Source: Permianibacter aggregans
Lineage (GTDB): Bacteria; Pseudomonadota; Gammaproteobacteria; Enterobacterales; Permianibacteraceae
Direction: 5' to 3'
DNA length: 64,000 nucleotides
NCBI RefSeq assembly: GCF_009756665.1
Contig: NZ_CP037953.1
Span: 4,092,001-4,156,000, forward strand
Program-made: the position numbers and the translations under genes
Notes under the pieces: model-generated
What the model saw: the letters and a program-made list of their open reading frames with translations, nothing else
Database searches by the model: none
What the model was told of the DNA's origin: nothing
Part shown: positions 1 through 64,000 of the stretch, in pieces
Layout: every line of letters begins with the position of its first letter
Numbering within the stretch: the first letter of the stretch is position 1

Positions 1-1
1 C

Positions 2-157
2 TCAAAACTTGGTAGTAAAACGCTGGTCAGCACCGTGCTTTCATCGGCTGTCGCAAAAAATCGAGTTGTTCTTCGAGTTTCTGGCTGTGTTGCCATTTCT
101 CTCTCGCAGACGTCTACCACGGCGCCTCTTGTGACCAAGGTTCAGGCTCAGTACTGA
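2..157 (+). CDS. C-terminal end of a small secreted family protein (5' truncated by window edge)
   Basis: Frame 2 is open from the first base to the TGA at 155-157 and encodes about 51 residues. The segment has the same layout as the C-terminal half of the next six genes: an amphipathic helix (LVSTVLSSAVAKNR), a hydrophobic strand (VVLRVSGC) that ends in a Cys, and a short final strand. It is therefore very probably the first visible member of the tandem paralogue array that continues to 2563. The start, signal peptide and first Cys lie outside the window. Function unknown. Confidence 0.7.
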   Translation, partial: SKLGSKTLVSTVLSSAVAKNRVVLRVSGCVAISLSQTSTTAPLVTKVQAQY

Positions 158-206
158 GATCAATCGCTCAGTTCCATTCTTAGAATACATACCTTTTGGA
201 GCAGTA

Positions 207-551
207 ATGAGTTCCTCATTGTTAATTCGTTTTTTAACAGTCGCACTGATTGTACTTTCATCTAAAGCGGGTGCTGGCTACAACGCGAATTTTCAGGGGA
301 AGATCACTCACGTTTTAACCTATACAAACAGTGCTCAGATTCTGATCAAGGTTGATGGGCAACCTACATCGCATCCAACCTGTAGCACCCTAGATTATTT
401 GGCTATCGATGCGGATACCCCTGACTCAATAAGACACCAGATGCTAGCGCGTATCCTTGCGGCTCATGCATCGGGAGAGGTGGTAACCATCGGGTATGAC
501 AAGGATGGAGACTGCGTCGGAACTCGCATTCGTGTTTATCGAGTTGGGTGA
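207..551 (+). CDS. small secreted Cys-containing protein, array member 1
   Basis: A 114-residue protein with a Sec signal peptide ending near AGAG (residues 21-24). The mature part has strands (GKITHVLTY, AQILIKVDG), one Cys near residue 59, a helix (RHQMLARILAAHASG), a strand (VVTIGYD) and a second Cys just after it. The two Cys probably form a disulfide. GGAG lies 7 bases before the ATG. I recognise the layout as that of small uncharacterised secreted proteins common in gammaproteobacteria. The beta-beta-helix-beta order with a disulfide resembles OB-fold subunits such as toxin B subunits, but that is inference. No function is known to me. Confidence 0.85.
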   Translation: MSSSLLIRFLTVALIVLSSKAGAGYNANFQGKITHVLTYTNSAQILIKVDGQPTSHPTCSTLDYLAIDADTPDSIRHQMLARILAAHASGEVVTIGYDKDGDCVGTRIRVYRVG

Positions 552-598
552 CGGTAAAAGTCGAAGCCAATTTTTATTATTCGAAATAAGGCGCGATT

Positions 599-934
599 AT
601 GAAACGAGCTTTCTTTTGGGCTGTTGTGATTTTATTTTCGGCCATCGGCCAAGCGTCACAGGTTAGTGAAGCAAAGATAAAACGGCTGATGATGGATGAC
701 TCGCTACCGTCAAAAGTGTATATCGAGTTAAGTGCCATGCAAAGTGACCGTATCTCATGTCATGAGAATGAAAGCTGGAACTACGTTCTTGATTTGCAAT
801 CAACGAGTGCCCGAGAGTTTTACTCGATGTTATTAACCATGCACGCCTCTGGCCGAGCTGGCTTGTTTAAAGGCACGGGTACATGCTCGAAACATCCGGA
901 TATCGAGACGCTAAAAAGAGTTGAGTTCTTCTAG
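599..934 (+). CDS. small secreted Cys-containing protein, array member 2
   Basis: A 111-residue protein with a signal peptide (residues 1 to about 19, cleavage after GQAS). It repeats the family layout: strand KVYIEL, Cys in RISCHEN, helix SAREFYSMLLTMHASGR, Cys in GTGTC and a short terminal strand. It lies 47 bases after member 1 on the same strand, so it is probably co-transcribed with it. Overall identity to the neighbours is low, but the Cys spacing and the central helix with its small-residue turn (HASG) are kept. Function unknown. Confidence 0.85.
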   Translation: MKRAFFWAVVILFSAIGQASQVSEAKIKRLMMDDSLPSKVYIELSAMQSDRISCHENESWNYVLDLQSTSAREFYSMLLTMHASGRAGLFKGTGTCSKHPDIETLKRVEFF

Positions 935-942
935 GACGTGGT

Positions 943-1305
943 ATGAGCAAAGTTTTCATCTTTTTACTTCTAGTAGCAATGTCATTATCAGCAATTTCTG
1001 CGGAACAGGCAGGTCCATTTAAAGTGGCAAACTTTCGAGTTGGCTCGGACGGTATACAGGTGGCATTTGAGCCTGCTCCCGTGGCTTGCGCGGGAGGGAC
1101 TCACTTTCGTATGCATGCACGCGTCTTACGAACCAATCATGCGAATTACGAGGCAATGGTAAGTGCGGTGTATTCGGCATATGTGACTGGGGCTACGTTC
1201 GACTGGATTTGGGTAAACAGCTTGCCGTCCGGTGTCACTGCTTGCAGTAATAACAACAACGCCATTCTCGATTTAACGATGCTTGAGTTATCAAAGAAGC
1301 CATAG
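943..1305 (+). CDS. small secreted Cys-containing protein, array member 3
   Basis: A 120-residue protein with a signal peptide ending near AISA (residues 17-20). It has strands FKVANFRVG and IQVAFEPAPVAC with the first Cys, the helix NYEAMVSAVYSAYVTG, then a strand with Trp residues (FDWIWVN), a second Cys (VTAC) and a last strand (ILDLTMLEL). It starts 8 bases after the stop of member 2, which supports one operon. The phrase NYxxM in front of the helix also occurs, as NYQSI, in member 4. Function unknown. Confidence 0.85.
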   Translation: MSKVFIFLLLVAMSLSAISAEQAGPFKVANFRVGSDGIQVAFEPAPVACAGGTHFRMHARVLRTNHANYEAMVSAVYSAYVTGATFDWIWVNSLPSGVTACSNNNNAILDLTMLELSKKP

Positions 1306-1321
1306 TTTTAAGGATGCATAG

Positions 1322-1648
1322 ATGAGACTTTACTTGGTGTTATTGAGTTTCGTTTGCTGCGCAGCGCAAGCAGCGGGTTTCACGGGTGAGAATACGATTT
1401 CAAGTATTCATCAACGAGAGTGCGCTGGTGATAAGGGGTTGGAGATCATGTTGGCGGCGCCACACAAGAATCCGGACGGATGCAATGACCCTATAGTAAT
1501 TGATGTCGCGTGCGCTGCTGCGAACTATCAATCAATACTCACCCTGAGTCTTTCTGCTCTTGCAGCCGATAAAAAGGTGGACTATTGGGTAAGCGGTTGT
1601 GATGTCCATGGTCAAGCAAAAGTTATTACTGCCATGATTAAAAAATAA
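1322..1648 (+). CDS. small secreted Cys-containing protein, array member 4
   Basis: A 108-residue protein with a signal peptide ending in AQAA (residues 15-18). The mature part holds four Cys rather than two (REC, DGC, VAC, SGC), so an extra disulfide is likely. The family helix is NYQSILTLSLSALAADKK and the following strand is VDYWVSGC. AAGGA precedes the ATG. It lies 16 bases after member 3. Function unknown. Confidence 0.85.
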   Translation: MRLYLVLLSFVCCAAQAAGFTGENTISSIHQRECAGDKGLEIMLAAPHKNPDGCNDPIVIDVACAAANYQSILTLSLSALAADKKVDYWVSGCDVHGQAKVITAMIKK

Positions 1649-1672
1649 GCAGTTATTTTTTAAGGAGTAAAT

Positions 1673-2080
1673 GTGAACATTCTAATGCGATTTGGGTTGG
1701 TTTTCTTTCTGGGGTTTTCTTCAATTGCCAATGCCTATGTGTGGTGTAAAGATGCGCCAGTTCCCGAGATTGGTGGTGCGCTGACGTCGTCTTTTCATGG
1801 CCTGAATAATGGTGGTGCGACGGGATCGGTGATTTTTATCAGTATGTCGCGCTCTCATTGTGGAGCGACGAATGGGGAGGATATCTCAAAGGGTATCTAC
1901 TTGGTTATTGATGATATTGGGAATACGACATCCCCGACCTATGAGCTGAAAAGGACCTGGATTTCAATGATTTTGGCGGCGAAAGCTAGCAATAAAACAA
2001 TTGATTTACATGGTAATACGAGTGGTGCGAGTAACGCTGGCTACGCCGTTGTCAAGCCGTACTTTCTCAGTGCAGATTGA
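1673..2080 (+). CDS. small secreted Cys-containing protein, array member 5
   Basis: A 135-residue protein starting at GTG behind a strong AAGGAG. An ATG two bases upstream is followed at once by a stop, so GTG is the start. The signal peptide ends near IANA. It is longer than its neighbours, with a Gly/Asn-rich insert after the first Cys (GLNNGGATGS). The family helix is TYELKRTWISMILAAKASNK, followed by strand TIDLHG and terminal strand YAVVKPYFLS. Here the second Cys lies before the helix (SHCGAT) instead of after it, so disulfide pairing may differ. Function unknown. Confidence 0.85.
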   Translation: MNILMRFGLVFFLGFSSIANAYVWCKDAPVPEIGGALTSSFHGLNNGGATGSVIFISMSRSHCGATNGEDISKGIYLVIDDIGNTTSPTYELKRTWISMILAAKASNKTIDLHGNTSGASNAGYAVVKPYFLSAD

Positions 2081-2215
2081 TGAGCTAAGTCGTGTGCAAG
2101 GAGAGTGCTTAGATAGCCGCATTCTCGGGGAAAAGCATTTCCATCTATTGGCTGGCATATTGGAATTACGTTGACTCCAGATTTTTGCGGTTTGGAGGTC
2201 ATTATGAGGTGAACG

Positions 2216-2563
2216 ATGCCTAAAAAAGCAAAATTCATGATGTATTTTTCTGTCTTTGCCATGTTGTTTGCTGGTTTTTCGGTGTATGCCGGTGTCAGTA
2301 GCGGCGAGCGTACGATCTATGCCGTTGGCTGTCATCGGCATGATGCGACTTGCTATGTTGAAATTACCGGTGAACCTGTAGGGCCGGCAGCATGTAGGGC
2401 AACGTCTGTTCGTTGGCGGAGAACGGAAGCCAATGGTGAGGCCGCATTTACTCACCTAACCGCGGCGTTCATTGCCAACAAGAAAGTAATTCTTCAGGTC
2501 TCGGATACTTGCTACCCCTATCAGCCCACTTTTCCAACATTGGATTACTGGCAGATTAGGTAG
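2216..2563 (+). CDS. small secreted Cys-containing protein, array member 6
   Basis: A 115-residue protein with a signal peptide ending near VYAG (residues 24-27). The mature domain has Cys in VGCHRHDATC, AACRA and SDTC; the helix EAAFTHLTAAFIANKK; the strand VILQVSDTC; and the terminal strand DYWQIR. GAGGTGAACG forms the ribosome binding site. It is separated from member 5 by 135 bases, more than the other spacings, and it is the last gene before a probable terminator and the convergent glucanase operon. Function unknown. Confidence 0.85.
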   Translation: MPKKAKFMMYFSVFAMLFAGFSVYAGVSSGERTIYAVGCHRHDATCYVEITGEPVGPAACRATSVRWRRTEANGEAAFTHLTAAFIANKKVILQVSDTCYPYQPTFPTLDYWQIR

Positions 2564-2593
2564 TCCGGAAATTTACTTCTGGCGGCGTTTTTC

Positions 2594-2616
2594 GGCGAGC
2601 GGATTCGCCCTTTTTG
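2594..2616 (+). terminator. probable terminator of the small-protein array
   Basis: A short hairpin (GGCGA, six-base loop, TCGCC) is followed by CTTTTTG on the plus strand, 30 bases after the last array gene. The stem is short, so this is a moderate call. Confidence 0.45.
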
Positions 2617-2617
2617 T

Positions 2618-3631
2618 TCATCGTGCGGGTGGATGTTTTTGATAAACCCGAGCGTAGTCAATAAGAAACGATTGCGGGAAAACCGTGTCGTCAACGCCGC
2701 CCTGATTGACGTTGCCCGCCCAGTTGCCGCCGACGGCGAGGTTGAGCAATAAATGAAAGCGCTGATCGAATGGTGCGCTGCCAGCGCCGGTGATTAACGT
2801 GCCGTTTTGATCGGGGTATTGGGTGTACCAGGTGCTGCTGGTTTGTGTGGCGTATTTGATGCCGTCGACATACCAATGCATGACGCCGTCGTGCCATTCC
2901 AGGGCATAGACATGAAAATCATCGGCTGGATTTTGACCGTTCGGGAGTTCATAAGGGAATCCTTTGTAAACATTGCCCGGCCAGGCTTTGCCGTAGTGCA
3001 GAGTGCCATGGACTCGCGCTTCGCGTTTGCCGGTCGGTGTGCCAGCGGCATCGGTCTGGGTTTTTAAGTTCACCGCTTCCATGATGTCGATTTCACCGGA
3101 TGCGGCCCAGTTGCCGTAGATGTTGTCGGTCGGCAGCATCCAGATCGCTGGCCAAGTGCCTTGACCAAATGGCAGTTTGGCGCGGATTTCGAAACGGCCA
3201 AATTTCCAGTCGCCCTTATGCTTGGTGCGTAACCGAGCCGAGGTGTAGGGCAGGGTGCGCAGCGGTGATGACAGGTAATCAGGCGAATCTTCGTTTTCGC
3301 TGGGGCCGGTGTAGGATTCTTTGCGGGCAACGATATGCAAAAGCCCGTCTCGCAAAAAGGCGTTACTGGCCCGGTCGGTGTAACACTGCTGCTCGTTGTT
3401 GCCGCCGCCCCAGCAATTGATCTCCAGCGACCATTTTCGGGTGTCGATGGCGTTGCCGTCGAACTCATCGCTCCACACCAGTTGCCAGTTTTCTGTGCCG
3501 CCATTTATCGGTGACGGCGAGGTTTCTGTGCTGGTGCTACTGGTGCCGCAGGCAAGCAATCCGAACAAGGGAATCACAAGCATTAAGCTGCGTAGCACAT
3601 GTATCGAATAGCCTGTCCCGCGAGATTTCAT
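2618..3631 (-). CDS. GH16 beta-glucanase (laminarinase-type) lipoprotein
   Basis: A 337-residue glycoside hydrolase of family 16, which cleaves internal beta-1,3 (or mixed 1,3/1,4) bonds in laminarin-like glucans with retention. The catalytic motif GEIDIMEA is intact, with nucleophile Glu180, Asp182 and acid/base Glu185. The N-terminus is a lipoprotein signal with lipobox LLAC (Cys28), so the enzyme is anchored in a membrane, probably the outer one. A Ser/Thr-rich linker precedes the jelly-roll domain at about residue 48. It is the last gene of a minus-strand operon, 13 bases after the GH3 gene. Exact linkage specificity cannot be read from sequence. Confidence 0.93.
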   Translation of the reverse strand: MKSRGTGYSIHVLRSLMLVIPLFGLLACGTSSTSTETSPSPINGGTENWQLVWSDEFDGNAIDTRKWSLEINCWGGGNNEQQCYTDRASNAFLRDGLLHIVARKESYTGPSENEDSPDYLSSPLRTLPYTSARLRTKHKGDWKFGRFEIRAKLPFGQGTWPAIWMLPTDNIYGNWAASGEIDIMEAVNLKTQTDAAGTPTGKREARVHGTLHYGKAWPGNVYKGFPYELPNGQNPADDFHVYALEWHDGVMHWYVDGIKYATQTSSTWYTQYPDQNGTLITGAGSAPFDQRFHLLLNLAVGGNWAGNVNQGGVDDTVFPQSFLIDYARVYQKHPPAR

Positions 3632-3644
3632 ATCAATACCGTTT

Positions 3645-6179
3645 TTACTCTGCGCAACGGATGGTAGCGGTTTTGGCTTTACCGGGTTCGATTTTTACAT
3701 CGGCAATGCTGAACACCGTGGCGCTACCGGTTTGCAAACTGAACGGAACAAAGGTTTGTCCGAAGTTCATGCCTTGTTCACGCAGGCACTGCAAGTCGAC
3801 GGAAATTTGTGACCAGGTATCAACAGGCAGCGCTTGCATGGTGTCGTGCAGGTCAATGCTGGCCAGACATTTTTCTCCGCAAGCCGTGATGAGGTGCAAT
3901 GGCTTGTCACCCAGCTTGGTTGGGTTGACGCTGAAAACCAACGCGCTGTGTTGATCGAGGTAACCGCGCCAATCAACCGGGAAGTCAGCGCGCAGTGCAA
4001 ACATGCCGATGGACTCGCCGGAGAACTGCAACAGGCGGGCATCTTCCTGCAACGTTTTGTCGATGGTGCGTATCGACACCGGGCCAGCGGATTGCACGTT
4101 ACTGGTGTTGGTGATGAGTTGATCAGGGCTGCCGATGTCAATGCGCCATGGCGCTTTGACGCTTTGCGCCAGCAAGGTTACCGGTGGCAGTTGATCGCTA
4201 GCGGTTTCGCTCTCGATTGGCAGCTTAGCGCTCAATAGCTCATCGGCGCCGTATTTAAGCCCCGCGCCGTAAGCGAGAAGCGTGGTTTCTGGTTTGCCGG
4301 TGGCAGGGGCTGGTGTCGCCGGCCAGGAAAATGGCAAGCGTCCGGTGAAATCAAACGCGATGTCGCCATTCGTGTTGCGCAGGATGACATCGGCAATACC
4401 GGCGCCTTCACTGCCCGGCAACCAAGCCGCGACAAAGGCATCGGAAGCGTTCAATTCGGCATTGATCCACATCGGTCGGCCACTCAGGAAGATGGAGACG
4501 ACCGGAATCCCTTGCGCTTGCAGTTTTTGCAGCAGCGCCAAATCGGTTTTGTTGCCGCGCTGGTACTCCAGATTATCCAAATCGCCATTGCCTTCGGCGT
4601 AAGGCTCTTCACCGAAGACGACGATGGCGACGTCAGGTTTTTGCGTAAAATTTCCGGCAACATTCAGTTCGATTTGACCACCGGCTTTGTCGATAGCGTT
4701 TTTCAGTCCTTGGTAAATCGAGGTGGCGCCAGGGAAGTCGGAGTTTTGATTGCCGGTGCCTTGCCAGGTGATGGTCCAGCCGCCGGCTTGTTTGCCGATG
4801 TTGTCGGCGCCATCGCCAGCGACCAGGAAACGTTTGCTGGGATCAAGCGGCAATAGTTGATTGCGGTTTTTCAGTAGCACCAGCGATTCACGCACCGCTT
4901 GCCGCGCTATGGCGCGATGCTCACTATCCCCGATTTTTTCTTTTTTACCGGCCAGTGCGCGCTGCGCTGGAGAAGGTTTATCGAATAAACCAGCGCGGAT
5001 TTTCACGCGCAGAATTCGGCTCACGGCATCATCGAGCCGCTCCATACTGATGACGCCGTTTTTGACGTCAGCAAGGGTGTTGTCGTAGAGCGCGCGCCAA
5101 CTGTCACCGGGCACCATGAAAATATCGACGCCGGCGTTGAATGCTTGCGGGCAATGCTCATTGCTGCAGCCAGGGATTTGGCCGTGACCGTTCCAATCGC
5201 CAACCACGAGACCATCAAAGCCAAGCCGGTTTTTCAGCACTTCGGTTAAAAGATATTGATGGCCATGCAGTTTTTCTCCCTGCCAACTGTTGAACGAGGC
5301 CATGATGGTTTGCGCACCGGCTTCGATGCCGGTGATGTAGCCTTGTGCGTGCAAGGCAAACAGTTGTTGTTCATCGACGCGGACGTCGCCTTGGTCATCA
5401 CCACCAACGGTGCCGCCATCACCGATGAAATGTTTCAATGTGCTGATCACGTGTTGTTGATCAAACAGCGTTTCGCCCTGACCTTGCATGCCATGGACAA
5501 AGGCTTTCGCATAGTGAGCAACCAGTTCCGGATTTTCGCTGTAACTTTCGTAAGCACGACCCCAGCGCACATCGCGGGCGACGGCAACGGTTGGAGCGAA
5601 CACCCAATCGATGCCGGTCACCGCCACTTCGGTCGCGGTGATCTCCGCAATACGTTTGATCAGCTCAGGATTGTGGGTGGCGCCTAGCGCGACGTTATGC
5701 GGAAATAGCGTGGCACCGATAACGTTATTGTGACCATGCACGGCATCAGTACCCCACATGGTCGGAATGCGACTGCCATCGAGCGAGTCATCAATCGAGG
5801 CTTGATACATCTGCTCAGCAAGCAGCACCCAATCGTCGATGCTGGTGTGCTTGTTGTTGTTCGGATAAGCACCACCGCCATTCAGGTAAGAGCCGAAACC
5901 ATAACGGCGCATATCTTCAACGGTAATGTCACGTATTTCTGGCTGGATAATTTGCGCCACTTTTTGTTCGGTGGTCATCGTTGCCATCAGGGCTTGAATA
6001 CGGGCTTCCAACGCCGTGTTCACTGGCGCCTGGCGTTTGGGCCAGTAATCAGGCACGTTCAGTTGACTGGATGTCTCCGAAACCGCTTGGCGTTTTTCAC
6101 TCTGTTCACCAGACCGATCGCAAGCCGTCAACGCCAACAACAGGCAAGGCAGGGTTGCCGATATCAGTTTTTTTTTCAC
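3645..6179 (-). CDS. GH3 exo-beta-glucosidase lipoprotein
   Basis: An 844-residue family 3 glycoside hydrolase, expected to release glucose from the non-reducing ends of beta-glucan oligosaccharides. The lipobox is LLALTAC (Cys20). The TIM-barrel domain (about 60-410) carries the KHFIGDGG substrate loop and the nucleophile Asp328 in VVGDWNG. An alpha/beta sandwich domain (about 420-640) follows with GEEPYAEGNGD. A C-terminal beta-rich region of about 200 residues (645-844) resembles that of marine ExoP-type exo-1,3/1,4-beta-glucanases. The start is GTG behind AAGGA. It lies 21 bases after the MFS gene and 13 before GH16, so the three form one operon. Confidence 0.94.
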   Translation of the reverse strand: MKKKLISATLPCLLLALTACDRSGEQSEKRQAVSETSSQLNVPDYWPKRQAPVNTALEARIQALMATMTTEQKVAQIIQPEIRDITVEDMRRYGFGSYLNGGGAYPNNNKHTSIDDWVLLAEQMYQASIDDSLDGSRIPTMWGTDAVHGHNNVIGATLFPHNVALGATHNPELIKRIAEITATEVAVTGIDWVFAPTVAVARDVRWGRAYESYSENPELVAHYAKAFVHGMQGQGETLFDQQHVISTLKHFIGDGGTVGGDDQGDVRVDEQQLFALHAQGYITGIEAGAQTIMASFNSWQGEKLHGHQYLLTEVLKNRLGFDGLVVGDWNGHGQIPGCSNEHCPQAFNAGVDIFMVPGDSWRALYDNTLADVKNGVISMERLDDAVSRILRVKIRAGLFDKPSPAQRALAGKKEKIGDSEHRAIARQAVRESLVLLKNRNQLLPLDPSKRFLVAGDGADNIGKQAGGWTITWQGTGNQNSDFPGATSIYQGLKNAIDKAGGQIELNVAGNFTQKPDVAIVVFGEEPYAEGNGDLDNLEYQRGNKTDLALLQKLQAQGIPVVSIFLSGRPMWINAELNASDAFVAAWLPGSEGAGIADVILRNTNGDIAFDFTGRLPFSWPATPAPATGKPETTLLAYGAGLKYGADELLSAKLPIESETASDQLPPVTLLAQSVKAPWRIDIGSPDQLITNTSNVQSAGPVSIRTIDKTLQEDARLLQFSGESIGMFALRADFPVDWRGYLDQHSALVFSVNPTKLGDKPLHLITACGEKCLASIDLHDTMQALPVDTWSQISVDLQCLREQGMNFGQTFVPFSLQTGSATVFSIADVKIEPGKAKTATIRCAE

Positions 6180-6200
6180 GTCAGTGTTCCTTTATCAGGC

Positions 6201-7445
6201 TTATTGTTCAGCGTGCAGACTGCGATAGGCGGCGATACCAAAGAAAGCGATGTAGAGGTAGCACATCAACGGTACGAGAAAAGATAGCGGCAGACCAATC
6301 AAGTCAGCCAATATGCCTTGCAGCAAAGGGATCAACGCGCCGCCGACAATGGCGAGGCAAAGCATACCTGAACCGCGGCTGGTTTCCGCACCAAGACCGC
6401 GAATGGCGAGGCTGAATATGGTCGGGAACATGATTGAGTTGCACAGACCAACCAGTAAAATCGACCACATCGAGACGCTGCCGGTTGTCATCAGCGACAG
6501 CGCGATCAATGCGACTGAGCCGATGCTGTTGACGGTCAGAATACGCGCTGCGGAAATGCGCTGCATCAACAGGGCGCCGATAAAGCGACCAACCATGGCA
6601 CCGCCCCAGTAATACGCAATATAGGGCGCAGCCAAGCGCTCGCTGTAGCCCATGACCTGCGGCAAGCCGATGTAGTTAACCAGCAGACTGCCGATGGCCA
6701 CTTCGGCGCCGACATAGACAAAAATAGCGATAACACCGAGCGCTAAGCGATGATGGCGAAATACCGATAGCGTCGGCGCCTCGGTGGCAACTTCCTGCGC
6801 GACGTCGCGTTCCAGGTGTTTTGGCAAACGTAACTTCAGAAACAATACCGCCATCAACACCAACGTCAGCGCAATAGCAACGTACGGCACGATGACCGAA
6901 TTCACGTCCGCGTTTTCTTCGTGGCCGCCAAAAATCAACCAGGCACCAAACAATGGCGCGACGGTGGTGCCAAGTGAGTTGAAGGCTTGCGTCATGTTCA
7001 AGCGGCTAGATGCGGTTTCTGGACTACCCAGCAAAGTGACCAGCGGATTGGCGGCGACTTGCAGCAAGGTGATACCACTGGCCAGGATGAATAATGCCGT
7101 CAGAAATATCCAGTAAGTGGAAAGTGTGGCGGCCGGTAGAAACAACAAGCTACCGATAGCCGCCGTGGCCAAACCGATGCTGACACCGCGTTTGAATCCG
7201 AATCGCTCGACCACCTGGCCAGCTGGAACGGAAATCAAAAAATACGCACCAAAAAAACAAAACTGAATCAGCATTGCCTGGGTGTAATTCAGTGAAAACA
7301 CACCTTTCAGATGTGGGATCAAAATGTCATTCAGTGAAGTGATGAAACCCCACATGAAAAATAGCGAGGTCACTGAGACCAGGGTTGAAAGCGGGCTCTT
7401 TGCCACAGGTTGACTGAGCGGGGTACTGACTTGACTGCTGATCAT
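6201..7445 (-). CDS. MFS sugar transporter, FucP/GluP type
   Basis: A 414-residue, 12-helix major facilitator of the sugar:H+ symporter group related to FucP and glucose/galactose porters. The family phrases FFMWGFITSLNDILIP, YFLISVPAG and LLQVAANPLV are present. It should take up the monosaccharide (probably glucose) released in the periplasm by the GH3 and GH16 enzymes encoded behind it. It is the first gene of the minus operon, with AAAGGACAAC before the ATG. The divergent gap to the GH1 gene carries a LacI-type operator. Confidence 0.9.
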   Translation of the reverse strand: MISSQVSTPLSQPVAKSPLSTLVSVTSLFFMWGFITSLNDILIPHLKGVFSLNYTQAMLIQFCFFGAYFLISVPAGQVVERFGFKRGVSIGLATAAIGSLLFLPAATLSTYWIFLTALFILASGITLLQVAANPLVTLLGSPETASSRLNMTQAFNSLGTTVAPLFGAWLIFGGHEENADVNSVIVPYVAIALTLVLMAVLFLKLRLPKHLERDVAQEVATEAPTLSVFRHHRLALGVIAIFVYVGAEVAIGSLLVNYIGLPQVMGYSERLAAPYIAYYWGGAMVGRFIGALLMQRISAARILTVNSIGSVALIALSLMTTGSVSMWSILLVGLCNSIMFPTIFSLAIRGLGAETSRGSGMLCLAIVGGALIPLLQGILADLIGLPLSFLVPLMCYLYIAFFGIAAYRSLHAEQ

Positions 7446-7593
7446 CGTTGTTGTCCTTTGGCGAGAGTTCGACGCGTTGCCACCGTTTCAACGCATATGC
7501 TGCTACGCATCATTTAGCGAGCGCCGAAAACAGCTTGTTTTGCCGCTGGCGACAAATGCTGTTGACCGTCACGACTGGGTTCGCTAGCATGAA

Positions 7594-7607
7594 TGTAAGC
7601 GCTTTCA
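7594..7607. promoter_or_regulatory. LacI-family operator in the MFS/GH1 divergent gap
   Basis: TGTAAGCGCTTTCA is a near-palindrome with the central AAGCGCTT typical of LacI/GalR-family operators. The same 14-mer occurs upstream of GH81 and, inverted, upstream of the TonB receptor. Its position near the middle of the 288-base gap suits control of both divergent operons. The likely ligand is the LacI-family protein encoded at 10531-11529. Confidence 0.8.
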
Positions 7608-7733
7608 TTTTATATCACCGCTTCGGGTGCGTACGCAACCAGCCCGGTCACAAACCGCGGGCAAACGGGGCTTCAGAGCAACCACTTGATTAACGACGGC
7701 TGACGCATCGCGTCGAGCGCGGAGGGCAGAGAA

Positions 7734-9089
7734 TTGAGTCATCGCGGCATTACCTTACCGGCGGATTCGCGTCTGACCCGCAACGACTTCGTGTTTGGCG
7801 TCGCGACCTCATCGTTTCAGATCGAGGGTGCCGCCGAGCAGCGCTTGCCTTGCATCTGGGACTCGTTTTGCCGCCAGCCCGGCGCCATCAAGGATGGCTC
7901 CGACGGTCTGGTCGCCTGCGACCACGTCAACCGTTGGCGCGAGGATTTGGAGCTGATTGATTCGCTGGGCGTCGATGCCTACCGTTTCTCGGTGTCCTGG
8001 CCGCGCGTCATCAATGAAGACGGCTCGATTCGCCAGCAGGGAATGGATTTTTATCAGCGCTTGGTCGATGCCTTGCTGGAAAAAGGTCTGCAGCCTTTCG
8101 TCACGCTCTATCACTGGGATTTACCGCAGTATCTGGCGGACAAGGGCGGCTGGCTCAATCGCGACACCGCGTACCGTTTTCAGGATTACGCTGATATGTT
8201 CAGCCGCACTCTCGGCGAGCGCGTGCATTCCTATGCGACGTTGAACGAGCCGTATTGCAGCGCTTATCTAGGCTACGAACTTGGCATTCATGCGCCCGGC
8301 ATGAAAAAGCGCGCGTTCGCTTTGCAAGCCGCGCATCATCTTTTGTTGGCGCATGGTTTGGGCATGCAGGTTTTGCAACAAAACGCGCCGAAGGCGCTGA
8401 ACGGCATTGTCATCAATCTGAGCCCTTGTCACAGCGCCACGGACCGCGCCGAAGATGTGCAGGCAGCGAAAGATGCCGACCAGTATTTCAATCGCTGGTA
8501 TCTCGACCCGGTGCTATCCGGCCGCTATCCGGAGCTAATGCAACGCCTGCCGGCAGAAGACTTGCCAACGATGCAAGACGGCGACCTGAAACAAATCGCA
8601 CAGCCGCTCGATTTTCTTGGCGTGAACTATTACACCCGCGGCGTGTATTATCGCGGCGACAGTGATTATTTCTCCGCCGTCGAGCCGCGCTATGTGCCGT
8701 TGACCGATATGGGCTGGGAGATCTATCCAGAAGGATTGACGGAAATTTTGCTCGATATACATCAGCGCTACCGTTTGCCACCGGTCTACATTACCGAGAA
8801 TGGTGCCGCGCTGCCAGAACAAATCGATAACCAAAAAGTGCTCGACAGCAGCCGCATTGATTACTTCGATCGGCACTTGCATGCGCTGCACGAGGCGATA
8901 GAGAAGGGCGTCGATGTGCGCGGGTATTTTGCCTGGAGCCTGATGGATAATTTTGAATGGGCAGAAGGCTATGAACGCCGTTTCGGTATTGTTCATGTCG
9001 ATTTTGAAACGCAAGCCCGAACCCTGAAATCCAGTGCGCTGGCCTGGCGTCATATGTTGCAGCGGCGGCGCGCCGCCAATCGGCGCTGA
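7734..9089 (+). CDS. GH1 beta-glucosidase
   Basis: A 451-residue family 1 beta-glucosidase. The acid/base Glu172 is in TLNEPYC and the nucleophile Glu355 in YITENG. The typical FGVATSSFQIEG start and the C-terminal WSLMDNFEWAEGY are intact. There is no signal peptide, so it is cytoplasmic and probably hydrolyses imported beta-linked gluco-oligosaccharides to glucose. The start codon is TTG with a strong GGAGG seven to eight bases upstream. It is followed after 18 bases by a sugar symporter gene, which supports uptake and hydrolysis of disaccharides. Confidence 0.94.
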   Translation: MSHRGITLPADSRLTRNDFVFGVATSSFQIEGAAEQRLPCIWDSFCRQPGAIKDGSDGLVACDHVNRWREDLELIDSLGVDAYRFSVSWPRVINEDGSIRQQGMDFYQRLVDALLEKGLQPFVTLYHWDLPQYLADKGGWLNRDTAYRFQDYADMFSRTLGERVHSYATLNEPYCSAYLGYELGIHAPGMKKRAFALQAAHHLLLAHGLGMQVLQQNAPKALNGIVINLSPCHSATDRAEDVQAAKDADQYFNRWYLDPVLSGRYPELMQRLPAEDLPTMQDGDLKQIAQPLDFLGVNYYTRGVYYRGDSDYFSAVEPRYVPLTDMGWEIYPEGLTEILLDIHQRYRLPPVYITENGAALPEQIDNQKVLDSSRIDYFDRHLHALHEAIEKGVDVRGYFAWSLMDNFEWAEGYERRFGIVHVDFETQARTLKSSALAWRHMLQRRRAANRR

Positions 9090-9107
9090 GCACGGAGAGA
9101 GCAGAAT

Positions 9108-10442
9108 ATGTTGAGCGTGCGTGAGAAAATTGCCTATGGCCTTGGTGACACTGCCAGCAACATCGTGTTCCAGTCGGTCATGTTGTTTCTATCGTTTTTT
9201 TACACCGATATTTTTGGTATTTCACCTGCCGTTGTCGGTACTTTGTTTTTGGCGGTGCGCTTGCTCGATGCAGTGACCGACCCGTTGATGGGCGCACTGA
9301 CCGATCGCACCAATACCCGCTACGGCAAATTCCGTCCGTATTTGCTGTGGATGGCGATTCCGTTTGGTGTGATCAGCGTACTGGCATTTACTACGCCAGA
9401 TTTTTCCGAGCAGGGCAAAGTCATTTATGCGCTGCTGACCTATGGTTTGCTGATGCTGGCTTACACCGCGATCAATATTCCCTATTCAGCGCTAGGCGGT
9501 GTGCTGACGGCAGACCCGAAAGAGCGGGTGTCGGTGCAGTCGTATCGCTTTGTGTTTGGCATGCTCGGCGGTTTGCTGGTGACGGCACTGACCTTGCCGC
9601 TGGTGGAGTTTTTCGGCCAGGGCGATAAAGCCAAAGGTTATCAACTGACCATCGCCGCGTTGAGTGCGCTCGGCGTGCTGATGTTTTTTGTTTGCTTTGC
9701 CGGAACGAAAGAGCGGGTGTTTCCGCCTGCATCGCAGCAAAGCAGTTTCGGCAATGATCTGCGTTCTTTGTGGCAGAACGATCAATGGCGAGTGCTGAGC
9801 CTGGCGGCGCTGTTTGTTTTGGTCGGCATTGTCATGCGCAACACACTGGCGATTTACTACGTCAAGGATTATCTCGGCCGCGAAGATTTGATTACCTGGT
9901 TCGTCACGCTTGGCATGATCGGTAATATTCTCGGCTGTGCCGTCGCGCAGCCACTGGTCCGTTACGTCTGCAAAGTCAAAGCCTATATTTTTCTGCAACT
10001 GGCCTCGGCAAGCCTTTGTGTGCTGAGCTTTTTCATTCCGGCCGATCAATTGGTGCTGGCCTTCGCGATTTATATTCTCTGGGGATTTCTGTTGCAGATG
10101 GCGACGCCGCTGCTGTGGTCAAAAATGGCCGATGTCGTCGATTATGGCCAGTGGAAATCCGGTGTGCGCATTACCGGCATGACGTTTTCGTCGGTGGTGT
10201 TCTGTATCAAGATGGGCTTGGCGCTTGGTGGCGCCATTGCCGGTTGGTTACTCGCTGCTTACGGTTATCAGGCCGGTATTGCCCAAACTGCCGCAACGCA
10301 GCAGGGCATATTGTTGTCGTTTACCCTGTTTCCGGCGCTGGCGTTTGTGTTGGTGGCGCTGATCATGAAGCGTTATCGGCTCAATGATGCCCGCTTGGCC
10401 GAGATTCAGCAGAGCTTGAAACCGGCGGTCGCGCCCGGCTGA
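9108..10442 (+). CDS. GPH-family (MelB-type) sugar:cation symporter
   Basis: A 444-residue, 12-helix transporter of the glycoside-pentoside-hexuronide family. The diagnostic loop is DAVTDPLMGALTDRT, with the cation-site Asp residues of MelB-like proteins, followed by YGKFRPYLLW. It probably imports beta-glucosides or short beta-1,3-gluco-oligosaccharides for the GH1 enzyme encoded just upstream, with which it shares an operon (18-base gap). The exact substrate is inferred from context. Confidence 0.9.
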   Translation: MLSVREKIAYGLGDTASNIVFQSVMLFLSFFYTDIFGISPAVVGTLFLAVRLLDAVTDPLMGALTDRTNTRYGKFRPYLLWMAIPFGVISVLAFTTPDFSEQGKVIYALLTYGLLMLAYTAINIPYSALGGVLTADPKERVSVQSYRFVFGMLGGLLVTALTLPLVEFFGQGDKAKGYQLTIAALSALGVLMFFVCFAGTKERVFPPASQQSSFGNDLRSLWQNDQWRVLSLAALFVLVGIVMRNTLAIYYVKDYLGREDLITWFVTLGMIGNILGCAVAQPLVRYVCKVKAYIFLQLASASLCVLSFFIPADQLVLAFAIYILWGFLLQMATPLLWSKMADVVDYGQWKSGVRITGMTFSSVVFCIKMGLALGGAIAGWLLAAYGYQAGIAQTAATQQGILLSFTLFPALAFVLVALIMKRYRLNDARLAEIQQSLKPAVAPG

Positions 10443-10530
10443 GAATATCCTCGCACCTGATGCAATCGGGCTTTCCTGAACGGCTGTGCGTTCGGTATCC
10501 TGTCGGCTGGTTTTCGTTACGCGATTATTC

Positions 10531-11529
10531 ATGGCAACGATCTACGAAGTTTCTGAACGCGCCGGTGTGTCTTTGGCTACCGTTTCACGGGTGATCAACG
10601 GCACCGCCAAAGTCAGCGAAAAAACCCGGCAGCGCGTCATGGCGGCGATGAAGGCCCTGAACTACCGGCCGAACTCCGCCGCGCAATCACTGGCCTCAAA
10701 CTGCTACAACAGCGTCGGCATGCTGGTGTCGGAAGTGCACGGCCCGTTTTTCGGCGAAATGATGAGCGGCGTCGAAACGGTGCTACGCGCTGCCCACAAG
10801 CACGTGATCATCGCGGCTGGCCACAGTGATGAGCAAAGCGAAAAAGAGGCGATCGAGTTTTTGCGCGGCCGCAGTTGTGATGCGCTGATACTGCATGCTG
10901 ATGCCGTCTCCGACCAGTACCTGATTGATTTAGCGAAAGAAGATGATGCGTTCGTCGTCATGAACCGTCATATCGATGCCATCGCTGATCAATGTATCAG
11001 TCTCGATAATCGCCACGGTGGCTACCTGGCCACAAAAGCATTGTTGGAGCAGGGGCATCGCAAGATTGCCTATATCGCCGGCCCGTTGAAGAAAACGGAT
11101 GCCAAGGAGCGCTTGCAAGGGCACAAGAAAGCGCTGCGTGAATTTGACGTGGCCTTTGACGCAGCGCTGATGCGCGAAGGTGACTTCGAAAGCGCCAGTG
11201 GTGCGCAAGCGATGAGTGAATTGCTGAAAGCCGGCAAGAAATTTACTGCGGTGGTTTGCGGCAACGATGAAATGGCCTGCGGCGCGATGAACACGGCGCG
11301 CGATGCTGGTTTGCAGTTGCCGGAAGACTTGTCGATTATCGGCTTCGATAACGTCATCATGTCACGTTACACGTTTCCGCATTTGAGTACGATTGATTAT
11401 CCGATCGGTGAGATGGGCCGTATGGCAGCCAAATGGGTGCTGAAGAATATTTATCAGCAGGATGACATCGACATCATCCATCACTTTGAGCCAAGCCTGA
11501 TTCTGCGCGACTCGGTGAAAGCAAAATAA
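10531..11529 (+). CDS. LacI-family transcriptional regulator of the glucan locus
   Basis: A 332-residue regulator with an N-terminal helix-turn-helix (TIYEVSERAGVSLATVSRVI) and hinge helix (NSAAQSLAS), then a periplasmic-binding-protein-like sugar sensor with the family phrases CGNDEMACGA and IIGFDN. A GTG 45 bases upstream is in frame, but the ATG directly precedes the conserved HTH and is preferred. It is the third gene of the GH1-symporter operon and is the natural candidate to bind the three TGTAAGCGCTTTCA sites. Effector unknown; a beta-glucoside is likely. Confidence 0.9.
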   Translation: MATIYEVSERAGVSLATVSRVINGTAKVSEKTRQRVMAAMKALNYRPNSAAQSLASNCYNSVGMLVSEVHGPFFGEMMSGVETVLRAAHKHVIIAAGHSDEQSEKEAIEFLRGRSCDALILHADAVSDQYLIDLAKEDDAFVVMNRHIDAIADQCISLDNRHGGYLATKALLEQGHRKIAYIAGPLKKTDAKERLQGHKKALREFDVAFDAALMREGDFESASGAQAMSELLKAGKKFTAVVCGNDEMACGAMNTARDAGLQLPEDLSIIGFDNVIMSRYTFPHLSTIDYPIGEMGRMAAKWVLKNIYQQDDIDIIHHFEPSLILRDSVKAK

Positions 11530-11543
11530 TCAGCTTACACGCA

Positions 11544-11575
11544 AAAAAAGGCCTGGTTTTCGCCAGGCCTTTTTT
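11544..11575. terminator. bidirectional rho-independent terminator
   Basis: A perfect GC-rich stem (GGCCTGG/CCAGGCC) is flanked by an A-run on the left and a T-run on the right, with loop TTTTCG. It sits between the convergent LacI and GH81 genes and should stop transcription from both sides. Confidence 0.9.
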
Positions 11576-11585
11576 ACTCGTGCAA

Positions 11586-14489
11586 TCAAGGCGTACCGTT
11601 GTAAATGTACTCGGTCCAACTGGTGTCGTAAGCTCCGCCCGACGGATTACCTATCGTAAAGAAATACTGTATCCGCGTGCCGGCACTCAAACCGGTTACT
11701 GGGTAAAGGTGGTTGCTACCATTCGGTGTCATGCGTAGGTTCAGTTGCGCACCGTTATTGATGCGGTAATGTACATCCGCCCATGGCGCATTGTTAACGT
11801 GGAACTGTACGCCGTTGCTGATTGGCATGATCCCGTATGGTGTCGGTGGAGGATTCGGATCCGGGTCGGGTACGTCACCGGTAACGGTTACTGTTTGCCA
11901 TGGTGTATCGGTGGCTCCGCCCTCAGGATTGCCAATGGTGAAGAAGAATTTGACGACCGCACCGGCGGCAAGTTGATTGACAATCAGCTGATGATCATCG
12001 CCATTTACCTGCATGCGTAAGTTTTGTTGTGCGCCATTGTTAACGATGTAATGAACATCAGCCCACGGCGCATCGTTGACATAAAAGCGCAAACCATTGC
12101 CGATTTGTTCGGCTCCATATGGTGTGCTCGGCGGTGGTGGAGGAGGTGGCGGAGGTGGCGGAGGCGGTGGTGTACTGCCATCACAGCGACCATCGCTGGC
12201 AAATTGCTTGGCCGGCACATTCAAGGTTTTGCCGTCACTGAACTGCACGGCTTTTGTGCTGGTTCCGGCGTTGTAGGCAACATGATTGACTTGGCCATTG
12301 CCGCATTGAAACACCGCGTACAGCGTCGTGTTGGCGGTGATATCAAACCGTGGCCGGCCGAGTTCTGCTAGTGCCGCCAGCCAATGGTAAGTGCCGCTGC
12401 GGGTTTCACCTCGTTCCGGCACAATACTGGCGCTCCATTGTGACAGCGCGCTTGGCGCATCCGCCAATGCCAGATACTTCAAATAGATATCTCGCCAAAT
12501 CGTGCGCGGTGCGTTCGGATTTGGATGCGCATCATATTCCTGGTAGGCCCGATCATAGTTTTGCTGGACGTAATCCGGGCGGGTACCGAGATATAGCGAT
12601 GAACCGGTGATAGGCAGCCAGTTGATGCCATGCACTTGCAGCGGATCATCGGTCCACCATGTGCTGTGCACGTATTTACCGCCCCAGACCATGCTGGTTT
12701 CCAGTGCCGGATACTGTGGGTCAAAAACCAGATCATATAAGTCAAACCAGTAATGATTGATGGCCTGAATTTCAGTCGTGTATAGGTAAATACCGGTATC
12801 GCGCATCGCCTGATTGCCGGTCAGCTCGCCCCAGAGAATCATTGAGGCCCAGGCGTTGATCGATTCCGACGATGACTCCTGATTGTTGCCATCAACGAAA
12901 GGCACGGTGCCGGAAGCCCAGCTATGGCCTTCATAGGCATCAAAGTTTCTTAGAAACGGAAAACGCGAATCGTTGCGATCAAAGTTGGCGAAATCCTTGA
13001 TCAACAACTCCACCATGCCACCCCATTGATCGGCGAGGGCGAAATTGCTGTCGCGAAGCGCCAACTGCGCGGCAGCGTAGACCCAGTAACCATAGTGGAA
13101 ATGGTGGTCATTGAGTTCACCGCTCGAACCAAACTCGTCCTGCCCATTCTGGAAACCAATCAGCGTGCCGTAAGGAGCGTGATAATAAAAATACTCGACT
13201 CCTCCGTATGGATTGGCGCCATCGTTGGAGCGCAACCAACTGGAAAAAACGCCACGCAAGGCATTGTCGAATGTGTTGGCCGCATTGGCACGATCATGAT
13301 GAGTGGCAAGCGTCATCAACTGCGATATTTTGCCGATATCCTTGCCTTGCCAGTAAGTGCCGCCGCCACCAAACTGCTGATCAATCGCCGCCAGATCGGC
13401 GTCGATCATCGATTGCAATTGGCCGTGGTGGGCCGTGTTCTGTAGCGGCGGCAATGTTGGTAATAGACCTGTGAATCGGTATCTGGTCTGGAACTGACTG
13501 CCGGCTTTCAATTTCAGCTCACCGCGCACCGTGGCAAAACTGAATGGCAGCGTGGTGCCGAGTATCGGGTTGTCGTGCCACTGATGCGGATAGAGGCCGA
13601 ATATCGTGCCGGCGCCATTGCCTTGCATTGCTTCGGTGTCGGCGGTGAACGTTGTCGTCACTTCACTTTGCTGCGGATCATATGCCCAATCGACTTTGGT
13701 ATCCGTGACAAAGTGAAAGGCATGCTCGGCTAAGGTTTCGATCGCGGCGTTGCTTTGCTCCGGCAACGCGGCAATGGTGAAAAAGCGTGAATTGGCCGGC
13801 AGCGAAACGTGTAACACCGCGCTCGGATAACCGCTGACTTGACTGCCATTTGGTAAGAACAAGACATACGGTCTTGCGTTGACAGTAAACGCCAGAGTCA
13901 TACCGTCATTACTTTGTTGGAAGTGCTGATGCGTTCCGATTAGGTGAAGTTCAACATTTCCGCCGCCATTGACACGGTAAAAACTGTAGGGACTGCCTTT
14001 GACGATGGTTGCTGCCATCGATTGATTGCCATTTCCGAGAACCAGATCCATCGACCAGTCACCGACTTTCGCGACCCGGGCATCATGTATCGCGAAACCA
14101 AGCGGTTTGACGCGAATGGCGGCCTGATGCTGGTAAACAATGTCGCGATCGCCATCTGGCTGTGGCACGACGACTTTATTCGGTAAGCCGAGTTCCAGTC
14201 CTTCGGCACTGGCGCGATAGACTAGCGGGTGGGCATGCAGCGGTTCTGACCATTGCCGAAAAAATGCCGAGGAATTCCAATCATTGGTGGGTATGGGACC
14301 GGAAAAATTGCTGGTGGTGTATACCGTTTGTGGCGGTAACGGTTCGTTGCCAGCTTTCAGGGTATTGCTGTAACTGCCCAGGCCTACCGCAATATCGGCT
14401 GCTGATGCACTCAGACTAAGCCAAGCGGCTGCGAGCGCGCCGTAAAGCAGTTTTCGCCGCGACGATGCGGCTGCTAAAAACGATGGCAT
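11586..14489 (-). CDS. GH81 endo-beta-1,3-glucanase with two CBM56 domains
   Basis: A 967-residue secreted enzyme. An ATG 63 bases upstream of this start in frame was rejected because the one chosen here has GGAGG at the right distance and opens a clean Arg-Arg-Lys signal peptide. The GH81 domain spans roughly residues 30-760 and contains the conserved NQESSSESINAW active-site segment. A polyproline linker of about 14 Pro joins it to two tandem modules of about 80 residues, each with NAPWADVHY..NNGAQ.NLRM, which I recognise as beta-1,3-glucan-binding CBM56. It should attack long insoluble beta-1,3-glucan outside the cell. A LacI-type operator lies about 420 bases upstream. Confidence 0.92.
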   Translation of the reverse strand: MPSFLAAASSRRKLLYGALAAAWLSLSASAADIAVGLGSYSNTLKAGNEPLPPQTVYTTSNFSGPIPTNDWNSSAFFRQWSEPLHAHPLVYRASAEGLELGLPNKVVVPQPDGDRDIVYQHQAAIRVKPLGFAIHDARVAKVGDWSMDLVLGNGNQSMAATIVKGSPYSFYRVNGGGNVELHLIGTHQHFQQSNDGMTLAFTVNARPYVLFLPNGSQVSGYPSAVLHVSLPANSRFFTIAALPEQSNAAIETLAEHAFHFVTDTKVDWAYDPQQSEVTTTFTADTEAMQGNGAGTIFGLYPHQWHDNPILGTTLPFSFATVRGELKLKAGSQFQTRYRFTGLLPTLPPLQNTAHHGQLQSMIDADLAAIDQQFGGGGTYWQGKDIGKISQLMTLATHHDRANAANTFDNALRGVFSSWLRSNDGANPYGGVEYFYYHAPYGTLIGFQNGQDEFGSSGELNDHHFHYGYWVYAAAQLALRDSNFALADQWGGMVELLIKDFANFDRNDSRFPFLRNFDAYEGHSWASGTVPFVDGNNQESSSESINAWASMILWGELTGNQAMRDTGIYLYTTEIQAINHYWFDLYDLVFDPQYPALETSMVWGGKYVHSTWWTDDPLQVHGINWLPITGSSLYLGTRPDYVQQNYDRAYQEYDAHPNPNAPRTIWRDIYLKYLALADAPSALSQWSASIVPERGETRSGTYHWLAALAELGRPRFDITANTTLYAVFQCGNGQVNHVAYNAGTSTKAVQFSDGKTLNVPAKQFASDGRCDGSTPPPPPPPPPPPPPPSTPYGAEQIGNGLRFYVNDAPWADVHYIVNNGAQQNLRMQVNGDDHQLIVNQLAAGAVVKFFFTIGNPEGGATDTPWQTVTVTGDVPDPDPNPPPTPYGIMPISNGVQFHVNNAPWADVHYRINNGAQLNLRMTPNGSNHLYPVTGLSAGTRIQYFFTIGNPSGGAYDTSWTEYIYNGTP

Positions 14490-15209
14490 ATCAATCCTCC
14501 GTAATAATGTTTTCGTGCGCGTAGCGATCACGAGCGCCAACACGCATCCCAATCTCTTGGCGCTAACAGCAACATCCCTGCATCAAGCGGCCGGAACGAC
14601 TCCGATAAAGGCATGAAAAAGGCGGCCATCACGTTTGCCGTGGCATTCAAGCGAATTCGCCACGACAAGGCGTATGGCCTAACGGGAGCACGATAATGAT
14701 TCGGATGCGCAGACGGGACGGAGCAGATCGCTCCACTCCGTCCACCACACAACACGCATTCTTTCCCCCCGAAAAAAACGCGACCGCTGCGGTTGTCTGG
14801 CAAAACAGCGCGTGCTTCACGTCACGAACAACAAAGCACGCCAATTCACTCGGGATGTGGGAGCTTGCAAGATCCATTTCCCACTGGAGGCACGATAGAA
14901 ATTATCAATGTAAGCGCTTTCAGTCAATGGCTCGTAAACGGTTTTTCTGGAGTTTTTGTGATGCAGTGCGAAAGATTCTCTGCAGCATCTTTTTGATGCT
15001 CTAAAGGGCAAAGAATGAGGGCGTATTTGCGGTGCTTATAGATGCTTTGTGAGCGCGACAACGCTATGGAGCATTGTGTGAAAGAAACCGTAATAGCGCT
15101 GCTTGCTCGCCCAGATGCCAAGTACCTATCTGAAGGTTTTCATCATGCCGCGACCTTGCTTGATCGCGGTGCCTTTTCTTCTCGCGCCAACGGGCGCGTG
15201 CTTAAGTGA
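14490..15209. other. 720-base intergenic region upstream of GH81
   Basis: No convincing gene on either strand; the open frames present are short, without family features or ribosome binding sites. It contains the LacI-type operator at 14909-14922 and must hold the GH81 promoter. A small hairpin (CGCGCC, AACG, GGCGCG) lies at 15183-15198 just past the end of the halogenase-like gene and may mark the 3' end of that transcript, though it lacks a T-run. Confidence 0.6.
14909..14922. promoter_or_regulatory. LacI-family operator upstream of GH81
   Basis: An exact copy of TGTAAGCGCTTTCA, the 14-mer also found at 7594-7607 and (inverted) at 23310-23323. It lies 420 bases upstream of the GH81 start codon, so either the leader is long or the operator acts from a distance. 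The genes to its right converge on it, so GH81 is the only sensible target. Confidence 0.75.
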
Positions 15210-16697
15210 CTATCGGTTGCCGGGGCAGTACTGATTCAAGTATTCCTGATGCGAGGGCAGACGCTCGACGGTTTTATCAATCGATGACCTGATATGCTCC
15301 AGGAATGCCTTCAGTTCACCGTCTGGCATCGTGTTGACGATTGGGTGATATTGCTCTGGCATCACACCTTGGCCAATCATCACTTGCTGCCAGGAATCAT
15401 CAAACAATTCATTGCCATCACGGAAAACCCGGCCAGTTTCCTTGAACAGCTGAATTCGGTGGGCCAATGAATCCGGCACCTTCATCTGCCGGCAGTAATT
15501 CCAGAATGGGCTGTCATCGCGTTCCGTGGCGTGGTAGTGCAGGATGATAAAGTCACGGATATGTTCAACATCAAAATCCGTTTGCTTGTTGTATTCATCT
15601 ATATCCACCTGGCGCACACCATGATGCGGGAACATGCGCAGCAAGCGGACAATCCCTTGTTGAATCAAGTGAATGCTGGTGGATTCCAATGGTTCAAGAA
15701 AACCACTGGCCAGCCCTAGCGCTACGCAGTTTTTATTCCATTGCTTCAACCGACGGCCGGTTTTGAACTTGATCACCCGCGGCTCGGTCAGCACTTTGCC
15801 CTCAATGTTTCTTGCCAACAGTGCTTTCGCTTGCTCGTCACCAAGATACTTGCTGCAGAACACCAGCCCGTTGCCAACGCGATGTTGCAGCGGAATGCGC
15901 CACTGCCAACCCGCATCATGGGCAATGGAGCGAGTAAAGGGCAGAGGAGGAGCAACCGATTCGGTTTGCACCGCCACGGCGCTATCACATGGCAGCCAGT
16001 GCGACCAATCCTCGTAACCGGTGTGCAGCGCTTGCTCAATCAATAAGCCTCGAAAGCCGGTGCAGTCGATAAAAAAGTCGCCCTCTATTGTTCGATCATC
16101 ATTCAAGCTCAGAGAACGAATAAAACCGCTTTCGTTATCGGTATTGACGCGCTGGATCTTTCCTTCAATGCGTTCCACACCAAGCGGTAACGAAAGCTGT
16201 TTCAAAAATTGGGCGTATTGGGTGGCATCCATATGGAACGCATAGTTCAGACCGTTTTTGGGCAGGTGAGCAAATCGATGTGCTTCGGCAGCGCGGCGTT
16301 CCAGGCAGTAGTCACCAAAGTCAGCGCTGAAGCCTTTTTCCAAGCCTTTCAACCAGAAATGCTGAAAGCCGGCTGCCCAGCAATCCTTGCCTGTGACGCC
16401 AAAGGCATGGATATAACGATGGTCCAGTTTGCGCCAGTTTTCGAACTGAATACCGAGTTTGAAGGTGCCTTGCGTGGCCGACATGAATGCCTGCTCATTA
16501 ATGCCAAGCAGTTGATGAAAAAACACCAGCGAGGGAATGGTCGCCTCACCAACACCGACGGTGCCAATTTCATCGGACTCAATCAAGGTTACCGACAGGG
16601 TTTTCCCCAACAGCTTCACGAGTGCGGCGGCGGCCATCCAGCCTGCGGTGCCACCACCGGCAATGACAATTTTCTTGATTGGTGTGGTTGTGGTCAT
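15210..16697 (-). CDS. tryptophan-halogenase-family flavoprotein 1
   Basis: A 495-residue FAD-dependent protein of the tryptophan halogenase family. It has the dinucleotide motif GGGTAGW (14-20), Lys80 in TFKLG (aligning with the catalytic Lys79 of PrnA), the halogenase signature WQWRIP (264-269), and Glu338 in PLESTS (aligning with PrnA Glu346). All catalytic positions of a real flavin-dependent halogenase therefore seem to be present. The context, however, is a TonB receptor/SapC/cupin cassette, where such genes are common and have no proven substrate. It is the last gene of the cassette, 17 bases after the cupin gene. Confidence 0.88.
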   Translation of the reverse strand: MTTTTPIKKIVIAGGGTAGWMAAAALVKLLGKTLSVTLIESDEIGTVGVGEATIPSLVFFHQLLGINEQAFMSATQGTFKLGIQFENWRKLDHRYIHAFGVTGKDCWAAGFQHFWLKGLEKGFSADFGDYCLERRAAEAHRFAHLPKNGLNYAFHMDATQYAQFLKQLSLPLGVERIEGKIQRVNTDNESGFIRSLSLNDDRTIEGDFFIDCTGFRGLLIEQALHTGYEDWSHWLPCDSAVAVQTESVAPPLPFTRSIAHDAGWQWRIPLQHRVGNGLVFCSKYLGDEQAKALLARNIEGKVLTEPRVIKFKTGRRLKQWNKNCVALGLASGFLEPLESTSIHLIQQGIVRLLRMFPHHGVRQVDIDEYNKQTDFDVEHIRDFIILHYHATERDDSPFWNYCRQMKVPDSLAHRIQLFKETGRVFRDGNELFDDSWQQVMIGQGVMPEQYHPIVNTMPDGELKAFLEHIRSSIDKTVERLPSHQEYLNQYCPGNR

Positions 16698-16714
16698 GAT
16701 TGGTGTTATCTCGG

Positions 16715-17758
16715 TTAGCGATTCAGTCGGTTCAGTAGTTGGCTGCGTAATTGTCGTGCGCTGTTGTCATCCAGCGCTTGCAGAACACCGCGAGCCGACT
16801 CAGGAATATGCTGATGCTGAGCACTTTGGTCAGCAAAAACATAATGTTCGAATTGCGCTCTCCATGCATCGCGCTGTGCTGCCGGCAACTCGCGTATCGC
16901 GAGCATGGCATGCAGCAGTGCATTGATCGGTGGCCCCATCCAGGCAGGCGTATTTCGCCACCAATAATTGACCAGCACATTGAACGCATCCAAGCCTTCG
17001 ACGTGATGCCACCACATGCTGGGAATAAATAGCGCATCGCCGGGTGCCAAGGTCGCGGTCATCGCCTGTTCAAGCGCGTACTTGAACTTTGGAAATCGTT
17101 CTTCATCCGGATGGTGAAAATCCACAAGGCTGATGGCTTGACCTGCTGGTGTTAGATCCAGTGGACCAATGTAAAGATTGGCAATCTGTTCCGGCGGGAA
17201 TAGCGTGAAGCGACGCGTGCCGGCGACGACGCATGCCAGATTATCCGGCACATCATAGTGGGCGGCGATTCGGCTTTGGTTGCCGAGCCAGATGCTGGCC
17301 AGCGCTTCCGGCTGGCCAAAGTCCAACGGGTTGTGGGCAAGAAAGCCAGGCAGACAGCGTTCAATCGTCGTTGAACCGACATAAATCCCTGGAGCGTCGG
17401 TATTGCTTGCCTGTTGCAGTTCATCAAGCAGCGAATCCAGTCGCTCTCTGGATTGCGCATAGTTGAAGCCGCTCAAATTCTCGTTATAAAAATAACGACC
17501 TTTCTGACTGGCATCCGCGCGAAATACCGTGACCGTTGAGTCTTGATAGAACTGACGCAAATACGCGCAAGCTTCCGTAACCGATGCACTACGCTGTACC
17601 GCGGGCCAGTGTTTGATCAAGCCTCGCATTACCAATGGCGTGTTGTGTTGTCGCAATAGCTCCGGGATGTGCTCCGGCGATGACGGCCTCAGCTCCGGAA
17701 CGGTTCGCGATATGGCAATCATGTTGCTATTGCTGTTGTTTACGCCGAACCAGCGCAT
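16715..17758 (-). CDS. cupin-8 / JmjC-like Fe(II) 2-oxoglutarate oxygenase-type protein
   Basis: A 347-residue protein of the cupin-8 (FIH/JmjC-like) group. The metal site is readable as HxD in AAHYDVPDN and a distal His in the WWHHVEG region, with a Lys/Thr-rich 2-oxoglutarate strand (TRRFTLFPPEQ) between. Such proteins hydroxylate protein or small-molecule side chains; the substrate here is unknown. The start overlaps the upstream SapC gene by 32 bases. An internal ATG at 17722, 4 bases after the SapC stop, is an alternative, but a GGGGCG sequence favours the longer form. Sits between SapC and halogenase 1. Confidence 0.85.
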   Translation of the reverse strand: MRWFGVNNSNSNMIAISRTVPELRPSSPEHIPELLRQHNTPLVMRGLIKHWPAVQRSASVTEACAYLRQFYQDSTVTVFRADASQKGRYFYNENLSGFNYAQSRERLDSLLDELQQASNTDAPGIYVGSTTIERCLPGFLAHNPLDFGQPEALASIWLGNQSRIAAHYDVPDNLACVVAGTRRFTLFPPEQIANLYIGPLDLTPAGQAISLVDFHHPDEERFPKFKYALEQAMTATLAPGDALFIPSMWWHHVEGLDAFNVLVNYWWRNTPAWMGPPINALLHAMLAIRELPAAQRDAWRAQFEHYVFADQSAQHQHIPESARGVLQALDDNSARQLRSQLLNRLNR

Positions 17759-18440
17759 TGAGTCGCCCCAGCGATAGCTGGCAACAGTAAATCCACGCCA
17801 GGAATCCCTTCCGATGTAGCGCTACTATCGCTTGGTCATTCAAGTTGGCCAGCGCTTTTTCATTGATGGTGTGAAAGCCCGACAAGCGATGATGCCGGTT
17901 CTTACCGAGCTCGATATCGAGCACTATCGGCTCCAGTAAATCATGCTGCTTCAGCGCATCGGTAAAGGCTTTACTGTCCGGCTGGCTGAAATGGATGGCT
18001 TTCAGCACCGAGGCAATTTGCTCAATAAATTCGCTGTTACCGCCGTGGGGGAGGAAAATGGCTTGGCCTTCCGTTTCACTGACGCGGGGGCTATCAAGGT
18101 CGATGTGAATGACCAATTGTGATTCACCATCTTTTGTCGATGATTGCTGACCGATCAGAAACGGATCACGCTGCATCAGTAGCGGAATATAACTGGCTTG
18201 CCATTGCTCATTGGCCAAGAACAAATTCTCGTTCTGCTCCAGACCAAACAGTGCCACCGGATGAACCTCAGCGGTTTCTGCATTGCGATGAAAGACGATT
18301 GGGTATTCTTCCTGTAGCGCCTGAAACTCAACCGGATAAACCACACAGCACATGACATTGTCGCCGAATGCCGCCGAGCGGCTTGTGTTAATGCGTAATG
18401 CCTTGTGGTCAATATTATTTAGTAATACGTGACGACTCAT
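17727..18440 (-). CDS. SapC family protein
   Basis: A 237-residue protein of the SapC family, with the typical YPVEFQALQEEYPIVF and FLANEQWQASYIP segments. The family name comes from an S-layer-associated gene in Campylobacter, but the biochemical role is not established. It is found very often beside TonB receptors and halogenase-like genes in polysaccharide-using proteobacteria. Its start overlaps the stop of halogenase 2 by four bases, showing translational coupling. Confidence 0.88.
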   Translation of the reverse strand: MSRHVLLNNIDHKALRINTSRSAAFGDNVMCCVVYPVEFQALQEEYPIVFHRNAETAEVHPVALFGLEQNENLFLANEQWQASYIPLLMQRDPFLIGQQSSTKDGESQLVIHIDLDSPRVSETEGQAIFLPHGGNSEFIEQIASVLKAIHFSQPDSKAFTDALKQHDLLEPIVLDIELGKNRHHRLSGFHTINEKALANLNDQAIVALHRKGFLAWIYCCQLSLGRLNALVRRKQQQ

Positions 18441-20002
18441 GTGATGCCTTGTAAACGTTGGGGGTCGGTTGCGTGATGATGGATATGTGCCAACAGTTCA
18501 CGGTTGCTGGGCAGATACTGCAGTTGCTTTTGGCCAAGTTCAAGGGTTTGTTTCAAGTATTGCTCGGCCAGTGAGCGTTGCATCGTTTGGTTTGGCACCG
18601 GCGTATTGGCGTGAACGCCCATGCCATACAAAATGTACTGGTAACTTGCTGCGGGGAACACTTCCTCTGCATGAGGAAAGTCGAAACGGGAAGGGGTGTT
18701 GTGTTGCCAAAGCAGCAGGTTTTCGCGTAAAGCTTCTGGAATTGAATCTGGCATCTGGTGTGCCAGCCAGTAGTCATGGTCGCGGCGTTGGCTGGCCACA
18801 TAATGCAGCTTTAAAAATTCAGTAATTCGCTGCCATCGATATTGGAATACTTCATTGAAACGTTTGGCAACGATGTTCATCTGTTCGCGAGTGCGTGGCA
18901 GTTGTTGGCTCAGGTAGCTTGCCGACAATTCAATCAGTACCAGCGCCGATGCTTCCAAGGGTTCGATAAAGCCTGCTGAGGTGCCGATGGCAATACAGTT
19001 TCTATGCCAGAACTTTGTGCGGTAACCGGGGTTAAAACTGATCTTGCGCGGGGTAATGGATTCAGGGTCGCTGCCAGCGAAATGTTTACGGATATAGTCT
19101 TGCAGGCCTGCAGCCGCTTGTTCGTCGCTCAAGTGTTCACTGGCATATACGTAGCCCAAGCCACGACGTGTCGGTAACGCGATATCCCAGATCCAGCCAG
19201 CAGCTTGAGCAGTGGAAATGGTTGCCGATGCCAGCGACGAATTTTCCGTGTCATGAGTTTGCTGCCAAACCATCGCGGAATCGTTGAACAGTACATGGCG
19301 CAAATCGTGAAATGGAATGTGATAGTGCTGATGAATCAGCTGCGCCTGAAATCCGGAGCAATCAATGAACAAGTCGCCAATTATCGGCTCGCCAAGGGTT
19401 TGCAGCGCGGTGATATGCTCCTGTTCATCAACGGTGACACCCGTGACATGGGCGTAGTGGTGATGCACGCCGAGCTTTTCCGTGCAATGCCGCCGCAGGA
19501 AATCCGCGAACTTCACTGCATCGAGGTGATAACCGTAATTGACGACGCCGGCGAACTCAGGCGTTTGGGGTTGCTTGGGTGCTCGAAATTGCTGGCACAG
19601 CAAGGGTTGGGTGCTGACCGCTTCGGCAAACGATAGCTTGTCCGCGAGCATCGGCCAGTAGCGCGTCGGGAGCCCGTCGAAATGCCCTTGCGGTAAAGAA
19701 AAGGGATGAAAATAGCAATCCTTGTCGTCGCCGTTTACCCAGGATTGAAACTGTGTTCCCTGTTTGAAAGAGGCGTCGCACTCGCGGATAAAAGCCGTTT
19801 CTGACACGCCCATTTTTCGCAGCGTATCGCGCATCGTCGGCCACGTGCCTTCACCAACGCCGAGAATCTTGACGTCTGGCGACTCAACAAGCGTGATTCG
19901 AATAGCTGGATTGAGTTGGTGCTGCGCGGCCAGAATGCCTGCCGTCAACCAACCGGCCGCGCCGCCACCGAGGATGATGATCTGTTGGATTTCGCCTTGC
20001 AT
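18437..20002 (-). CDS. tryptophan-halogenase-family flavoprotein 2
   Basis: A 521-residue FAD protein of the same family as halogenase 1 but only distantly similar. It has GGGAAGW near residue 12 and Lys80 in SFKQG. The WxWxIP motif is changed to WIWDIALP, and the downstream Glu lies in PLEASA rather than PLESTS. These changes are typical of the TonB-associated subgroup, so halogenation should not be assumed. The frame is open to 20167 with an earlier ATG, but that start falls in a repeat element; the ATG at 20002 has GGAG at good spacing and directly precedes the FAD fold. First gene of the four-gene cassette. Confidence 0.88.
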   Translation of the reverse strand: MQGEIQQIIILGGGAAGWLTAGILAAQHQLNPAIRITLVESPDVKILGVGEGTWPTMRDTLRKMGVSETAFIRECDASFKQGTQFQSWVNGDDKDCYFHPFSLPQGHFDGLPTRYWPMLADKLSFAEAVSTQPLLCQQFRAPKQPQTPEFAGVVNYGYHLDAVKFADFLRRHCTEKLGVHHHYAHVTGVTVDEQEHITALQTLGEPIIGDLFIDCSGFQAQLIHQHYHIPFHDLRHVLFNDSAMVWQQTHDTENSSLASATISTAQAAGWIWDIALPTRRGLGYVYASEHLSDEQAAAGLQDYIRKHFAGSDPESITPRKISFNPGYRTKFWHRNCIAIGTSAGFIEPLEASALVLIELSASYLSQQLPRTREQMNIVAKRFNEVFQYRWQRITEFLKLHYVASQRRDHDYWLAHQMPDSIPEALRENLLLWQHNTPSRFDFPHAEEVFPAASYQYILYGMGVHANTPVPNQTMQRSLAEQYLKQTLELGQKQLQYLPSNRELLAHIHHHATDPQRLQGIT

Positions 20003-20100
20003 ATCGGCTCCAGTTGCTCTTGGCGCACTATGACATAGAAGTGCTGAAATATACGACTGCCAATGAATGCTGCAAGCCTGTTTGTGAATCGGAGCAAAGA

Positions 20101-20248
20101 TTAGAAGCCATCTCAAAAATGTCTGGAGCTCGACGATCTGCGCGAATGCGGTGCTCGGCATCCTCATTTACTACCTGTAAACTGCGGTTCCTGTGCTCCT
20201 ATTCACGCACCTCGCCATCGCCCAGACTATTTTTGAGATGGCTTCTAA
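20101..20248. repeat. MITE-like inverted-repeat element, copy 1 (148 bp)
   Basis: The ends are near-perfect inverted repeats of about 26 bases (TTAGAAGCCATCTCAAAAAT then GTCTGG), differing by one inserted base. The interior shares long stretches with copy 2 at 24228-24497 (GAGCTCG.GATCTGCGCGAA and CTCATTTACTAC.TGTAAACTGCGGTTCCT). No transposase is encoded, so it looks like a non-autonomous mobile or palindromic repeat. It lies in the gap between halogenase 2 and the TonB receptor terminator. Confidence 0.8.
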
Positions 20249-20283
20249 AAAACACCGACGTATCAAAAACGATGCGTCGGTGT
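20247..20283 (-). terminator. rho-independent terminator of the TonB receptor gene
   Basis: On the minus strand ACACCGACG and CGTCGGTGT form a perfect nine-pair stem, followed by TTTTTT. It begins 13 bases after the receptor stop codon and directly abuts repeat element copy 1. Confidence 0.85.
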
Positions 20284-20295
20284 CTGCCAGCGCCC

Positions 20296-23259
20296 TCAGA
20301 AGTTGTAGCGTAAACCAATGTTGTAACGTGGAGCCTGCTCAATAATGGCGACCACCATGTTTTCGTGACGGCCGTGCAAGCGTCGATACTCATTGGTGAC
20401 GTTGATGCCTTCGACGAAGAACGTCAGATTATCGGTATAGGCGTAGCTGGCGTTGATGTCCCATTGACCATAAGCCTCTACGTATACCGGGTTGCGTTCG
20501 CCGTTGCCGTCAAAGGTGGCGGTCAGGAATTCATCACGCCAGTTGTAAGCAACACGTACTTGAAGGCCATCTTGATCATAGAAACCAACAATATTGAAGG
20601 TGTCGCTGAGTCCAAAGAGCGCGAACTGGTTTTCGGCGTCAGGGCCTTTGTTGGTGTTGTAGTCATCGTAGCCAATGTCGCCATCAACAATGGTGTAGTT
20701 GACGATGGTGCCGAAACCGCTATCACCGAAAATATGTTGAACGGCAAACTCAAAGCCATCCACTTCCGCATTCTTTTCGTTGACCGGTTGAATAATCGTG
20801 AACACCGCTGCAGCATCTTCGCCGGCGATACCAACGATGTTGCCGTTACTGTCCACCCAACCTTGGTCGACGAAGTATTGGCGAACGGCGGCGTTATCCG
20901 TACCAACTGCGGCAACCGCTTGTTGGTAGCGCGGCCCTTGTGCAGGGTGGGGCAGGTTGAATGTTGTTTCCTGGAACGAATCGGAGCCAATGAAGTTGTC
21001 CACTTTCTTCAGGAAGTAGCCCGCTGCAACATAGCTTCCTTCACCGTAATACCATTCGGCAGAGAAATCGTAGTTACGTGACTCAAATGGCAACAAGTTG
21101 GGATTGCCGCTGTTACCGGTGCCGCCAGTGATACGCAGCAACGGGTTAATGGTTTGCCCGCCCTGAATATCGGAATAACTTGGACGGGTGATGGTTTCAC
21201 TGTACGAAGTGCGCAGAATAACATCGTCTACCACTTCGATATTGAAATCGAGGCTGGGTAGAACGTGATCATATTCGCCTTTCAGATTGGTGAATCCTTC
21301 GCCGGAACTTTGTGCGACGAATTCATTGTCACCGGCCCAGACAATATGATCATAAATGGGCACAAGCGCCGAGGAGTCGACCTCTGTTTCCTCGTAACGA
21401 ACACCAAGTGACAAATTCCAGCGCATGTCACCCCAGTATTCGGTCAGGTTGGCTTGCAGATAGATGGCATTCTGCGTTTCGGTGGTATTGCGATCGGTGC
21501 TGTAACGCGGATCCGGGCACAAGAACGTATCGCAAGGTCCAAGATCATCGCCATTGGCTGCAGCAATCGCCGAAATCGCATCCATCAAATCCTGCATGCT
21601 GACAACGGCGTAATAGGGCTCCATGTTGGCGCTGCCGCTACCAGGCAAGTCGAAGTCCACGGCACGTAACGAGAAAATGCTGTCAGCGTAATCGGCTGGT
21701 GTGCCGTAACCTCCCCAGGTGTCACGTTGAGCATTGGAGAATGCAGAGCGGTTTTTGACGTCAATAGTGGTCAAACCGAAATCAATGCTCTTGACGACGC
21801 CCTCATCAAAAACAAAACTGCCATGCAATTGCGCCTGCTGAATATCCGAGCGCATGTAGCTGTTTCTAAAACTAGTGCCCGAGGTCATCATTCGAGCAGG
21901 ATCAAGGCCATTTACGCCATCGGCATAGGTGATGTCCATGATCGGAAAATCATTGCGATAATCAACGGTCGTGCTGACGCGGTCAAATTGCACCGCAGAA
22001 ACCACGTTGTTGCTACCCCAGGGGCTGTCGGGGCCTGATTCGGCGCTGGAGTCATGGTAATCGAGAGTGAACGACAGCTTGTCCGTGGCTTGCCATTGCA
22101 GATTGAAACCAACGGATTCGTTTTCGTTTTTCGTTGCCCAGTCGCCAGCGCCCAGGCCGACATCACAACAGGAATTATCGGAATAGACGATTGGGCCAAC
22201 TACCGAGCCCACCGTGTTCGATCCTTGTGTCCACTCGCTGAAATTGTGCACGCCGTTGAACCAGGCGGAGAGATCGTTGCGTTGTTGTGCAACTTCCAGT
22301 TCCGAGTAGGTGTAATCCAGAGTGCCGGTCAAGGTTTCAATTGGCCTGAATTGCAAGGTCAGCTGGCCGTTGGTGCGCGTGCGCTGAATTTCATTGAAGC
22401 TATAAAGAATATTTCGCGGTACCGCATAAACATCGTTTTCCTGCGGACGATTGACTACGGTATCGTCATCCGGAAGCGAGCCCCAGTCACCATCAAAGCC
22501 TTTGATGGTGTACCAACCGCTGGAAGTTTCGGCGCTTTTGTAGCCACTGTCGCGTTCTTGCACACTGGCAGTAATGGCGATACCGAACTTGTCATCGGCA
22601 AACGTGTTGCTGTAAATGCCCGAAACTTCCGGAGTCAGCGAAGAGCCGGTTTCGGTCGATAAATCATGCACCCCCTTGACGCCGACACTGGCGTGCTGGC
22701 CAGGGTTATTGAGCGGGCGAGTGGTCAGAATATTGATTGTTGAACCGATGCCGCCGGTAGGCAATTTCGCCATACTGGTTTTATACACTTCGACACCCGC
22801 GACTGCTTCGGAGGCCAGGTTGGCGAAATCGAAAGAGCGGGACGACGAGGCGGTCGTGGCCTCGAGCGAGGAGGCCGGCATTTGCCGACCATTCAGCGTT
22901 ACCACGTTGTAGTCGGGGCCAAAACCGCGGACGGTAACGCGGCTTCCTTCGCCGTTCTGGCGGTCAATGGAAACGCCCGTGATCCGTTGCAGCGATTCGG
23001 CGAGGTTGGTGTCCGGGAATTTACCAATGTCTTCGGACGTGATCGCATCAACAATACCTTGCGCGTTGCGTTTGATGTCGCGCGACTGGATCAAGCTGCC
23101 GCGAATGCCGCGTACCTCAACCACTTCCGCTTCTTCGCGGCCATCGTTGTTTGCCGTATTTTCTGTTTCTTCTTGCGCATAAACGCTGCTGGCCGCAGCA
23201 CTCAAAATCAAGGTCAAGCTGGTCGCGATCTGCGTGCGCTTGAACGACTGTCGATTCAT
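20296..23259 (-). CDS. TonB-dependent receptor (carbohydrate type)
   Basis: A 987-residue outer-membrane receptor. A start 21 bases upstream was rejected because the ATG at 23259 follows GGAGGGAAACAA and opens a clean signal peptide (cleavage after VYAQ). A TonB-box-like EVVEVRGIRGS is followed by the plug domain (IVDAITSEDIGKFPDTNLAESLQRITGVSIDR), then a long 22-strand barrel ending in RYNF. It belongs to the large Xanthomonas/Caulobacter-type receptor group used for oligosaccharide uptake. With a LacI-type operator just upstream and glucanases nearby, its cargo is probably beta-1,3-gluco-oligosaccharides. Confidence 0.93.
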   Translation of the reverse strand: MNRQSFKRTQIATSLTLILSAAASSVYAQEETENTANNDGREEAEVVEVRGIRGSLIQSRDIKRNAQGIVDAITSEDIGKFPDTNLAESLQRITGVSIDRQNGEGSRVTVRGFGPDYNVVTLNGRQMPASSLEATTASSSRSFDFANLASEAVAGVEVYKTSMAKLPTGGIGSTINILTTRPLNNPGQHASVGVKGVHDLSTETGSSLTPEVSGIYSNTFADDKFGIAITASVQERDSGYKSAETSSGWYTIKGFDGDWGSLPDDDTVVNRPQENDVYAVPRNILYSFNEIQRTRTNGQLTLQFRPIETLTGTLDYTYSELEVAQQRNDLSAWFNGVHNFSEWTQGSNTVGSVVGPIVYSDNSCCDVGLGAGDWATKNENESVGFNLQWQATDKLSFTLDYHDSSAESGPDSPWGSNNVVSAVQFDRVSTTVDYRNDFPIMDITYADGVNGLDPARMMTSGTSFRNSYMRSDIQQAQLHGSFVFDEGVVKSIDFGLTTIDVKNRSAFSNAQRDTWGGYGTPADYADSIFSLRAVDFDLPGSGSANMEPYYAVVSMQDLMDAISAIAAANGDDLGPCDTFLCPDPRYSTDRNTTETQNAIYLQANLTEYWGDMRWNLSLGVRYEETEVDSSALVPIYDHIVWAGDNEFVAQSSGEGFTNLKGEYDHVLPSLDFNIEVVDDVILRTSYSETITRPSYSDIQGGQTINPLLRITGGTGNSGNPNLLPFESRNYDFSAEWYYGEGSYVAAGYFLKKVDNFIGSDSFQETTFNLPHPAQGPRYQQAVAAVGTDNAAVRQYFVDQGWVDSNGNIVGIAGEDAAAVFTIIQPVNEKNAEVDGFEFAVQHIFGDSGFGTIVNYTIVDGDIGYDDYNTNKGPDAENQFALFGLSDTFNIVGFYDQDGLQVRVAYNWRDEFLTATFDGNGERNPVYVEAYGQWDINASYAYTDNLTFFVEGINVTNEYRRLHGRHENMVVAIIEQAPRYNIGLRYNF

Positions 23260-23309
23260 TTGTTTCCCTCCGCCCCACATAATGGATTCTGTTCGCGCTC
23301 ACAGACAAA

Positions 23310-23323
23310 TGAAAGCGCTTACA
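23310..23323. promoter_or_regulatory. LacI-family operator upstream of the TonB receptor
   Basis: TGAAAGCGCTTACA is the exact reverse complement of the operators at 7594 and 14909. It lies about 50-65 bases upstream of the receptor start, in an AT-rich stretch suitable for a promoter, so repression by occlusion is likely. Confidence 0.8.
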
Positions 23324-23556
23324 TTATTTAAGCTAATCCATTGCCAGATGCATTGCAAGCAGTTTTTCCCGGCGTTTTTGCTGCGGTGCGGAAGGTTCAG
23401 GGATGCTGCAAAGCAGCAGAACGCAAACCAATGAATTATGGTGAGTTTTTAAAAGCCATTGAAATGGAAATAGCGTTTGCGTGTAGACAGAGAGTGCCGA
23501 TAGGCAGCAGCAATGGCGTACAAAACTGAGCACCCATCGCTTGGATGCATGAATAG

Positions 23557-23585
23557 AAGGCGAGGAATCAGGGCTTCCTCGCCTT
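23557..23585 (-). terminator. hairpin at the 3' end of the DUF3365-type gene
   Basis: AAGGCGAGGAA and TTCCTCGCCTT form a perfect eleven-pair stem 16 bases after the stop codon. The T-run on the minus strand is weak (CTTCTATT), so termination is likely but not certain. Confidence 0.6.
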
Positions 23586-23600
23586 TATCGCGACTTGGTG

Positions 23601-24167
23601 CTATTTCGCTTGCTCAACACGAATCACCACGGCGCCCATTACATCGCCTTTTTTGAAGTCGGTCCGTGGGCTGTCTTTGTGCTCGTTGTGACATTGAACA
23701 CAAGCATCGGCGATCGCGACATCGGCATACACGGCCGTAAAGTATTTTTTATCGCCGAGCATTTCTTCGGTATAGAACGGTTTCTTCGGGTTCTCCACGA
23801 CGGCTTTCATGCCTTGCTTCTCCGCTTCGGTGCGCGCCGCATTTTTCTTATTGATCGCCCATTCGGAAATCAACGCGTAGGAAAAGCCGGGGTTTTTCTC
23901 ATTGACGAGCTCCGCACCCATCCGAAACATCTGAGCGGGTAGGGCCAAGGCTTTTTCTTCCTGCCAGTGCTCGCTGGCCTTGATGTTTTTTTCTTCCAGC
24001 GTCAGTCGATTGACGATTTTTTGCGTGTAGATCGTGCGGTCGGCTTCCAGCACCGTATGAATGGCGTCAGTAAAGCGTTGCGGCTCGATGCCGGAAGGCT
24101 TGCTGGCCTGTTCCGAACAGCCGAGCAGAGCGGCCACGCCTATCGAAATGATCAATGGTTTTTTCAT
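23601..24167 (-). CDS. DUF3365-type heme-binding lipoprotein
   Basis: A 188-residue lipoprotein. The ATG at 24167 follows GGGAG and gives a signal with lipobox ALLGC, so a start 15 bases upstream is not preferred. The middle resembles the DUF3365 (Tll0287-like) sensor fold, with the phrase NPGFSYALISEWAINKKNAA. Near the C-terminus it carries one c-type heme motif, CVQCHN. Such proteins are periplasmic redox or heme sensors/carriers. It lies downstream of the 11-heme cytochrome gene in the same direction, separated by repeat element copy 2, and may belong to the same electron-transfer system. Confidence 0.8.
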   Translation of the reverse strand: MKKPLIISIGVAALLGCSEQASKPSGIEPQRFTDAIHTVLEADRTIYTQKIVNRLTLEEKNIKASEHWQEEKALALPAQMFRMGAELVNEKNPGFSYALISEWAINKKNAARTEAEKQGMKAVVENPKKPFYTEEMLGDKKYFTAVYADVAIADACVQCHNEHKDSPRTDFKKGDVMGAVVIRVEQAK

Positions 24168-24227
24168 GATGCTCTCCCACAAGTTGTTGAGTGAATCAAC
24201 GCACTATCCTTTAGTGCGAAGGTCGTT

Positions 24228-24497
24228 AGAGACTATCTCAAAAATGCCTGGAGCTCGGTGATCTGCGCGAACGCCGTGCTCGGAAAAATCCGCCAGGAGC
24301 GGATTTTCGTGAAACCCGAAGGGGACTTCACACGGAGGTGAAGTCCAAAAATCCGCCAGGAGCGGATTTTCGTGAAACCCGGAGGGTGAACCACATGGAT
24401 GTGGTGAGCAATCCTCATTTACTACTTGTAAACTGCGGTTCCTCCGCTCCTATTCGCGCACCTCGCCTTCGCCCAGACTATTTTTGAGATAGCCTCT
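24228..24497. repeat. MITE-like inverted-repeat element, copy 2 (270 bp) with internal hairpin repeats
   Basis: The ends are inverted repeats AGAG(A/G)CTATCTCAAAAAT, matching copy 1 at 20101-20248. Compared with copy 1, about 125 bases are inserted in the interior. The insert holds two direct copies (from 24284 and 24347, 63-base period) of a unit containing the hairpin AATCCGC-CAGGA-GCGGATT, plus two further small hairpins. The element ends three bases from the 11-heme cytochrome stop codon and has no coding capacity. Confidence 0.8.
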
Positions 24498-24499
24498 AC

Positions 24500-25801
24500 C
24501 TAATCCGGCCTTGATGATGCGGATACTTCGTTTTGTCTCGCTCGAACGAAATCCATGCTTGAATGTGAGGCGTTGATGGCTTTGCTGAAGTTGCTATCGA
24601 TCTGATCCGGATCAGCCAGCGCAGTCAATGCAAACTCAACGCCATGACAATTCATACAAACCATTTTCACCATTTTGTCGTTGGGGCGAAGGTTGGCACT
24701 ATTGTTGTGTTCGACGCTAATCTTGCCTGTTGCTTTATCAACCAAGCGGGGCATATGGCAGGTGGCACAGCTGGCGCCATGGTCAGGGTTTTGCTGCCAT
24801 AGTTCCGCATGTTTCGATGCGCGCCACTGCTTGCTATGTTTGTCATTGTGGCAACCTAAACACGCGTCAGCTTCAGCCTTGCGCGTGTTGTAATCATGTG
24901 CCTGATGGCAACTATGACAATTCAGGACTTTATCACTTGCATCCTGATGCATCGGCAACTTCGCCATGCTGACTTCAAGCGGCGGCAACCCCACTGCCAC
25001 GCGCATTCCGTGATGCCCTTGTTGAAAGCTTTCCACTTGCCCTTCATGACAGCCCTGACAGGTTTCGATGCTAACTTGCCAGTTATCGTTATCGCGATGG
25101 CAGTCGGCGCAGTTGGCATGACCCAAGGCATGGGCAGACTTTTGCCACTGCTGATGCGCGGCGTTCATTGCCGCCGGTAAAGGCTCAGTTGCGGTCGGCA
25201 TTCGATCGGCACGCAGCAGTGGTTTATGGTCAATTACTCGTGCAATTCGTGTCGTGGTTGCTAACTGTGCCGGTTCGTTCAGATGCGCGACCAGAAAATT
25301 TTCATACAGCGTTGAAGCATCATGGTAGTTGTGGCAACCGGCATTGGTGCAGGTATCGGCGGCCAGATTTCTGTGGCTTTCGCGTTCGGAAAATACTTCC
25401 TGGTGACAGGCGACGCAGTAATCGACTGGTTGTGTCACGCTCATTTTTCGGGTGAATTCCGGTTGATGTTCCTGATGGCAGTTAAGGCATTTGGTTGCAT
25501 CCAAAATTGCCAGTTCGGCCGCATTGCGGGGGTCAGAAAATTTTTTCTGACCGTGGGCATCATCCATGGCTTTCAGCTCGCTGGCGTGGCAATTCTTGCA
25601 TTCCTGCTCGATGCCGGCATTCCCTGCAAAGCTGTCGCCGTGGCAGCTATGGCAAGTCAGCTCAATCTGGTGATGCGCGTAGCTAAGTGGTCCAGGTTGC
25701 AGCAGACGTTTATCTTCACCGGTAAACCACTGCCAGCCAAAAATGGCAATCAAAGTACTTACTACCACAAAGGCAAATAGTGTCAGAGATTTTGTTTTCA
25801 T
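24500..25801 (-). CDS. undecaheme (11-heme) cytochrome c, membrane-anchored
   Basis: A 433-residue multiheme cytochrome. An N-terminal hydrophobic segment (residues 5-24) is a signal anchor, placing it in the periplasm. I count ten CxxCH motifs and one CX4CH (CTNAGCH), making eleven potential heme sites, with many extra His for bis-His ligation. The family resembles the cytochrome c3/NapC-NrfB-like multiheme carriers. It lies 5 bases downstream of the FAD/[2Fe-2S]/membrane protein gene, so it is probably the direct electron acceptor from that membrane reductase. The terminal acceptor is not evident. Confidence 0.88.
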   Translation of the reverse strand: MKTKSLTLFAFVVVSTLIAIFGWQWFTGEDKRLLQPGPLSYAHHQIELTCHSCHGDSFAGNAGIEQECKNCHASELKAMDDAHGQKKFSDPRNAAELAILDATKCLNCHQEHQPEFTRKMSVTQPVDYCVACHQEVFSERESHRNLAADTCTNAGCHNYHDASTLYENFLVAHLNEPAQLATTTRIARVIDHKPLLRADRMPTATEPLPAAMNAAHQQWQKSAHALGHANCADCHRDNDNWQVSIETCQGCHEGQVESFQQGHHGMRVAVGLPPLEVSMAKLPMHQDASDKVLNCHSCHQAHDYNTRKAEADACLGCHNDKHSKQWRASKHAELWQQNPDHGASCATCHMPRLVDKATGKISVEHNNSANLRPNDKMVKMVCMNCHGVEFALTALADPDQIDSNFSKAINASHSSMDFVRARQNEVSASSRPD

Positions 25802-25806
25802 TAAAA

Positions 25807-27825
25807 TTAAAAGTAATAGAATTTAAGTAGATGGATAAGGAGTAATGCCGGTAATGGAAATAGCGCTGACCAGTGCACCGCACGCAACCATCGCGCTTGC
25901 TTTTGAGTGGACTCCGTGCGCGCAGCGCGCATCCAGAATATACCGGCGACGCTGCCGAGCAACATCGTCACGGCAAACAGCCAGAACAGTAATTGATTGA
26001 TGCCATAACCAATGCGCCCACCGGTATGCAGATACCAGAGTGTCAGGGCCGCAATGGCTAGCAGCATGTGGACACTGACCGAACGTTTTTGTTGCGCAGA
26101 GCGCAAACGCTGAGCGCGCCGCCAATATCCCCAGACAAAACTGCTGAGTAATACCGTCAACATCAGGTAACCGCTGTACTGCCGCAGTTGGCTGCTGCGC
26201 CAGAATTGATCAATAGCGCGCCAGGGCGATTGCCACGAATCCGCGTATGGCAATGACAGATTGGTCATTGCCGCTAGCAAAAATGTGACGACAAGGATCG
26301 CGGCAGACACGGCAATGATTTGCTGGCGTGATGAAGAACGGCTGCCAAGTGCTTCAGCTACGCGCGGCGCACAGGAGCCGCAATGGGTACTGGCACCGGT
26401 GATGCGAATGATTTCTGCGGTCGGTAATTGTTGCGCACGCAAATGCTGCAGTCTTTGCTCGGTGACATTGGCGCAAAAGCAAATGACGCGATCGCAGTGA
26501 ACGGTGTTTTCCGCACGCAGCCGGCCATTCTCACGGAAGAAGTCAAGGTCTGCTTCGGATAGCTCTCGGCGCGCTTCGATGGCCGCGGCGAATCCGGAAA
26601 AGTCGGTGTTGGCCTGATCAAACAATATGGCGCCGACCAGGCAATTATCCTCGACAATAAGCCGGCGATACTGGCCTCGTTCGCCAACATAAACATGACG
26701 GATGTTATCCAGCGGTTTACTGTTGCCGATTGACACCACCGTGCGCTGCCCAATTTTCAACTGAAAAATATCGCTGGCGGAGTTTGATTGCGCAGATTCG
26801 TCGCAAAGTATGCTGCTCAGCTGCTGGGCATGTTTCAGGCAGGGGCCAAGGCTACCAATGAGCGTTTGATGCTGTTCACAACATTCGCCAATCGCGTAAA
26901 TGTCCGGGTCGTTGGTCTGGAACTGGTCGTTGACGACAATACCGCGTTCGGTTGCCAGGCCCGACTCCTCGGCCAAATCGATACGCGGTTTGATACCGGT
27001 GGCACTGATGATCAAATCCGCGCTCAGCGTACTTTGGTCGGCGAATTCGACTTGCAATTGATCGGTGTCACGATGCACGTGCAGCATCTGGCATCCAGTT
27101 CTTACATGAATGCCCAGCTCCAGCAAATAGGTCGTCAAATGCTTTGCCGCTGTTTCGTCGAGCTGACGGGGCAACACATGCGGAAATCGCTCCAGTATCG
27201 TCACGTGTTGGCAGAATGGTCGCACCGCGCGCGCCGATTCGATACCGAGCAAACCGCCACCGACGACCAGAATGCGTTGCGGATTCAGCGCGGCAATACG
27301 GGCGATGTCGTTCAGATCGCGAAAATCGATGATGCGATCATGGTCTTCTTGCAATAACGGCACCCGCGCCGGTGTGGAACCGGTGGCCAGGACGAGTTTG
27401 TCGTAGCGCAGGGTTTGCCCGTTTGAGAGCACAAGTGTTTTCTGCTTGCGATCGATTCGCACCGCTTGCACATTCTGCAGCGTGTGAACATTGGGCGAGC
27501 TGACAGCCTGCCAGTGACTGGCCAGTTGCTGCAGCGCTCTGCCTTCGGCAATCGAGGCACTGATTTGCGCCCGATTGTAGGGCATGAACGGCTCGCCGTT
27601 GATGACGATAACGGGTTGACCGGGCTGCAGATGATTCAGTCGTGTAACCAGTGCCTGCGCCGTCGGGCCAGCGCCAATGACCACCAACGGGTGAGTCAGG
27701 TTTTCGCTCAACGCCGCGGGTACGGCGGCATCAGGCATAAGGCTGTCCAGTTGCTCCTGCAGTAGATGCCATGCCGTTGGCGATGCCGTCGTGGCCTGTG
27801 CTGTATTCACTCGGGAATCGCGCAT
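25807..27825 (-). CDS. NirB-like FAD/NAD(P)H oxidoreductase fused to BFD [2Fe-2S] and membrane b-type domain
   Basis: A 672-residue fusion. Residues 45-320 are a pyridine-nucleotide-disulfide-type reductase with FAD (VVIGAGPTA) and NAD(P) (VVGGGLLGIES) motifs, as in the N-terminal part of NirB. Residues 445-495 form a BFD-like [2Fe-2S] domain with Cys449, Cys451, Cys482 and Cys485. Residues 503-672 contain five predicted membrane helices with His at 586, 600, 651 and 665, suggesting b-heme ligands. The siroheme domain of nitrite reductase is absent. It should carry electrons from cytoplasmic NAD(P)H through the membrane to the 11-heme cytochrome encoded 5 bases downstream. Confidence 0.85.
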   Translation of the reverse strand: MRDSRVNTAQATTASPTAWHLLQEQLDSLMPDAAVPAALSENLTHPLVVIGAGPTAQALVTRLNHLQPGQPVIVINGEPFMPYNRAQISASIAEGRALQQLASHWQAVSSPNVHTLQNVQAVRIDRKQKTLVLSNGQTLRYDKLVLATGSTPARVPLLQEDHDRIIDFRDLNDIARIAALNPQRILVVGGGLLGIESARAVRPFCQHVTILERFPHVLPRQLDETAAKHLTTYLLELGIHVRTGCQMLHVHRDTDQLQVEFADQSTLSADLIISATGIKPRIDLAEESGLATERGIVVNDQFQTNDPDIYAIGECCEQHQTLIGSLGPCLKHAQQLSSILCDESAQSNSASDIFQLKIGQRTVVSIGNSKPLDNIRHVYVGERGQYRRLIVEDNCLVGAILFDQANTDFSGFAAAIEARRELSEADLDFFRENGRLRAENTVHCDRVICFCANVTEQRLQHLRAQQLPTAEIIRITGASTHCGSCAPRVAEALGSRSSSRQQIIAVSAAILVVTFLLAAMTNLSLPYADSWQSPWRAIDQFWRSSQLRQYSGYLMLTVLLSSFVWGYWRRAQRLRSAQQKRSVSVHMLLAIAALTLWYLHTGGRIGYGINQLLFWLFAVTMLLGSVAGIFWMRAARTESTQKQARWLRAVHWSALFPLPALLLIHLLKFYYF

Positions 27826-28275
27826 TGCAAATACCTCAGCCGGACTAAACTCACGCTCACGGAGCCAAAACTCAACCGTTGATCCTTTTGGTTTGCTCTT
27901 CCCGCATAACTTTGCGAAAAGTCACGAAAGCGCGTTGCTGCAATCAGCTTGTTTTTAAAAATGTATCAACGGTGCCTGTTTTGGTGTGACCCAGTCGACA
28001 TTACTACAAAAAGCTACAAAGTGGTTCGGGTGTTTCGCTTACGATTCCATCAAGTGACGAGCATCACAAAACCGGATATTTGTTAGAACATTTCCGTAAT
28101 TCGATGCCTCAGCACAGGAAATTTCTCAAATCGTGGCTCATCATTTCCGGGAAGGAGCTGCGCAGAGCATGTGTTCTGCGCGGACGGTGCACATGCAAGG
28201 GAGTGTGCGTCGTAGTTTGGCGTCGCTATTGCGCTGTGCACATGGGCTTCTAGTGTCGTGTAGCGGAGGTGTAAT
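27826..28275. other. 450-base divergent intergenic region
   Basis: No gene is visible. It separates the divergent flavoprotein/cytochrome operon and the hemerythrin-like gene and must contain both promoters. A CRP-type palindrome is present at 28053-28068. No clear FNR or NarL site was found. Confidence 0.5.
28053..28068. promoter_or_regulatory. possible CRP-type binding site
   Basis: AGTGA-CGAGCA-TCACA matches the CRP half-sites TGTGA/TCACA with one mismatch and the proper six-base spacer. It lies about 210 bases upstream of the hemerythrin-like gene and 230 bases upstream of the flavoprotein operon. Confidence 0.4.
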
Positions 28276-28803
28276 GTGGCCCGTATTTTCAATTTGTTTG
28301 GTGACAGCAAAAAAGTGCAGGAACCTGTTGAGCAGAAACCTGCTATCAGCATTCCTGATACTCGCCGGCAAGCGCCGGCACAGACGATTAGCTATGAAGC
28401 CGATTTGATTAGCCATTTGAAAGGCGATCACGTCCGGCTCGTCAATCAGTTCACTTCCCTGATGCCGGCGCTGAAAAGCGGCGACATCAAGGGCTTCAAA
28501 GCCAAACTTTCGGCATTCAAAACGGATTTTCAGGGCCATATCATCAAAGAGAACGTCAAGTTCTATGTCTATCTGGAGCAGTCGCTGGCCGGCGATGAAA
28601 CCAATCTGGAATTGATGCGGGACTTTCGTCGTGAAATGAACACCATCAGTCGTGCGGTGGTGAATTTTTGCAACCGCTACGCGGAAGATTCGATGGACGC
28701 CACCGGCATTGCCAATTTTCAGCGCGAATCCAACGATATTGCCCAGGCTCTGCTGCGCCGTATCGAGCGGGAAGAACGCGATTTGTACACGCTTTACAAT
28801 TGA
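28276..28803 (+). CDS. hemerythrin-like domain protein
   Basis: A 175-residue cytoplasmic protein starting at GTG with a perfect GGAGGT five bases upstream. After a poorly ordered N-terminus of about 40 residues there is a four-helix bundle with LKGDHVRL, FQGHIIKENVKFYVYLE and EREERDLYTLY, matching the HHE cation-binding layout (His from helix A, His and Glu from helix B, Glu from the last helix). Such proteins bind di-iron and sense or store O2, NO or iron. The sequence also recalls Rsd/AlgQ in helix content, but the metal-ligand pattern favours hemerythrin. Confidence 0.7.
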   Translation: MARIFNLFGDSKKVQEPVEQKPAISIPDTRRQAPAQTISYEADLISHLKGDHVRLVNQFTSLMPALKSGDIKGFKAKLSAFKTDFQGHIIKENVKFYVYLEQSLAGDETNLELMRDFRREMNTISRAVVNFCNRYAEDSMDATGIANFQRESNDIAQALLRRIEREERDLYTLYN

Positions 28804-28817
28804 CGGGTAATCAATAA

Positions 28818-28850
28818 AAAACGGCAATCGAGAGATTGCCGTTTTCTTTT
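28818..28850. terminator. bidirectional rho-independent terminator
   Basis: AAAACGGCAATC and GATTGCCGTTTT form a perfect stem with a four-base loop, followed by CTTTT on plus; the A-run on the left serves the convergent metH gene. Confidence 0.9.
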
Positions 28851-28865
28851 GTCTGCCAGAAAAGC

Positions 28866-31800
28866 TTACGGTTCGTAACCTAGCACAGGGCTTAACCAGC
28901 GCTCCAGCTCTTGCACTGTACAGCGTTTGCGTTCGGCCAGGCTTTCAATCTGATCTTTCTGAACCTGGCTAATCTGAAAATACTGCGATTCGGGATGAGA
29001 GAAGTACCAGCCTGCAACCGCCGCCGTCGGATACATCGCAAAATGTTCGGTCAGCTCAACACCAATTTTTTCGCTGGCGTTCAGTAGCGTAAACAGCGTG
29101 CGTTTCTCGGTGTGATCGGGGCAGGCCGGATACCCTGGTGCAGGGCGTATGCCGCGATAGCGTTCGCGGATCAAGGCTTCATTATCGAGCTGTTCATCCG
29201 GCGCATAGGCCCAGAACTCCTTGCGCACGCGTTTATGCAAGTGTTCTGCAAAGGATTCGGCCAGGCGATCCGCCAAGGCTTTCAGCATGATGCTGCTGTA
29301 ATCATCGCCTTTGGCTTCAAAGGCTTTTGCGCGCTCATCCACACCGATGCCGGCAGTAACGACAAAGCCGCCGACATAATCTTCTTTGCCACTGGCTTTC
29401 GGCGCAACGAAATCAGCCAGCGATAAATGCGGCGCTTCGATACCGGCTTTCAGGTGTTGTTGCCGCAGATGATGCAACACGGCGATGGATTGTTCGCGCA
29501 TTTCGTCGCGATAAACCTGGATGTCATCAGCCTGTTCGCAATTGGCCGGCCAAAAACCCAACACAGCACGCGCCTGCAGCCATTTTTCCTCGACGATTTG
29601 CTTCAGCATCGCTTTGGCATCGGCAAATAGCTGTGTTGCCGCTTCGCCAACGACGTCGTCTTCAAGAATCTGCGGATACTTTCCCGCCAAATCCCAGGTG
29701 ATAAAAAACGGCGTCCAATCGATCGTCTCGATGAGTTCTTCCAGCGGGTAATCGTCGAATACCTTGATGCCGGTGAAAGTCGGTTTTGGTGGTGTGTAGT
29801 TAGCCCAGTCAAATGCCGGCTTATGAGCAGTCGCTTGCTCGTAGCTGCGCAGTGTGCCACGTACCTGCTTATTGGCGTGGCGCTCGCGCACGGCTTCGTA
29901 CTCGGCTTTGACATTGGCGACAAAATCCGGTCGCTGGCTGTCAGAGAGCAGGGCGCTGGCGACGCCGACGGCTCGCGACGCATCTGGAACATAGACCACC
30001 TGATTCAATGAGTACTGCGGGTCGATTTTGACTGCTGTATGGGCTTTTGATGTCGTGGCGCCGCCAATCAGTAATGGCTTATTGATTCTTTGGCGCTGCA
30101 TTTCCCGGGCGATGGTGACCATTTCATCCAGCGATGGCGTGATCAAGCCTGAGAGTCCGATCAAGTCGCAGTTCTGCTCGACGGCCACTTGCAGAATTTT
30201 CTCGCAGGGAACCATGACGCCCAGATCGATCACTTCATAGTTATTACATTGCAACACGACGGCAACAATGTTTTTGCCGATATCATGGACATCGCCTTTG
30301 ACCGTGGCGATGACCATCTTGCCATTCGGTTTCGAGCTTTCGGTTTTTTCGGCTTCAATAAACGGTTGCAAATAAGCGACCGATTGTTTCATTACTCGCG
30401 CGGATTTGACCACCTGCGGCAAAAACATCTTGCCGGCACCGAACAAATCGCCAACGACATTCATGCCTGCCATCAACGGTCCTTCAATGACATCCAGCGG
30501 TCTGGCCGATTGTTGCCGCGCCTCTTCGGTGTCTTGTTCGATAAAGCTGTTGATACCCTTGACCAGTGCATGTTCCAGCCGCTTGACGACTGGCCATTGG
30601 CGCCAAGCCAAATCTTCTTTTTTCTCAGCGCTACCGCCGCCGCTGCGATACTTATCGGCGATTTCCAGTAGCGCTTCAGTGGCATGCTCATGACGATTCA
30701 GCACGACATCTTCAACACGCTGTTTCAGTTCCGGCGGCAGTTCATCATAGACAGCCAATTGGCCGGCGTTGACGATGCCCATCGTCATGCCGGCTTTGAT
30801 CGCGTGATACAGGAATACTGAGTGAATCGCTTCGCGGACGGCATCATTGCCGCGAAACGAAAATGACACGTTCGATACGCCGCCGGAAACACCGGCGCCT
30901 GGAAGATTTTCTCTAATCCACTGGGTCGCGCGGATAAAGTCCTGGGCGTAGTTGTTGTGCTCTTCAATGCCGGTGGCAATAGCGAAAATATTCGGGTCGA
31001 AAATAATGTCTTCCGGCGTGAAGCTGAGCTTGTCGATCAACAGTCGATAGGAGCGCTCGCAAATCTGAATCTTGCGCTCGAACGTGTCAGCCTGGCCTTT
31101 TTCATCGAAGGCCATGATCACGACGGCGGCACCATAGCGCATGCAAAGCCGCGCTTTATCAAGAAACTCCTGTTCGCCTTCCTTCAGGCTGATTGAGTTA
31201 ACTATTGCTTTGCCCTGCACGCACTTCAAGCCGGCTTCGATCACCTCCCATTTCGAAGAGTCGAGCATGATCGGCACGCGAGCGATATCCGGTTCACCAG
31301 CGATCAAATTGCAGAAGCGAACCATCGACGCTTTGGCATCGAGCATCGCTTCGTCCATGTTGATGTCGATGACTTGCGCGCCGTTTTCAACCTGGTCGAG
31401 TGCCACGCTCAATGCTTCGCTGAACTTGTCCTCAAGAATCAGTCGTTTGAAACGCGCTGATCCGGTCACGTTGCAGCGTTCGCCAACATTGACGAACAGC
31501 GAGTCGCTGCGGATATTGAATGGCTCCAAACCACTTAAGCGGGTCGCTGATGGCAGTTCCGGCAAGACACGCGGCGGATGCTTTGCCATGGCTTCGGCCA
31601 GTGCGCGAATATGTGCGGGCGTCGTGCCACAGCAACCGCCGATGATGTTGACGAAACCGCTGGCAGCAAATTCCTCGACCACTTCAACCATCTGCTCCGG
31701 TGTTTCATCGTATTCGCCAAACGCGTTCGGCAAACCGGCGTTCGGATGCGCCGAAACATGGCAGTGAGCGACGCGTGCAAGCTCTTTGACATAGGGCCGA

Positions 31801-32696
31801 AGTTCTTTGGCGCCGAGTGCGCAATTAAGACCGATGGAAATCGGCTTGGCGTGCATCAGCGAGTTGTAGAACGCCTCGGTGGTTTGTCCGGACAGCGTGC
31901 GACCGGAGGCGTCGGTAATCGTGCCGGAAATCATGGTCGGCAACGTAAAGCCTTCGCGCTCGAAATACTGCTGAACCGCGAACACCGCGGCTTTGGCATT
32001 CAGGGTATCGAAAATGGTTTCGATCAAAATGAAATCGGCGCCACCTTTGACCAGACCATCGGTGCTTTCCAGATAATTCTCGACCAGCTGATCAAACGTG
32101 ACATTGCGTGCACCCGGATCGTTGACGTCCGGAGAAATTGAACAGGTGCGAGAAGTTGGTCCGAGCACGCCAGCGACATAACGCGGTTTGTCGGGCGTCA
32201 AAGCGCTGAACCGGTCGGCGGCGGCGCGCGCTAACTGCGCCGAAGCCAGGTTCAGTTCAAACGCCAACTGCTGCATCTGGTAATCGGCCATCGAAATGCG
32301 CGTGGCGTTGAAGCTGTTGGTTTCAATGATGTCGGCGCCGGCATCCAGATAAGCTTCATGGATGCTGCGAATCAGATCCGGCTGGGTCAGACAGAGCAGG
32401 TCATTGTTGCCGGCAACATCGAGCGGATAGTCGGCAAAACGGCTGCCACGATAGTCGGCCTCTTTCAGCTTGTGGGTCTGAATCATCGTGCCCATGGCAC
32501 CGTCGAGGATCAAAATCCGTTTTCCGATGTCACGCTGAAACCGTTGCAGGCGTTTGTTGCGCGCCTCAACAATCGCGTCCTGGTGTTGGACGTCGGTGGA
32601 TTGCAGCGCGGCAATGGCTTGTTCGCCGCTTTTGCTGGCGCTGCTGACTTCATGCGGATGAATGGCGCAACTATGCGCGGTGCTGGATTGGCTCAC
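28866..32696 (-). CDS. metH: cobalamin-dependent methionine synthase
   Basis: A 1276-residue protein that transfers the methyl group of 5-methyl-tetrahydrofolate through cobalamin to homocysteine. Domains in order: homocysteine-binding barrel with zinc ligands Cys292, Cys355 and Cys356; pterin-binding domain ([17 protein letters not shown]); cobalamin domain with the His loop GDVHDIGKN; and C-terminal AdoMet reactivation domain ending GYEP. The start is GTG. There is an N-terminal extension of about 40 residues before LDGAMGT compared with E. coli MetH and no later ATG that would remove it. It is divergent from a B12 uptake operon, its cofactor supply. Confidence 0.96.
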
Positions 32697-32904
32697 TGGG
32701 GACTACTTCTACAGACTTCTGCTCGGAACAATGGCAAGAGTAGCGTGTCGATTGTCTGCGCTCAATCGCCGGTTTGAGCGCCACTTCATTTCGGTGAAAA
32801 CGTCATGAGAAATTTGCCGATATGATATTTGGTTATGCGACGAAGCCAATTGCCATGAGCATCCGGCCCGGAGCGGCAGTGTTGAGATTGACTTGCTCAT
32901 CGTC

Positions 32905-33075
32905 GCTCCTTAGAGTGCCGGCTCACTGAGCAAGGTGGGCTTCCACGGATGCCGGACATGCTGTCCGAATCGGGAAGTCATTAAATGGGAAGTCCGGTGC
33001 AAATCCGGCGCTGCCCCCGCAACGGTCAGGTCTTCATTGAAGCCAAGCCCGATACCAGCCTGCTGCAGTTGATGG
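32905..33075 (+). ncRNA. cobalamin (AdoCbl) riboswitch
   Basis: The conserved core is clear: GGGAAGTCCGGTGCAAATCC followed by GGCGCTGCCCCCGCAACGGT, then the 3' B12-box region AAGCCCGATACCAGCCTGC. Position and strand place it in the leader of btuB-cobO-btuFCD, about 110 bases before the btuB start, so high B12 should shut the uptake operon down. The outer limits are estimated to within about 15 bases. Confidence 0.92.
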
Positions 33076-33183
33076 TCATTAATGAATGAGCCGTCAAGTA
33101 CGATGATGCGGAGGGCGTCGTCGGAGGCAGCTGCTTTTCTGCTTTCTGCATTTCCTTCCTGCATCTTTTCTTTGCCCAAAAGA

Positions 33184-35133
33184 ATGGATGAATCGCAATT
33201 GAAATCCCTGTTTTTAACGCTGGCAGGACCAGCCCTGTTATTGGCTGGTACCGCGCTCGCTGATCAGACTGAATCAATCGTTGAGCACATGGTGGTTACC
33301 GGCGCCCGTTTGCCGCAGTCGCCGGAGCAAGTGCCTGCCGATATTCAGGTTATTGATGCCGAAATGATCGCCGACAGTGGTGCCCAAACGCTGGCCCAAG
33401 TGCTGAACGGTCTGGCCGGTATTCAGATCCAGGACAACATCGGCAATATGCGCCGCGGTGTCAGCATCAGCCTCCGCGGCTTTGGTGAGAATGGTGTCAA
33501 CAACGTGTTGGTGTTGGTCAACGGCCACAAGTTGAATAACCCTTCATTGGCCGGCCCCGACTTGAGTGTCGTGCCGCTACGCGATATCGAGCGTATCGAG
33601 ATTTTGCATGGCAGTGCCAGCAGCCTTTATGGCGACCAGGCCAGCGGCGGTGTGATCAATATCATCACGCGCCAGGTCAATGAGCAGGCTTTGCTGCTCA
33701 GCGCGGCACGTGGGTCTGATGATTTGGAACGCTATTACGCCAGTATCGATCAGCGCCTTGGCGAACAATTTGCTGTGCGCGCTGCGGTTGATGTCGAACA
33801 CGCCGACAATTACCGCGATAACAATAACAGCGATCGCGAACGAGGCTTGCTGCATCTGAACTTTCACAACGGCTGGTTCAGCGGTTTTGCCGAATGGCAG
33901 CAGGATGACGACCGTTTGCGTCTACCCGGCGCTTTGAGTGAAAGTCAGATTCGTGATGACCGGCGCCAGGCCGGTACGCCCGGTCAATACAGCAATCGCG
34001 AAACAACACTGCAACGCCTTGCTGGTCGCTTTGTCATGAATGATCGTCAGCAATTGCATCTGGACTTGGCACAGCGCGAAGAAGAAGGTAGCGGAGAAAT
34101 TTTCGGCAGTATGTTTACGACGTTGACGGAGGTTCGCACGCTGCAACCGAAATGGACCGGGCAGTGGCCGCTAACACACGGTGAGCTATTGTTGACCGCC
34201 GGCGCTGACATTGAGCGTACCGAATACCAATCCGACTACGGCTTCGGTGCGACGAGTTTTTCGCAGGATACCGATGATCTCTATGCCCAGATTTCGGCGC
34301 CATTGTCCAAGGATTTTCGTACCGTCATCGCCGGGCGCCGCAGTGAGTTCAGCCTGAGTGATCAGCAAGGTGGTCAGGCAATTGATGACCAGCTGTCGGT
34401 GTTTCGGTTGGGTTTCAATTATCAACTGGACGCTCACTGGCGCAGTTATCTGCGATTCGATCAGGGTTTTCGTTGGCCGAACGCCGACGAGAATGGCTTT
34501 ATTCCCGCCAGTTTGACCTCACTGACACCGCAAGAATCGGAAACCGTGGATTTCGGAGTTGAGTATCAGCAGCAACACCTGAGGCTGACGCTGGGCTTGT
34601 TCAGCATGGATGTCGAAAACGAAATCGTTTTCGATCCATTGGCTGATGGCCCTTGGGGTCCGGGCACCGGTGCCAACATCAATCTGCCGGCATCAGAGCG
34701 ACAGGGGGCCAATGTCTCTGTGCGGTGGCAAGCCACCGATGCACTGGATCTTCACTGGCATTATCGTCATACCGATGCCGAGCTCAGCAGTGCGCCGTTC
34801 GCCGGCAATGAGGTGCCCCTTGCGGCCGAGCGTGTCAGCAACGCCGTGATTCGCTATGCGTTCAGTGAGCAATGGTCGCTTTACGCCGACGCCGTTTATA
34901 CCGGTCCACGCTACCGCGCTGGCGACAATAGCAACGTTTCGGAGCTGCTTGGCGGTTACACCGTTTTCAACGCGTCGCTGCGCTGGCAATTGCGTAACTG
35001 GCAGTGGCAGTTACGCGTCAACAATCTCAGTGACAAACGCTACAACGGCTACAGTGGTGGTTTGTCGCCATTTGCTTTTGCCTATCCGGCGGCGCTGGCG
35101 CAGTATGCACTCAGCGTAGAATATCGTCAGTAA
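33184..35133 (+). CDS. btuB: TonB-dependent vitamin B12 receptor
   Basis: A 649-residue outer-membrane receptor. The frame is open from 33082, but that part encodes the riboswitch end; the ATG at 33184 starts a normal signal peptide (cleavage after GTALA). A TonB-box-like ESIVEHMVVTG precedes the plug (AQTLAQVLNGLAGIQIQDN), and the barrel ends with the typical NLSDKRYNGYSG and a final aromatic strand. The riboswitch upstream and cobO-btuFCD downstream identify the cargo as a corrinoid. First gene of the operon. Confidence 0.92.
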   Translation: MDESQLKSLFLTLAGPALLLAGTALADQTESIVEHMVVTGARLPQSPEQVPADIQVIDAEMIADSGAQTLAQVLNGLAGIQIQDNIGNMRRGVSISLRGFGENGVNNVLVLVNGHKLNNPSLAGPDLSVVPLRDIERIEILHGSASSLYGDQASGGVINIITRQVNEQALLLSAARGSDDLERYYASIDQRLGEQFAVRAAVDVEHADNYRDNNNSDRERGLLHLNFHNGWFSGFAEWQQDDDRLRLPGALSESQIRDDRRQAGTPGQYSNRETTLQRLAGRFVMNDRQQLHLDLAQREEEGSGEIFGSMFTTLTEVRTLQPKWTGQWPLTHGELLLTAGADIERTEYQSDYGFGATSFSQDTDDLYAQISAPLSKDFRTVIAGRRSEFSLSDQQGGQAIDDQLSVFRLGFNYQLDAHWRSYLRFDQGFRWPNADENGFIPASLTSLTPQESETVDFGVEYQQQHLRLTLGLFSMDVENEIVFDPLADGPWGPGTGANINLPASERQGANVSVRWQATDALDLHWHYRHTDAELSSAPFAGNEVPLAAERVSNAVIRYAFSEQWSLYADAVYTGPRYRAGDNSNVSELLGGYTVFNASLRWQLRNWQWQLRVNNLSDKRYNGYSGGLSPFAFAYPAALAQYALSVEYRQ

Positions 35134-35152
35134 TTGTTGAAGGGTGCAGGGC

Positions 35153-35758
35153 ATGAGCGAATCCGCCAACGACAAACATCAGCGCGTTATGAAAAAACTG
35201 AAGGCCGGTGTCGATCAGGCGATTGCCGATGCCCGCGATGAGCGCTCCGTAGTGGTGCTGTTGACCGGCGATGGCAAAGGCAAAAGCAGCTCGGCATTCG
35301 GCATGGTCATGCGTGCGCTCGGTTACGGCCAACGCGTCGCGGTGGTGCAGTTCATCAAAGGCCAACAATTGTCCGGCGAAGAGATTTATCTGCGAACGCA
35401 GCATCCGGAGCTGCCGTTCTATCAGATGGGCACCGGTTTCACCTGGGACACGCAGAACCCCGACAGCGATATCGCTGCGGCCGAGCGGACCTGGGCGGTT
35501 GCGCTTGAGCATTTGCAGAATCCTGAGCTGGATTTGCTGGTTCTCGATGAACTGACTTATATGCTCGGTTTTCGCTATCTCGATGAACAACTGGTGTTGA
35601 ACGCCATTCGTGATCGCCGCCCGCAGCTTTCTGTTGTCGTTACCGGACGCGGCGGCGGCAGCGCGTTGCGCGAACTGGCAGATACCGTTGCCGAGATTCA
35701 GGACGTCAAGCACGCGTTTCGAAACGGGGTCATGGCCAGGAAAGGCGTAGATTACTGA
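35153..35758 (+). CDS. cobO: cob(I)yrinic acid a,c-diamide adenosyltransferase (CobO/BtuR)
   Basis: A 201-residue ATP:corrinoid adenosyltransferase of the CobA/CobO/BtuR type, which attaches the 5'-deoxyadenosyl group to imported corrinoid. The P-loop is GDGKGKSS and the family phrases VVQFIKGQ, LDLLVLDEL and TGRG are present. The start at 35153 is preferred over an in-frame GTG nine bases upstream. Its stop overlaps the btuF start in TGATG, so the two are translationally coupled. Confidence 0.93.
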   Translation: MSESANDKHQRVMKKLKAGVDQAIADARDERSVVVLLTGDGKGKSSSAFGMVMRALGYGQRVAVVQFIKGQQLSGEEIYLRTQHPELPFYQMGTGFTWDTQNPDSDIAAAERTWAVALEHLQNPELDLLVLDELTYMLGFRYLDEQLVLNAIRDRRPQLSVVVTGRGGGSALRELADTVAEIQDVKHAFRNGVMARKGVDY

Positions 35759-36564
35759 TGCGATTCAGCTTTCTTGCCCTTTTTCTGACCGCCGCAAGCG
35801 TTGCGCAAGCAGCGCCGCAGCGAGTGGTTTCGCTGTCGTTATGCATGGATGAGTACCTGCTGGCGCTGGCCGAACCGGAGCAGATCGCCGGCGTCAGTTT
35901 TCTCGCCCGTGACCGGCAATACAGCTATCACTGGCGGCAGGCACAACAGGTCAATGTGCATCACGGTCGGGTCGAGGAAATCATTGCACTGAACCCTGAT
36001 TTGATTCTGGCTTCACGCCATGAAACGGGCGCGACACAGCGCTTGTTACAACGACTCGATTATCCGGTGGCAGTGTTTGATAGCCCGCAACGCTTTGCAG
36101 AAATCGAAAAGCTGGTTTTACAGCTTGGTCAACGCCTACAAAGACAAGCGCGCGCGCAGCAGTTGTTGATGGCTATGCGCGAACAGCTCGACATGCCGAC
36201 ACCGGCAACGCAAAAAAAATTACTGGCGGTCAATTACGCGCCCAATAGTTACGTGCCGGGTCAGCAATCCATCAAACACGAAGTGATGCAGCGCGCCGGT
36301 CTGCTGCCAATCGCCGAGCCGCTGCAATGGCAGTTTGATGGTGAGTTGCCATTGGAAGCGTTATTACAACATCAGCCGGATGTTCTGATTCTGGAAACCA
36401 CGGATCAGCGCCAGGATGCTTTGGCGCATCGTCAATTGCAGCATCCGGCGCTGCGCGAATACCGGCGCCACACCATCAATATTGAAATCCCGACCTCACT
36501 CTGGCTTTGCGCGCAACCGGCAACGGCAAAAGCAGTTGTATTGTTAAACGAGGCAATACGATGA
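35758..36564 (+). CDS. btuF: periplasmic cobalamin-binding protein of the ABC importer
   Basis: A 268-residue periplasmic binding protein with a signal peptide (cleavage after AQAA). The fold is the two-lobed class III type (PQRVVSLSLCMDEYLLALAEPEQIAGV...), as in BtuF and FecB. Operon position between cobO and btuC, under the cobalamin riboswitch, identifies cobalamin as the ligand. The stop overlaps the btuC start by four bases (ATGA). Confidence 0.88.
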   Translation: MRFSFLALFLTAASVAQAAPQRVVSLSLCMDEYLLALAEPEQIAGVSFLARDRQYSYHWRQAQQVNVHHGRVEEIIALNPDLILASRHETGATQRLLQRLDYPVAVFDSPQRFAEIEKLVLQLGQRLQRQARAQQLLMAMREQLDMPTPATQKKLLAVNYAPNSYVPGQQSIKHEVMQRAGLLPIAEPLQWQFDGELPLEALLQHQPDVLILETTDQRQDALAHRQLQHPALREYRRHTINIEIPTSLWLCAQPATAKAVVLLNEAIR

Positions 36565-37547
36565 AGATCGGGTCGTTGTATGGCGCGTTGTTCGCGGTGT
36601 TATTGCTGCTCAGTGTTTGGCATTTGACGACCGGCACCATACCGCTCGATTGGTCATTGCTGTTTTACAACGATGGCAATGAAGCAACGCTGCAACAGAT
36701 TGTTTTTCATGAAATCCGTTTGCCACGCACGCTGCTGGCCGCCAGTGTTGGTGCAGTGCTCGGCATCAGCGGCGCGGCAATGCAGGGCTTGCTGCGCAAT
36801 CCATTGGCTGAACCGGGTTTGCTCGGTGTCAGCAGTGCCGCGGCATTGGGTGCCGTGCTGTCGATTTATTACGGCGGCACGCTTTCACATCCATTGGTGT
36901 TTTTGAGCACAGCGATTATCGGTGCCGCGTCAGCGGTATTGCTGATGCAAGTGCTGGCCGGTCGTGATGCCTCAACGAGCACAGTGATTCTTGCTGGCGT
37001 TGCAGTGGGCGCCGTTGCGTCATCGGGCATTGCACTGGCACTTAATTTTGCGCCGAACCCATACGCCACCGCCGAAATTGTCTACTGGCTGCTGGGTTCG
37101 TTTGCCAATCGAACAATGGATGAGTGGTGGCTGGCCATGCCGTGCATGCTCGTTGGCAGCGTCTTGTTGTGGTCACGAGCGCCATTCTTGCGAGCGCTGA
37201 CACTCGGTGAACGCACCGCTCAGAGCCTTGGTTTTGCCATTGGCCATGAACGCCTGTTGATGGTGCTGGCGATTGCGATTTCCGTCGGTGCCGCGGTGGC
37301 GGTCAGTGGCGCCATTGGTTTTATCGGATTATTGGTTCCACATTTAATGCGGCCATTGGTTGCTCATGATCCGGGTCGTTTGTTGCCGGTGTCAGCGTTG
37401 ACGGGTGCGGCGCTAATGGTGGCAATCGACATTGCCGTGCAGGTGTTGGCGCCGGGGCGAGAATTGAAACTCGGTGTGCTGACGGCGCTGCTCGGTGCGC
37501 CGTTTTTCTTTTATTTGGTGATCAGGGAGCGACGCGCGTTATGGTGA
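36561..37547 (+). CDS. btuC: cobalamin ABC transporter permease
   Basis: A 328-residue FecCD-family permease with about ten membrane helices. Family phrases include RLPRTLLAASVGAVLGISGAAMQ and the coupling-helix region GAIGFIGLLVPHLMR. The start at 36561 (GAGG upstream) overlaps the btuF stop. The end overlaps btuD by seven bases. Confidence 0.92.
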   Translation: MKIGSLYGALFAVLLLLSVWHLTTGTIPLDWSLLFYNDGNEATLQQIVFHEIRLPRTLLAASVGAVLGISGAAMQGLLRNPLAEPGLLGVSSAAALGAVLSIYYGGTLSHPLVFLSTAIIGAASAVLLMQVLAGRDASTSTVILAGVAVGAVASSGIALALNFAPNPYATAEIVYWLLGSFANRTMDEWWLAMPCMLVGSVLLWSRAPFLRALTLGERTAQSLGFAIGHERLLMVLAIAISVGAAVAVSGAIGFIGLLVPHLMRPLVAHDPGRLLPVSALTGAALMVAIDIAVQVLAPGRELKLGVLTALLGAPFFFYLVIRERRALW

Positions 37548-38311
37548 AGCTCATCGCCAACAATGTGTCCGTTGCTTATCGCCAGCAGGCGGTGCTTCAT
37601 GATGTTTCGTTATCGGTCAGTGGTGGCGAACTCATTGGCCTGCTTGGTCCCAATGGTGCCGGTAAAAGCACACTGCTGAATTCGCTGGGCGGATTACAGG
37701 TGTTCAGCGAAGGCGACATACGGCTTAACGATCAGAGCCTTCTTGATTACTCGCCACGACAACGCGCCCGGTTGCTGAGCTATCTGCCGCAGTCGGCACA
37801 GGCATATTGGCCGATGCCGGTACGGGAACTGGTGCGTCTAGGCCGACTACCGCATCGACAATGGCGATTCCGCTCCGAAGAGGACCACCGTTTGGTTGAG
37901 CAAGCGCTGCACGATACGGACTTGCTGGCGCTGGCCGAGCGCCCCTTTACTGAGCTGTCCGGCGGCGAACAGATGCGGGTGATGCTGGCCCGGATGCTGG
38001 CGACCGATGCACCGCTGTGGCTGGCCGATGAGCCGGTGGCGATGCTGGACTGGTTCCATCAATGGCAGGCGATGAGTGTGTTTCAGCGCCATACCTGGCA
38101 GGGCGGGGCGGTCATGGTCGCGCTGCACGACATCAACCTGGCGGCGCATTTCTGCACTCGTTTGGTATTGCTTAAGGGGGGTCGGGTGATCGCCGATGGT
38201 TCGGTCGAGCAGGTGTTGACCGGTGAACGATTCGCCGATGTCTATCGAATGCAGGTCAGCATCCTGAAACATCCCGCTGGATTGACCGTGCTGCCGGAAC
38301 GCATGCTTTGA
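37541..38311 (+). CDS. btuD: cobalamin ABC transporter ATPase
   Basis: A 256-residue ABC ATPase with Walker A GPNGAGKST, signature LSGGEQMRV, Walker B PLWLADEP and the switch His in ALHDIN. It powers import through BtuC. Last gene of the riboswitch-controlled operon; no clear terminator follows. Confidence 0.92.
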   Translation: MVKLIANNVSVAYRQQAVLHDVSLSVSGGELIGLLGPNGAGKSTLLNSLGGLQVFSEGDIRLNDQSLLDYSPRQRARLLSYLPQSAQAYWPMPVRELVRLGRLPHRQWRFRSEEDHRLVEQALHDTDLLALAERPFTELSGGEQMRVMLARMLATDAPLWLADEPVAMLDWFHQWQAMSVFQRHTWQGGAVMVALHDINLAAHFCTRLVLLKGGRVIADGSVEQVLTGERFADVYRMQVSILKHPAGLTVLPERML

Positions 38312-38472
38312 TGCCTCCGCGGCTTTCGCAGCGGATGACATAAGAAAAAGGCATATTTCACTCTCAAATCCACCTTAAATACATTCCGTAAGTTTATGAA
38401 AATAAAGGCTGTTTATCTTATTTCTCTGTCGTAGCCCGAACCTTTAACCGCATTCCCGAATTGTTCTCGTAT

Positions 38473-38496
38473 AAATGTCTTGACGTTTAGATGGCC
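38473..38496. promoter_or_regulatory. MetJ operator 1 upstream of metE (three Met boxes)
   Basis: Three consecutive 8-mers (AAATGTCT, TGACGTTT, AGATGGCC) resemble the Met box AGACGTCT. They cover the putative -35 element, so MetJ-S-adenosylmethionine should block metE transcription. Confidence 0.75.
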
Positions 38497-38508
38497 AAAT
38501 ACTATTGT
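38480..38508 (+). promoter_or_regulatory. predicted metE promoter
   Basis: TTGACG and TATTGT are separated by exactly 17 bases. The -35 lies inside MetJ operator 1 and a second operator follows the -10. Confidence 0.55.
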
Positions 38509-38517
38509 TTGCCAAAT

Positions 38518-38533
38518 AGACGGCTAAACATCT
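38518..38533. promoter_or_regulatory. MetJ operator 2 upstream of metE (two Met boxes)
   Basis: AGACGGCT-AAACATCT are two consecutive Met-box-like 8-mers, located just downstream of the predicted -10 and 14 bases before the metE start. Confidence 0.7.
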
Positions 38534-38547
38534 AAATGGAGAACGAC

Positions 38548-40839
38548 ATGAGCGTTGCCCACGTACTCGGCTATCCACGGATTGGCGCGAAACGGGAATT
38601 GAAATTTGCCCTGGAAAAATACTGGCGTGGTGAGCTCAGTGAAAACGATTTGCAGGCCGTGGCAGCGGCGTTGCGCAAGTCACATTGGCAAGCGCAAAAG
38701 GATGCAGGTCTTGATTACGTTACCGTCGGCGATTTTTCTTTTTATGATCAAGTGCTGGACACCACACAATGGTTAGGTGCGTTACCTGAGCGTTGCATCG
38801 ATCAAGGCAGCAGTGCGCTCGATAATTATTTCCGTGCAGCCCGCGGTGCAGCGCCAACCGGCAAAGCGACCACGGCTAGCGAGTTGACCAAATGGTTCGA
38901 TACCAATTATCACTATCTGGTGCCTGAACTGCATGCCGATCAATCGTTCCATCTTCAGGCTGAGCAGCTGCTTGGCCAAATCAATGAGGCCCTGGCGCAG
39001 GGCCACAAGGTCAAGCCGGTTATTCTCGGACCGATCAGCTATTTGTACCTGGCAAAAACCACTGACAACAGCGACAAGCTGGCGCTGCTCGGAAAGCTGA
39101 TTCCGGTATACCGCCAACTGCTGCAAGCGATCGAGCAGACGGGTTGCAAATGGATTCAAATCGACGAGCCGGCGCTGGTATTCGAGCTCGATAACCGTTG
39201 GCAGGAAGCGTTCCGGATTACCTATAAGCATCTGCAGGATTACCAGATCCGTATTTTGCTGGCGACCTACTTTGATCGCGTCGATCATCATCTGCCGCTG
39301 TTGCAGTCAGTGGCGGTGGACGGCTTGCACGTCGATGCCGTACGTGGCGCAGACACCGTGCAGCAAATTATTGATGCCTGGCCAAAAGAGCGGGTGCTGT
39401 CGCTCGGCGTCATCGATGGTCGCAATATCTGGCGCAATGATTTGCGTGCCTCGCTGCAAGTGCTGAAAACCGCACAGCAGAAATTCAATGGCAGGCTTTG
39501 GGTGTCAGCATCGAGTTCGCTGCAGCATGTGCCGGTCGATTTGACACACGAACAAAAATTGCCGAGTGAGCAGAGGCAGTGGTTGGCATTCGCTCGTCAA
39601 AAGCTTGATGAAATCGTTACGCTGAGCAGGGCGCTCGCCGAAGGTGTGGAAGCGGTCGAATCACAACTGAGCGAAAGTGATCAAGTGATTGCCTCCCGTC
39701 GTCATTCGCCGCAAACCCATCGAGCCGCAGTTCGTGCCCGTCACGCGGCGGTCAATGAGAATGATGCCAAACGTCATTTGCCTTATAACAAACGTGCAGC
39801 CTTGCAACGCGCGGCGCTGGAGTTACCGGCATTTCCCACGACGACCATCGGCTCATTTCCGCAAACACCGGAAATTCGTGCACTACGTGCAGGCTGGAAA
39901 AAAGGCCAGATCAGTGAGCAGGAATATCGGCAGGGCATACGCGCCCAGATCGCCGATCATATTCAACGCCAGGAAGCGCTGGGGCTCGATGTGTTGGTAC
40001 ACGGCGAAGCCGAGCGCAATGACATGGTCGAGTATTTCGGCGAACAACTCGAAGGCTTTTTGTTCACGGAAAACGGTTGGGTGCAAAGCTATGGTTCGCG
40101 CTGCGTCAAGCCACCGGTCATTTTTGGCGACGTCGAACGTAAGGCCTCGATTACCGTTGATTGGGCCGTGTACGCGCAATCGTTGACGGAAAAGCCGGTA
40201 AAAGGCATGTTGACCGGTCCGGTAACGATTCTTTGCTGGTCATTCAATCGCGACGATTTGTCACGTCAGGCACAGTGCGAGCAAATAGCGCTGGCGCTGC
40301 GCGATGAAGTGCTCGATTTGGAAAAAGCTGGCATCACGATTATCCAGATCGATGAACCGGCGATTCGCGAAGGCTTGCCACTGCGCAAAGGCGAGCAGGG
40401 TGCTTATCTCGATTGGGCCGTCAACGCGTTCAAGTTGGCTACCTCCGGCGTTGCTGACACCACGCAAATCCATACCCATATGTGTTACTCGGAATTCAAC
40501 GAGATTATCGACTCGATTGCCGCACTCGATGCCGACGTCATCACCATCGAGACTTCGCGTTCGCATATGGAGTTGCTGCAGGCATTCCGTGATTTTGCTT
40601 ACCCGAACGAAATCGGCCCTGGCGTTTACGACATTCATTCGCCGGTAGTACCGACAACCGAGCAAATCGAAGTGTTATTGGAAAAGGCCTTGCAACATAT
40701 TCCACAAGAACGGCTGTGGGTGAACCCCGATTGCGGTTTGAAAACGCGCGCCTGGCCGGAAACCGAGCGAGCATTGCAGGCGATGGTGCAGGCAGCAAAA
40801 CGCTTGCGTGCAAAGCATCAACCGGCGGCGGTGGCCTGA
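38548..40839 (+). CDS. metE: cobalamin-independent methionine synthase
   Basis: A 763-residue zinc enzyme that methylates homocysteine from 5-methyltetrahydropteroyl-triglutamate without B12. It has the double-barrel layout; the zinc-site phrases THMCYSEFN and NPDCGLKTR and the catalytic QIDEPA are present. The frame is open 12 bases earlier, but that ATG overlaps the GGAGAACGAC binding site, so 38548 is the start. Two MetJ operators precede it. Together with metH it gives the cell both B12-dependent and B12-free routes. Confidence 0.96.
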   Translation: MSVAHVLGYPRIGAKRELKFALEKYWRGELSENDLQAVAAALRKSHWQAQKDAGLDYVTVGDFSFYDQVLDTTQWLGALPERCIDQGSSALDNYFRAARGAAPTGKATTASELTKWFDTNYHYLVPELHADQSFHLQAEQLLGQINEALAQGHKVKPVILGPISYLYLAKTTDNSDKLALLGKLIPVYRQLLQAIEQTGCKWIQIDEPALVFELDNRWQEAFRITYKHLQDYQIRILLATYFDRVDHHLPLLQSVAVDGLHVDAVRGADTVQQIIDAWPKERVLSLGVIDGRNIWRNDLRASLQVLKTAQQKFNGRLWVSASSSLQHVPVDLTHEQKLPSEQRQWLAFARQKLDEIVTLSRALAEGVEAVESQLSESDQVIASRRHSPQTHRAAVRARHAAVNENDAKRHLPYNKRAALQRAALELPAFPTTTIGSFPQTPEIRALRAGWKKGQISEQEYRQGIRAQIADHIQRQEALGLDVLVHGEAERNDMVEYFGEQLEGFLFTENGWVQSYGSRCVKPPVIFGDVERKASITVDWAVYAQSLTEKPVKGMLTGPVTILCWSFNRDDLSRQAQCEQIALALRDEVLDLEKAGITIIQIDEPAIREGLPLRKGEQGAYLDWAVNAFKLATSGVADTTQIHTHMCYSEFNEIIDSIAALDADVITIETSRSHMELLQAFRDFAYPNEIGPGVYDIHSPVVPTTEQIEVLLEKALQHIPQERLWVNPDCGLKTRAWPETERALQAMVQAAKRLRAKHQPAAVA

Positions 40840-40860
40840 ACAACCTTGGGGAGAAACATC

Positions 40861-41793
40861 ATGGGCTTGACGGCCGCGCGGTTGTTGGAAACGCTGAATC
40901 GCCAGTGGGAGAAAGTGGAAGATCGTTTGAACGTATCGTTCGAATTTTTTCCGCCGAATTCGCCAGAGATGGCCGATACGCTGTGGCAATCGGTCGTCAA
41001 GCTCGCCAAGTTCAAACCACAGTTTGTGTCAGTGACTTATGGCGCCAACCGCTCAACCCGTGATCGGACGCATGCGGTCATTGAGCGCTTGGTACAGGAA
41101 ACCGATTTAACGCCGGTGCCGCATCTGACCTGCATCGATGCCAGTCGTGAGGAAATTGCTGACATCGTCAGCCGCTATCGTCAGCTAGGCGTCAATCATA
41201 TCGTTGCGCTGCGTGGTGACTTGCCGGCGAGTGCAACACAGACGGGTGGTGATTTTCAGTACGCTTCCGATCTGGTGGCTTTCCTCCGGCAGCAAGGCGT
41301 TGAGAAAATTTCCGTTGCCGCCTATCCCGAAGTGCATCCGGAAGCGCGCAGTGCCCGTCATGATTTGGATAACCTGAAACGCAAAGTTGACGCGGGCGCC
41401 ACCGACATCATCACCCAATTCTTTTTCGACAACTGCGCGTTTTTGCGTTTTCGTGACCGTTGTCGTTCGGCAGGCATTGAGTTGCCGATCACGCCGGGAA
41501 TTCTGCCGGTCAGCAATTACCGGCAGGTTGAGCGCTTTGCCTCCGGCTGCGGCACGCGAGTGCCGAGCTGGATGGGGCATCTATACGAAGGCTTGGATGA
41601 TGATCCGGAGACGCGGCGCCTGATCGGCGCCAGTCTGGCGTTGGAACAGGTCAAGTTGCTAATCAATGAAGGTGTTGCCGATTTTCATTTCTATACGCTG
41701 AACCGAGCTGAGCTCTCTTACGCGATTTGCCATGCGCTGCGCCTTGTAGGCTTGCCCGGTCGACATGCTGCCCCCCAGTTGGCCTCGGTCTGA
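40861..41793 (+). CDS. metF: 5,10-methylenetetrahydrofolate reductase
   Basis: A 310-residue FAD enzyme that makes 5-methyl-tetrahydrofolate for MetE and MetH. The typical SFEFFPPNSPEM start (catalytic Glu), ITQFFFDN and LNRAELSYAICHAL end are present. GGGGAG lies 9 bases before the ATG. It follows metE by 21 bases, so the two are probably co-transcribed under MetJ control. Confidence 0.95.
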   Translation: MGLTAARLLETLNRQWEKVEDRLNVSFEFFPPNSPEMADTLWQSVVKLAKFKPQFVSVTYGANRSTRDRTHAVIERLVQETDLTPVPHLTCIDASREEIADIVSRYRQLGVNHIVALRGDLPASATQTGGDFQYASDLVAFLRQQGVEKISVAAYPEVHPEARSARHDLDNLKRKVDAGATDIITQFFFDNCAFLRFRDRCRSAGIELPITPGILPVSNYRQVERFASGCGTRVPSWMGHLYEGLDDDPETRRLIGASLALEQVKLLINEGVADFHFYTLNRAELSYAICHALRLVGLPGRHAAPQLASV

Positions 41794-41858
41794 GGTTTGT
41801 TTTTGGCGAAAACACCGGTAGACTGCCGGCCTTCGCTGAGCCAGAACCTGTTACCGCT

Positions 41859-42509
41859 GTGCCGCTGATTGATTTTATCCTTCATATTGACGCCCACCTG
41901 CTGGCGATGACCCAGCAATATGGCGTCTGGATCTATGCCATTCTGTTCGCGATTGTGTTCGCCGAAACCGGTTTGGTCGTTACGCCATTTCTGCCAGGTG
42001 ATTCTTTGTTGTTCGCCGTTGGTGCCATTGCCGCGCTCGGTGGTTTGGACCCGTGGTTGGCCGGCGGTTTGATCGCGCTGGCGGCATTTCTTGGCGACAA
42101 CACCAATTACTTTTTCGGTCGCTGGATGGGGCCGCGCGTCTTTCGCGAAGACTCGCGTTGGCTGAATCGTGCCTATTTGGTCAAAACCCAGGCCTATTAT
42201 GATCGCTGGGGCCCGCAAACCGTCATCATCGCGCGCTTTTTGCCGATCATTCGCACCTTTGCGCCATTCGTAGCCGGTGTCGGCAATATGCCGTATCGTC
42301 GCTTTATCGGTTTCAGTTCGCTTGGTTCGTTGCTGTGGGTGCCATCCTTTATCGGCTTGGGTTATCTGTTCGGCAATATGCCGGCCGTGAAAAAACATTT
42401 TTCGCTGGTAGTGTTGGCGATCATCGTGATCTCCGTTATGCCGGCGGTCATCGCTGTACTCAATGAATGGAACAAGAAACGACGAGCCGCCCAAATCAGC
42501 GAAGGATAG
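41859..42509 (+). CDS. DedA-family membrane protein
   Basis: A 216-residue protein with the DedA/SNARE-associated membrane domain: FAETGLVVTPFLPGDSLLF, GDNTNYFFGRWMG and FLPIIRTFAPFVAG with its conserved Arg. DedA proteins are implicated in undecaprenyl-phosphate or phospholipid recycling. The open frame reaches back into metF; the GTG at 41859 gives the usual family length and removes the overlap. The binding site is weak, so the start is uncertain. Confidence 0.85.
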   Translation: MPLIDFILHIDAHLLAMTQQYGVWIYAILFAIVFAETGLVVTPFLPGDSLLFAVGAIAALGGLDPWLAGGLIALAAFLGDNTNYFFGRWMGPRVFREDSRWLNRAYLVKTQAYYDRWGPQTVIIARFLPIIRTFAPFVAGVGNMPYRRFIGFSSLGSLLWVPSFIGLGYLFGNMPAVKKHFSLVVLAIIVISVMPAVIAVLNEWNKKRRAAQISEG

Positions 42510-42572
42510 GCGTCAAGCCTTAAAGCTGTGGTAGGCTTGCTGCAGAACGTTCCCGAACAACAATAGCTGAAG

Positions 42573-43418
42573 ATGAATACGGGTAACAGGCAAGGCCGAT
42601 TGACAATAGTGGGCGCAGGATTGCAGCCCGGACAAATGACGCTGGAAGCGGAGAGTCATATTCGTGCCGCCGACGTCGTATTGCTGATTTTACCCACCGC
42701 GCTTGCTGCTCATCATGTCATCAGTCTGAATGACAACTTCATCAACCTGCTCGATCTCTACGAAAACCGTACCCGCCCTGAAACCTATAAAGCGATGGCT
42801 GAGGCGATTGTCGAGCAGGTACATCAGGGTCGTAACACCTGTGTAGTGGCATACGGTCATCCTGGCGTGTTCGTGACGCCAACTCATGCGGTCATGCGCC
42901 AATTACAAGAACAAGGCTATTCGGTACGCATGTTGCCGGGCATCTCCGCCGAAGCCTGTCTCATTGCAGATCTCGGTGTCGACCCGGCTGAACACGGCTG
43001 GCAGAGTTTCGAGGCCACCTCATTTCTCTTCACCCAGCAATCCGTTGCGCCAACGGCAGCGTTGATTCTTTGGCAGGTCGGTTTGACCGGTGAAGTGTCG
43101 CTGAAACGATTTGTGCCGGGTGAGCGCGGCATTGATGCGCTGATCACCTGCCTGCAGCAATGGTACCCAGCCGATCATCGTGTCTGCGTTTACGAAGCGC
43201 CGATATCGCCGCTGGAACAAGCCCGTAAGGAGTGGGTGGCTCTGGATGAGCTGAATACCGTCCAATTCAAAGAGTACAGTACGCTCTATGTCCCGCCCGT
43301 TCATCGTGCGACCTTGATCGATTCGCGTCTGGAATGGTTGGCATTGAATAAATCCGATTTAAAAGGGTTTGAGGCGGTGCCGGCAGCACCGCTTTCACCG
43401 TGGCAAAACAACAACTGA
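42573..43418 (+). CDS. SonM-like borosin peptide alpha-N-methyltransferase (TP-methylase fold)
   Basis: A 281-residue SAM-dependent methyltransferase of the tetrapyrrole-methylase fold. TIVGAGLQPGQ at the N-terminus and YGHPGVF (94-100) form the SAM site, and LPGISAEACLIADLGVDP follows. The segment LYENRTRPETY (Tyr63, Arg66/68, Tyr72) matches the Tyr/Arg active-site helix of borosin methyltransferases. These features, and HGWQSFEAT, match bacterial split borosin enzymes such as SonM rather than corrin or siroheme methylases. Such enzymes iteratively methylate backbone amides of a separate precursor peptide, and the gene 16 bases downstream fits that role. No corrin-biosynthesis genes lie beside it. 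Confidence 0.85.
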   Translation: MNTGNRQGRLTIVGAGLQPGQMTLEAESHIRAADVVLLILPTALAAHHVISLNDNFINLLDLYENRTRPETYKAMAEAIVEQVHQGRNTCVVAYGHPGVFVTPTHAVMRQLQEQGYSVRMLPGISAEACLIADLGVDPAEHGWQSFEATSFLFTQQSVAPTAALILWQVGLTGEVSLKRFVPGERGIDALITCLQQWYPADHRVCVYEAPISPLEQARKEWVALDELNTVQFKEYSTLYVPPVHRATLIDSRLEWLALNKSDLKGFEAVPAAPLSPWQNNN

Positions 43419-43434
43419 AGTAGGGGAGAACAAA

Positions 43435-43704
43435 ATGTCCAAAGCATTGGCAGATATGACGGTTCGTTTGGCGCTTGATGCTAAATTTCTGGCGGAGTGG
43501 AATAAAGGTGCCACCGCTAAAGAACGTGACGACAACCGCACGGCGATTATGAAAAAGCTGGGATTAACCGAGCGGGATATCAAAGCCGTTCTGAATCATG
43601 ATAATGACCATATTAATGCGGCGTTGAGTAAGGGCGTGAAAATGCGTGTCGAGAGCTGGATAAACTCGACCAACTCAATAATTAAAATTAACGCAATCGA
43701 CTAA
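43435..43704 (+). CDS. SonA-like borosin precursor peptide
   Basis: An 89-residue protein with a very strong GGGGAG seven bases before the ATG. Residues 1-70 form a small helical, LigA-like (borosin-binding) domain: LALDAKFLAEWNKG, then a charged insert, then KKLGLTERDIKAVLNHDND, matching the SonA pattern of an acidic/Leu helix followed by GLTxxxIxAVxxxD. The C-terminal tail WINSTNSIIKINAID (75-89), rich in Ile/Asn/Ser, is the likely core where backbone N-methylation would occur. It was readable only inside a longer frame beginning in the upstream gene; that earlier start is not used. No peptidase gene is adjacent. Confidence 0.8.
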   Translation: MSKALADMTVRLALDAKFLAEWNKGATAKERDDNRTAIMKKLGLTERDIKAVLNHDNDHINAALSKGVKMRVESWINSTNSIIKINAID

Positions 43705-43719
43705 GCTTGGAGTGGCCAG

Positions 43720-45732
43720 GTGAAAAGCGTTCAGTTTCTGCTAATGCTGGTAGTCTGGATTGGCGCCGTATCAGCGAAGGCTGATGCGGACGTTGATCAA
43801 CGCAAGGCATTGGATCTTTATCAGCAAGTACTGGAACGCTCTTTCTCTGCACCTACAGAGACGATTGCCAATGCAAGCGAATTTTACGCTTTGGAGCATG
43901 TGCTTTCAGATCAGGATATGAAAGCAATGGTCCGTAGCGAAGAAGCATACGCATGGTTTATCGCCGGAAAAACCATGGAGGCGCTCGACAAAGCACAGAA
44001 AGCCCTTCACTACGCTGAGCAACAACAAAGTATGCGAGCGATGGCTAGAGCTCGAATGGTAATTGGCAATTGCTTCTACATTTTTTCCGTTAATGACAAA
44101 GCGCTTGAAAATTACTTGATGGCCGAAACGTTGTTTCATAGTTTGGATGACAAGGCAGGTCTGTTAAAAGTTTACAACAATATTGGTAATGTTTTTAGAG
44201 CAATTCAAAGCGCCGATCGTAGTTTAGAGTACTACAACAAGCTTCGGGACTTGGCTGAGCAATTGGATGACCCCATAACGGTCGCTAACGCGTATCAAGG
44301 ACTCGGGAATGCCTACGTATTGGCTGGATCTTCGCAAATGGCGGAAGATTCTTGGCTCAAAGCTGAGCATATCTATCTTCAACATGCTGAACATCCCGAT
44401 GTGCTTTCCTATCGGGTTCTGCTTTATGGCTCAATGACCGAACATTTCATTGAAAAAAATAACTACGAAAAAGCACTTGAGATTAGCGCCCAACGACTCA
44501 GTCTGACTGAACAAGACGAAGTGAAGGTTTGGCAAGGAGAGGCGTTGCGCATTCATGGAAGAATTTTGATGCTGCGTGGCGATTATCAAGGCGCAAAATT
44601 GCATCTGAATCGAGCGGAATACCTTGCTGGCTTAGTCAACAACCCATCCCTGGGATTGGTGTATCGCGATCAGTCACAACTGCTTCGCCAAGAGGGGCAA
44701 TACAAAAAAGCACTGGAGTACGCCGAAAAACATCGGCAATTTGCCGAAACAAGCTACTCCCATGCAGCAGCGATGCGAACGAGCATAATAGAAGCTGCAT
44801 TTCAGAGTGAAAAGAAACAGCGTGAAATCGACAACCTAGCTGCGCAAAACGAAATCCAGAAAATGCAGGTTGAGCAGCACAAGTACATGGTGTTACTGTC
44901 AATCGGTGTTGCGTTTGTTATTCTCGGGTTGATGGCATTTTGGTTTTACCGTGCCAGAGCCAATGCCCGTCTGAAAGAGCAGCGTCAACTTAACGCTAAA
45001 TTGATGGAGCTGGATAAGGTTAAAACCAGGATTTTAGCCAATACTTCACACGAACTGCGCACGCCATTGAACGGTATTGTTGGATTGTCAGAGTTACTGT
45101 TGTTGGCTGAGCTGTCTGAAGACGAGAGACATCATGTGCAGATGATCGCTGACTGTGGACGAAGTTTATCGGCGGTCGTCGATGATCTGTTGACCTATGC
45201 CTCGCTGCCTGAGCGTTCAACGCCGGAGCGCTGTGAAGTGTTAGCCCTGCGGCCGTTGGTTGAGGAGTTGGCGACATTGCATGGTTCTGGCATTCAGCGT
45301 CACGGCGTTCGATTTATCAATCAAATTCATGACGATGTTCCAAAGGTGCTGGCGACACCGTACCGGGTCAAACAAATACTGACTAATTTAATTGGCAATG
45401 CTATGAAATTCACAACGGCGGGCAGCATTCATTTATCAGCTGAGCAGCAAGGTGACTTTCTGAAAGTGAGTGTCAAAGATACTGGTATCGGAATTCCTTC
45501 CGATAAACTTGAAGTCATTTTTGAAGCGTTTGCTCAGGTGGACAACTCGGCTAGTCGCAGTTATCCCGGGGTTGGTCTAGGGTTGACGATAGTCAAGGAG
45601 TTGGTTGAGCGCCACGGCGGCAAAATTGGCGTTGAGTCAGAATTGGGTATTGGCAGCATTTTTTGGTTTACCTTGCCACTCGCCAAACAGCAAGCGTACG
45701 CCGAGCCGGTTTCGGTACCGGCTCGGGTTTAA
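43720..45732 (+). CDS. sensor histidine kinase with periplasmic TPR domain
   Basis: A 670-residue kinase starting at GTG (GGAG upstream), 15 bases after the precursor gene. A signal peptide (1-20) is followed by about 350 residues of tetratricopeptide repeats, a coiled-coil stretch, one membrane helix (about 389-410) and a cytoplasmic kinase with H-box [10 protein letters not shown] (phospho-acceptor His444), N-box, and G-boxes DTGIGIP and GVGLGLTIV. There is no receiver domain and no adjacent response regulator. Close spacing suggests co-transcription with the borosin genes, so it may sense or respond to the peptide product. Confidence 0.88.
45702..45730 (+). terminator. possible terminator overlapping the end of the kinase gene
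   Basis: CGAGCCGG and CCGGCTCG form an eight-pair stem within the last codons, followed by GGTTTAATAAT. The T-run is poor and the hairpin is inside coding sequence, so this is tentative. Confidence 0.35.
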
Positions 45733-45744
45733 TAATGGAATCCT

Positions 45745-46953
45745 TTAAGTATTTAGCACTTGGCGTGTTTTGCGCCGAGCAAATTCCCGAGTTTCAAACA
45801 CGACGTCTAGAGCATCTTCCAGCGCGCCACAAAGATCTTCGGCGTCTTCAATGCCAATCGATAAGCGCAGCAAACCATCACTGATGCCGGCACGGCGACG
45901 AGCCTCCGCATCCATGGCGGCATGCGTCATCGTCGCTGGATGAGCAACCAGACTTTCGACACCTCCCAGCGACTCAGCTAGTGAGAAGTGCTGTAAATGC
46001 TGCAAAAACAGTTGTACTTCATCGCTGTCCTGCAACTCGAAACTCAGCATTGCTCCAAAATCGGTTTGTTGTTTCGCAGCTAGCTCATGGCCAGGATGCG
46101 AAGGTAGGCCAGGGTAGTGCACTTTGCACACCGCCTGGTGATGGCTCAGTACTTCCGTTACCGCTTCGGTGTTGGCCAGATGCACCGACATCCGCGCTTC
46201 CAGTGTACGCAAGCCGCGCAGCGTCAAATACGAATCAAAAGGCGACGCCGTCAAGCCAAGACAGTTTGCCCAGAACTTGATTTGCTCAAAAAGCTCTGCA
46301 GTTTTCGCAATCACGGCACCGCCAACGACATCGCTATGGCCATTGATGTATTTGGTCGTCGAGTGAATGACCAAGTCGGCGCCTAGTGCCAGTGGTTGTT
46401 GCAGCACTGGCGACAGGAAGGTGTTGTCGACGACAACGAGGGCATTGACCTGTTTGGCGGCTTCGGCAATGGCCTGAATGTCGGCGATGCGCAGCAAGGG
46501 ATTTGACGGCGTTTCGATCCACACGAGTTTCGGTTTGCGCACGCGGATTTTTTCCAGAAACTCCGCCTCAAGCTGGTTGTGGAACTCGGCATTGACCACT
46601 TGCCGTTGTTGGAAACGGCTCAGCAATCGATAGGTGCCGCCATAACAGTCGTGTGGTGCGAACACCAGATCTTGCGGCGTCAGTAATTGCAAAACCAATG
46701 TCACGGCGGCCATGCCGGTGGCAGTGACAATGCCGCCAAATCCGCCTTCCAGATCGGCCAAGGCTTCGCCGAGCAAATCGCGAGTGGGGTTGCCAGAACG
46801 AGTGTAGTCATAACGGCCGGGCACGCCGAATTCCGGAAAGCGATAATTGCTGCTCAGGTATATAGGCGGAATGACGGCACCGTGTTGGCTGTCGGTTTCC
46901 AGGCCACTGCGAACCAGGCGGGTTGATGGTCGTGCTCTTCTCACTTTCTTCAC
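45745..46953 (-). CDS. metB: cystathionine gamma-synthase
   Basis: A 402-residue PLP enzyme that joins O-acyl-homoserine and cysteine to give cystathionine. Close to MetB throughout: SGLETDSQHGAVIPPI, YTRSGNPTRD, APHDCYGGTYR, VVDNTFLSPVLQQPLALGADLVIHSTTKYINGH (PLP Lys in TTKY) and SLGGVESL. Last gene of metX-metL-metB, 5 bases after metL. Cystathionine beta-lyase is less likely given the MetB-type DCYGGTYR and the context. Confidence 0.9.
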   Translation of the reverse strand: MKKVRRARPSTRLVRSGLETDSQHGAVIPPIYLSSNYRFPEFGVPGRYDYTRSGNPTRDLLGEALADLEGGFGGIVTATGMAAVTLVLQLLTPQDLVFAPHDCYGGTYRLLSRFQQRQVVNAEFHNQLEAEFLEKIRVRKPKLVWIETPSNPLLRIADIQAIAEAAKQVNALVVVDNTFLSPVLQQPLALGADLVIHSTTKYINGHSDVVGGAVIAKTAELFEQIKFWANCLGLTASPFDSYLTLRGLRTLEARMSVHLANTEAVTEVLSHHQAVCKVHYPGLPSHPGHELAAKQQTDFGAMLSFELQDSDEVQLFLQHLQHFSLAESLGGVESLVAHPATMTHAAMDAEARRRAGISDGLLRLSIGIEDAEDLCGALEDALDVVFETREFARRKTRQVLNT

Positions 46954-46958
46954 TCCTT

Positions 46959-49268
46959 TCAGGCCGCAATCGCGGACAATGGTGCGCGACGGGACAGCGC
47001 TTCGGCGGCGACAACGATGTCGGCAAAAAGACCGGCGCTGGTGACGTTGATACCGGCTCCGGGGCCGGTGACGGTCAATGGGATATCCTGATAAAACGTT
47101 GATTGATAGATGACGGCGTTCTCTGTGCCACGCAAACGATAGAAAGGTGATTGCGCATCGATACGTTTCAAGCCGACGGAAACGTTGCCGTCACGGTATT
47201 GCGCGGCATAACAAAGGCGCTGATTCGCTGCTTGCACCTCAAGAACCAATTGGCGCCAACGTTCGTCAACCTGCTGATTAATCGGTCCGTGTAGGTTGGT
47301 GTCGTGCAACGGCGTCAATTCGATTTCACTGCGCTCGATGCGAATGCCACAAGTGCGCAGCAGGATCAGCATTTTTCGTGCGACATCTTCGCCGCTCAAA
47401 TCCTGCAATGGGTCCGGCTCGGCGTAACCTTTTTCCACCGCTTGTTGTACGGCGGCAGAGAACGGCGTGCCTTGCTGAACGCTGTCCAAAACAAAACCGA
47501 TAGTGCCGGACAACACCGCTTCGACATGATGCGGCGTATCGCCTGCGCGGCGTAAGTCCAGCAGCGGCTTCAGTACCGGCAACGCCGCGGCGACAGTGGT
47601 TTCATAGCAGTAGGGCACGCGGTGTTTGCGCGCCAGTGATTGCAGTTCGGTGAAGCGTTGCAGGGCGTCGGAGTTGGCCAGTTTATTGGGCGTTACGACG
47701 GCGACACCGGCGGCCAAAAACTGTTCATAAAGGCCAGCGATTTCGCTGCTGGCTGAGGCATCGACGACCACCAATTTGTCGTATCCCTGAGACAATAACT
47801 CCTGGGCGAGCAGACTCGCCGGGCGCTGTTGCAGTGGTTGTTCCGCCAATCGGTTTAACAAACCCTGGCAATCATTTTCATGGCGTTTACACCACAGCGT
47901 TTGTTTTGAGTTGCACAGGGCAATCACTCGCAGCTGTGTTCCAGATTCCGCGAACAGGCGCTGACCTTCGGTCAATAGTAACTGCAAGGTCTGACGACCA
48001 ATGCGACCGCTGGCACCAATGATAGCCACGGCCGTTTCCTGTTGTAATGGATACAAGCGGCTGTGCAACAGTCGAGTAAAGCGCTGCAGTTCGATGGAAG
48101 GTATCGCAAACACGATTACGCGCTGTTTGCTCAGCAGTTTTCGTTGCAATACGCTGACGCCGGCCTGGGCGGCGATATCGGTCAACAGGTTTTGCCAATA
48201 ACGAAGCGCATGATGGTCGGCAAGAAATACACTGACCAGCGAGCTTTCCGGAAAACGCGCCTGCCATTTTTTCAAGTTCAATGGCAGTGGTGGTTTCTTG
48301 CTGAGTTCAGCATGCTGCGGTGGCGACCAGGCGGCGAGCAGGCTGGCTTGGCGATGGGCTAATTGTGCGCGAATGCTGGTGCCCTGTTCGTGCTGCAGGG
48401 TGCCGAGACGTAATGATTTGCCGGTTTTTAATAGTGGCTCCAATGTGCGCGGGTGTAATACCCCGGCGCCACATTGCGATAACAAGCATGCATCTTCAAC
48501 CGAGAGCTCAGCAACGGTTTCAGCGCCCGGTACGTAATCCGGATCGGCACTGAGAATTCCTGCGGTATCGCCGAGCAACTCCAATTCATCAGCAGCAAAA
48601 GCGGTAACAATGGCTGCGGAGTAATCGGAAGCATTGCGCCCCAGCAACGTCGTGCGGCCGTCTTTATCCGCGCCGCAAAAGCCGGTGATGATGCGAATCG
48701 CAGATTGAAAGTAATCCTCGTTCAGCGCAGCGAAGGCTTTTTCCGTAGCAGATTGGTCGAGGTTGGTATTGAACGGTTCACTATCGGTGCGGATCAATAA
48801 TTCCGAAGGCACCCAGCTCGCCGTGCGCTGTTGTGATTGCAGCAGAGCGCTCAGTAACGACGCCGACAGTTTTTCGCCAAGCGACAAAACAAACGCGATA
48901 TGCCAATCGATGTTTTCACCTTGATGAATGTTTTGCAGTCGGGTTTTTGTCTGCTCCAGGTAGTGAGCAATTTCTTGACGGTAATTGCTGGCAAAACTTG
49001 CTGGTAGTAGTTCAGTGACCAGTTTATTGTGCGCAGCGAGGATGTCGCTCAGTGCTTGCGAAGCTTGTTCGCGATTGTGCTTGGCCAATTGTGTGCAGGC
49101 ATATAGCGCATCAGTGGTGCCTTTGGTCGCTGATACGACAGCAATAACGGTTGCTGATTGACAGCGGGTTTTAAGGTATTCGGCGACTTGCAGAAAATGC
49201 GTGGCTGAAGCCAGCGTACTGCCGCCGAATTTCAGCGTGATGGTTTTCTTTTTCAATGACGTGCTCAT
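46959..49268 (-). CDS. metL: bifunctional aspartokinase/homoserine dehydrogenase II
   Basis: A 769-residue fusion that catalyses the first and third steps from aspartate to homoserine. The N-terminal aspartokinase has KFGGSTLAS, the middle regulatory region is degenerate, and the C-terminal homoserine dehydrogenase begins with AIIGASGRIGRQTL and includes ETTVAAALPVLKPLLDL and VLSGTIGFVLD. Shorter than E. coli MetL (about 810). Overlaps metX by four bases and is followed by metB, so it is the methionine-dedicated isozyme. Confidence 0.93.
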   Translation of the reverse strand: MSTSLKKKTITLKFGGSTLASATHFLQVAEYLKTRCQSATVIAVVSATKGTTDALYACTQLAKHNREQASQALSDILAAHNKLVTELLPASFASNYRQEIAHYLEQTKTRLQNIHQGENIDWHIAFVLSLGEKLSASLLSALLQSQQRTASWVPSELLIRTDSEPFNTNLDQSATEKAFAALNEDYFQSAIRIITGFCGADKDGRTTLLGRNASDYSAAIVTAFAADELELLGDTAGILSADPDYVPGAETVAELSVEDACLLSQCGAGVLHPRTLEPLLKTGKSLRLGTLQHEQGTSIRAQLAHRQASLLAAWSPPQHAELSKKPPLPLNLKKWQARFPESSLVSVFLADHHALRYWQNLLTDIAAQAGVSVLQRKLLSKQRVIVFAIPSIELQRFTRLLHSRLYPLQQETAVAIIGASGRIGRQTLQLLLTEGQRLFAESGTQLRVIALCNSKQTLWCKRHENDCQGLLNRLAEQPLQQRPASLLAQELLSQGYDKLVVVDASASSEIAGLYEQFLAAGVAVVTPNKLANSDALQRFTELQSLARKHRVPYCYETTVAAALPVLKPLLDLRRAGDTPHHVEAVLSGTIGFVLDSVQQGTPFSAAVQQAVEKGYAEPDPLQDLSGEDVARKMLILLRTCGIRIERSEIELTPLHDTNLHGPINQQVDERWRQLVLEVQAANQRLCYAAQYRDGNVSVGLKRIDAQSPFYRLRGTENAVIYQSTFYQDIPLTVTGPGAGINVTSAGLFADIVVAAEALSRRAPLSAIAA

Positions 49269-50356
49269 GTCGAATGGGTTTCCGTGCTGCGTAGAAATGG
49301 GGTCAGTACGGCGGCGACGGCTTCTGTTTCAATCAGAAAGCCATCGTGGCCGTAGCGGCTGCGTATGACACGGTGCTGCACATTCGGCAGGTGCTCTGCG
49401 AGAAACTGCTGTTCCGCAGGCGGATATAGTTGATCACTGTCAAGGCTGAGTACCAAACAAGGTTGCGAAATGGTTTGTAAAGCGGCTTCGGTTGAACCGC
49501 GGCCGCGACCGACGTCGTGCGAGTTCATGCATTCGGTCAAACGGATGTAGCTATTGGCGTCGAAACGGCGAACGAATTTTTCGCCCTGATGACTCAAGTA
49601 ATCGAGCACCGAAAAGGATTGTTGCTGGCCACCGACCCGGCCAAAACGCTCGCTGAATTCTTCACTGCAGCGATAACCGATGAATGCCAGACGACGCGCC
49701 AACGCCAGACCATGCTGCGGTTGTTGCTCGATCGGGTAGTCGCCATTGTTGAAACTGGGGTCGAGGCGTATCGCGGCGCGTTGGCATTCGCTATTGGCAA
49801 TAGCTTGTGCCGAATGGGCTGCCGTGGTGGCAATCAAGGTCAGCGAATGCACCAGTTCCGGTTTCAGCAGCGCCCATTCCAGCGCGATCATGCCGCCAAG
49901 CGAAGGGCCGATAATGCGTAATTGTTGAATGCCCAAGTGCTCAATCAGCGCCGATTGCGTCCGCACCTGGTCACGGACGCTGATGCGCGGGAACGCGGAC
50001 CTCCATGGCCGGTGATTGTATGGGTTCAACGTCAAAGGGCCAGAGCTGCCGTAGCAACTGCCGAGCAAATTGATGCAGATGACGAAATCGTGTTCCGGGT
50101 CCAGCGGTTTACCGGCACCGAGCAATTCCGGCCACCAGGCCTCCAAATCGGCGCTGCCGGATAAGGCGTGTACGACCAGCACGGCATTATCGCGCTTGCT
50201 GTTCAGCTTGCCCCAACAACGCCAAGCGAGCTCGTACTCGGGAAGCAATTCACCAGAATCCAGCGCCAACGGCGCATGGCTGTGCCAAAGCTGCGTGTCC
50301 TGATGGAGGGGAACGCGACTGTGAATCAGCGGTGTGGTGGTGGCGATGGCTTCCAT
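49265..50356 (-). CDS. metX: homoserine O-acyltransferase
   Basis: A 363-residue alpha/beta-hydrolase acyltransferase of the MetX family, which activates homoserine. It has LNPYNHRPWRSAFPRISVRDQV, the nucleophile elbow GPSLGGM, and the C-terminal catalytic pieces SDQLYPP and GHDGFL. Whether it uses acetyl-CoA or succinyl-CoA cannot be decided safely from what I can see. First gene of the met operon, with Met boxes almost touching the start codon and no obvious strong ribosome binding site. Confidence 0.92.
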   Translation of the reverse strand: MEAIATTTPLIHSRVPLHQDTQLWHSHAPLALDSGELLPEYELAWRCWGKLNSKRDNAVLVVHALSGSADLEAWWPELLGAGKPLDPEHDFVICINLLGSCYGSSGPLTLNPYNHRPWRSAFPRISVRDQVRTQSALIEHLGIQQLRIIGPSLGGMIALEWALLKPELVHSLTLIATTAAHSAQAIANSECQRAAIRLDPSFNNGDYPIEQQPQHGLALARRLAFIGYRCSEEFSERFGRVGGQQQSFSVLDYLSHQGEKFVRRFDANSYIRLTECMNSHDVGRGRGSTEAALQTISQPCLVLSLDSDQLYPPAEQQFLAEHLPNVQHRVIRSRYGHDGFLIETEAVAAVLTPFLRSTETHST

Positions 50357-50360
50357 AAAT

Positions 50361-50408
50361 AGACGTCCAAACGTGCATGCGGCTAATCATATAGACGTCT
50401 AAATGGCT
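50361..50408. promoter_or_regulatory. MetJ operators between metX and metJ
   Basis: Two pairs of Met boxes: AGACGTCC-AAACGTGC at 50361-50376 and AGACGTCT-AAATGGCT at 50393-50408, the latter containing a perfect consensus box. They sit between the divergent metX operon and metJ and should mediate repression of both. Confidence 0.85.
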
Positions 50409-50427
50409 GTACAACCCCGATCAGTGC

Positions 50428-50433
50428 TATAAT
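50428..50433 (+). promoter_or_regulatory. predicted metJ -10 element
   Basis: TATAAT preceded by TGC forms an extended -10. The region 17 bases upstream, where a -35 would be, ends in the Met box at 50401-50408, consistent with autoregulation. Confidence 0.6.
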
Positions 50434-50528
50434 TGCCCGAAATCGCATATGAAAAATCGCTATGGTTTGACAAGGTCCGCGCTGCTGTTTAATTTGCCGC
50501 CCGGGTGTTTGGCCATCTGGAGTGAGAG

Positions 50529-50795
50529 ATGTCTGCTAACCAATCACATCATATTGAAGAGGAAGAGCCGTTCGTCGACCCATACGTCGAGCACGGCAAG
50601 AAGCGCGAGAAGGTGAAGAAAATCACTGTCTCGATTCCATTGCATATTCTGAAACTGCTGACCGACGAGCGTACCCGTCGCCAGGTCAAGAACCTGCGAC
50701 ATGCAACCAACTCGGAACTGCTTTGCGAAGCGTTTTTGCATGCCTACACAGGGCAACCATTGCCGACTGATGAGGAGCTGGCGAAAAACCGCTGA
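50529..50795 (+). CDS. metJ: methionine repressor MetJ
   Basis: An 88-residue ribbon-helix-helix repressor that binds Met boxes with S-adenosylmethionine as co-repressor. Residues 21-80 are almost identical to E. coli MetJ ([55 protein letters not shown]). The protein stops shortly after [10 protein letters not shown] and lacks about 20 C-terminal residues of the enteric form, while the N-terminus is a few residues longer. Targets visible here are metE-metF, metX-metL-metB and itself. Confidence 0.96.
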
Positions 50796-50815
50796 TCCGG
50801 TTTGCCCTGGATAAA

Positions 50816-50849
50816 ACAAAGGCCTCGTCACGAGGCCTTTGTTGTTTTG
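50816..50849. terminator. bidirectional terminator between metJ and ppsR
   Basis: ACAAAGGCCTCG and CGAGGCCTTTGT form a twelve-pair stem with loop TCA, followed by TGTTTTG on plus; the left A-rich side serves the convergent ppsR gene. Confidence 0.85.
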
Positions 50850-50856
50850 CTATTAA

Positions 50857-51672
50857 TTAATGATGCCGCTTGATACCAACGGCAGCGAGGATCTTCGTGG
50901 CGATTTCCTCGACCGAACGACTGGTAGTATCGAGATAGCGGATATTCTCGCGCTGATAGATGCCTTCGACTTCTTTGACTTCCATCCGGCATTGTTCAAG
51001 CGAGGCATAGCGGCTATTGGCACGGCGTTCGCTGCGAATCTGTTGTAGTCGGTCCGGGTTAATTGTCAGGCCAAACAGTTTGTCGCGGAACGGCCGCAGT
51101 GGTTTCGGCAGGCTTGGCGATTCCAGATCTTCCTCGGTGATCGGGTAATTGGCGACTCGAATACCGAACTGCATTGCCAGATACAAGGAAGTAGGCGTTT
51201 TGCCGGAACGAGAAACACCGACCAGAATCAGTTCGGCCTGCTCATAATATTTGGTGATGGCGCCATCATCGTTATTGAGGGCGAAATTGACGGCGTCGAT
51301 GCGGCTTTCGTACTGGCCCAGATTGTCCATTGAGTGGGCTTTGCCGACCCGGTACTGGCACTGGGCACCAAGCGCTTCTTCCAGGTGTGGCACGAACATC
51401 TGGAACATATCCATGACGATCGAATTGCTTTCTCGAATAATGGCGCGCAATTCAGCGCGTACCATCGTATCAAATACCAGTGGTGGCGTGCCGTCAGCGA
51501 CGGCGGCTGCGTTGATGCGATTAACGGCTTCCCGTGCTGCTTCTTCGTTGTCGATATAGGGCAGGGTAGCCTCTTCAAACTCGAATCCATCAAATTGCGG
51601 CAGCAGTGCCTGACCGAGCATTTCGGCGGTGATGCCGGTGCGGTCGGAAATATAGAACACGCTACGTTTCAT
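50857..51672 (-). CDS. ppsR: PEP synthase regulatory protein (kinase/pyrophosphorylase)
   Basis: A 271-residue DUF299-family protein that inactivates PEP synthase by ADP-dependent phosphorylation and reactivates it by phosphorolysis. Family features: YISDRTGITAEMLGQALLPQF, the P-loop-like VGVSRSGKTPTSLYLAM and NYPITEEDLESPSLP. Divergent from ppsA, its target, with 89 bases between start codons. AAGGAAA is the ribosome binding site. Confidence 0.93.
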   Translation of the reverse strand: MKRSVFYISDRTGITAEMLGQALLPQFDGFEFEEATLPYIDNEEAAREAVNRINAAAVADGTPPLVFDTMVRAELRAIIRESNSIVMDMFQMFVPHLEEALGAQCQYRVGKAHSMDNLGQYESRIDAVNFALNNDDGAITKYYEQAELILVGVSRSGKTPTSLYLAMQFGIRVANYPITEEDLESPSLPKPLRPFRDKLFGLTINPDRLQQIRSERRANSRYASLEQCRMEVKEVEGIYQRENIRYLDTTSRSVEEIATKILAAVGIKRHH

Positions 51673-51761
51673 CTATTTTCCTTTATTGAGTAGAATGGCG
51701 GCCCTTTTTCACTGGTCCGCCGAGCGGGCATGAGTGTAACACCCCCAAAGGAGCAACGACA

Positions 51762-54137
51762 TTGGCTGAATATGTGCTGTGGTATGAAAACCTCGGAATG
51801 AAGGATGTAGACCGGGTTGGTGGCAAAAACGCCTCATTGGGCGAGATGATCAGCCATTTGGCCGGTGCAGGGGTGTCGGTACCGGGTGGCTTTGCCACCA
51901 CCGCAGAAGCCTTTCGCGAGTTTCTGGAGCAGTCGGGTCTGAACGCCAAGATTCAGGCCGAGCTGAAAGATCTGGATGTCGACAACGTTCAGTTGCTGAT
52001 GGAAACCGGCAAGAAAATTCGCCGCTGGGTTGTCGAAACGCCGTTCCTGCCGGAGATGGAAAAAGCCATTACGGCCGCTTACCTGAAATTGAAAGGCAAT
52101 TCCTCTGATGAATTTGCTGTCGCGGTTCGCTCCTCAGCCACCGCCGAAGATTTGCCGGATGCCTCGTTTGCCGGCCAGCAAGAAACTTTCCTGAACGTGC
52201 GCGGCATGGCCAACGTCATGCTGGCCGTCAAAGAAGTATTCGCCTCGCTATTCAATGACCGCGCCATCGCTTATCGCGTGCACAAAGGCTATGAACACGC
52301 CGGCGTTGCGTTGTCGGCCGGCATTCAGCGCATGGTGCGCTCCGATATCGCCTCCAGCGGCGTGATGTTCACGCTCGATACCGAATCCGGTTTCGATGAT
52401 GTCGTGTTCATTACTTCTAGCTACGGTCTTGGCGAAACGGTGGTGCAGGGAGCCGTTAACCCAGACGAATTTTACGTACACAAACCCACGCTGCGCGCCA
52501 ACAAGCCGGCCGTGCTGCGTCGTACCATCGGCGCCAAAGCCATCAAAATGATTTACACCGGTGGTGCAGAGCACGGCAAAACGGTGAAAACGGTTGATGT
52601 GGCTTCCGCCGAGCGTCGTCAATTTTCGATCACCGATGCGGAAGTCGAAGAGCTGGCGCGTCAGGCTTTGATTATCGAGAAACACTATCAGCGCCCAATG
52701 GATATCGAGTGGGCCAAAGACGGTTCTGACGGCAAGCTCTACATCGTTCAGGCGCGTCCGGAAACGGTCAAATCGCGTGACGATGGTCGCGTCATGGAAC
52801 GCTATGCATTGAAGTCACGCGGACGCATTGTCAGCGAAGGTCGCGCCATCGGTCAACGTATCGGCAAAGGTCCAGCGCGCGTGATCAGCGATATTTCACA
52901 AATCGCCAAAGTGCAGGCTGGTGACGTGCTCGTTACCGACATGACCGATCCGGATTGGGAGCCGGTCATGAAGAAAGCAGCGGCGATTGTCACCAATCGC
53001 GGCGGCCGTACTTGCCACGCGGCAATCATTGCGCGTGAGTTAGGTATTCCGGCTGTCGTCGGCTGCGGTGATGCCACGGCCAATATCAAAGATGGCGATC
53101 AAATCACCGTTTCCTGCGCTGAAGGTGACACGGGTTTTATTTATCAAGGTCTGCACGAGTTCGACATTCATCGCGCTGAAGTCAGCGACATGCCGAAAGT
53201 GCCGTTCAAGATCATGATGAACGTCGGCGATCCGGACAAGGCATTTACCTTTGCTCGCTTGCCGCATCACGGTGTTGGTCTGGCGCGTCTGGAATTCATC
53301 ATCAACCGCGTCATTGGTGTGCATCCGAAAGCGCTGATTCATTTCGATTCCTTGCAAGACAATGCGCTGAAGGAAAATATCTCGGCGCGCATCGCTGGCT
53401 ACAAATCGCCAACCGATTTCTTCGTCGAAAAACTCGCCGAAGGTATAGCTACCATTGCGGCGGCGTTTTATCCCGAGCGCGTCATCGTGCGTATGTCCGA
53501 TTTCAAATCGAACGAGTACGCCAACCTGATCGGTGGAAAACTATACGAGCCGCACGAAGAAAATCCAATGATCGGTTTCCGTGGTGCCTCGCGTTATATC
53601 TCCGCCGATTTCCGCGAATGCTTTGCGATGGAGTGCAAGGCGTTCAAGAAAGTGCGCGATGAAATGGGCCTGACCAATGTTGAGGTCATGATTCCGTTTG
53701 TGCGTACCTTGGAAGAAGCGGAGAAAGTCACCGGTCTGCTGGCCGATCACGGCCTGAAGCGTGGTGATAATGGTCTGAAAGTGATCATGATGTGCGAGCT
53801 GCCATCGAATGCCGTGCTGGCAGAAGAGTTCCTCGAATACTTCGATGGTTTCTCGATCGGCTCAAACGATTTGACTCAGCTGACCCTCGGTCTCGACCGC
53901 GACTCCGGCATCATTGCCCACTTGTTTGACGAGCGGAATCCGGCCGTCAAGAAAATGCTGTCAATGGCGATTACTGCGGCGAAGAAGAAAGGCAAGTACG
54001 TTGGCATTTGCGGCCAAGGTCCTTCCGACCATCCGGATCTGGCGCAATGGCTGATTGAGCAGGGAATCGATTCGGTGTCGTTGAATCCAGACACCGTGTT
54101 GGAAACCTGGTTGTTCCTGGCCGGCAAGAAAGCCTAA
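51762..54137 (+). CDS. ppsA: phosphoenolpyruvate synthase
   Basis: A 791-residue enzyme that makes PEP from pyruvate and ATP for gluconeogenesis. Order: ATP-grasp domain ([24 protein letters not shown]), the swivelling His domain ([21 protein letters not shown], catalytic His near 420), and the PEP/pyruvate barrel ([18 protein letters not shown]). The start is TTG with AAAGGAG at good distance; no ATG fits the conserved N-terminus. Divergent from its regulator ppsR. Confidence 0.95.
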
Positions 54138-54155
54138 GTCATTTATGGACGATTA

Positions 54156-54185
54156 AAAAAGGGGCGGAATTTTCCGCCCCTTTTT
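54156..54185. terminator. bidirectional terminator between ppsA and the S8 protease
   Basis: GGGGCGGAA and TTCCGCCCC are flanked by an A-run and a T-run, giving a strong stem that serves both convergent genes. Confidence 0.88.
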
Positions 54186-54196
54186 GTTACCTGCCT

Positions 54197-56779
54197 TTAC
54201 GGACGTTGAATCACCATGATCGGTGAAGTCCAAGTTTCCCAATGCGCCGGATTGTCGTCATCACCCAGTGCTTTTTGCACCGACAATTTTACGACATAGC
54301 GACCATTCGGAACCGTGTAGATTTTCTTTCCTGCCTTGGTGGTACCGTCCCAGGCGAACGAGAAGAAACCGCCTGCAGAACTGTTGCGCGGCAAGTACTG
54401 CTCATCCAGGGCGCGATGCCAGGCTTTGCCGGTTTCGGCATCAAATACTTCCAGGCGGAATTTCTGCACTTGGTGATCGAAATGCACAAGGAAGAACGGT
54501 AGATCATCACCTTGCAGATTGAACACCGCTTCGTCGCCTTGTTTGCTGTATGAACCACCACTGAGGCGTGCCAGCCAAGGGAAATTATTGGCTGTTGGCG
54601 CCAGAATCACTTTACTCTGGTAGTCACCTTTAAAGCCGGCATACGGTACCCGAATTGACTCTCCGACATTTGGCGTAAACACCAGATAACCGCCAAAAAT
54701 CGAACCGTCCGCCAATGCTGCATTGGGAGTGATTGTTGCGTCTACAGCGGCGCTACCAAAAGCGGGCACAATGACTTCCGTTGCACTGAATGCCGCCGTT
54801 GATGGTGCATTAAACTGCGAAACACTGAACGTATTTGGGCCGGTTGCCAATGCTGCTTGATGCGTGACTTGGTAGGTTACCGGTGCAGCGGTTTCGTTAC
54901 TTAACGTGACGGTCTGCGTAGAAGGGCCAGCCTCCGTTTCACCGAGCGAAATTTTACCTGGGCTCGCTTGAACCTTACTCAAAATGACGTCATCAATGTC
55001 GAGCATGCCTGCGCCTTGACGATGCACGTTGTCGAGGAAACCAAGACCAGGATTTCCCGCCCACGCCTTCGGGTCGGCATGATTCTGCAGCAAGCTGCGC
55101 ACCGCTTGAGATGGCGTGTTCGGCTTAGCCTGCAGTAACAATGCAACGGCACCTGCAGTATGCGGTGCTGCCATTGATGTTCCGCTCAGAGTGGCAAAGC
55201 TACCGCGCTCCGTTGGATAGGTAGAGTAAATCAGTCCTCCTGGCGCGCCGATGTCCGGTTTCAGCTGTAGTGTCGGCGATAAACCGTAAGAGCTGAATGA
55301 AGACAACAAATTACCCGTAGCATTAGCGAATGTGCCAACTTCATTGGTCCAAGTAATGGTGACCGGGCCATTCGCCAATCGACTGTCAAGGGTCACACCC
55401 TCTGCATCAGAAATACTGACGACCGGAATGGTGATGCTGGGAGATCCCGCGACCGTAGCACTGAAGCGACCTGCGGAATTGTTATACAGCACCACCGCAC
55501 TGGCGCCCGCGTTTTGCGCGTTTAGCGATTTGATATGAAATGAACAGGTACCTCGACGTATCAAAGCAGCTTGACCTTGTAAACTATTGGCGGGCAATGC
55601 GTTACATGCATCATTCACTGTGCTCGCGGTGCCAGTGCGAGCCAGCGAGATTGAGCCGCCGGATGGTGGTAACGGTGATGCACTAGCCGGAGAAAACCCA
55701 ATCGCGAGATTGTCGGGCGAAGCTCGGAACTGGTTTAAGCGAATATGAGAGTTATCGAACGACGCGACGCTGATGACTTTATCGCCAACAGATGGCGCAC
55801 CCGTTGCGTACAAACCGCTAGTGCCGCTGTTGCCCGCCGATACCACGACGACGATACCTTTGTTGACCAGTTTGGTCGCTGCTTTTGCGGTGGGGTATTG
55901 AGGCCATTGAAATGACGAACCAATGCTCATGTTTAGCACTTGCATGCCATCTTCATAAGCGCGCTCCATCGCTGCCAACATGATGTCTGCTGTAGTTGAA
56001 CCGTAACAGCCGAAGACGCGATAAGCACCCAATGTTGCATCGGGTGCTACGCCTTTCAGCGTGCCATTGGCGCCAACAATGCCTGCGACGTGAGTACCGT
56101 GACCGCCGCCGGTACCGTCCGCACAATCATCAGGGTCATTGTCGGGGGTGGCGACAGGATTGTAGCCTGGAGATGAACTGTCGGCGTTGAATGCATCGCC
56201 GACAAAATCAAAACCAACGGAGACACGGCAGCCAGGGCCAAAGCAACCGCCCAAGTCTGGGTGATGATAGTCAACGCCGGTATCCATTACCGCGACCTTG
56301 ACGCCCATGCCGGTGTAGCCCAGTTGTGAGTGAACGATATCGGCGCCAGTCATGCCCAAGGCAGAGCTTAAGTTCGGGATGTTTTCAGGCTGTTCTTCTG
56401 GACGCTCAATGATTTCGACAGGATAAATGCCAACAACGCCATCCATTTGTCGAAGTTTAGCAATTTCTGTCGGCGAGGCTTCAATGGCATAACCATTGAA
56501 TAGCGACTGAAACTGCCGTCGTTCTTTGAATCGGATATTGGCTTTTTTCGCATTACTTATAAATTTCGATTTTTCTTGGTTAAGCGCGTTTTTAGCACCA
56601 CCATCCACTAATGGCGCCCCGGATAGCTCGACAAACCAAAGCGTGCCGGTTTCATCGGCAAAGTCTGATGTGGAGAGAATGGGGGCTACATCCAACGGCT
56701 GCAACGGTTCATCGGCTATTGCGATGGCAATGCTGGAAGAGAGTAGGGTGGCGATAAAAATGGGTTTGGTTTTTTTCAT
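54197..56779 (-). CDS. secreted S8 subtilisin-like protease with PA domain
   Basis: An 860-residue secreted protease. Signal peptide 1-22, an I9-type propeptide (about 45-125), then the catalytic domain with Asp166 (AVMDTGVD), His227 (GHGTHVAG) and Ser534 (SGTSMAAPHTAG). A protease-associated (PA) insert spans about 370-480. A beta-rich C-terminus of about 250 residues includes Fn3-like segments. No sorting signal is seen. It is transcribed alone and has its own promoter region. Likely role: digestion of environmental protein. Confidence 0.92.
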   Translation of the reverse strand: MKKTKPIFIATLLSSSIAIAIADEPLQPLDVAPILSTSDFADETGTLWFVELSGAPLVDGGAKNALNQEKSKFISNAKKANIRFKERRQFQSLFNGYAIEASPTEIAKLRQMDGVVGIYPVEIIERPEEQPENIPNLSSALGMTGADIVHSQLGYTGMGVKVAVMDTGVDYHHPDLGGCFGPGCRVSVGFDFVGDAFNADSSSPGYNPVATPDNDPDDCADGTGGGHGTHVAGIVGANGTLKGVAPDATLGAYRVFGCYGSTTADIMLAAMERAYEDGMQVLNMSIGSSFQWPQYPTAKAATKLVNKGIVVVVSAGNSGTSGLYATGAPSVGDKVISVASFDNSHIRLNQFRASPDNLAIGFSPASASPLPPSGGSISLARTGTASTVNDACNALPANSLQGQAALIRRGTCSFHIKSLNAQNAGASAVVLYNNSAGRFSATVAGSPSITIPVVSISDAEGVTLDSRLANGPVTITWTNEVGTFANATGNLLSSFSSYGLSPTLQLKPDIGAPGGLIYSTYPTERGSFATLSGTSMAAPHTAGAVALLLQAKPNTPSQAVRSLLQNHADPKAWAGNPGLGFLDNVHRQGAGMLDIDDVILSKVQASPGKISLGETEAGPSTQTVTLSNETAAPVTYQVTHQAALATGPNTFSVSQFNAPSTAAFSATEVIVPAFGSAAVDATITPNAALADGSIFGGYLVFTPNVGESIRVPYAGFKGDYQSKVILAPTANNFPWLARLSGGSYSKQGDEAVFNLQGDDLPFFLVHFDHQVQKFRLEVFDAETGKAWHRALDEQYLPRNSSAGGFFSFAWDGTTKAGKKIYTVPNGRYVVKLSVQKALGDDDNPAHWETWTSPIMVIQRP

Positions 56780-57063
56780 GAAAAGAATCCCTCTTTACTT
56801 TGGCGTGCACACAGGTGTGCTTGTTTTCCTGAACAACGAAACACCTCAGGTCTTCCTGTCAACGAACATGGGCTGTCTACAGAAAGGTTATTGATCTAGA
56901 ACCGATTTGCGCTATCGGTCAACAACAATCGGTTGTCGAGTTCGACATAAGACCAGTTTCCCGCACCGCGAAAAACCAAAACTTAAATTTCAAGCGAGAG
57001 AGTCATTAGGGGTGAGAGAGATAAATTAAGGACTGGCGTACTTTTACGTACGCCAGTTTCGTA
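56780..57063. other. intergenic region between the S8 protease and pilU
   Basis: A 284-base gap upstream of the protease and downstream of pilU. It holds the pilU 3' hairpin (57032-57057: ACTGGCGTAC and GTACGCCAGT, ten pairs) and must contain the protease promoter; nothing else is recognisable. Confidence 0.5.
57032..57057 (-). terminator. hairpin just after pilU
   Basis: A ten-pair perfect stem starts a few bases after the pilU stop on the minus strand and is followed by CCTTAATTT. The T-run is modest. Confidence 0.6.
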
Positions 57064-58197
57064 TTACAACTCGGTTTTGAATGGGTTGGTTTTTTCCGCC
57101 GGTACGGAGAACTGGCTGGAGGCGTCTTTGCTGCCACCCGCTTCACCGAGACGCATGCGCAAGCTAAGATCGGTTTTCGATTCGGCGTAGTGCAATGCGT
57201 CGTCTTTAGTAATCAGGTTTGCTTTATACAAATCGAACAGCGATTGGTCGAACGTGCGCATACCATCGACGTAGTTTTTCTCAATCGCTTTCGGCAAGTC
57301 TTCGAGATAACCGCGTTGGATAATTTCGTTGATGTCCGGCGCCATCATCATGATTTCGACAGCCGGAACTCGCAGGCCACCAATCCCACGCACCAGACGT
57401 TGGGAGATAATGCCTTTCAGTACCGATGACAACTCTTTCATAACATGGCCGCGCATATCCTGCGGGAACAAGTTGCGGATACGATCCAACACTTGGCGGC
57501 AGTTGTTGCCGTGAATCGTCGCCAGCACCAGGTGACCGGTCTGAGCGTAGTTCAGCGCGTACTCCATTGCTTCGGAATCGCGGATCTCACCAATCAGAAT
57601 GACGTCCGGCGCTTCGCGCATGGCGTTTTTCAGCGCATTGTGAAAGCTCTTGGTATCAACGCCGATTTCGCGCTGATCGACGATCGACATCTTGTGATCG
57701 TGCAGAAATTCGATAGGGTCTTCGATGGTCAAGATATGGCCGGTTTCGCGGCGGTTGCGATAATCGAGTAAGGAGGCGAGGGAAGTGGATTTACCCGAAC
57801 CGGTCGGTCCGCAAACCAATACCAGGCCGACACGTTCCATGATCAGGTTTTTGACGATCGGTGGCAGTTTCAAGGTTTCCAGCGCTGGAATATTGGTCTT
57901 GATATGACGCATGACAATGCCGACTTCGCCGCGCTGTTTGAACACGTTGACGCGGAAACGTCCGACACCGTCGGCCGCCAAGGCAAAGTTGGCTTCCCAG
58001 TTTTCTTCAAAATCCTTGATTTGCTGGGCATCCATCAATTTATAGGCGATGTCTTTTATCGCACCTGGCGGCAGAGGGCCGGAACCCATCGGTGTCGATA
58101 CGCCTTCAATCTTCATGTGCGGCGGTGCGCCGGTGCTGAAGAACAAGTCAGAGGCATTCTTTTCCGCCATCAGGCGAAGTAATAGTTTGATATCCAC
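57064..58197 (-). CDS. pilU: type IV pilus retraction ATPase PilU
   Basis: A 377-residue PilT/PilU-type hexameric ATPase for type IV pilus retraction. Walker A is GPTGSGKST, the Asp box region is TIEDPIEFLH, Walker B is DVILIGEIRD, and the His box is GHLVLATIHGNN. N-terminal LLRLMAEKNASDLFFSTGAPP and the extended C-terminal tail after about 345 are PilU-like. A companion pilT gene is not in the window. Confidence 0.9.
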   Translation of the reverse strand: MDIKLLLRLMAEKNASDLFFSTGAPPHMKIEGVSTPMGSGPLPPGAIKDIAYKLMDAQQIKDFEENWEANFALAADGVGRFRVNVFKQRGEVGIVMRHIKTNIPALETLKLPPIVKNLIMERVGLVLVCGPTGSGKSTSLASLLDYRNRRETGHILTIEDPIEFLHDHKMSIVDQREIGVDTKSFHNALKNAMREAPDVILIGEIRDSEAMEYALNYAQTGHLVLATIHGNNCRQVLDRIRNLFPQDMRGHVMKELSSVLKGIISQRLVRGIGGLRVPAVEIMMMAPDINEIIQRGYLEDLPKAIEKNYVDGMRTFDQSLFDLYKANLITKDDALHYAESKTDLSLRMRLGEAGGSKDASSQFSVPAEKTNPFKTEL

Positions 58198-58495
58198 GGA
58201 GCAATCTCAGACAGCAGAACGAGCAGGGGAAACTTAATCAATATAGCAAAAAGCTAGTGGTACGTATGCCATGTTTCTCGTCTGTACGCCGGTTTGAAAA
58301 CGGTTTGCCATTTGGGGCGCAACTGGTTAGGATAGCGCGCCTTTTCGGGGTGACCCGGAAGGCTGCAGGTTGCGAATTGAATCGTATGCCGAAGGGACGG
58401 GCATCAGGGATGATGCGAGCAATGCGCACGCGAAGCGGGCGCCGGTCGTGGGGTTGAGGACGACCTTAAACAACGCAACCCGACAATGAGTTTTA

Positions 58496-58583
58496 GGAGA
58501 GGTGGCCGAGTGGTTGAAGGCGCACGCCTGGAAAGTGTGTATACGGAAACGTATCGGGGGTTCGAATCCCCCCCCCTCCGCCA
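58496..58583 (+). tRNA. tRNA-Ser (anticodon GGA)
   Basis: An 88-base class II tRNA. D-arm GGCCGAGTGGTTGAAGGC, anticodon loop CTGGAAA on stem CACGC/GTGTG, long variable arm TATACG-GAAA-CGTAT, T-arm GGGGG-TTCGAAT-CCCCC, discriminator G and encoded CCA. The acceptor stem GGAGAGG/CCCCTCC has an A.C mismatch at 5:68. Confidence 0.95.
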
Positions 58584-58681
58584 GAAATGAGAAGTAAACT
58601 TCGCGCCCATCCGAGACTGATTAAAGTCGAAAGTGGGGCGGGGTGAGAAGCCCAGAGGGTTTCGACAACTCGTCAAATAAC

Positions 58682-58710
58682 AACAAAGCCGCCTAGCGCG
58701 GCTTTGTTGC
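58682..58710 (+). terminator. hairpin after tRNA-Ser
   Basis: AACAAAGCCGC and GCGGCTTTGTT form an eleven-pair stem with a five-base loop, about 100 bases after the tRNA and 28 before the SRP RNA. The T-run is weak. Confidence 0.6.
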
Positions 58711-58735
58711 TTCGGTCTCTGACCGGTCCGTCTAT

Positions 58736-58845
58736 GGCGGTCTGCAGGGTGCCCGCGCGATGCTAGATGGTGAACTCCGCCAGGCCCGGAAGGGAGCAAC
58801 GGTAGCTGTTGATGCATGCGCCGCGTCAGTGCTCTGCAGGCTGCC
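58736..58845 (+). ncRNA. ffs: 4.5S signal recognition particle RNA
   Basis: The conserved SRP core CAGGCCCGGAAGGGAGCAAC is present within a long rod: GGCGGTCTGCAGGGTGC at the 5' end pairs with GTGCTCTGCAGGCTGCC at the 3' end. Length about 110 bases as expected. Its place just upstream of dnaX is the usual gammaproteobacterial synteny. It binds Ffh for co-translational membrane targeting. Confidence 0.95.
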
Positions 58846-58953
58846 ACCCAATATTTCTTTCTCTGTTTTGAACTCCGGTCTGCATCACCATTCCCGATTG
58901 CCGCTGTGCTAGCATTGCGCCCTTGCTGTCCGCTCCGTCAGCCCAAGGAATTC

Positions 58954-60648
58954 ATGAGTTATCAAGTACTTGCCCGCAAATGGCGACCGCGCGAGTTCAC
59001 CGACATGGTCGGTCAAAGCCATGTACTGAAAGCGTTGACCAGCGCGCTCAGTCAGCAACGGCTGCATCACGCCTATCTGTTCACCGGCACCCGTGGCGTC
59101 GGCAAAACCACCGTAGCCCGCATTTTCGCCAAAGCGCTCAATTGCGAAGAGGGCGTCAGTGCGACGCCCTGTGGGCAGTGCTCGGCCTGTTTCGAGGTCG
59201 ATAGCGGCCGTTTTGTCGATCTGATTGAAGTCGATGCCGCCAGCCGCACCAAGGTCGAAGACACCCGCGACCTGCTCGACAATGTTCAGTACCTTCCGAC
59301 CCGTGGCCGCTACAAGGTTTATCTGATCGACGAAGTGCATATGCTGTCGAATAGCAGCTTCAATGCGCTGCTGAAAACCCTGGAAGAGCCGCCGGCGCAT
59401 GTGATGTTCCTACTGGCGACCACCGACCCGCAGAAAATGCCGGTGACGGTTCTGTCGCGCTGCCTGCAGTTCCATTTGAAAGCGCTGACGCCGGAGCAAA
59501 TCGTCGCGCGTTTGCAACATATCCTGGTCGCCGAAAAAATTGCCTATGACGATGCCACGCTGCCGATGGTCGCGAAAGCTGCCAACGGCAGCTTGCGCGA
59601 CGCGTTGAGCTTGCTCGATCAGGCCATTGCTCATGGCCAAGGCGTGCTGAAAAGCGATGATGTCCGCGACATGCTCGGCTTTGTCGAGCACACCTCGCTG
59701 GCCGGTTTCGTCGCAGCGCTCTGTCAGAAAGATGTTGCCGCGACCATGCAGGCAATCGAGGCAATGGAAGCGTTTGCGCCGGATTATCTGGCCGTGCTCG
59801 ATGAGTTATTGAGCACGCTGCACGGTGCTGCAATTGTCCAGCAATTGCCGGGCTCGCATTACGCCGACAATGAACTCTGTAAGCGTCTCGCCGATGCCAT
59901 TGATGCCGAAACCTTGCAGCTCTATTACCAGATCGCCTTGCACGGTAAACGCGATTTGCCGCTGGCACCAAGCCCGCGTGAAGGTCTGGAAATGTGTGCG
60001 CTGCGCATGTTGGTGTTCGCGCCAAATGAAAATAGCGGCACTGCACAGCGCCCGGAAACGCCGGCAAAAAAGCCTGAAGCCGCAACAGCTCCTGTCCGTC
60101 AGCCTGCGCCAGTCGCGGCTCCGATTGCTGTTGCGGCGAAAAAAGCAGAACCCGTTTCGGAACCTGCCTCCCCAACAACGCATGTCGAACTGGCAACCGC
60201 TAATCCGGTCGCAACGACTAGCGAAGCCAAACCTGAGCCTATCGTCGACAAGGGGCTATGTGCGCTGGCCTCGCAATGGCTGGCCTGGCTGGATGCGATG
60301 AAAGTGCCAGGCTTGCTCGACAATTTGGCACGTCATTGCGCGCTGGTCGAACAGCAGGATGATGTATTGGCGCTGGCAGCCGACCATCAACGCATTGAAA
60401 TGCTCAATGGCACCCGCAAAAGTGAACTTGAGCAAGCGCTCACCCAGCAACTCGGTCGCCCGATCCGAATCGAGATTCGCGAGCCAATCCCGGAAGGGGC
60501 ATTGACGCCGACTCAGTTGCAGAAAGAACGTGAAGCGGCCAAGCGCGCGGCGGCGGAGCAGTCACTGAACAATGACCCGCGGCTGCGCGAACTGCTCGAC
60601 CTGACCGAAGGTCGCTTGCTGACCGAAACAATTCGGGCACTGAACTGA
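58954..60648 (+). CDS. dnaX: DNA polymerase III tau subunit (gamma by frameshift)
   Basis: A 564-residue clamp-loader ATPase. The frame is open from 58816, but that part overlaps the SRP RNA; the ATG at 58954 starts the universal MSYQVLARKWRP. Walker A is GTRGVGKTT, the zinc site CxxxxxCGQCSAC, Walker B YLIDEVHML and sensor-1 LATTDPQK. A Pro/Ala-rich linker begins near 365, and the tau-specific C-terminus is shorter than in E. coli (643 residues). The linker contains a programmed frameshift signal at 60066-60137 that should yield a gamma form of about 374 residues. Confidence 0.95.
   Translation: MSYQVLARKWRPREFTDMVGQSHVLKALTSALSQQRLHHAYLFTGTRGVGKTTVARIFAKALNCEEGVSATPCGQCSACFEVDSGRFVDLIEVDAASRTKVEDTRDLLDNVQYLPTRGRYKVYLIDEVHMLSNSSFNALLKTLEEPPAHVMFLLATTDPQKMPVTVLSRCLQFHLKALTPEQIVARLQHILVAEKIAYDDATLPMVAKAANGSLRDALSLLDQAIAHGQGVLKSDDVRDMLGFVEHTSLAGFVAALCQKDVAATMQAIEAMEAFAPDYLAVLDELLSTLHGAAIVQQLPGSHYADNELCKRLADAIDAETLQLYYQIALHGKRDLPLAPSPREGLEMCALRMLVFAPNENSGTAQRPETPAKKPEAATAPVRQPAPVAAPIAVAAKKAEPVSEPASPTTHVELATANPVATTSEAKPEPIVDKGLCALASQWLAWLDAMKVPGLLDNLARHCALVEQQDDVLALAADHQRIEMLNGTRKSELEQALTQQLGRPIRIEIREPIPEGALTPTQLQKEREAAKRAAAEQSLNNDPRLRELLDLTEGRLLTETIRALN
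60066..60137 (+). promoter_or_regulatory. programmed -1 frameshift signal in dnaX
   Basis: The heptamer A AAA AAG (60066-60072) is in exactly the phase required (gcA AAA AAG). After a -1 slip the next codons are GCC and TGA (60072-60077). Six bases past the heptamer a stem begins: GCCGCAACAGC (60079-60089) pairs perfectly with GCTGTTGCGGC (60127-60137). This is the same slippery sequence as E. coli dnaX. Confidence 0.85.
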
Positions 60649-60670
60649 CAGGCGTTACTGGTTTAACGCG

Positions 60671-60676
60671 TATAAT
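60671..60676 (+). promoter_or_regulatory. possible -10 element of a ybaB promoter
   Basis: A perfect TATAAT lies 22 bases after the dnaX stop and 56 bases before ybaB. No good -35 at 17 bases is visible, so this is tentative. Confidence 0.4.
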
Positions 60677-60731
60677 GACGATATTTTCCGCCGGCTTAAC
60701 TCCGGCACTCCCGTAACAGAGGTAGATGAAC

Positions 60732-61052
60732 ATGCGTGGTATGGGCAATCTGATGAAGCAGGCGCAGGAAATGCAGGCGCGTATGCAAAAGGCTCAGCAG
60801 GAAATTGCACAGATGGAAGTCACCGGCGAAGCCGGCGCTGGCCTCGTCAAGATCACGATGACCGGCAAGCACGATGTCCGCCGTGTCGAGCTGGACGACA
60901 GCCTGATGCAGGAAGACAAGGAAATGCTGGAGGATTTGCTGGCCGCTGCTGTCAACGACGCCGTGCGCAAAGTTGAAAGCACCACGTCCGCAAAAATGAA
61001 CTCCTTGACCGCCGGCATGCCATTGCCGCCTGGTTTCAAAATGCCGTTCTGA
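60732..61052 (+). CDS. ybaB: YbaB/EbfC nucleoid-associated protein
   Basis: A 106-residue DNA-binding protein. It has the typical [22 protein letters not shown] helix, [16 protein letters not shown] and the C-terminal [12 protein letters not shown]. The ATG at 60732 is chosen over one six bases earlier because AGAGG then has nine-base spacing. Synteny dnaX-ybaB-recR is conserved across proteobacteria. It binds DNA as a dimer; precise role unclear. Confidence 0.93.
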
Positions 61053-61125
61053 TCTGATGGCCGATGTTCACCATCGGCCAATCTATTTTCTGACGTGAGC
61101 CTTGTCCTGAGTTGAACAACGAGCG

Positions 61126-61722
61126 ATGGAATCCAGCCAACTGATCAAACAATTGGTCGATGCCTTGCGCGTGTTGCCCGGTGTCGGCAACAAATCCGCG
61201 CAGCGCATGGCTTACCATTTGCTCGACCGTCAGCGCGACGGTGGGCGCCGATTGGCCGATGCGCTGCATCGAGCGATGGACGGCGTCCGCGATTGCCTGC
61301 AATGCCGTAGCTTTTCCGATCAGGAAGTTTGCGGTATCTGCCTGGACCAGCGCCGCGATCGCAGCCTGCTTTGCGTTGTGGAATCGCCGAGCGATGTGCA
61401 GGCGATGGAACAGACCCAGGCGTTTCGCGGTCGCTACTTTGTTTTACGCGGCCATCTTTCGCCACTGGATGGTATCGGGCCGGACCAAATTGGTTTGCCG
61501 CAGCTGATTACGATGCTGAAAAGCGGCGAAATCAAGGAACTGATTCTGGCCACCAATCCGACCGTTGAGGGCGAGGCGACGGCCCATTACATCAAGGATT
61601 TGTGCAGCAAGCTGCCGCTGGAAATCACCCGTATCGCCCATGGCGTACCGCTTGGTGGCGAACTGGAATATATCGACGGCAGTACATTGGCGCACTCCAT
61701 TTCCGGCCGCCGTCAATTCTGA
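61126..61722 (+). CDS. recR: recombination mediator RecR
   Basis: A 198-residue protein of the RecFOR pathway. It has a helix-hairpin-helix ([20 protein letters not shown]), a C4 zinc finger ([16 protein letters not shown]), a Toprim domain ([15 protein letters not shown]) and the C-terminal [30 protein letters not shown]. It helps RecO load RecA at gaps. Confidence 0.95.
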
Positions 61723-61809
61723 TTTCTCTCGAAAATCCTCCTTGAAAGCAGGGACTTCTATCCCCATATCCGGGCCATCGTTCGTTTAACCCGGAGGCTC
61801 TTGCATACC

Positions 61810-63702
61810 ATGTCGGCTGCAACCGCTCGTGAAACCCGTCGTTTTGAAACCGAAGTCAAACAACTGTTGCACCTGATGGTGCACTCCTTATACAGCAACA
61901 AAGAAATTTTTCTGCGCGAACTGATCTCCAATGCCGCCGATGCGGCCGACAAGCTGCGCTTTAACGCGCTGTCGAATCCGGAGCTGCTGGCTGGCGATAA
62001 CGATGTTCGTGTGCGACTGATTGTCGACAAAGAAGCCGGCACGCTGACCATCAGCGACAACGGCATCGGCATGACGCGCGACGAAGCCATTGCCAATCTC
62101 GGCACCATTGCCAAATCCGGCACCGCTGAGTTCCTGTCCAAGCTGTCTGGCGATCAGAAAAAAGATGCGCAACTGATTGGCCAGTTCGGTGTCGGTTTCT
62201 ATTCCGGATTTATTGTTGCTGATCGCATCACGGTGCGTTCGCGCGCTGCCGGCACCAAGCCGCAAGAGGCGATTCAGTGGGAAAGCGCCGGTGATGGCGA
62301 ATTCACCATTGAAAGCATTAACAAGGAAGAGCGTGGCACTGATGTCGTGCTGCATCTGAAAGAAGGCGAGAAAGCGTTTCTGGAGCCGTGGCGTCTGCGT
62401 TCGCTGGTGCACAAGTATTCCGAACATATCGCCATCCCGGTGCAACTACCGAAAGAAGATGACGAAGGCAAAGCCACCGACGAATTCGAAACGGCCAATA
62501 AAGCGACGGCGCTGTGGACTCGTCCTAAGTCCGAGATCAGCGACGAGGAATACAAAGAATTCTACAAGCACATCGCTCATGACTTCGATGAACCGCTGAC
62601 TTGGGCGCACAACCGCGTTGAAGGCAAACACGAATACACCTCGCTGTTCTACATTCCAAAGCGTGCGCCGTTTGATTTGTGGAATCGTGATCGGCCGCGT
62701 GGCGTCAAGCTCTACGTAAAGCGCGTGTTTATCATGGATGATGCCGAGCAATTCCTGCCGGTGTACTTGCGTTTTGCCCGTGGCGTCATCGACTCCAATG
62801 ATCTGCCGCTGAACGTTTCGCGCGAAATCCTGCAGGACAGCAGCGTTACCGATGCACTGCGTAAGCAAAGCGTCAAACGTATTCTTGGCATGCTCGACGA
62901 TCTGGCCAAAGATGAAGAGAAATACCTCGGATTCTGGGACGAGTTTGGTCAGGTGCTGAAAGAAGGCTTGGGCGAAGACTTTGCCAACCGCGAAGCAATT
63001 GCCAAGTTACTGCGTTTTGCCAGCACCCACAACGATGACGCCAAGCAGAGCGTCAGCCTTGGTGCCTATGTCGAGCGGATGAAAACCAACCAGACTGCGA
63101 TTTATTATCTGTCGGCGGAGAATTATTCGTCGGCAAAGCATAGCCCGCACCTGGAAGTGTTCCGCAAGAAGGGCATTGAAGTCTTGCTGCTGACCGATCG
63201 CATCGACGAATGGATGCTGTCATATCTGAACGATTTTGACGGCAAGCCATTGGTGTCGGTAACGCGTGGTGAACTCGATCTTGGCGCGCTGGAAACCGAA
63301 ACTGACAAGGCGATTCAGAAAGAGTTGGAGCAGCAGTCGGCCGGCTTGGTGGAACGCATCAAGAATGCGCTAGGTGAACGCGTCAAGGAGGTGCGCATTA
63401 CCCATCGTTTGACCGATTCGCCAGCTTGTGTCGTTGGCGAAAAGCATGAGATGGGCGCCCACATGCTGAAACTGATGAAACAAACCGGTCAGGACGTGCC
63501 GGAGTTCAAGCCCATCTTTGAAATCAACCCGGAACACGCGTTAATCAAACGCCTGGATGCCGAACAGGATGAAGCTCGTTTTGGCGAGTTGACCGACGTG
63601 CTGTTTGATCAGGCCCGGTTGGCGGAGAGTGGCCAACTGGAGTCTGCCGGTAGCTATGTCGCGAAAATGAACAAGCTGTTGCTGGAATTGCTGGCGAAGT
63701 AA
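61810..63702 (+). CDS. htpG: molecular chaperone HtpG (Hsp90)
   Basis: A 630-residue Hsp90. N-terminal ATPase ([53 protein letters not shown]), middle domain with the catalytic Arg region ([11 protein letters not shown]) and C-terminal dimerisation domain. The frame begins at a TTG nine bases earlier, directly after GGAGG, but the ATG fits the family start better. A terminator follows. Confidence 0.95.
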
Positions 63703-63715
63703 TCGTCAGCATTGA

Positions 63716-63747
63716 ACAAAAGGCGCCTATGAGCGCCTTTTGTTTTT
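63716..63747 (+). terminator. rho-independent terminator of htpG
   Basis: ACAAAAGGCGC and GCGCCTTTTGT form an eleven-pair stem with a six-base loop followed by a run of T, starting 14 bases after the stop. Confidence 0.9.
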
Positions 63748-63858
63748 CTGGATAGCTGGCAATGCGCCTCAACGCGGAATTTGATCGGTCGCTGAGTTTT
63801 GCCCGGCAATCTCGACTATGCTAAAAACCATTCTGGTTTTCTCTTCGATAGCAGGCCT

Positions 63859-64000
63859 ATGGCGATTGCAACGACAGTGAGACGGTTTTTGGCCGCTAAC
63901 GGCATCAGCTTTCAGGAGCAGATCCACCGGCGGACCGAAACACTGGAAGCGTCGGCCTCGGTTTGTGACATTCCTCCTGAGCAAATGGCACGGGCTGTGC
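63859..64000 (+). CDS. N-terminus of a YbaK-domain (possibly YbaK-HDOD) protein, cut by window edge
   Basis: From the ATG at 63859 the frame stays open to the window end and reads MAIATTVRRFLAANGISF, followed by ETLEASASVCDIPPEQMARAV. This matches the start of YbaK/aminoacyl-tRNA deacylase-type domains, often fused to an HDOD domain in such bacteria. The rest lies outside the window, so the fusion partner cannot be seen. Binding site weak. Confidence 0.6.
   Translation, partial: MAIATTVRRFLAANGISFQEQIHRRTETLEASASVCDIPPEQMARAV

Follow-up and report, generated by a model that had tools for sequence, protein, structure and literature searches.

A probable split-borosin unit of Permianibacter aggregans combines a methyltransferase, a SonA-type precursor and a predicted exported TPR sensor kinase

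Three genes, designated M, A and T, follow one another on the same strand in the window, i.e., the whole 64,000-nucleotide stretch of Permianibacter aggregans DNA that was analysed, and very likely constitute a split-borosin unit with the corresponding chemistry (Table 1). The ORF of M starts with ATG and ends with TGA, and a gap of 16 nt (43419–43434) separates it from A, which is an ORF of its own. The product of A was counted from its ATG; the mechanically called ORF begins upstream at TTG 43369. The 16-base spacing, the 89-residue product, the ribosome binding site and the placing of the tail (WINSTNSIIKINAID) at the end of the precursor, all claimed in the original prediction, were confirmed from the sequence. 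Both genes that it described stand, but its scope was too narrow: T, starting 15 nt past the precursor stop codon, belongs to the unit.

Table 1. Coordinates of the genes and features of the M-A-T unit in the window
Feature	Position	Strand	Basis
M: split-borosin alpha-N-methyltransferase (by sequence), 281 aa	42573..43418	+	phmmer, Pfam, catalytic-residue alignment
Shine-Dalgarno-like AGGGGAG, 6 nt 5' of the precursor ATG	43422..43428	+	sequence reading
A: predicted precursor, 89 aa	43435..43704	+	AF2 model, VIA-align to SonA, clade profile
Predicted borosin binding domain, residues 1-68	43435..43638	+	AF2 model, VIA-align
9-residue insert versus Shewanella-type precursors, about K24-D32	43504..43530	+	hhalign, alignment
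Putative core, residues 75-89, from W75	43657..43701	+	alignments
T: exported TPR sensor histidine kinase (predicted), 670 aa, GTG start	43720..45732	+	Pfam TPR_12, HisKA, HATPase_c; AF2 pLDDT 88.8
TPR superhelix, residues 45-324, predicted periplasmic	43852..44691	+	AF2 helices, VIA-align, hydrophobic segments
Transmembrane segment, residues 391-409	44890..44946	+	hydropathy
HisKA (435-496) to HATPase_c (548-655)	45022..45684	+	Pfam

The M product matched Pfam TP_methylase (6.8e-20). In the phmmer search against PDB sequences SonM (7ltc) came first with E 1e-54, followed by the OphA/OphMA enzymes (2e-42) and MroMA (1e-36), whereas the top corrin methylase reached only 8.7e-5, i.e., about 1e-4. 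No model exceeded its cut-off in the NCBIfam scan, where YabN and corrin methylases matched weakly and far below their cut-offs. The motifs LYENRTRPETY, YGHPGVF and PGISAEACLIADLGVDP are present in M, as the original prediction had it, and Y63, R68 and Y72 correspond in the enzyme alignment to SonM Y58, R67 and Y71, whose roles are described by Miller et al. 2021 (PMC8429565). This catalytic Tyr/Arg/Tyr set was retained in 104/104 aligned enzymes. Judged by its sequence, M is a borosin-type peptide backbone N-methyltransferase; the placement check proposed with the prediction thus came out in its favour, and the corrin/siroheme/RsmI methylase identity was ruled out by the distance between SonM and the best corrin methylase. 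The side clamp, formed by the residues between the catalytic Tyr and Arg, counts 5 residues in 78/104 enzymes and 4 in the window and its relative L038, and the 17 rows in which it counts 8 all belong to family code f6; on these counts its shortening was dropped as a clade-specific marker.

A counterpart of A adjoins the enzyme gene in L038, a genome of the same family (identity 37.5%, E 3e-17; 38%, E 8e-14), which argues that A is more than a chance ORF. The AlphaFold2 model based on 42 rows (pLDDT 91; the other four models averaged 79–82) contains helices at residues 3–14, 16–22, 28–41, 46–53 and 57–68 and, after this helical domain, strands at 70–77 and 81–87. In VIA-align the SonA chains ranked top (Z 6.6; rmsd 1.9 over 56 and 1.4 over 52 residues), followed by the LigA-like part of DesB (Z 5.7), with unrelated rows at 2.9 and below; for helical bundles, Z under 8–13 can reflect a common arrangement. 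Foldseek with the A model alone gave no match at E<=0.001. Since the Z value lies in the caution range and Foldseek was negative, the sequence evidence matters here. A profile of the eight precursors of the window clade, built without Shewanella rows, had SonA chains as the top 7 of its 9 matches (4.7e-5 to 1.5e-3), and profile-profile alignment by hhalign to 13 Shewanella-type precursors gave a probability of 97.4 with a single 9-residue gap. Sequence and model together identify A as a SonA-type precursor whose binding domain is predicted to be five-helix and LigA-like, in agreement with the original prediction. An HU-like DNA-binding protein was rejected, having only weak sequence matches (E 0.04, 0.41) to set against those to SonA. 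The methylated residues of SonA are L63 and I65 (PMC8429565), and S81–I85 of A sit at about these positions in an alignment whose gap placement is uncertain. Across the precursors the alignments show tails conserved in position, not in sequence.

SonM/SonA of Shewanella oneidensis is classed as a type IV split borosin (PMC8429565), and the window pair shares with it the separate enzyme and precursor, the catalytic Tyr/Arg/Tyr, the five-helix binding domain and the C-terminal tail. It differs in the length of the precursor (89 aa versus 71 in SonA), in the 9-residue insert and the Trp-led Asn/Ser/Ile tail, in the catalytic Tyr–Arg loop (4 residues versus 8 in SonM) and in the partner, which is a kinase in the window, whereas in f6, presumably the Shewanella family, 19/20 loci pair with a TPR-GGDEF protein. 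The likeness to OphMA consists in the homology of the enzyme (E 2e-42) and a weak match of the broad precursor profile to the OphMA clasp (E 0.02); the window precursor is a separate protein. OphMA belongs to the fused borosins of types I–III.

The window clade comprises eight loci (the window, L037, L038, L040 and L096–L099). W75 is invariant in the eight precursors and the insert is present in them, being mostly absent in L040. Asn makes up 0.05–0.32 of the final 22 residues in these precursors and on average 0.05 (maximum 0.18) in 60 others; the window value of 0.14 is not extreme, and the lowest one belongs to L037, the precursor of which continues beyond its Asn-rich part. In the enzyme tree of 103/104 enzymes (L155 omitted) the nine clade enzymes were monophyletic (SH-aLRT 95), and the window and L038 were paired at 97. 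The charged insert had been put forward as the sign of a new subtype. The insert is there and marks one clade, but no new type could be ranked on it. The data support a sub-clade marked by the insert and the Trp-led tail, not a type ranked beside the published types V–X. These types, introduced by Imani et al., are reportedly defined by precursor architecture and core composition. PMC11395268 and PMC11285071 mention them second-hand. The enzyme–precursor pair is a further case of split borosins and the clade is a variant of it.

A second borosin locus is present in the P. aggregans genome (L037:6137-8103 and following; G000:C1:2612136-2614102). Two overlapping tandem methyltransferase genes, both with the three catalytic residues, are followed there by a precursor and a TPR kinase, and upstream, in divergent orientation, is metK, which encodes a SAM synthetase. 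Neither T nor this tandem locus was named in the original prediction. In the window (38536–49268) the unit comes after metE-metF-dedA; the genes downstream of it encode a metB-like Cys/Met PLP enzyme and a fusion of aspartokinase with homoserine dehydrogenase. Methionine/SAM genes hence adjoin both borosin loci of this genome, which may be chance, since such neighbours are missing at L038, the nearest relative. A cobalamin riboswitch (32940–33077) and a small SRP RNA (58744–58840) are ordinary; control of the unit by met genes or the riboswitch was rejected, the riboswitch being far upstream. Scans for promoters and terminators found no more than shuffled sequences did.

Two hydrophobic segments, residues 1–19 and 391–409, place the TPR part of T outside the cytoplasmic membrane, on hydropathy only. 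VIA-align of the T model listed LGN (Z 29.4), APPBP2 (26.5), NprR (25.8) and Rap with its peptide (Rap-CSF, 25.6). The predicted fold thus resembles peptide binders most closely among solved structures; TPR superhelices look alike, so the Z values alone are not proof of peptide binding by T.

The occurrence of the TPR gene was followed across the order in a sample of 104 enzymes in 99 stretches (the window, L006, L037–L073 and L096–L155), 60 of them taken mostly from the top of the match list of the order search. TPR genes were called by our own iterated profiles and export was judged by hydropathy, not by a signal-peptide predictor. A same-strand TPR gene lay within 1.6 kb of 96/104 enzymes, joined to a GGDEF output in 63 cases, to a kinase in 24 and to no output in 9. 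Downstream TPR genes (78) divided into 47 GGDEF, 23 kinase and 8 without output, and upstream ones (18) into 16, 1 and 1, respectively. An N-terminal hydrophobic segment was found in 93/96 and a later one in 92/96 of the TPR proteins. Eight of the no-output proteins (L055, L066, L115, L116, L127, L139, L140 and L144) kept the signal-like segment. At the ninth locus (L111:2559-4289, minus strand) the TPR gene stops early and GGDEF occupies a separate ORF just downstream, perhaps because the sensor gene is broken or the sequence contains an error. Since the TPR is retained while the output differs, it is the constant part of the partner. Pfam scans of the neighbours in three batches detected GGDEF in 18/46, 29/42 and 15/26, and TPR_12 in 33, 18 and 15.

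Eight of the 104 enzymes had no TPR gene by the 1.6-kb rule. The L096 contig ends, by eye, inside an apparent TPR gene start; the first enzymes of the pairs at L101, L102 and L105 have their TPR gene about 2.56 kb farther on; and at L047 a GGDEF gene is encoded by the opposite strand. On the stretch seen, a clear absence of the TPR gene was confined to L107 (first enzyme), L039 and L155, and at L113 and L055 one stood on either side. TPR-partnered pairs were spread over eight family codes within the order, and the one f6 locus outside the 19/20 with TPR-GGDEF is L111. Outside the order a TPR neighbour was found in 3/10 loci (L156, L163 and L164), hence borosins in general do not share the TPR link. 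Genomes with an enzyme at E<=1e-25 numbered 94/394 in the order sample, 9/369 in the class sample and 15/398 in the phylum sample, the samples overlapping.

All three genes were recognised at 90/104 loci in the orders MAT (65), ATM (15), AMAT (4), AMT (3), TMA (2) and MAAT (1), labelled by our own small-ORF and profile rules; the remaining 14/104 were MT (5), M (4), MAA (3), MA (1) and TM (1). For MAT the A–T gap had a median of 6 nt and ranged from -74 to 208; for ATM the median was 7 nt and the range -106 to 11. Modification of the sensor's own tail by enzymes devoid of a downstream small gene was considered and dropped, as the profile scan showed that most of these loci do have a precursor, located upstream of the sensor (ATM). 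The enzyme tree and the TPR tree were compared for 95/96 sensor loci (one sensor is common to two enzymes); their distances correlated at 0.716, a value attained by 0/1000 partner shuffles within families (at most 0.314) and 0/1000 swaps within genomes (at most 0.669). In 16 genomes with at least two loci, the nearest TPR relative came from the same genome for 0/35 loci, and the enzyme tree requires at least 5 switches of the output type. Judged from these sequence comparisons, M, A and T form a long-lived unit, which does not by itself imply contact between their products; the tree agreement could arise from shared operon inheritance alone.

Several loci of the survey depart from the common plan. 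The precursor at L039:6362-6984 (minus strand) has a binding domain followed by ten GYAxDAAIIK-type repeats, and adjoins an HD/DUF3391 gene of the HD-GYP kind, where the TPR sensor would stand. Precursors with strongly acidic, PAEDDE-like tails were found at 30/104 loci (e.g., L060, L064 and L070); a GNAT-like acetyltransferase gene lay within 1 kb at 24/30 of these versus 10/74 others, one being confirmed by Pfam. L101, L102 and L105 have methyltransferase gene pairs with two different precursors, the first with a duplicated KLLLL segment in its tail, and L006 (5493–5732) and L129 have one enzyme with two precursor genes. Borosin-like methyltransferase domains in long ORFs of L155 and L165 (638 and 1174 aa) are possible fusions.

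The best reading of M-A-T is a split borosin with a dedicated TPR partner that is predicted to be exported. By analogy to SonM/SonA, M would dock A through the helical domain and use SAM to add alpha-N-methyl groups to the tail amides, most likely around S81–I85. The neighbourhood and the TPR shape suggest that the tail, or a released methylated peptide, may be read by T or act together with it. T would convert the peptide cue to phosphotransfer, and the output in relatives would probably be cyclic-di-GMP synthesis. Because TPR relatives bind peptides and the operon is shared, a ligand role of the methylated tail is the leading idea of function; that the TPR domain binds the unit's own product is a possibility we entertain tentatively. 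The unit revealed neither an exporter nor a protease, a point against periplasmic sensing, and A shows no signal peptide. N-methylation is said to favour membrane permeability (PMC8429565); this would be compatible with exit of the peptide and is not evidence for it.

T may instead sense the envelope or peptides in the ordinary way and turn on the borosin genes, or a response to their product, with no recognition of the product itself, a possibility to be taken seriously, if short of probable. The lack of a protease or an exporter in the unit is in line with such a role. Like sensors also occur apart from borosins: 1/3 of the TPR regions similar to T in its own genome had neither a borosin enzyme nor a recognisable precursor nearby. 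Regulators, moreover, often sit beside biosynthetic genes. It is harder to reconcile an ordinary sensor with a TPR that persists through all the varied outputs of the 96 partners, and 8/9 no-output loci encode proteins devoid of an output domain, which could not switch genes alone.

It is also conceivable, but unlikely, that A, rather than being a prepeptide, is a small protein with a function of its own, exerted by the methylated tail while still attached, e.g., by docking on T or another protein. The unit without a visible protease, the tail folded by AF2 into two strands after the helical domain, and the tail's kept place in the absence of a kept sequence would all suit this role, but the TPR of T is predicted to lie across the membrane from A.

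The TPR gene as a chance or hitch-hiking neighbour appears highly improbable. Neighbours of such kinds are not rare, the own genome having 58 GGDEF and 55 HATPase_c matches, but in the position control GGDEF/kinase genes amounted to 87/206 within 0.6 kb of the enzyme, 5/66 at 0.6–1.6 kb, 8/135 at 1.6–3 kb and only 4/212 beyond 3 kb. The recurrence of the same gene set in three orders (MAT, ATM and AMT) and the tree agreement in excess of the within-genome swaps also speak against it. Finally, M as a tetrapyrrole or rRNA methylase next to an unrelated A, for which the TP_methylase match and the sub-threshold YabN and corrin methylase scores could be quoted, can practically be dismissed given the lead of SonM over the corrin methylases and the A-type gene recognised beside most relatives.

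The split borosin with a TPR partner invites comparison with the RRNPP receptors. T shares with Rap and NprR the TPR superhelix, a likeness of shape only (Z about 25), and differs in that its TPR is predicted, on hydropathy only, to be exported and is joined to a membrane kinase, whereas Rap and NprR are cytoplasmic. A further-reaching hypothesis, which we regard as rather doubtful, is that M-A-T is a self-contained signalling unit, in which a protease-resistant, membrane-permeable N-methylated peptide would be the cognate ligand of the adjoining exported TPR receptor and the output, be it a histidine kinase, cyclic-di-GMP synthesis or none, would have been swapped in evolution. No paper linking borosins with TPR proteins, and none mentioning SO1480, was found; no description of the three-gene unit turned up in the literature searched, a search that did not take in the Imani et al. 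and RODEO borosin surveys.

The window clade contributes precursors whose binding domain is longer and whose tails are rich in Asn, of use in probing the permissiveness of the enzymes. The TPR partner gene gives orphan borosin pathways a testable role in signalling. If the hypothesis of a self-contained unit is true, M-A-T would be the envelope-facing equivalent, in Gram-negative bacteria, of the RRNPP peptide systems, and this group of split borosins would for the first time have a function.
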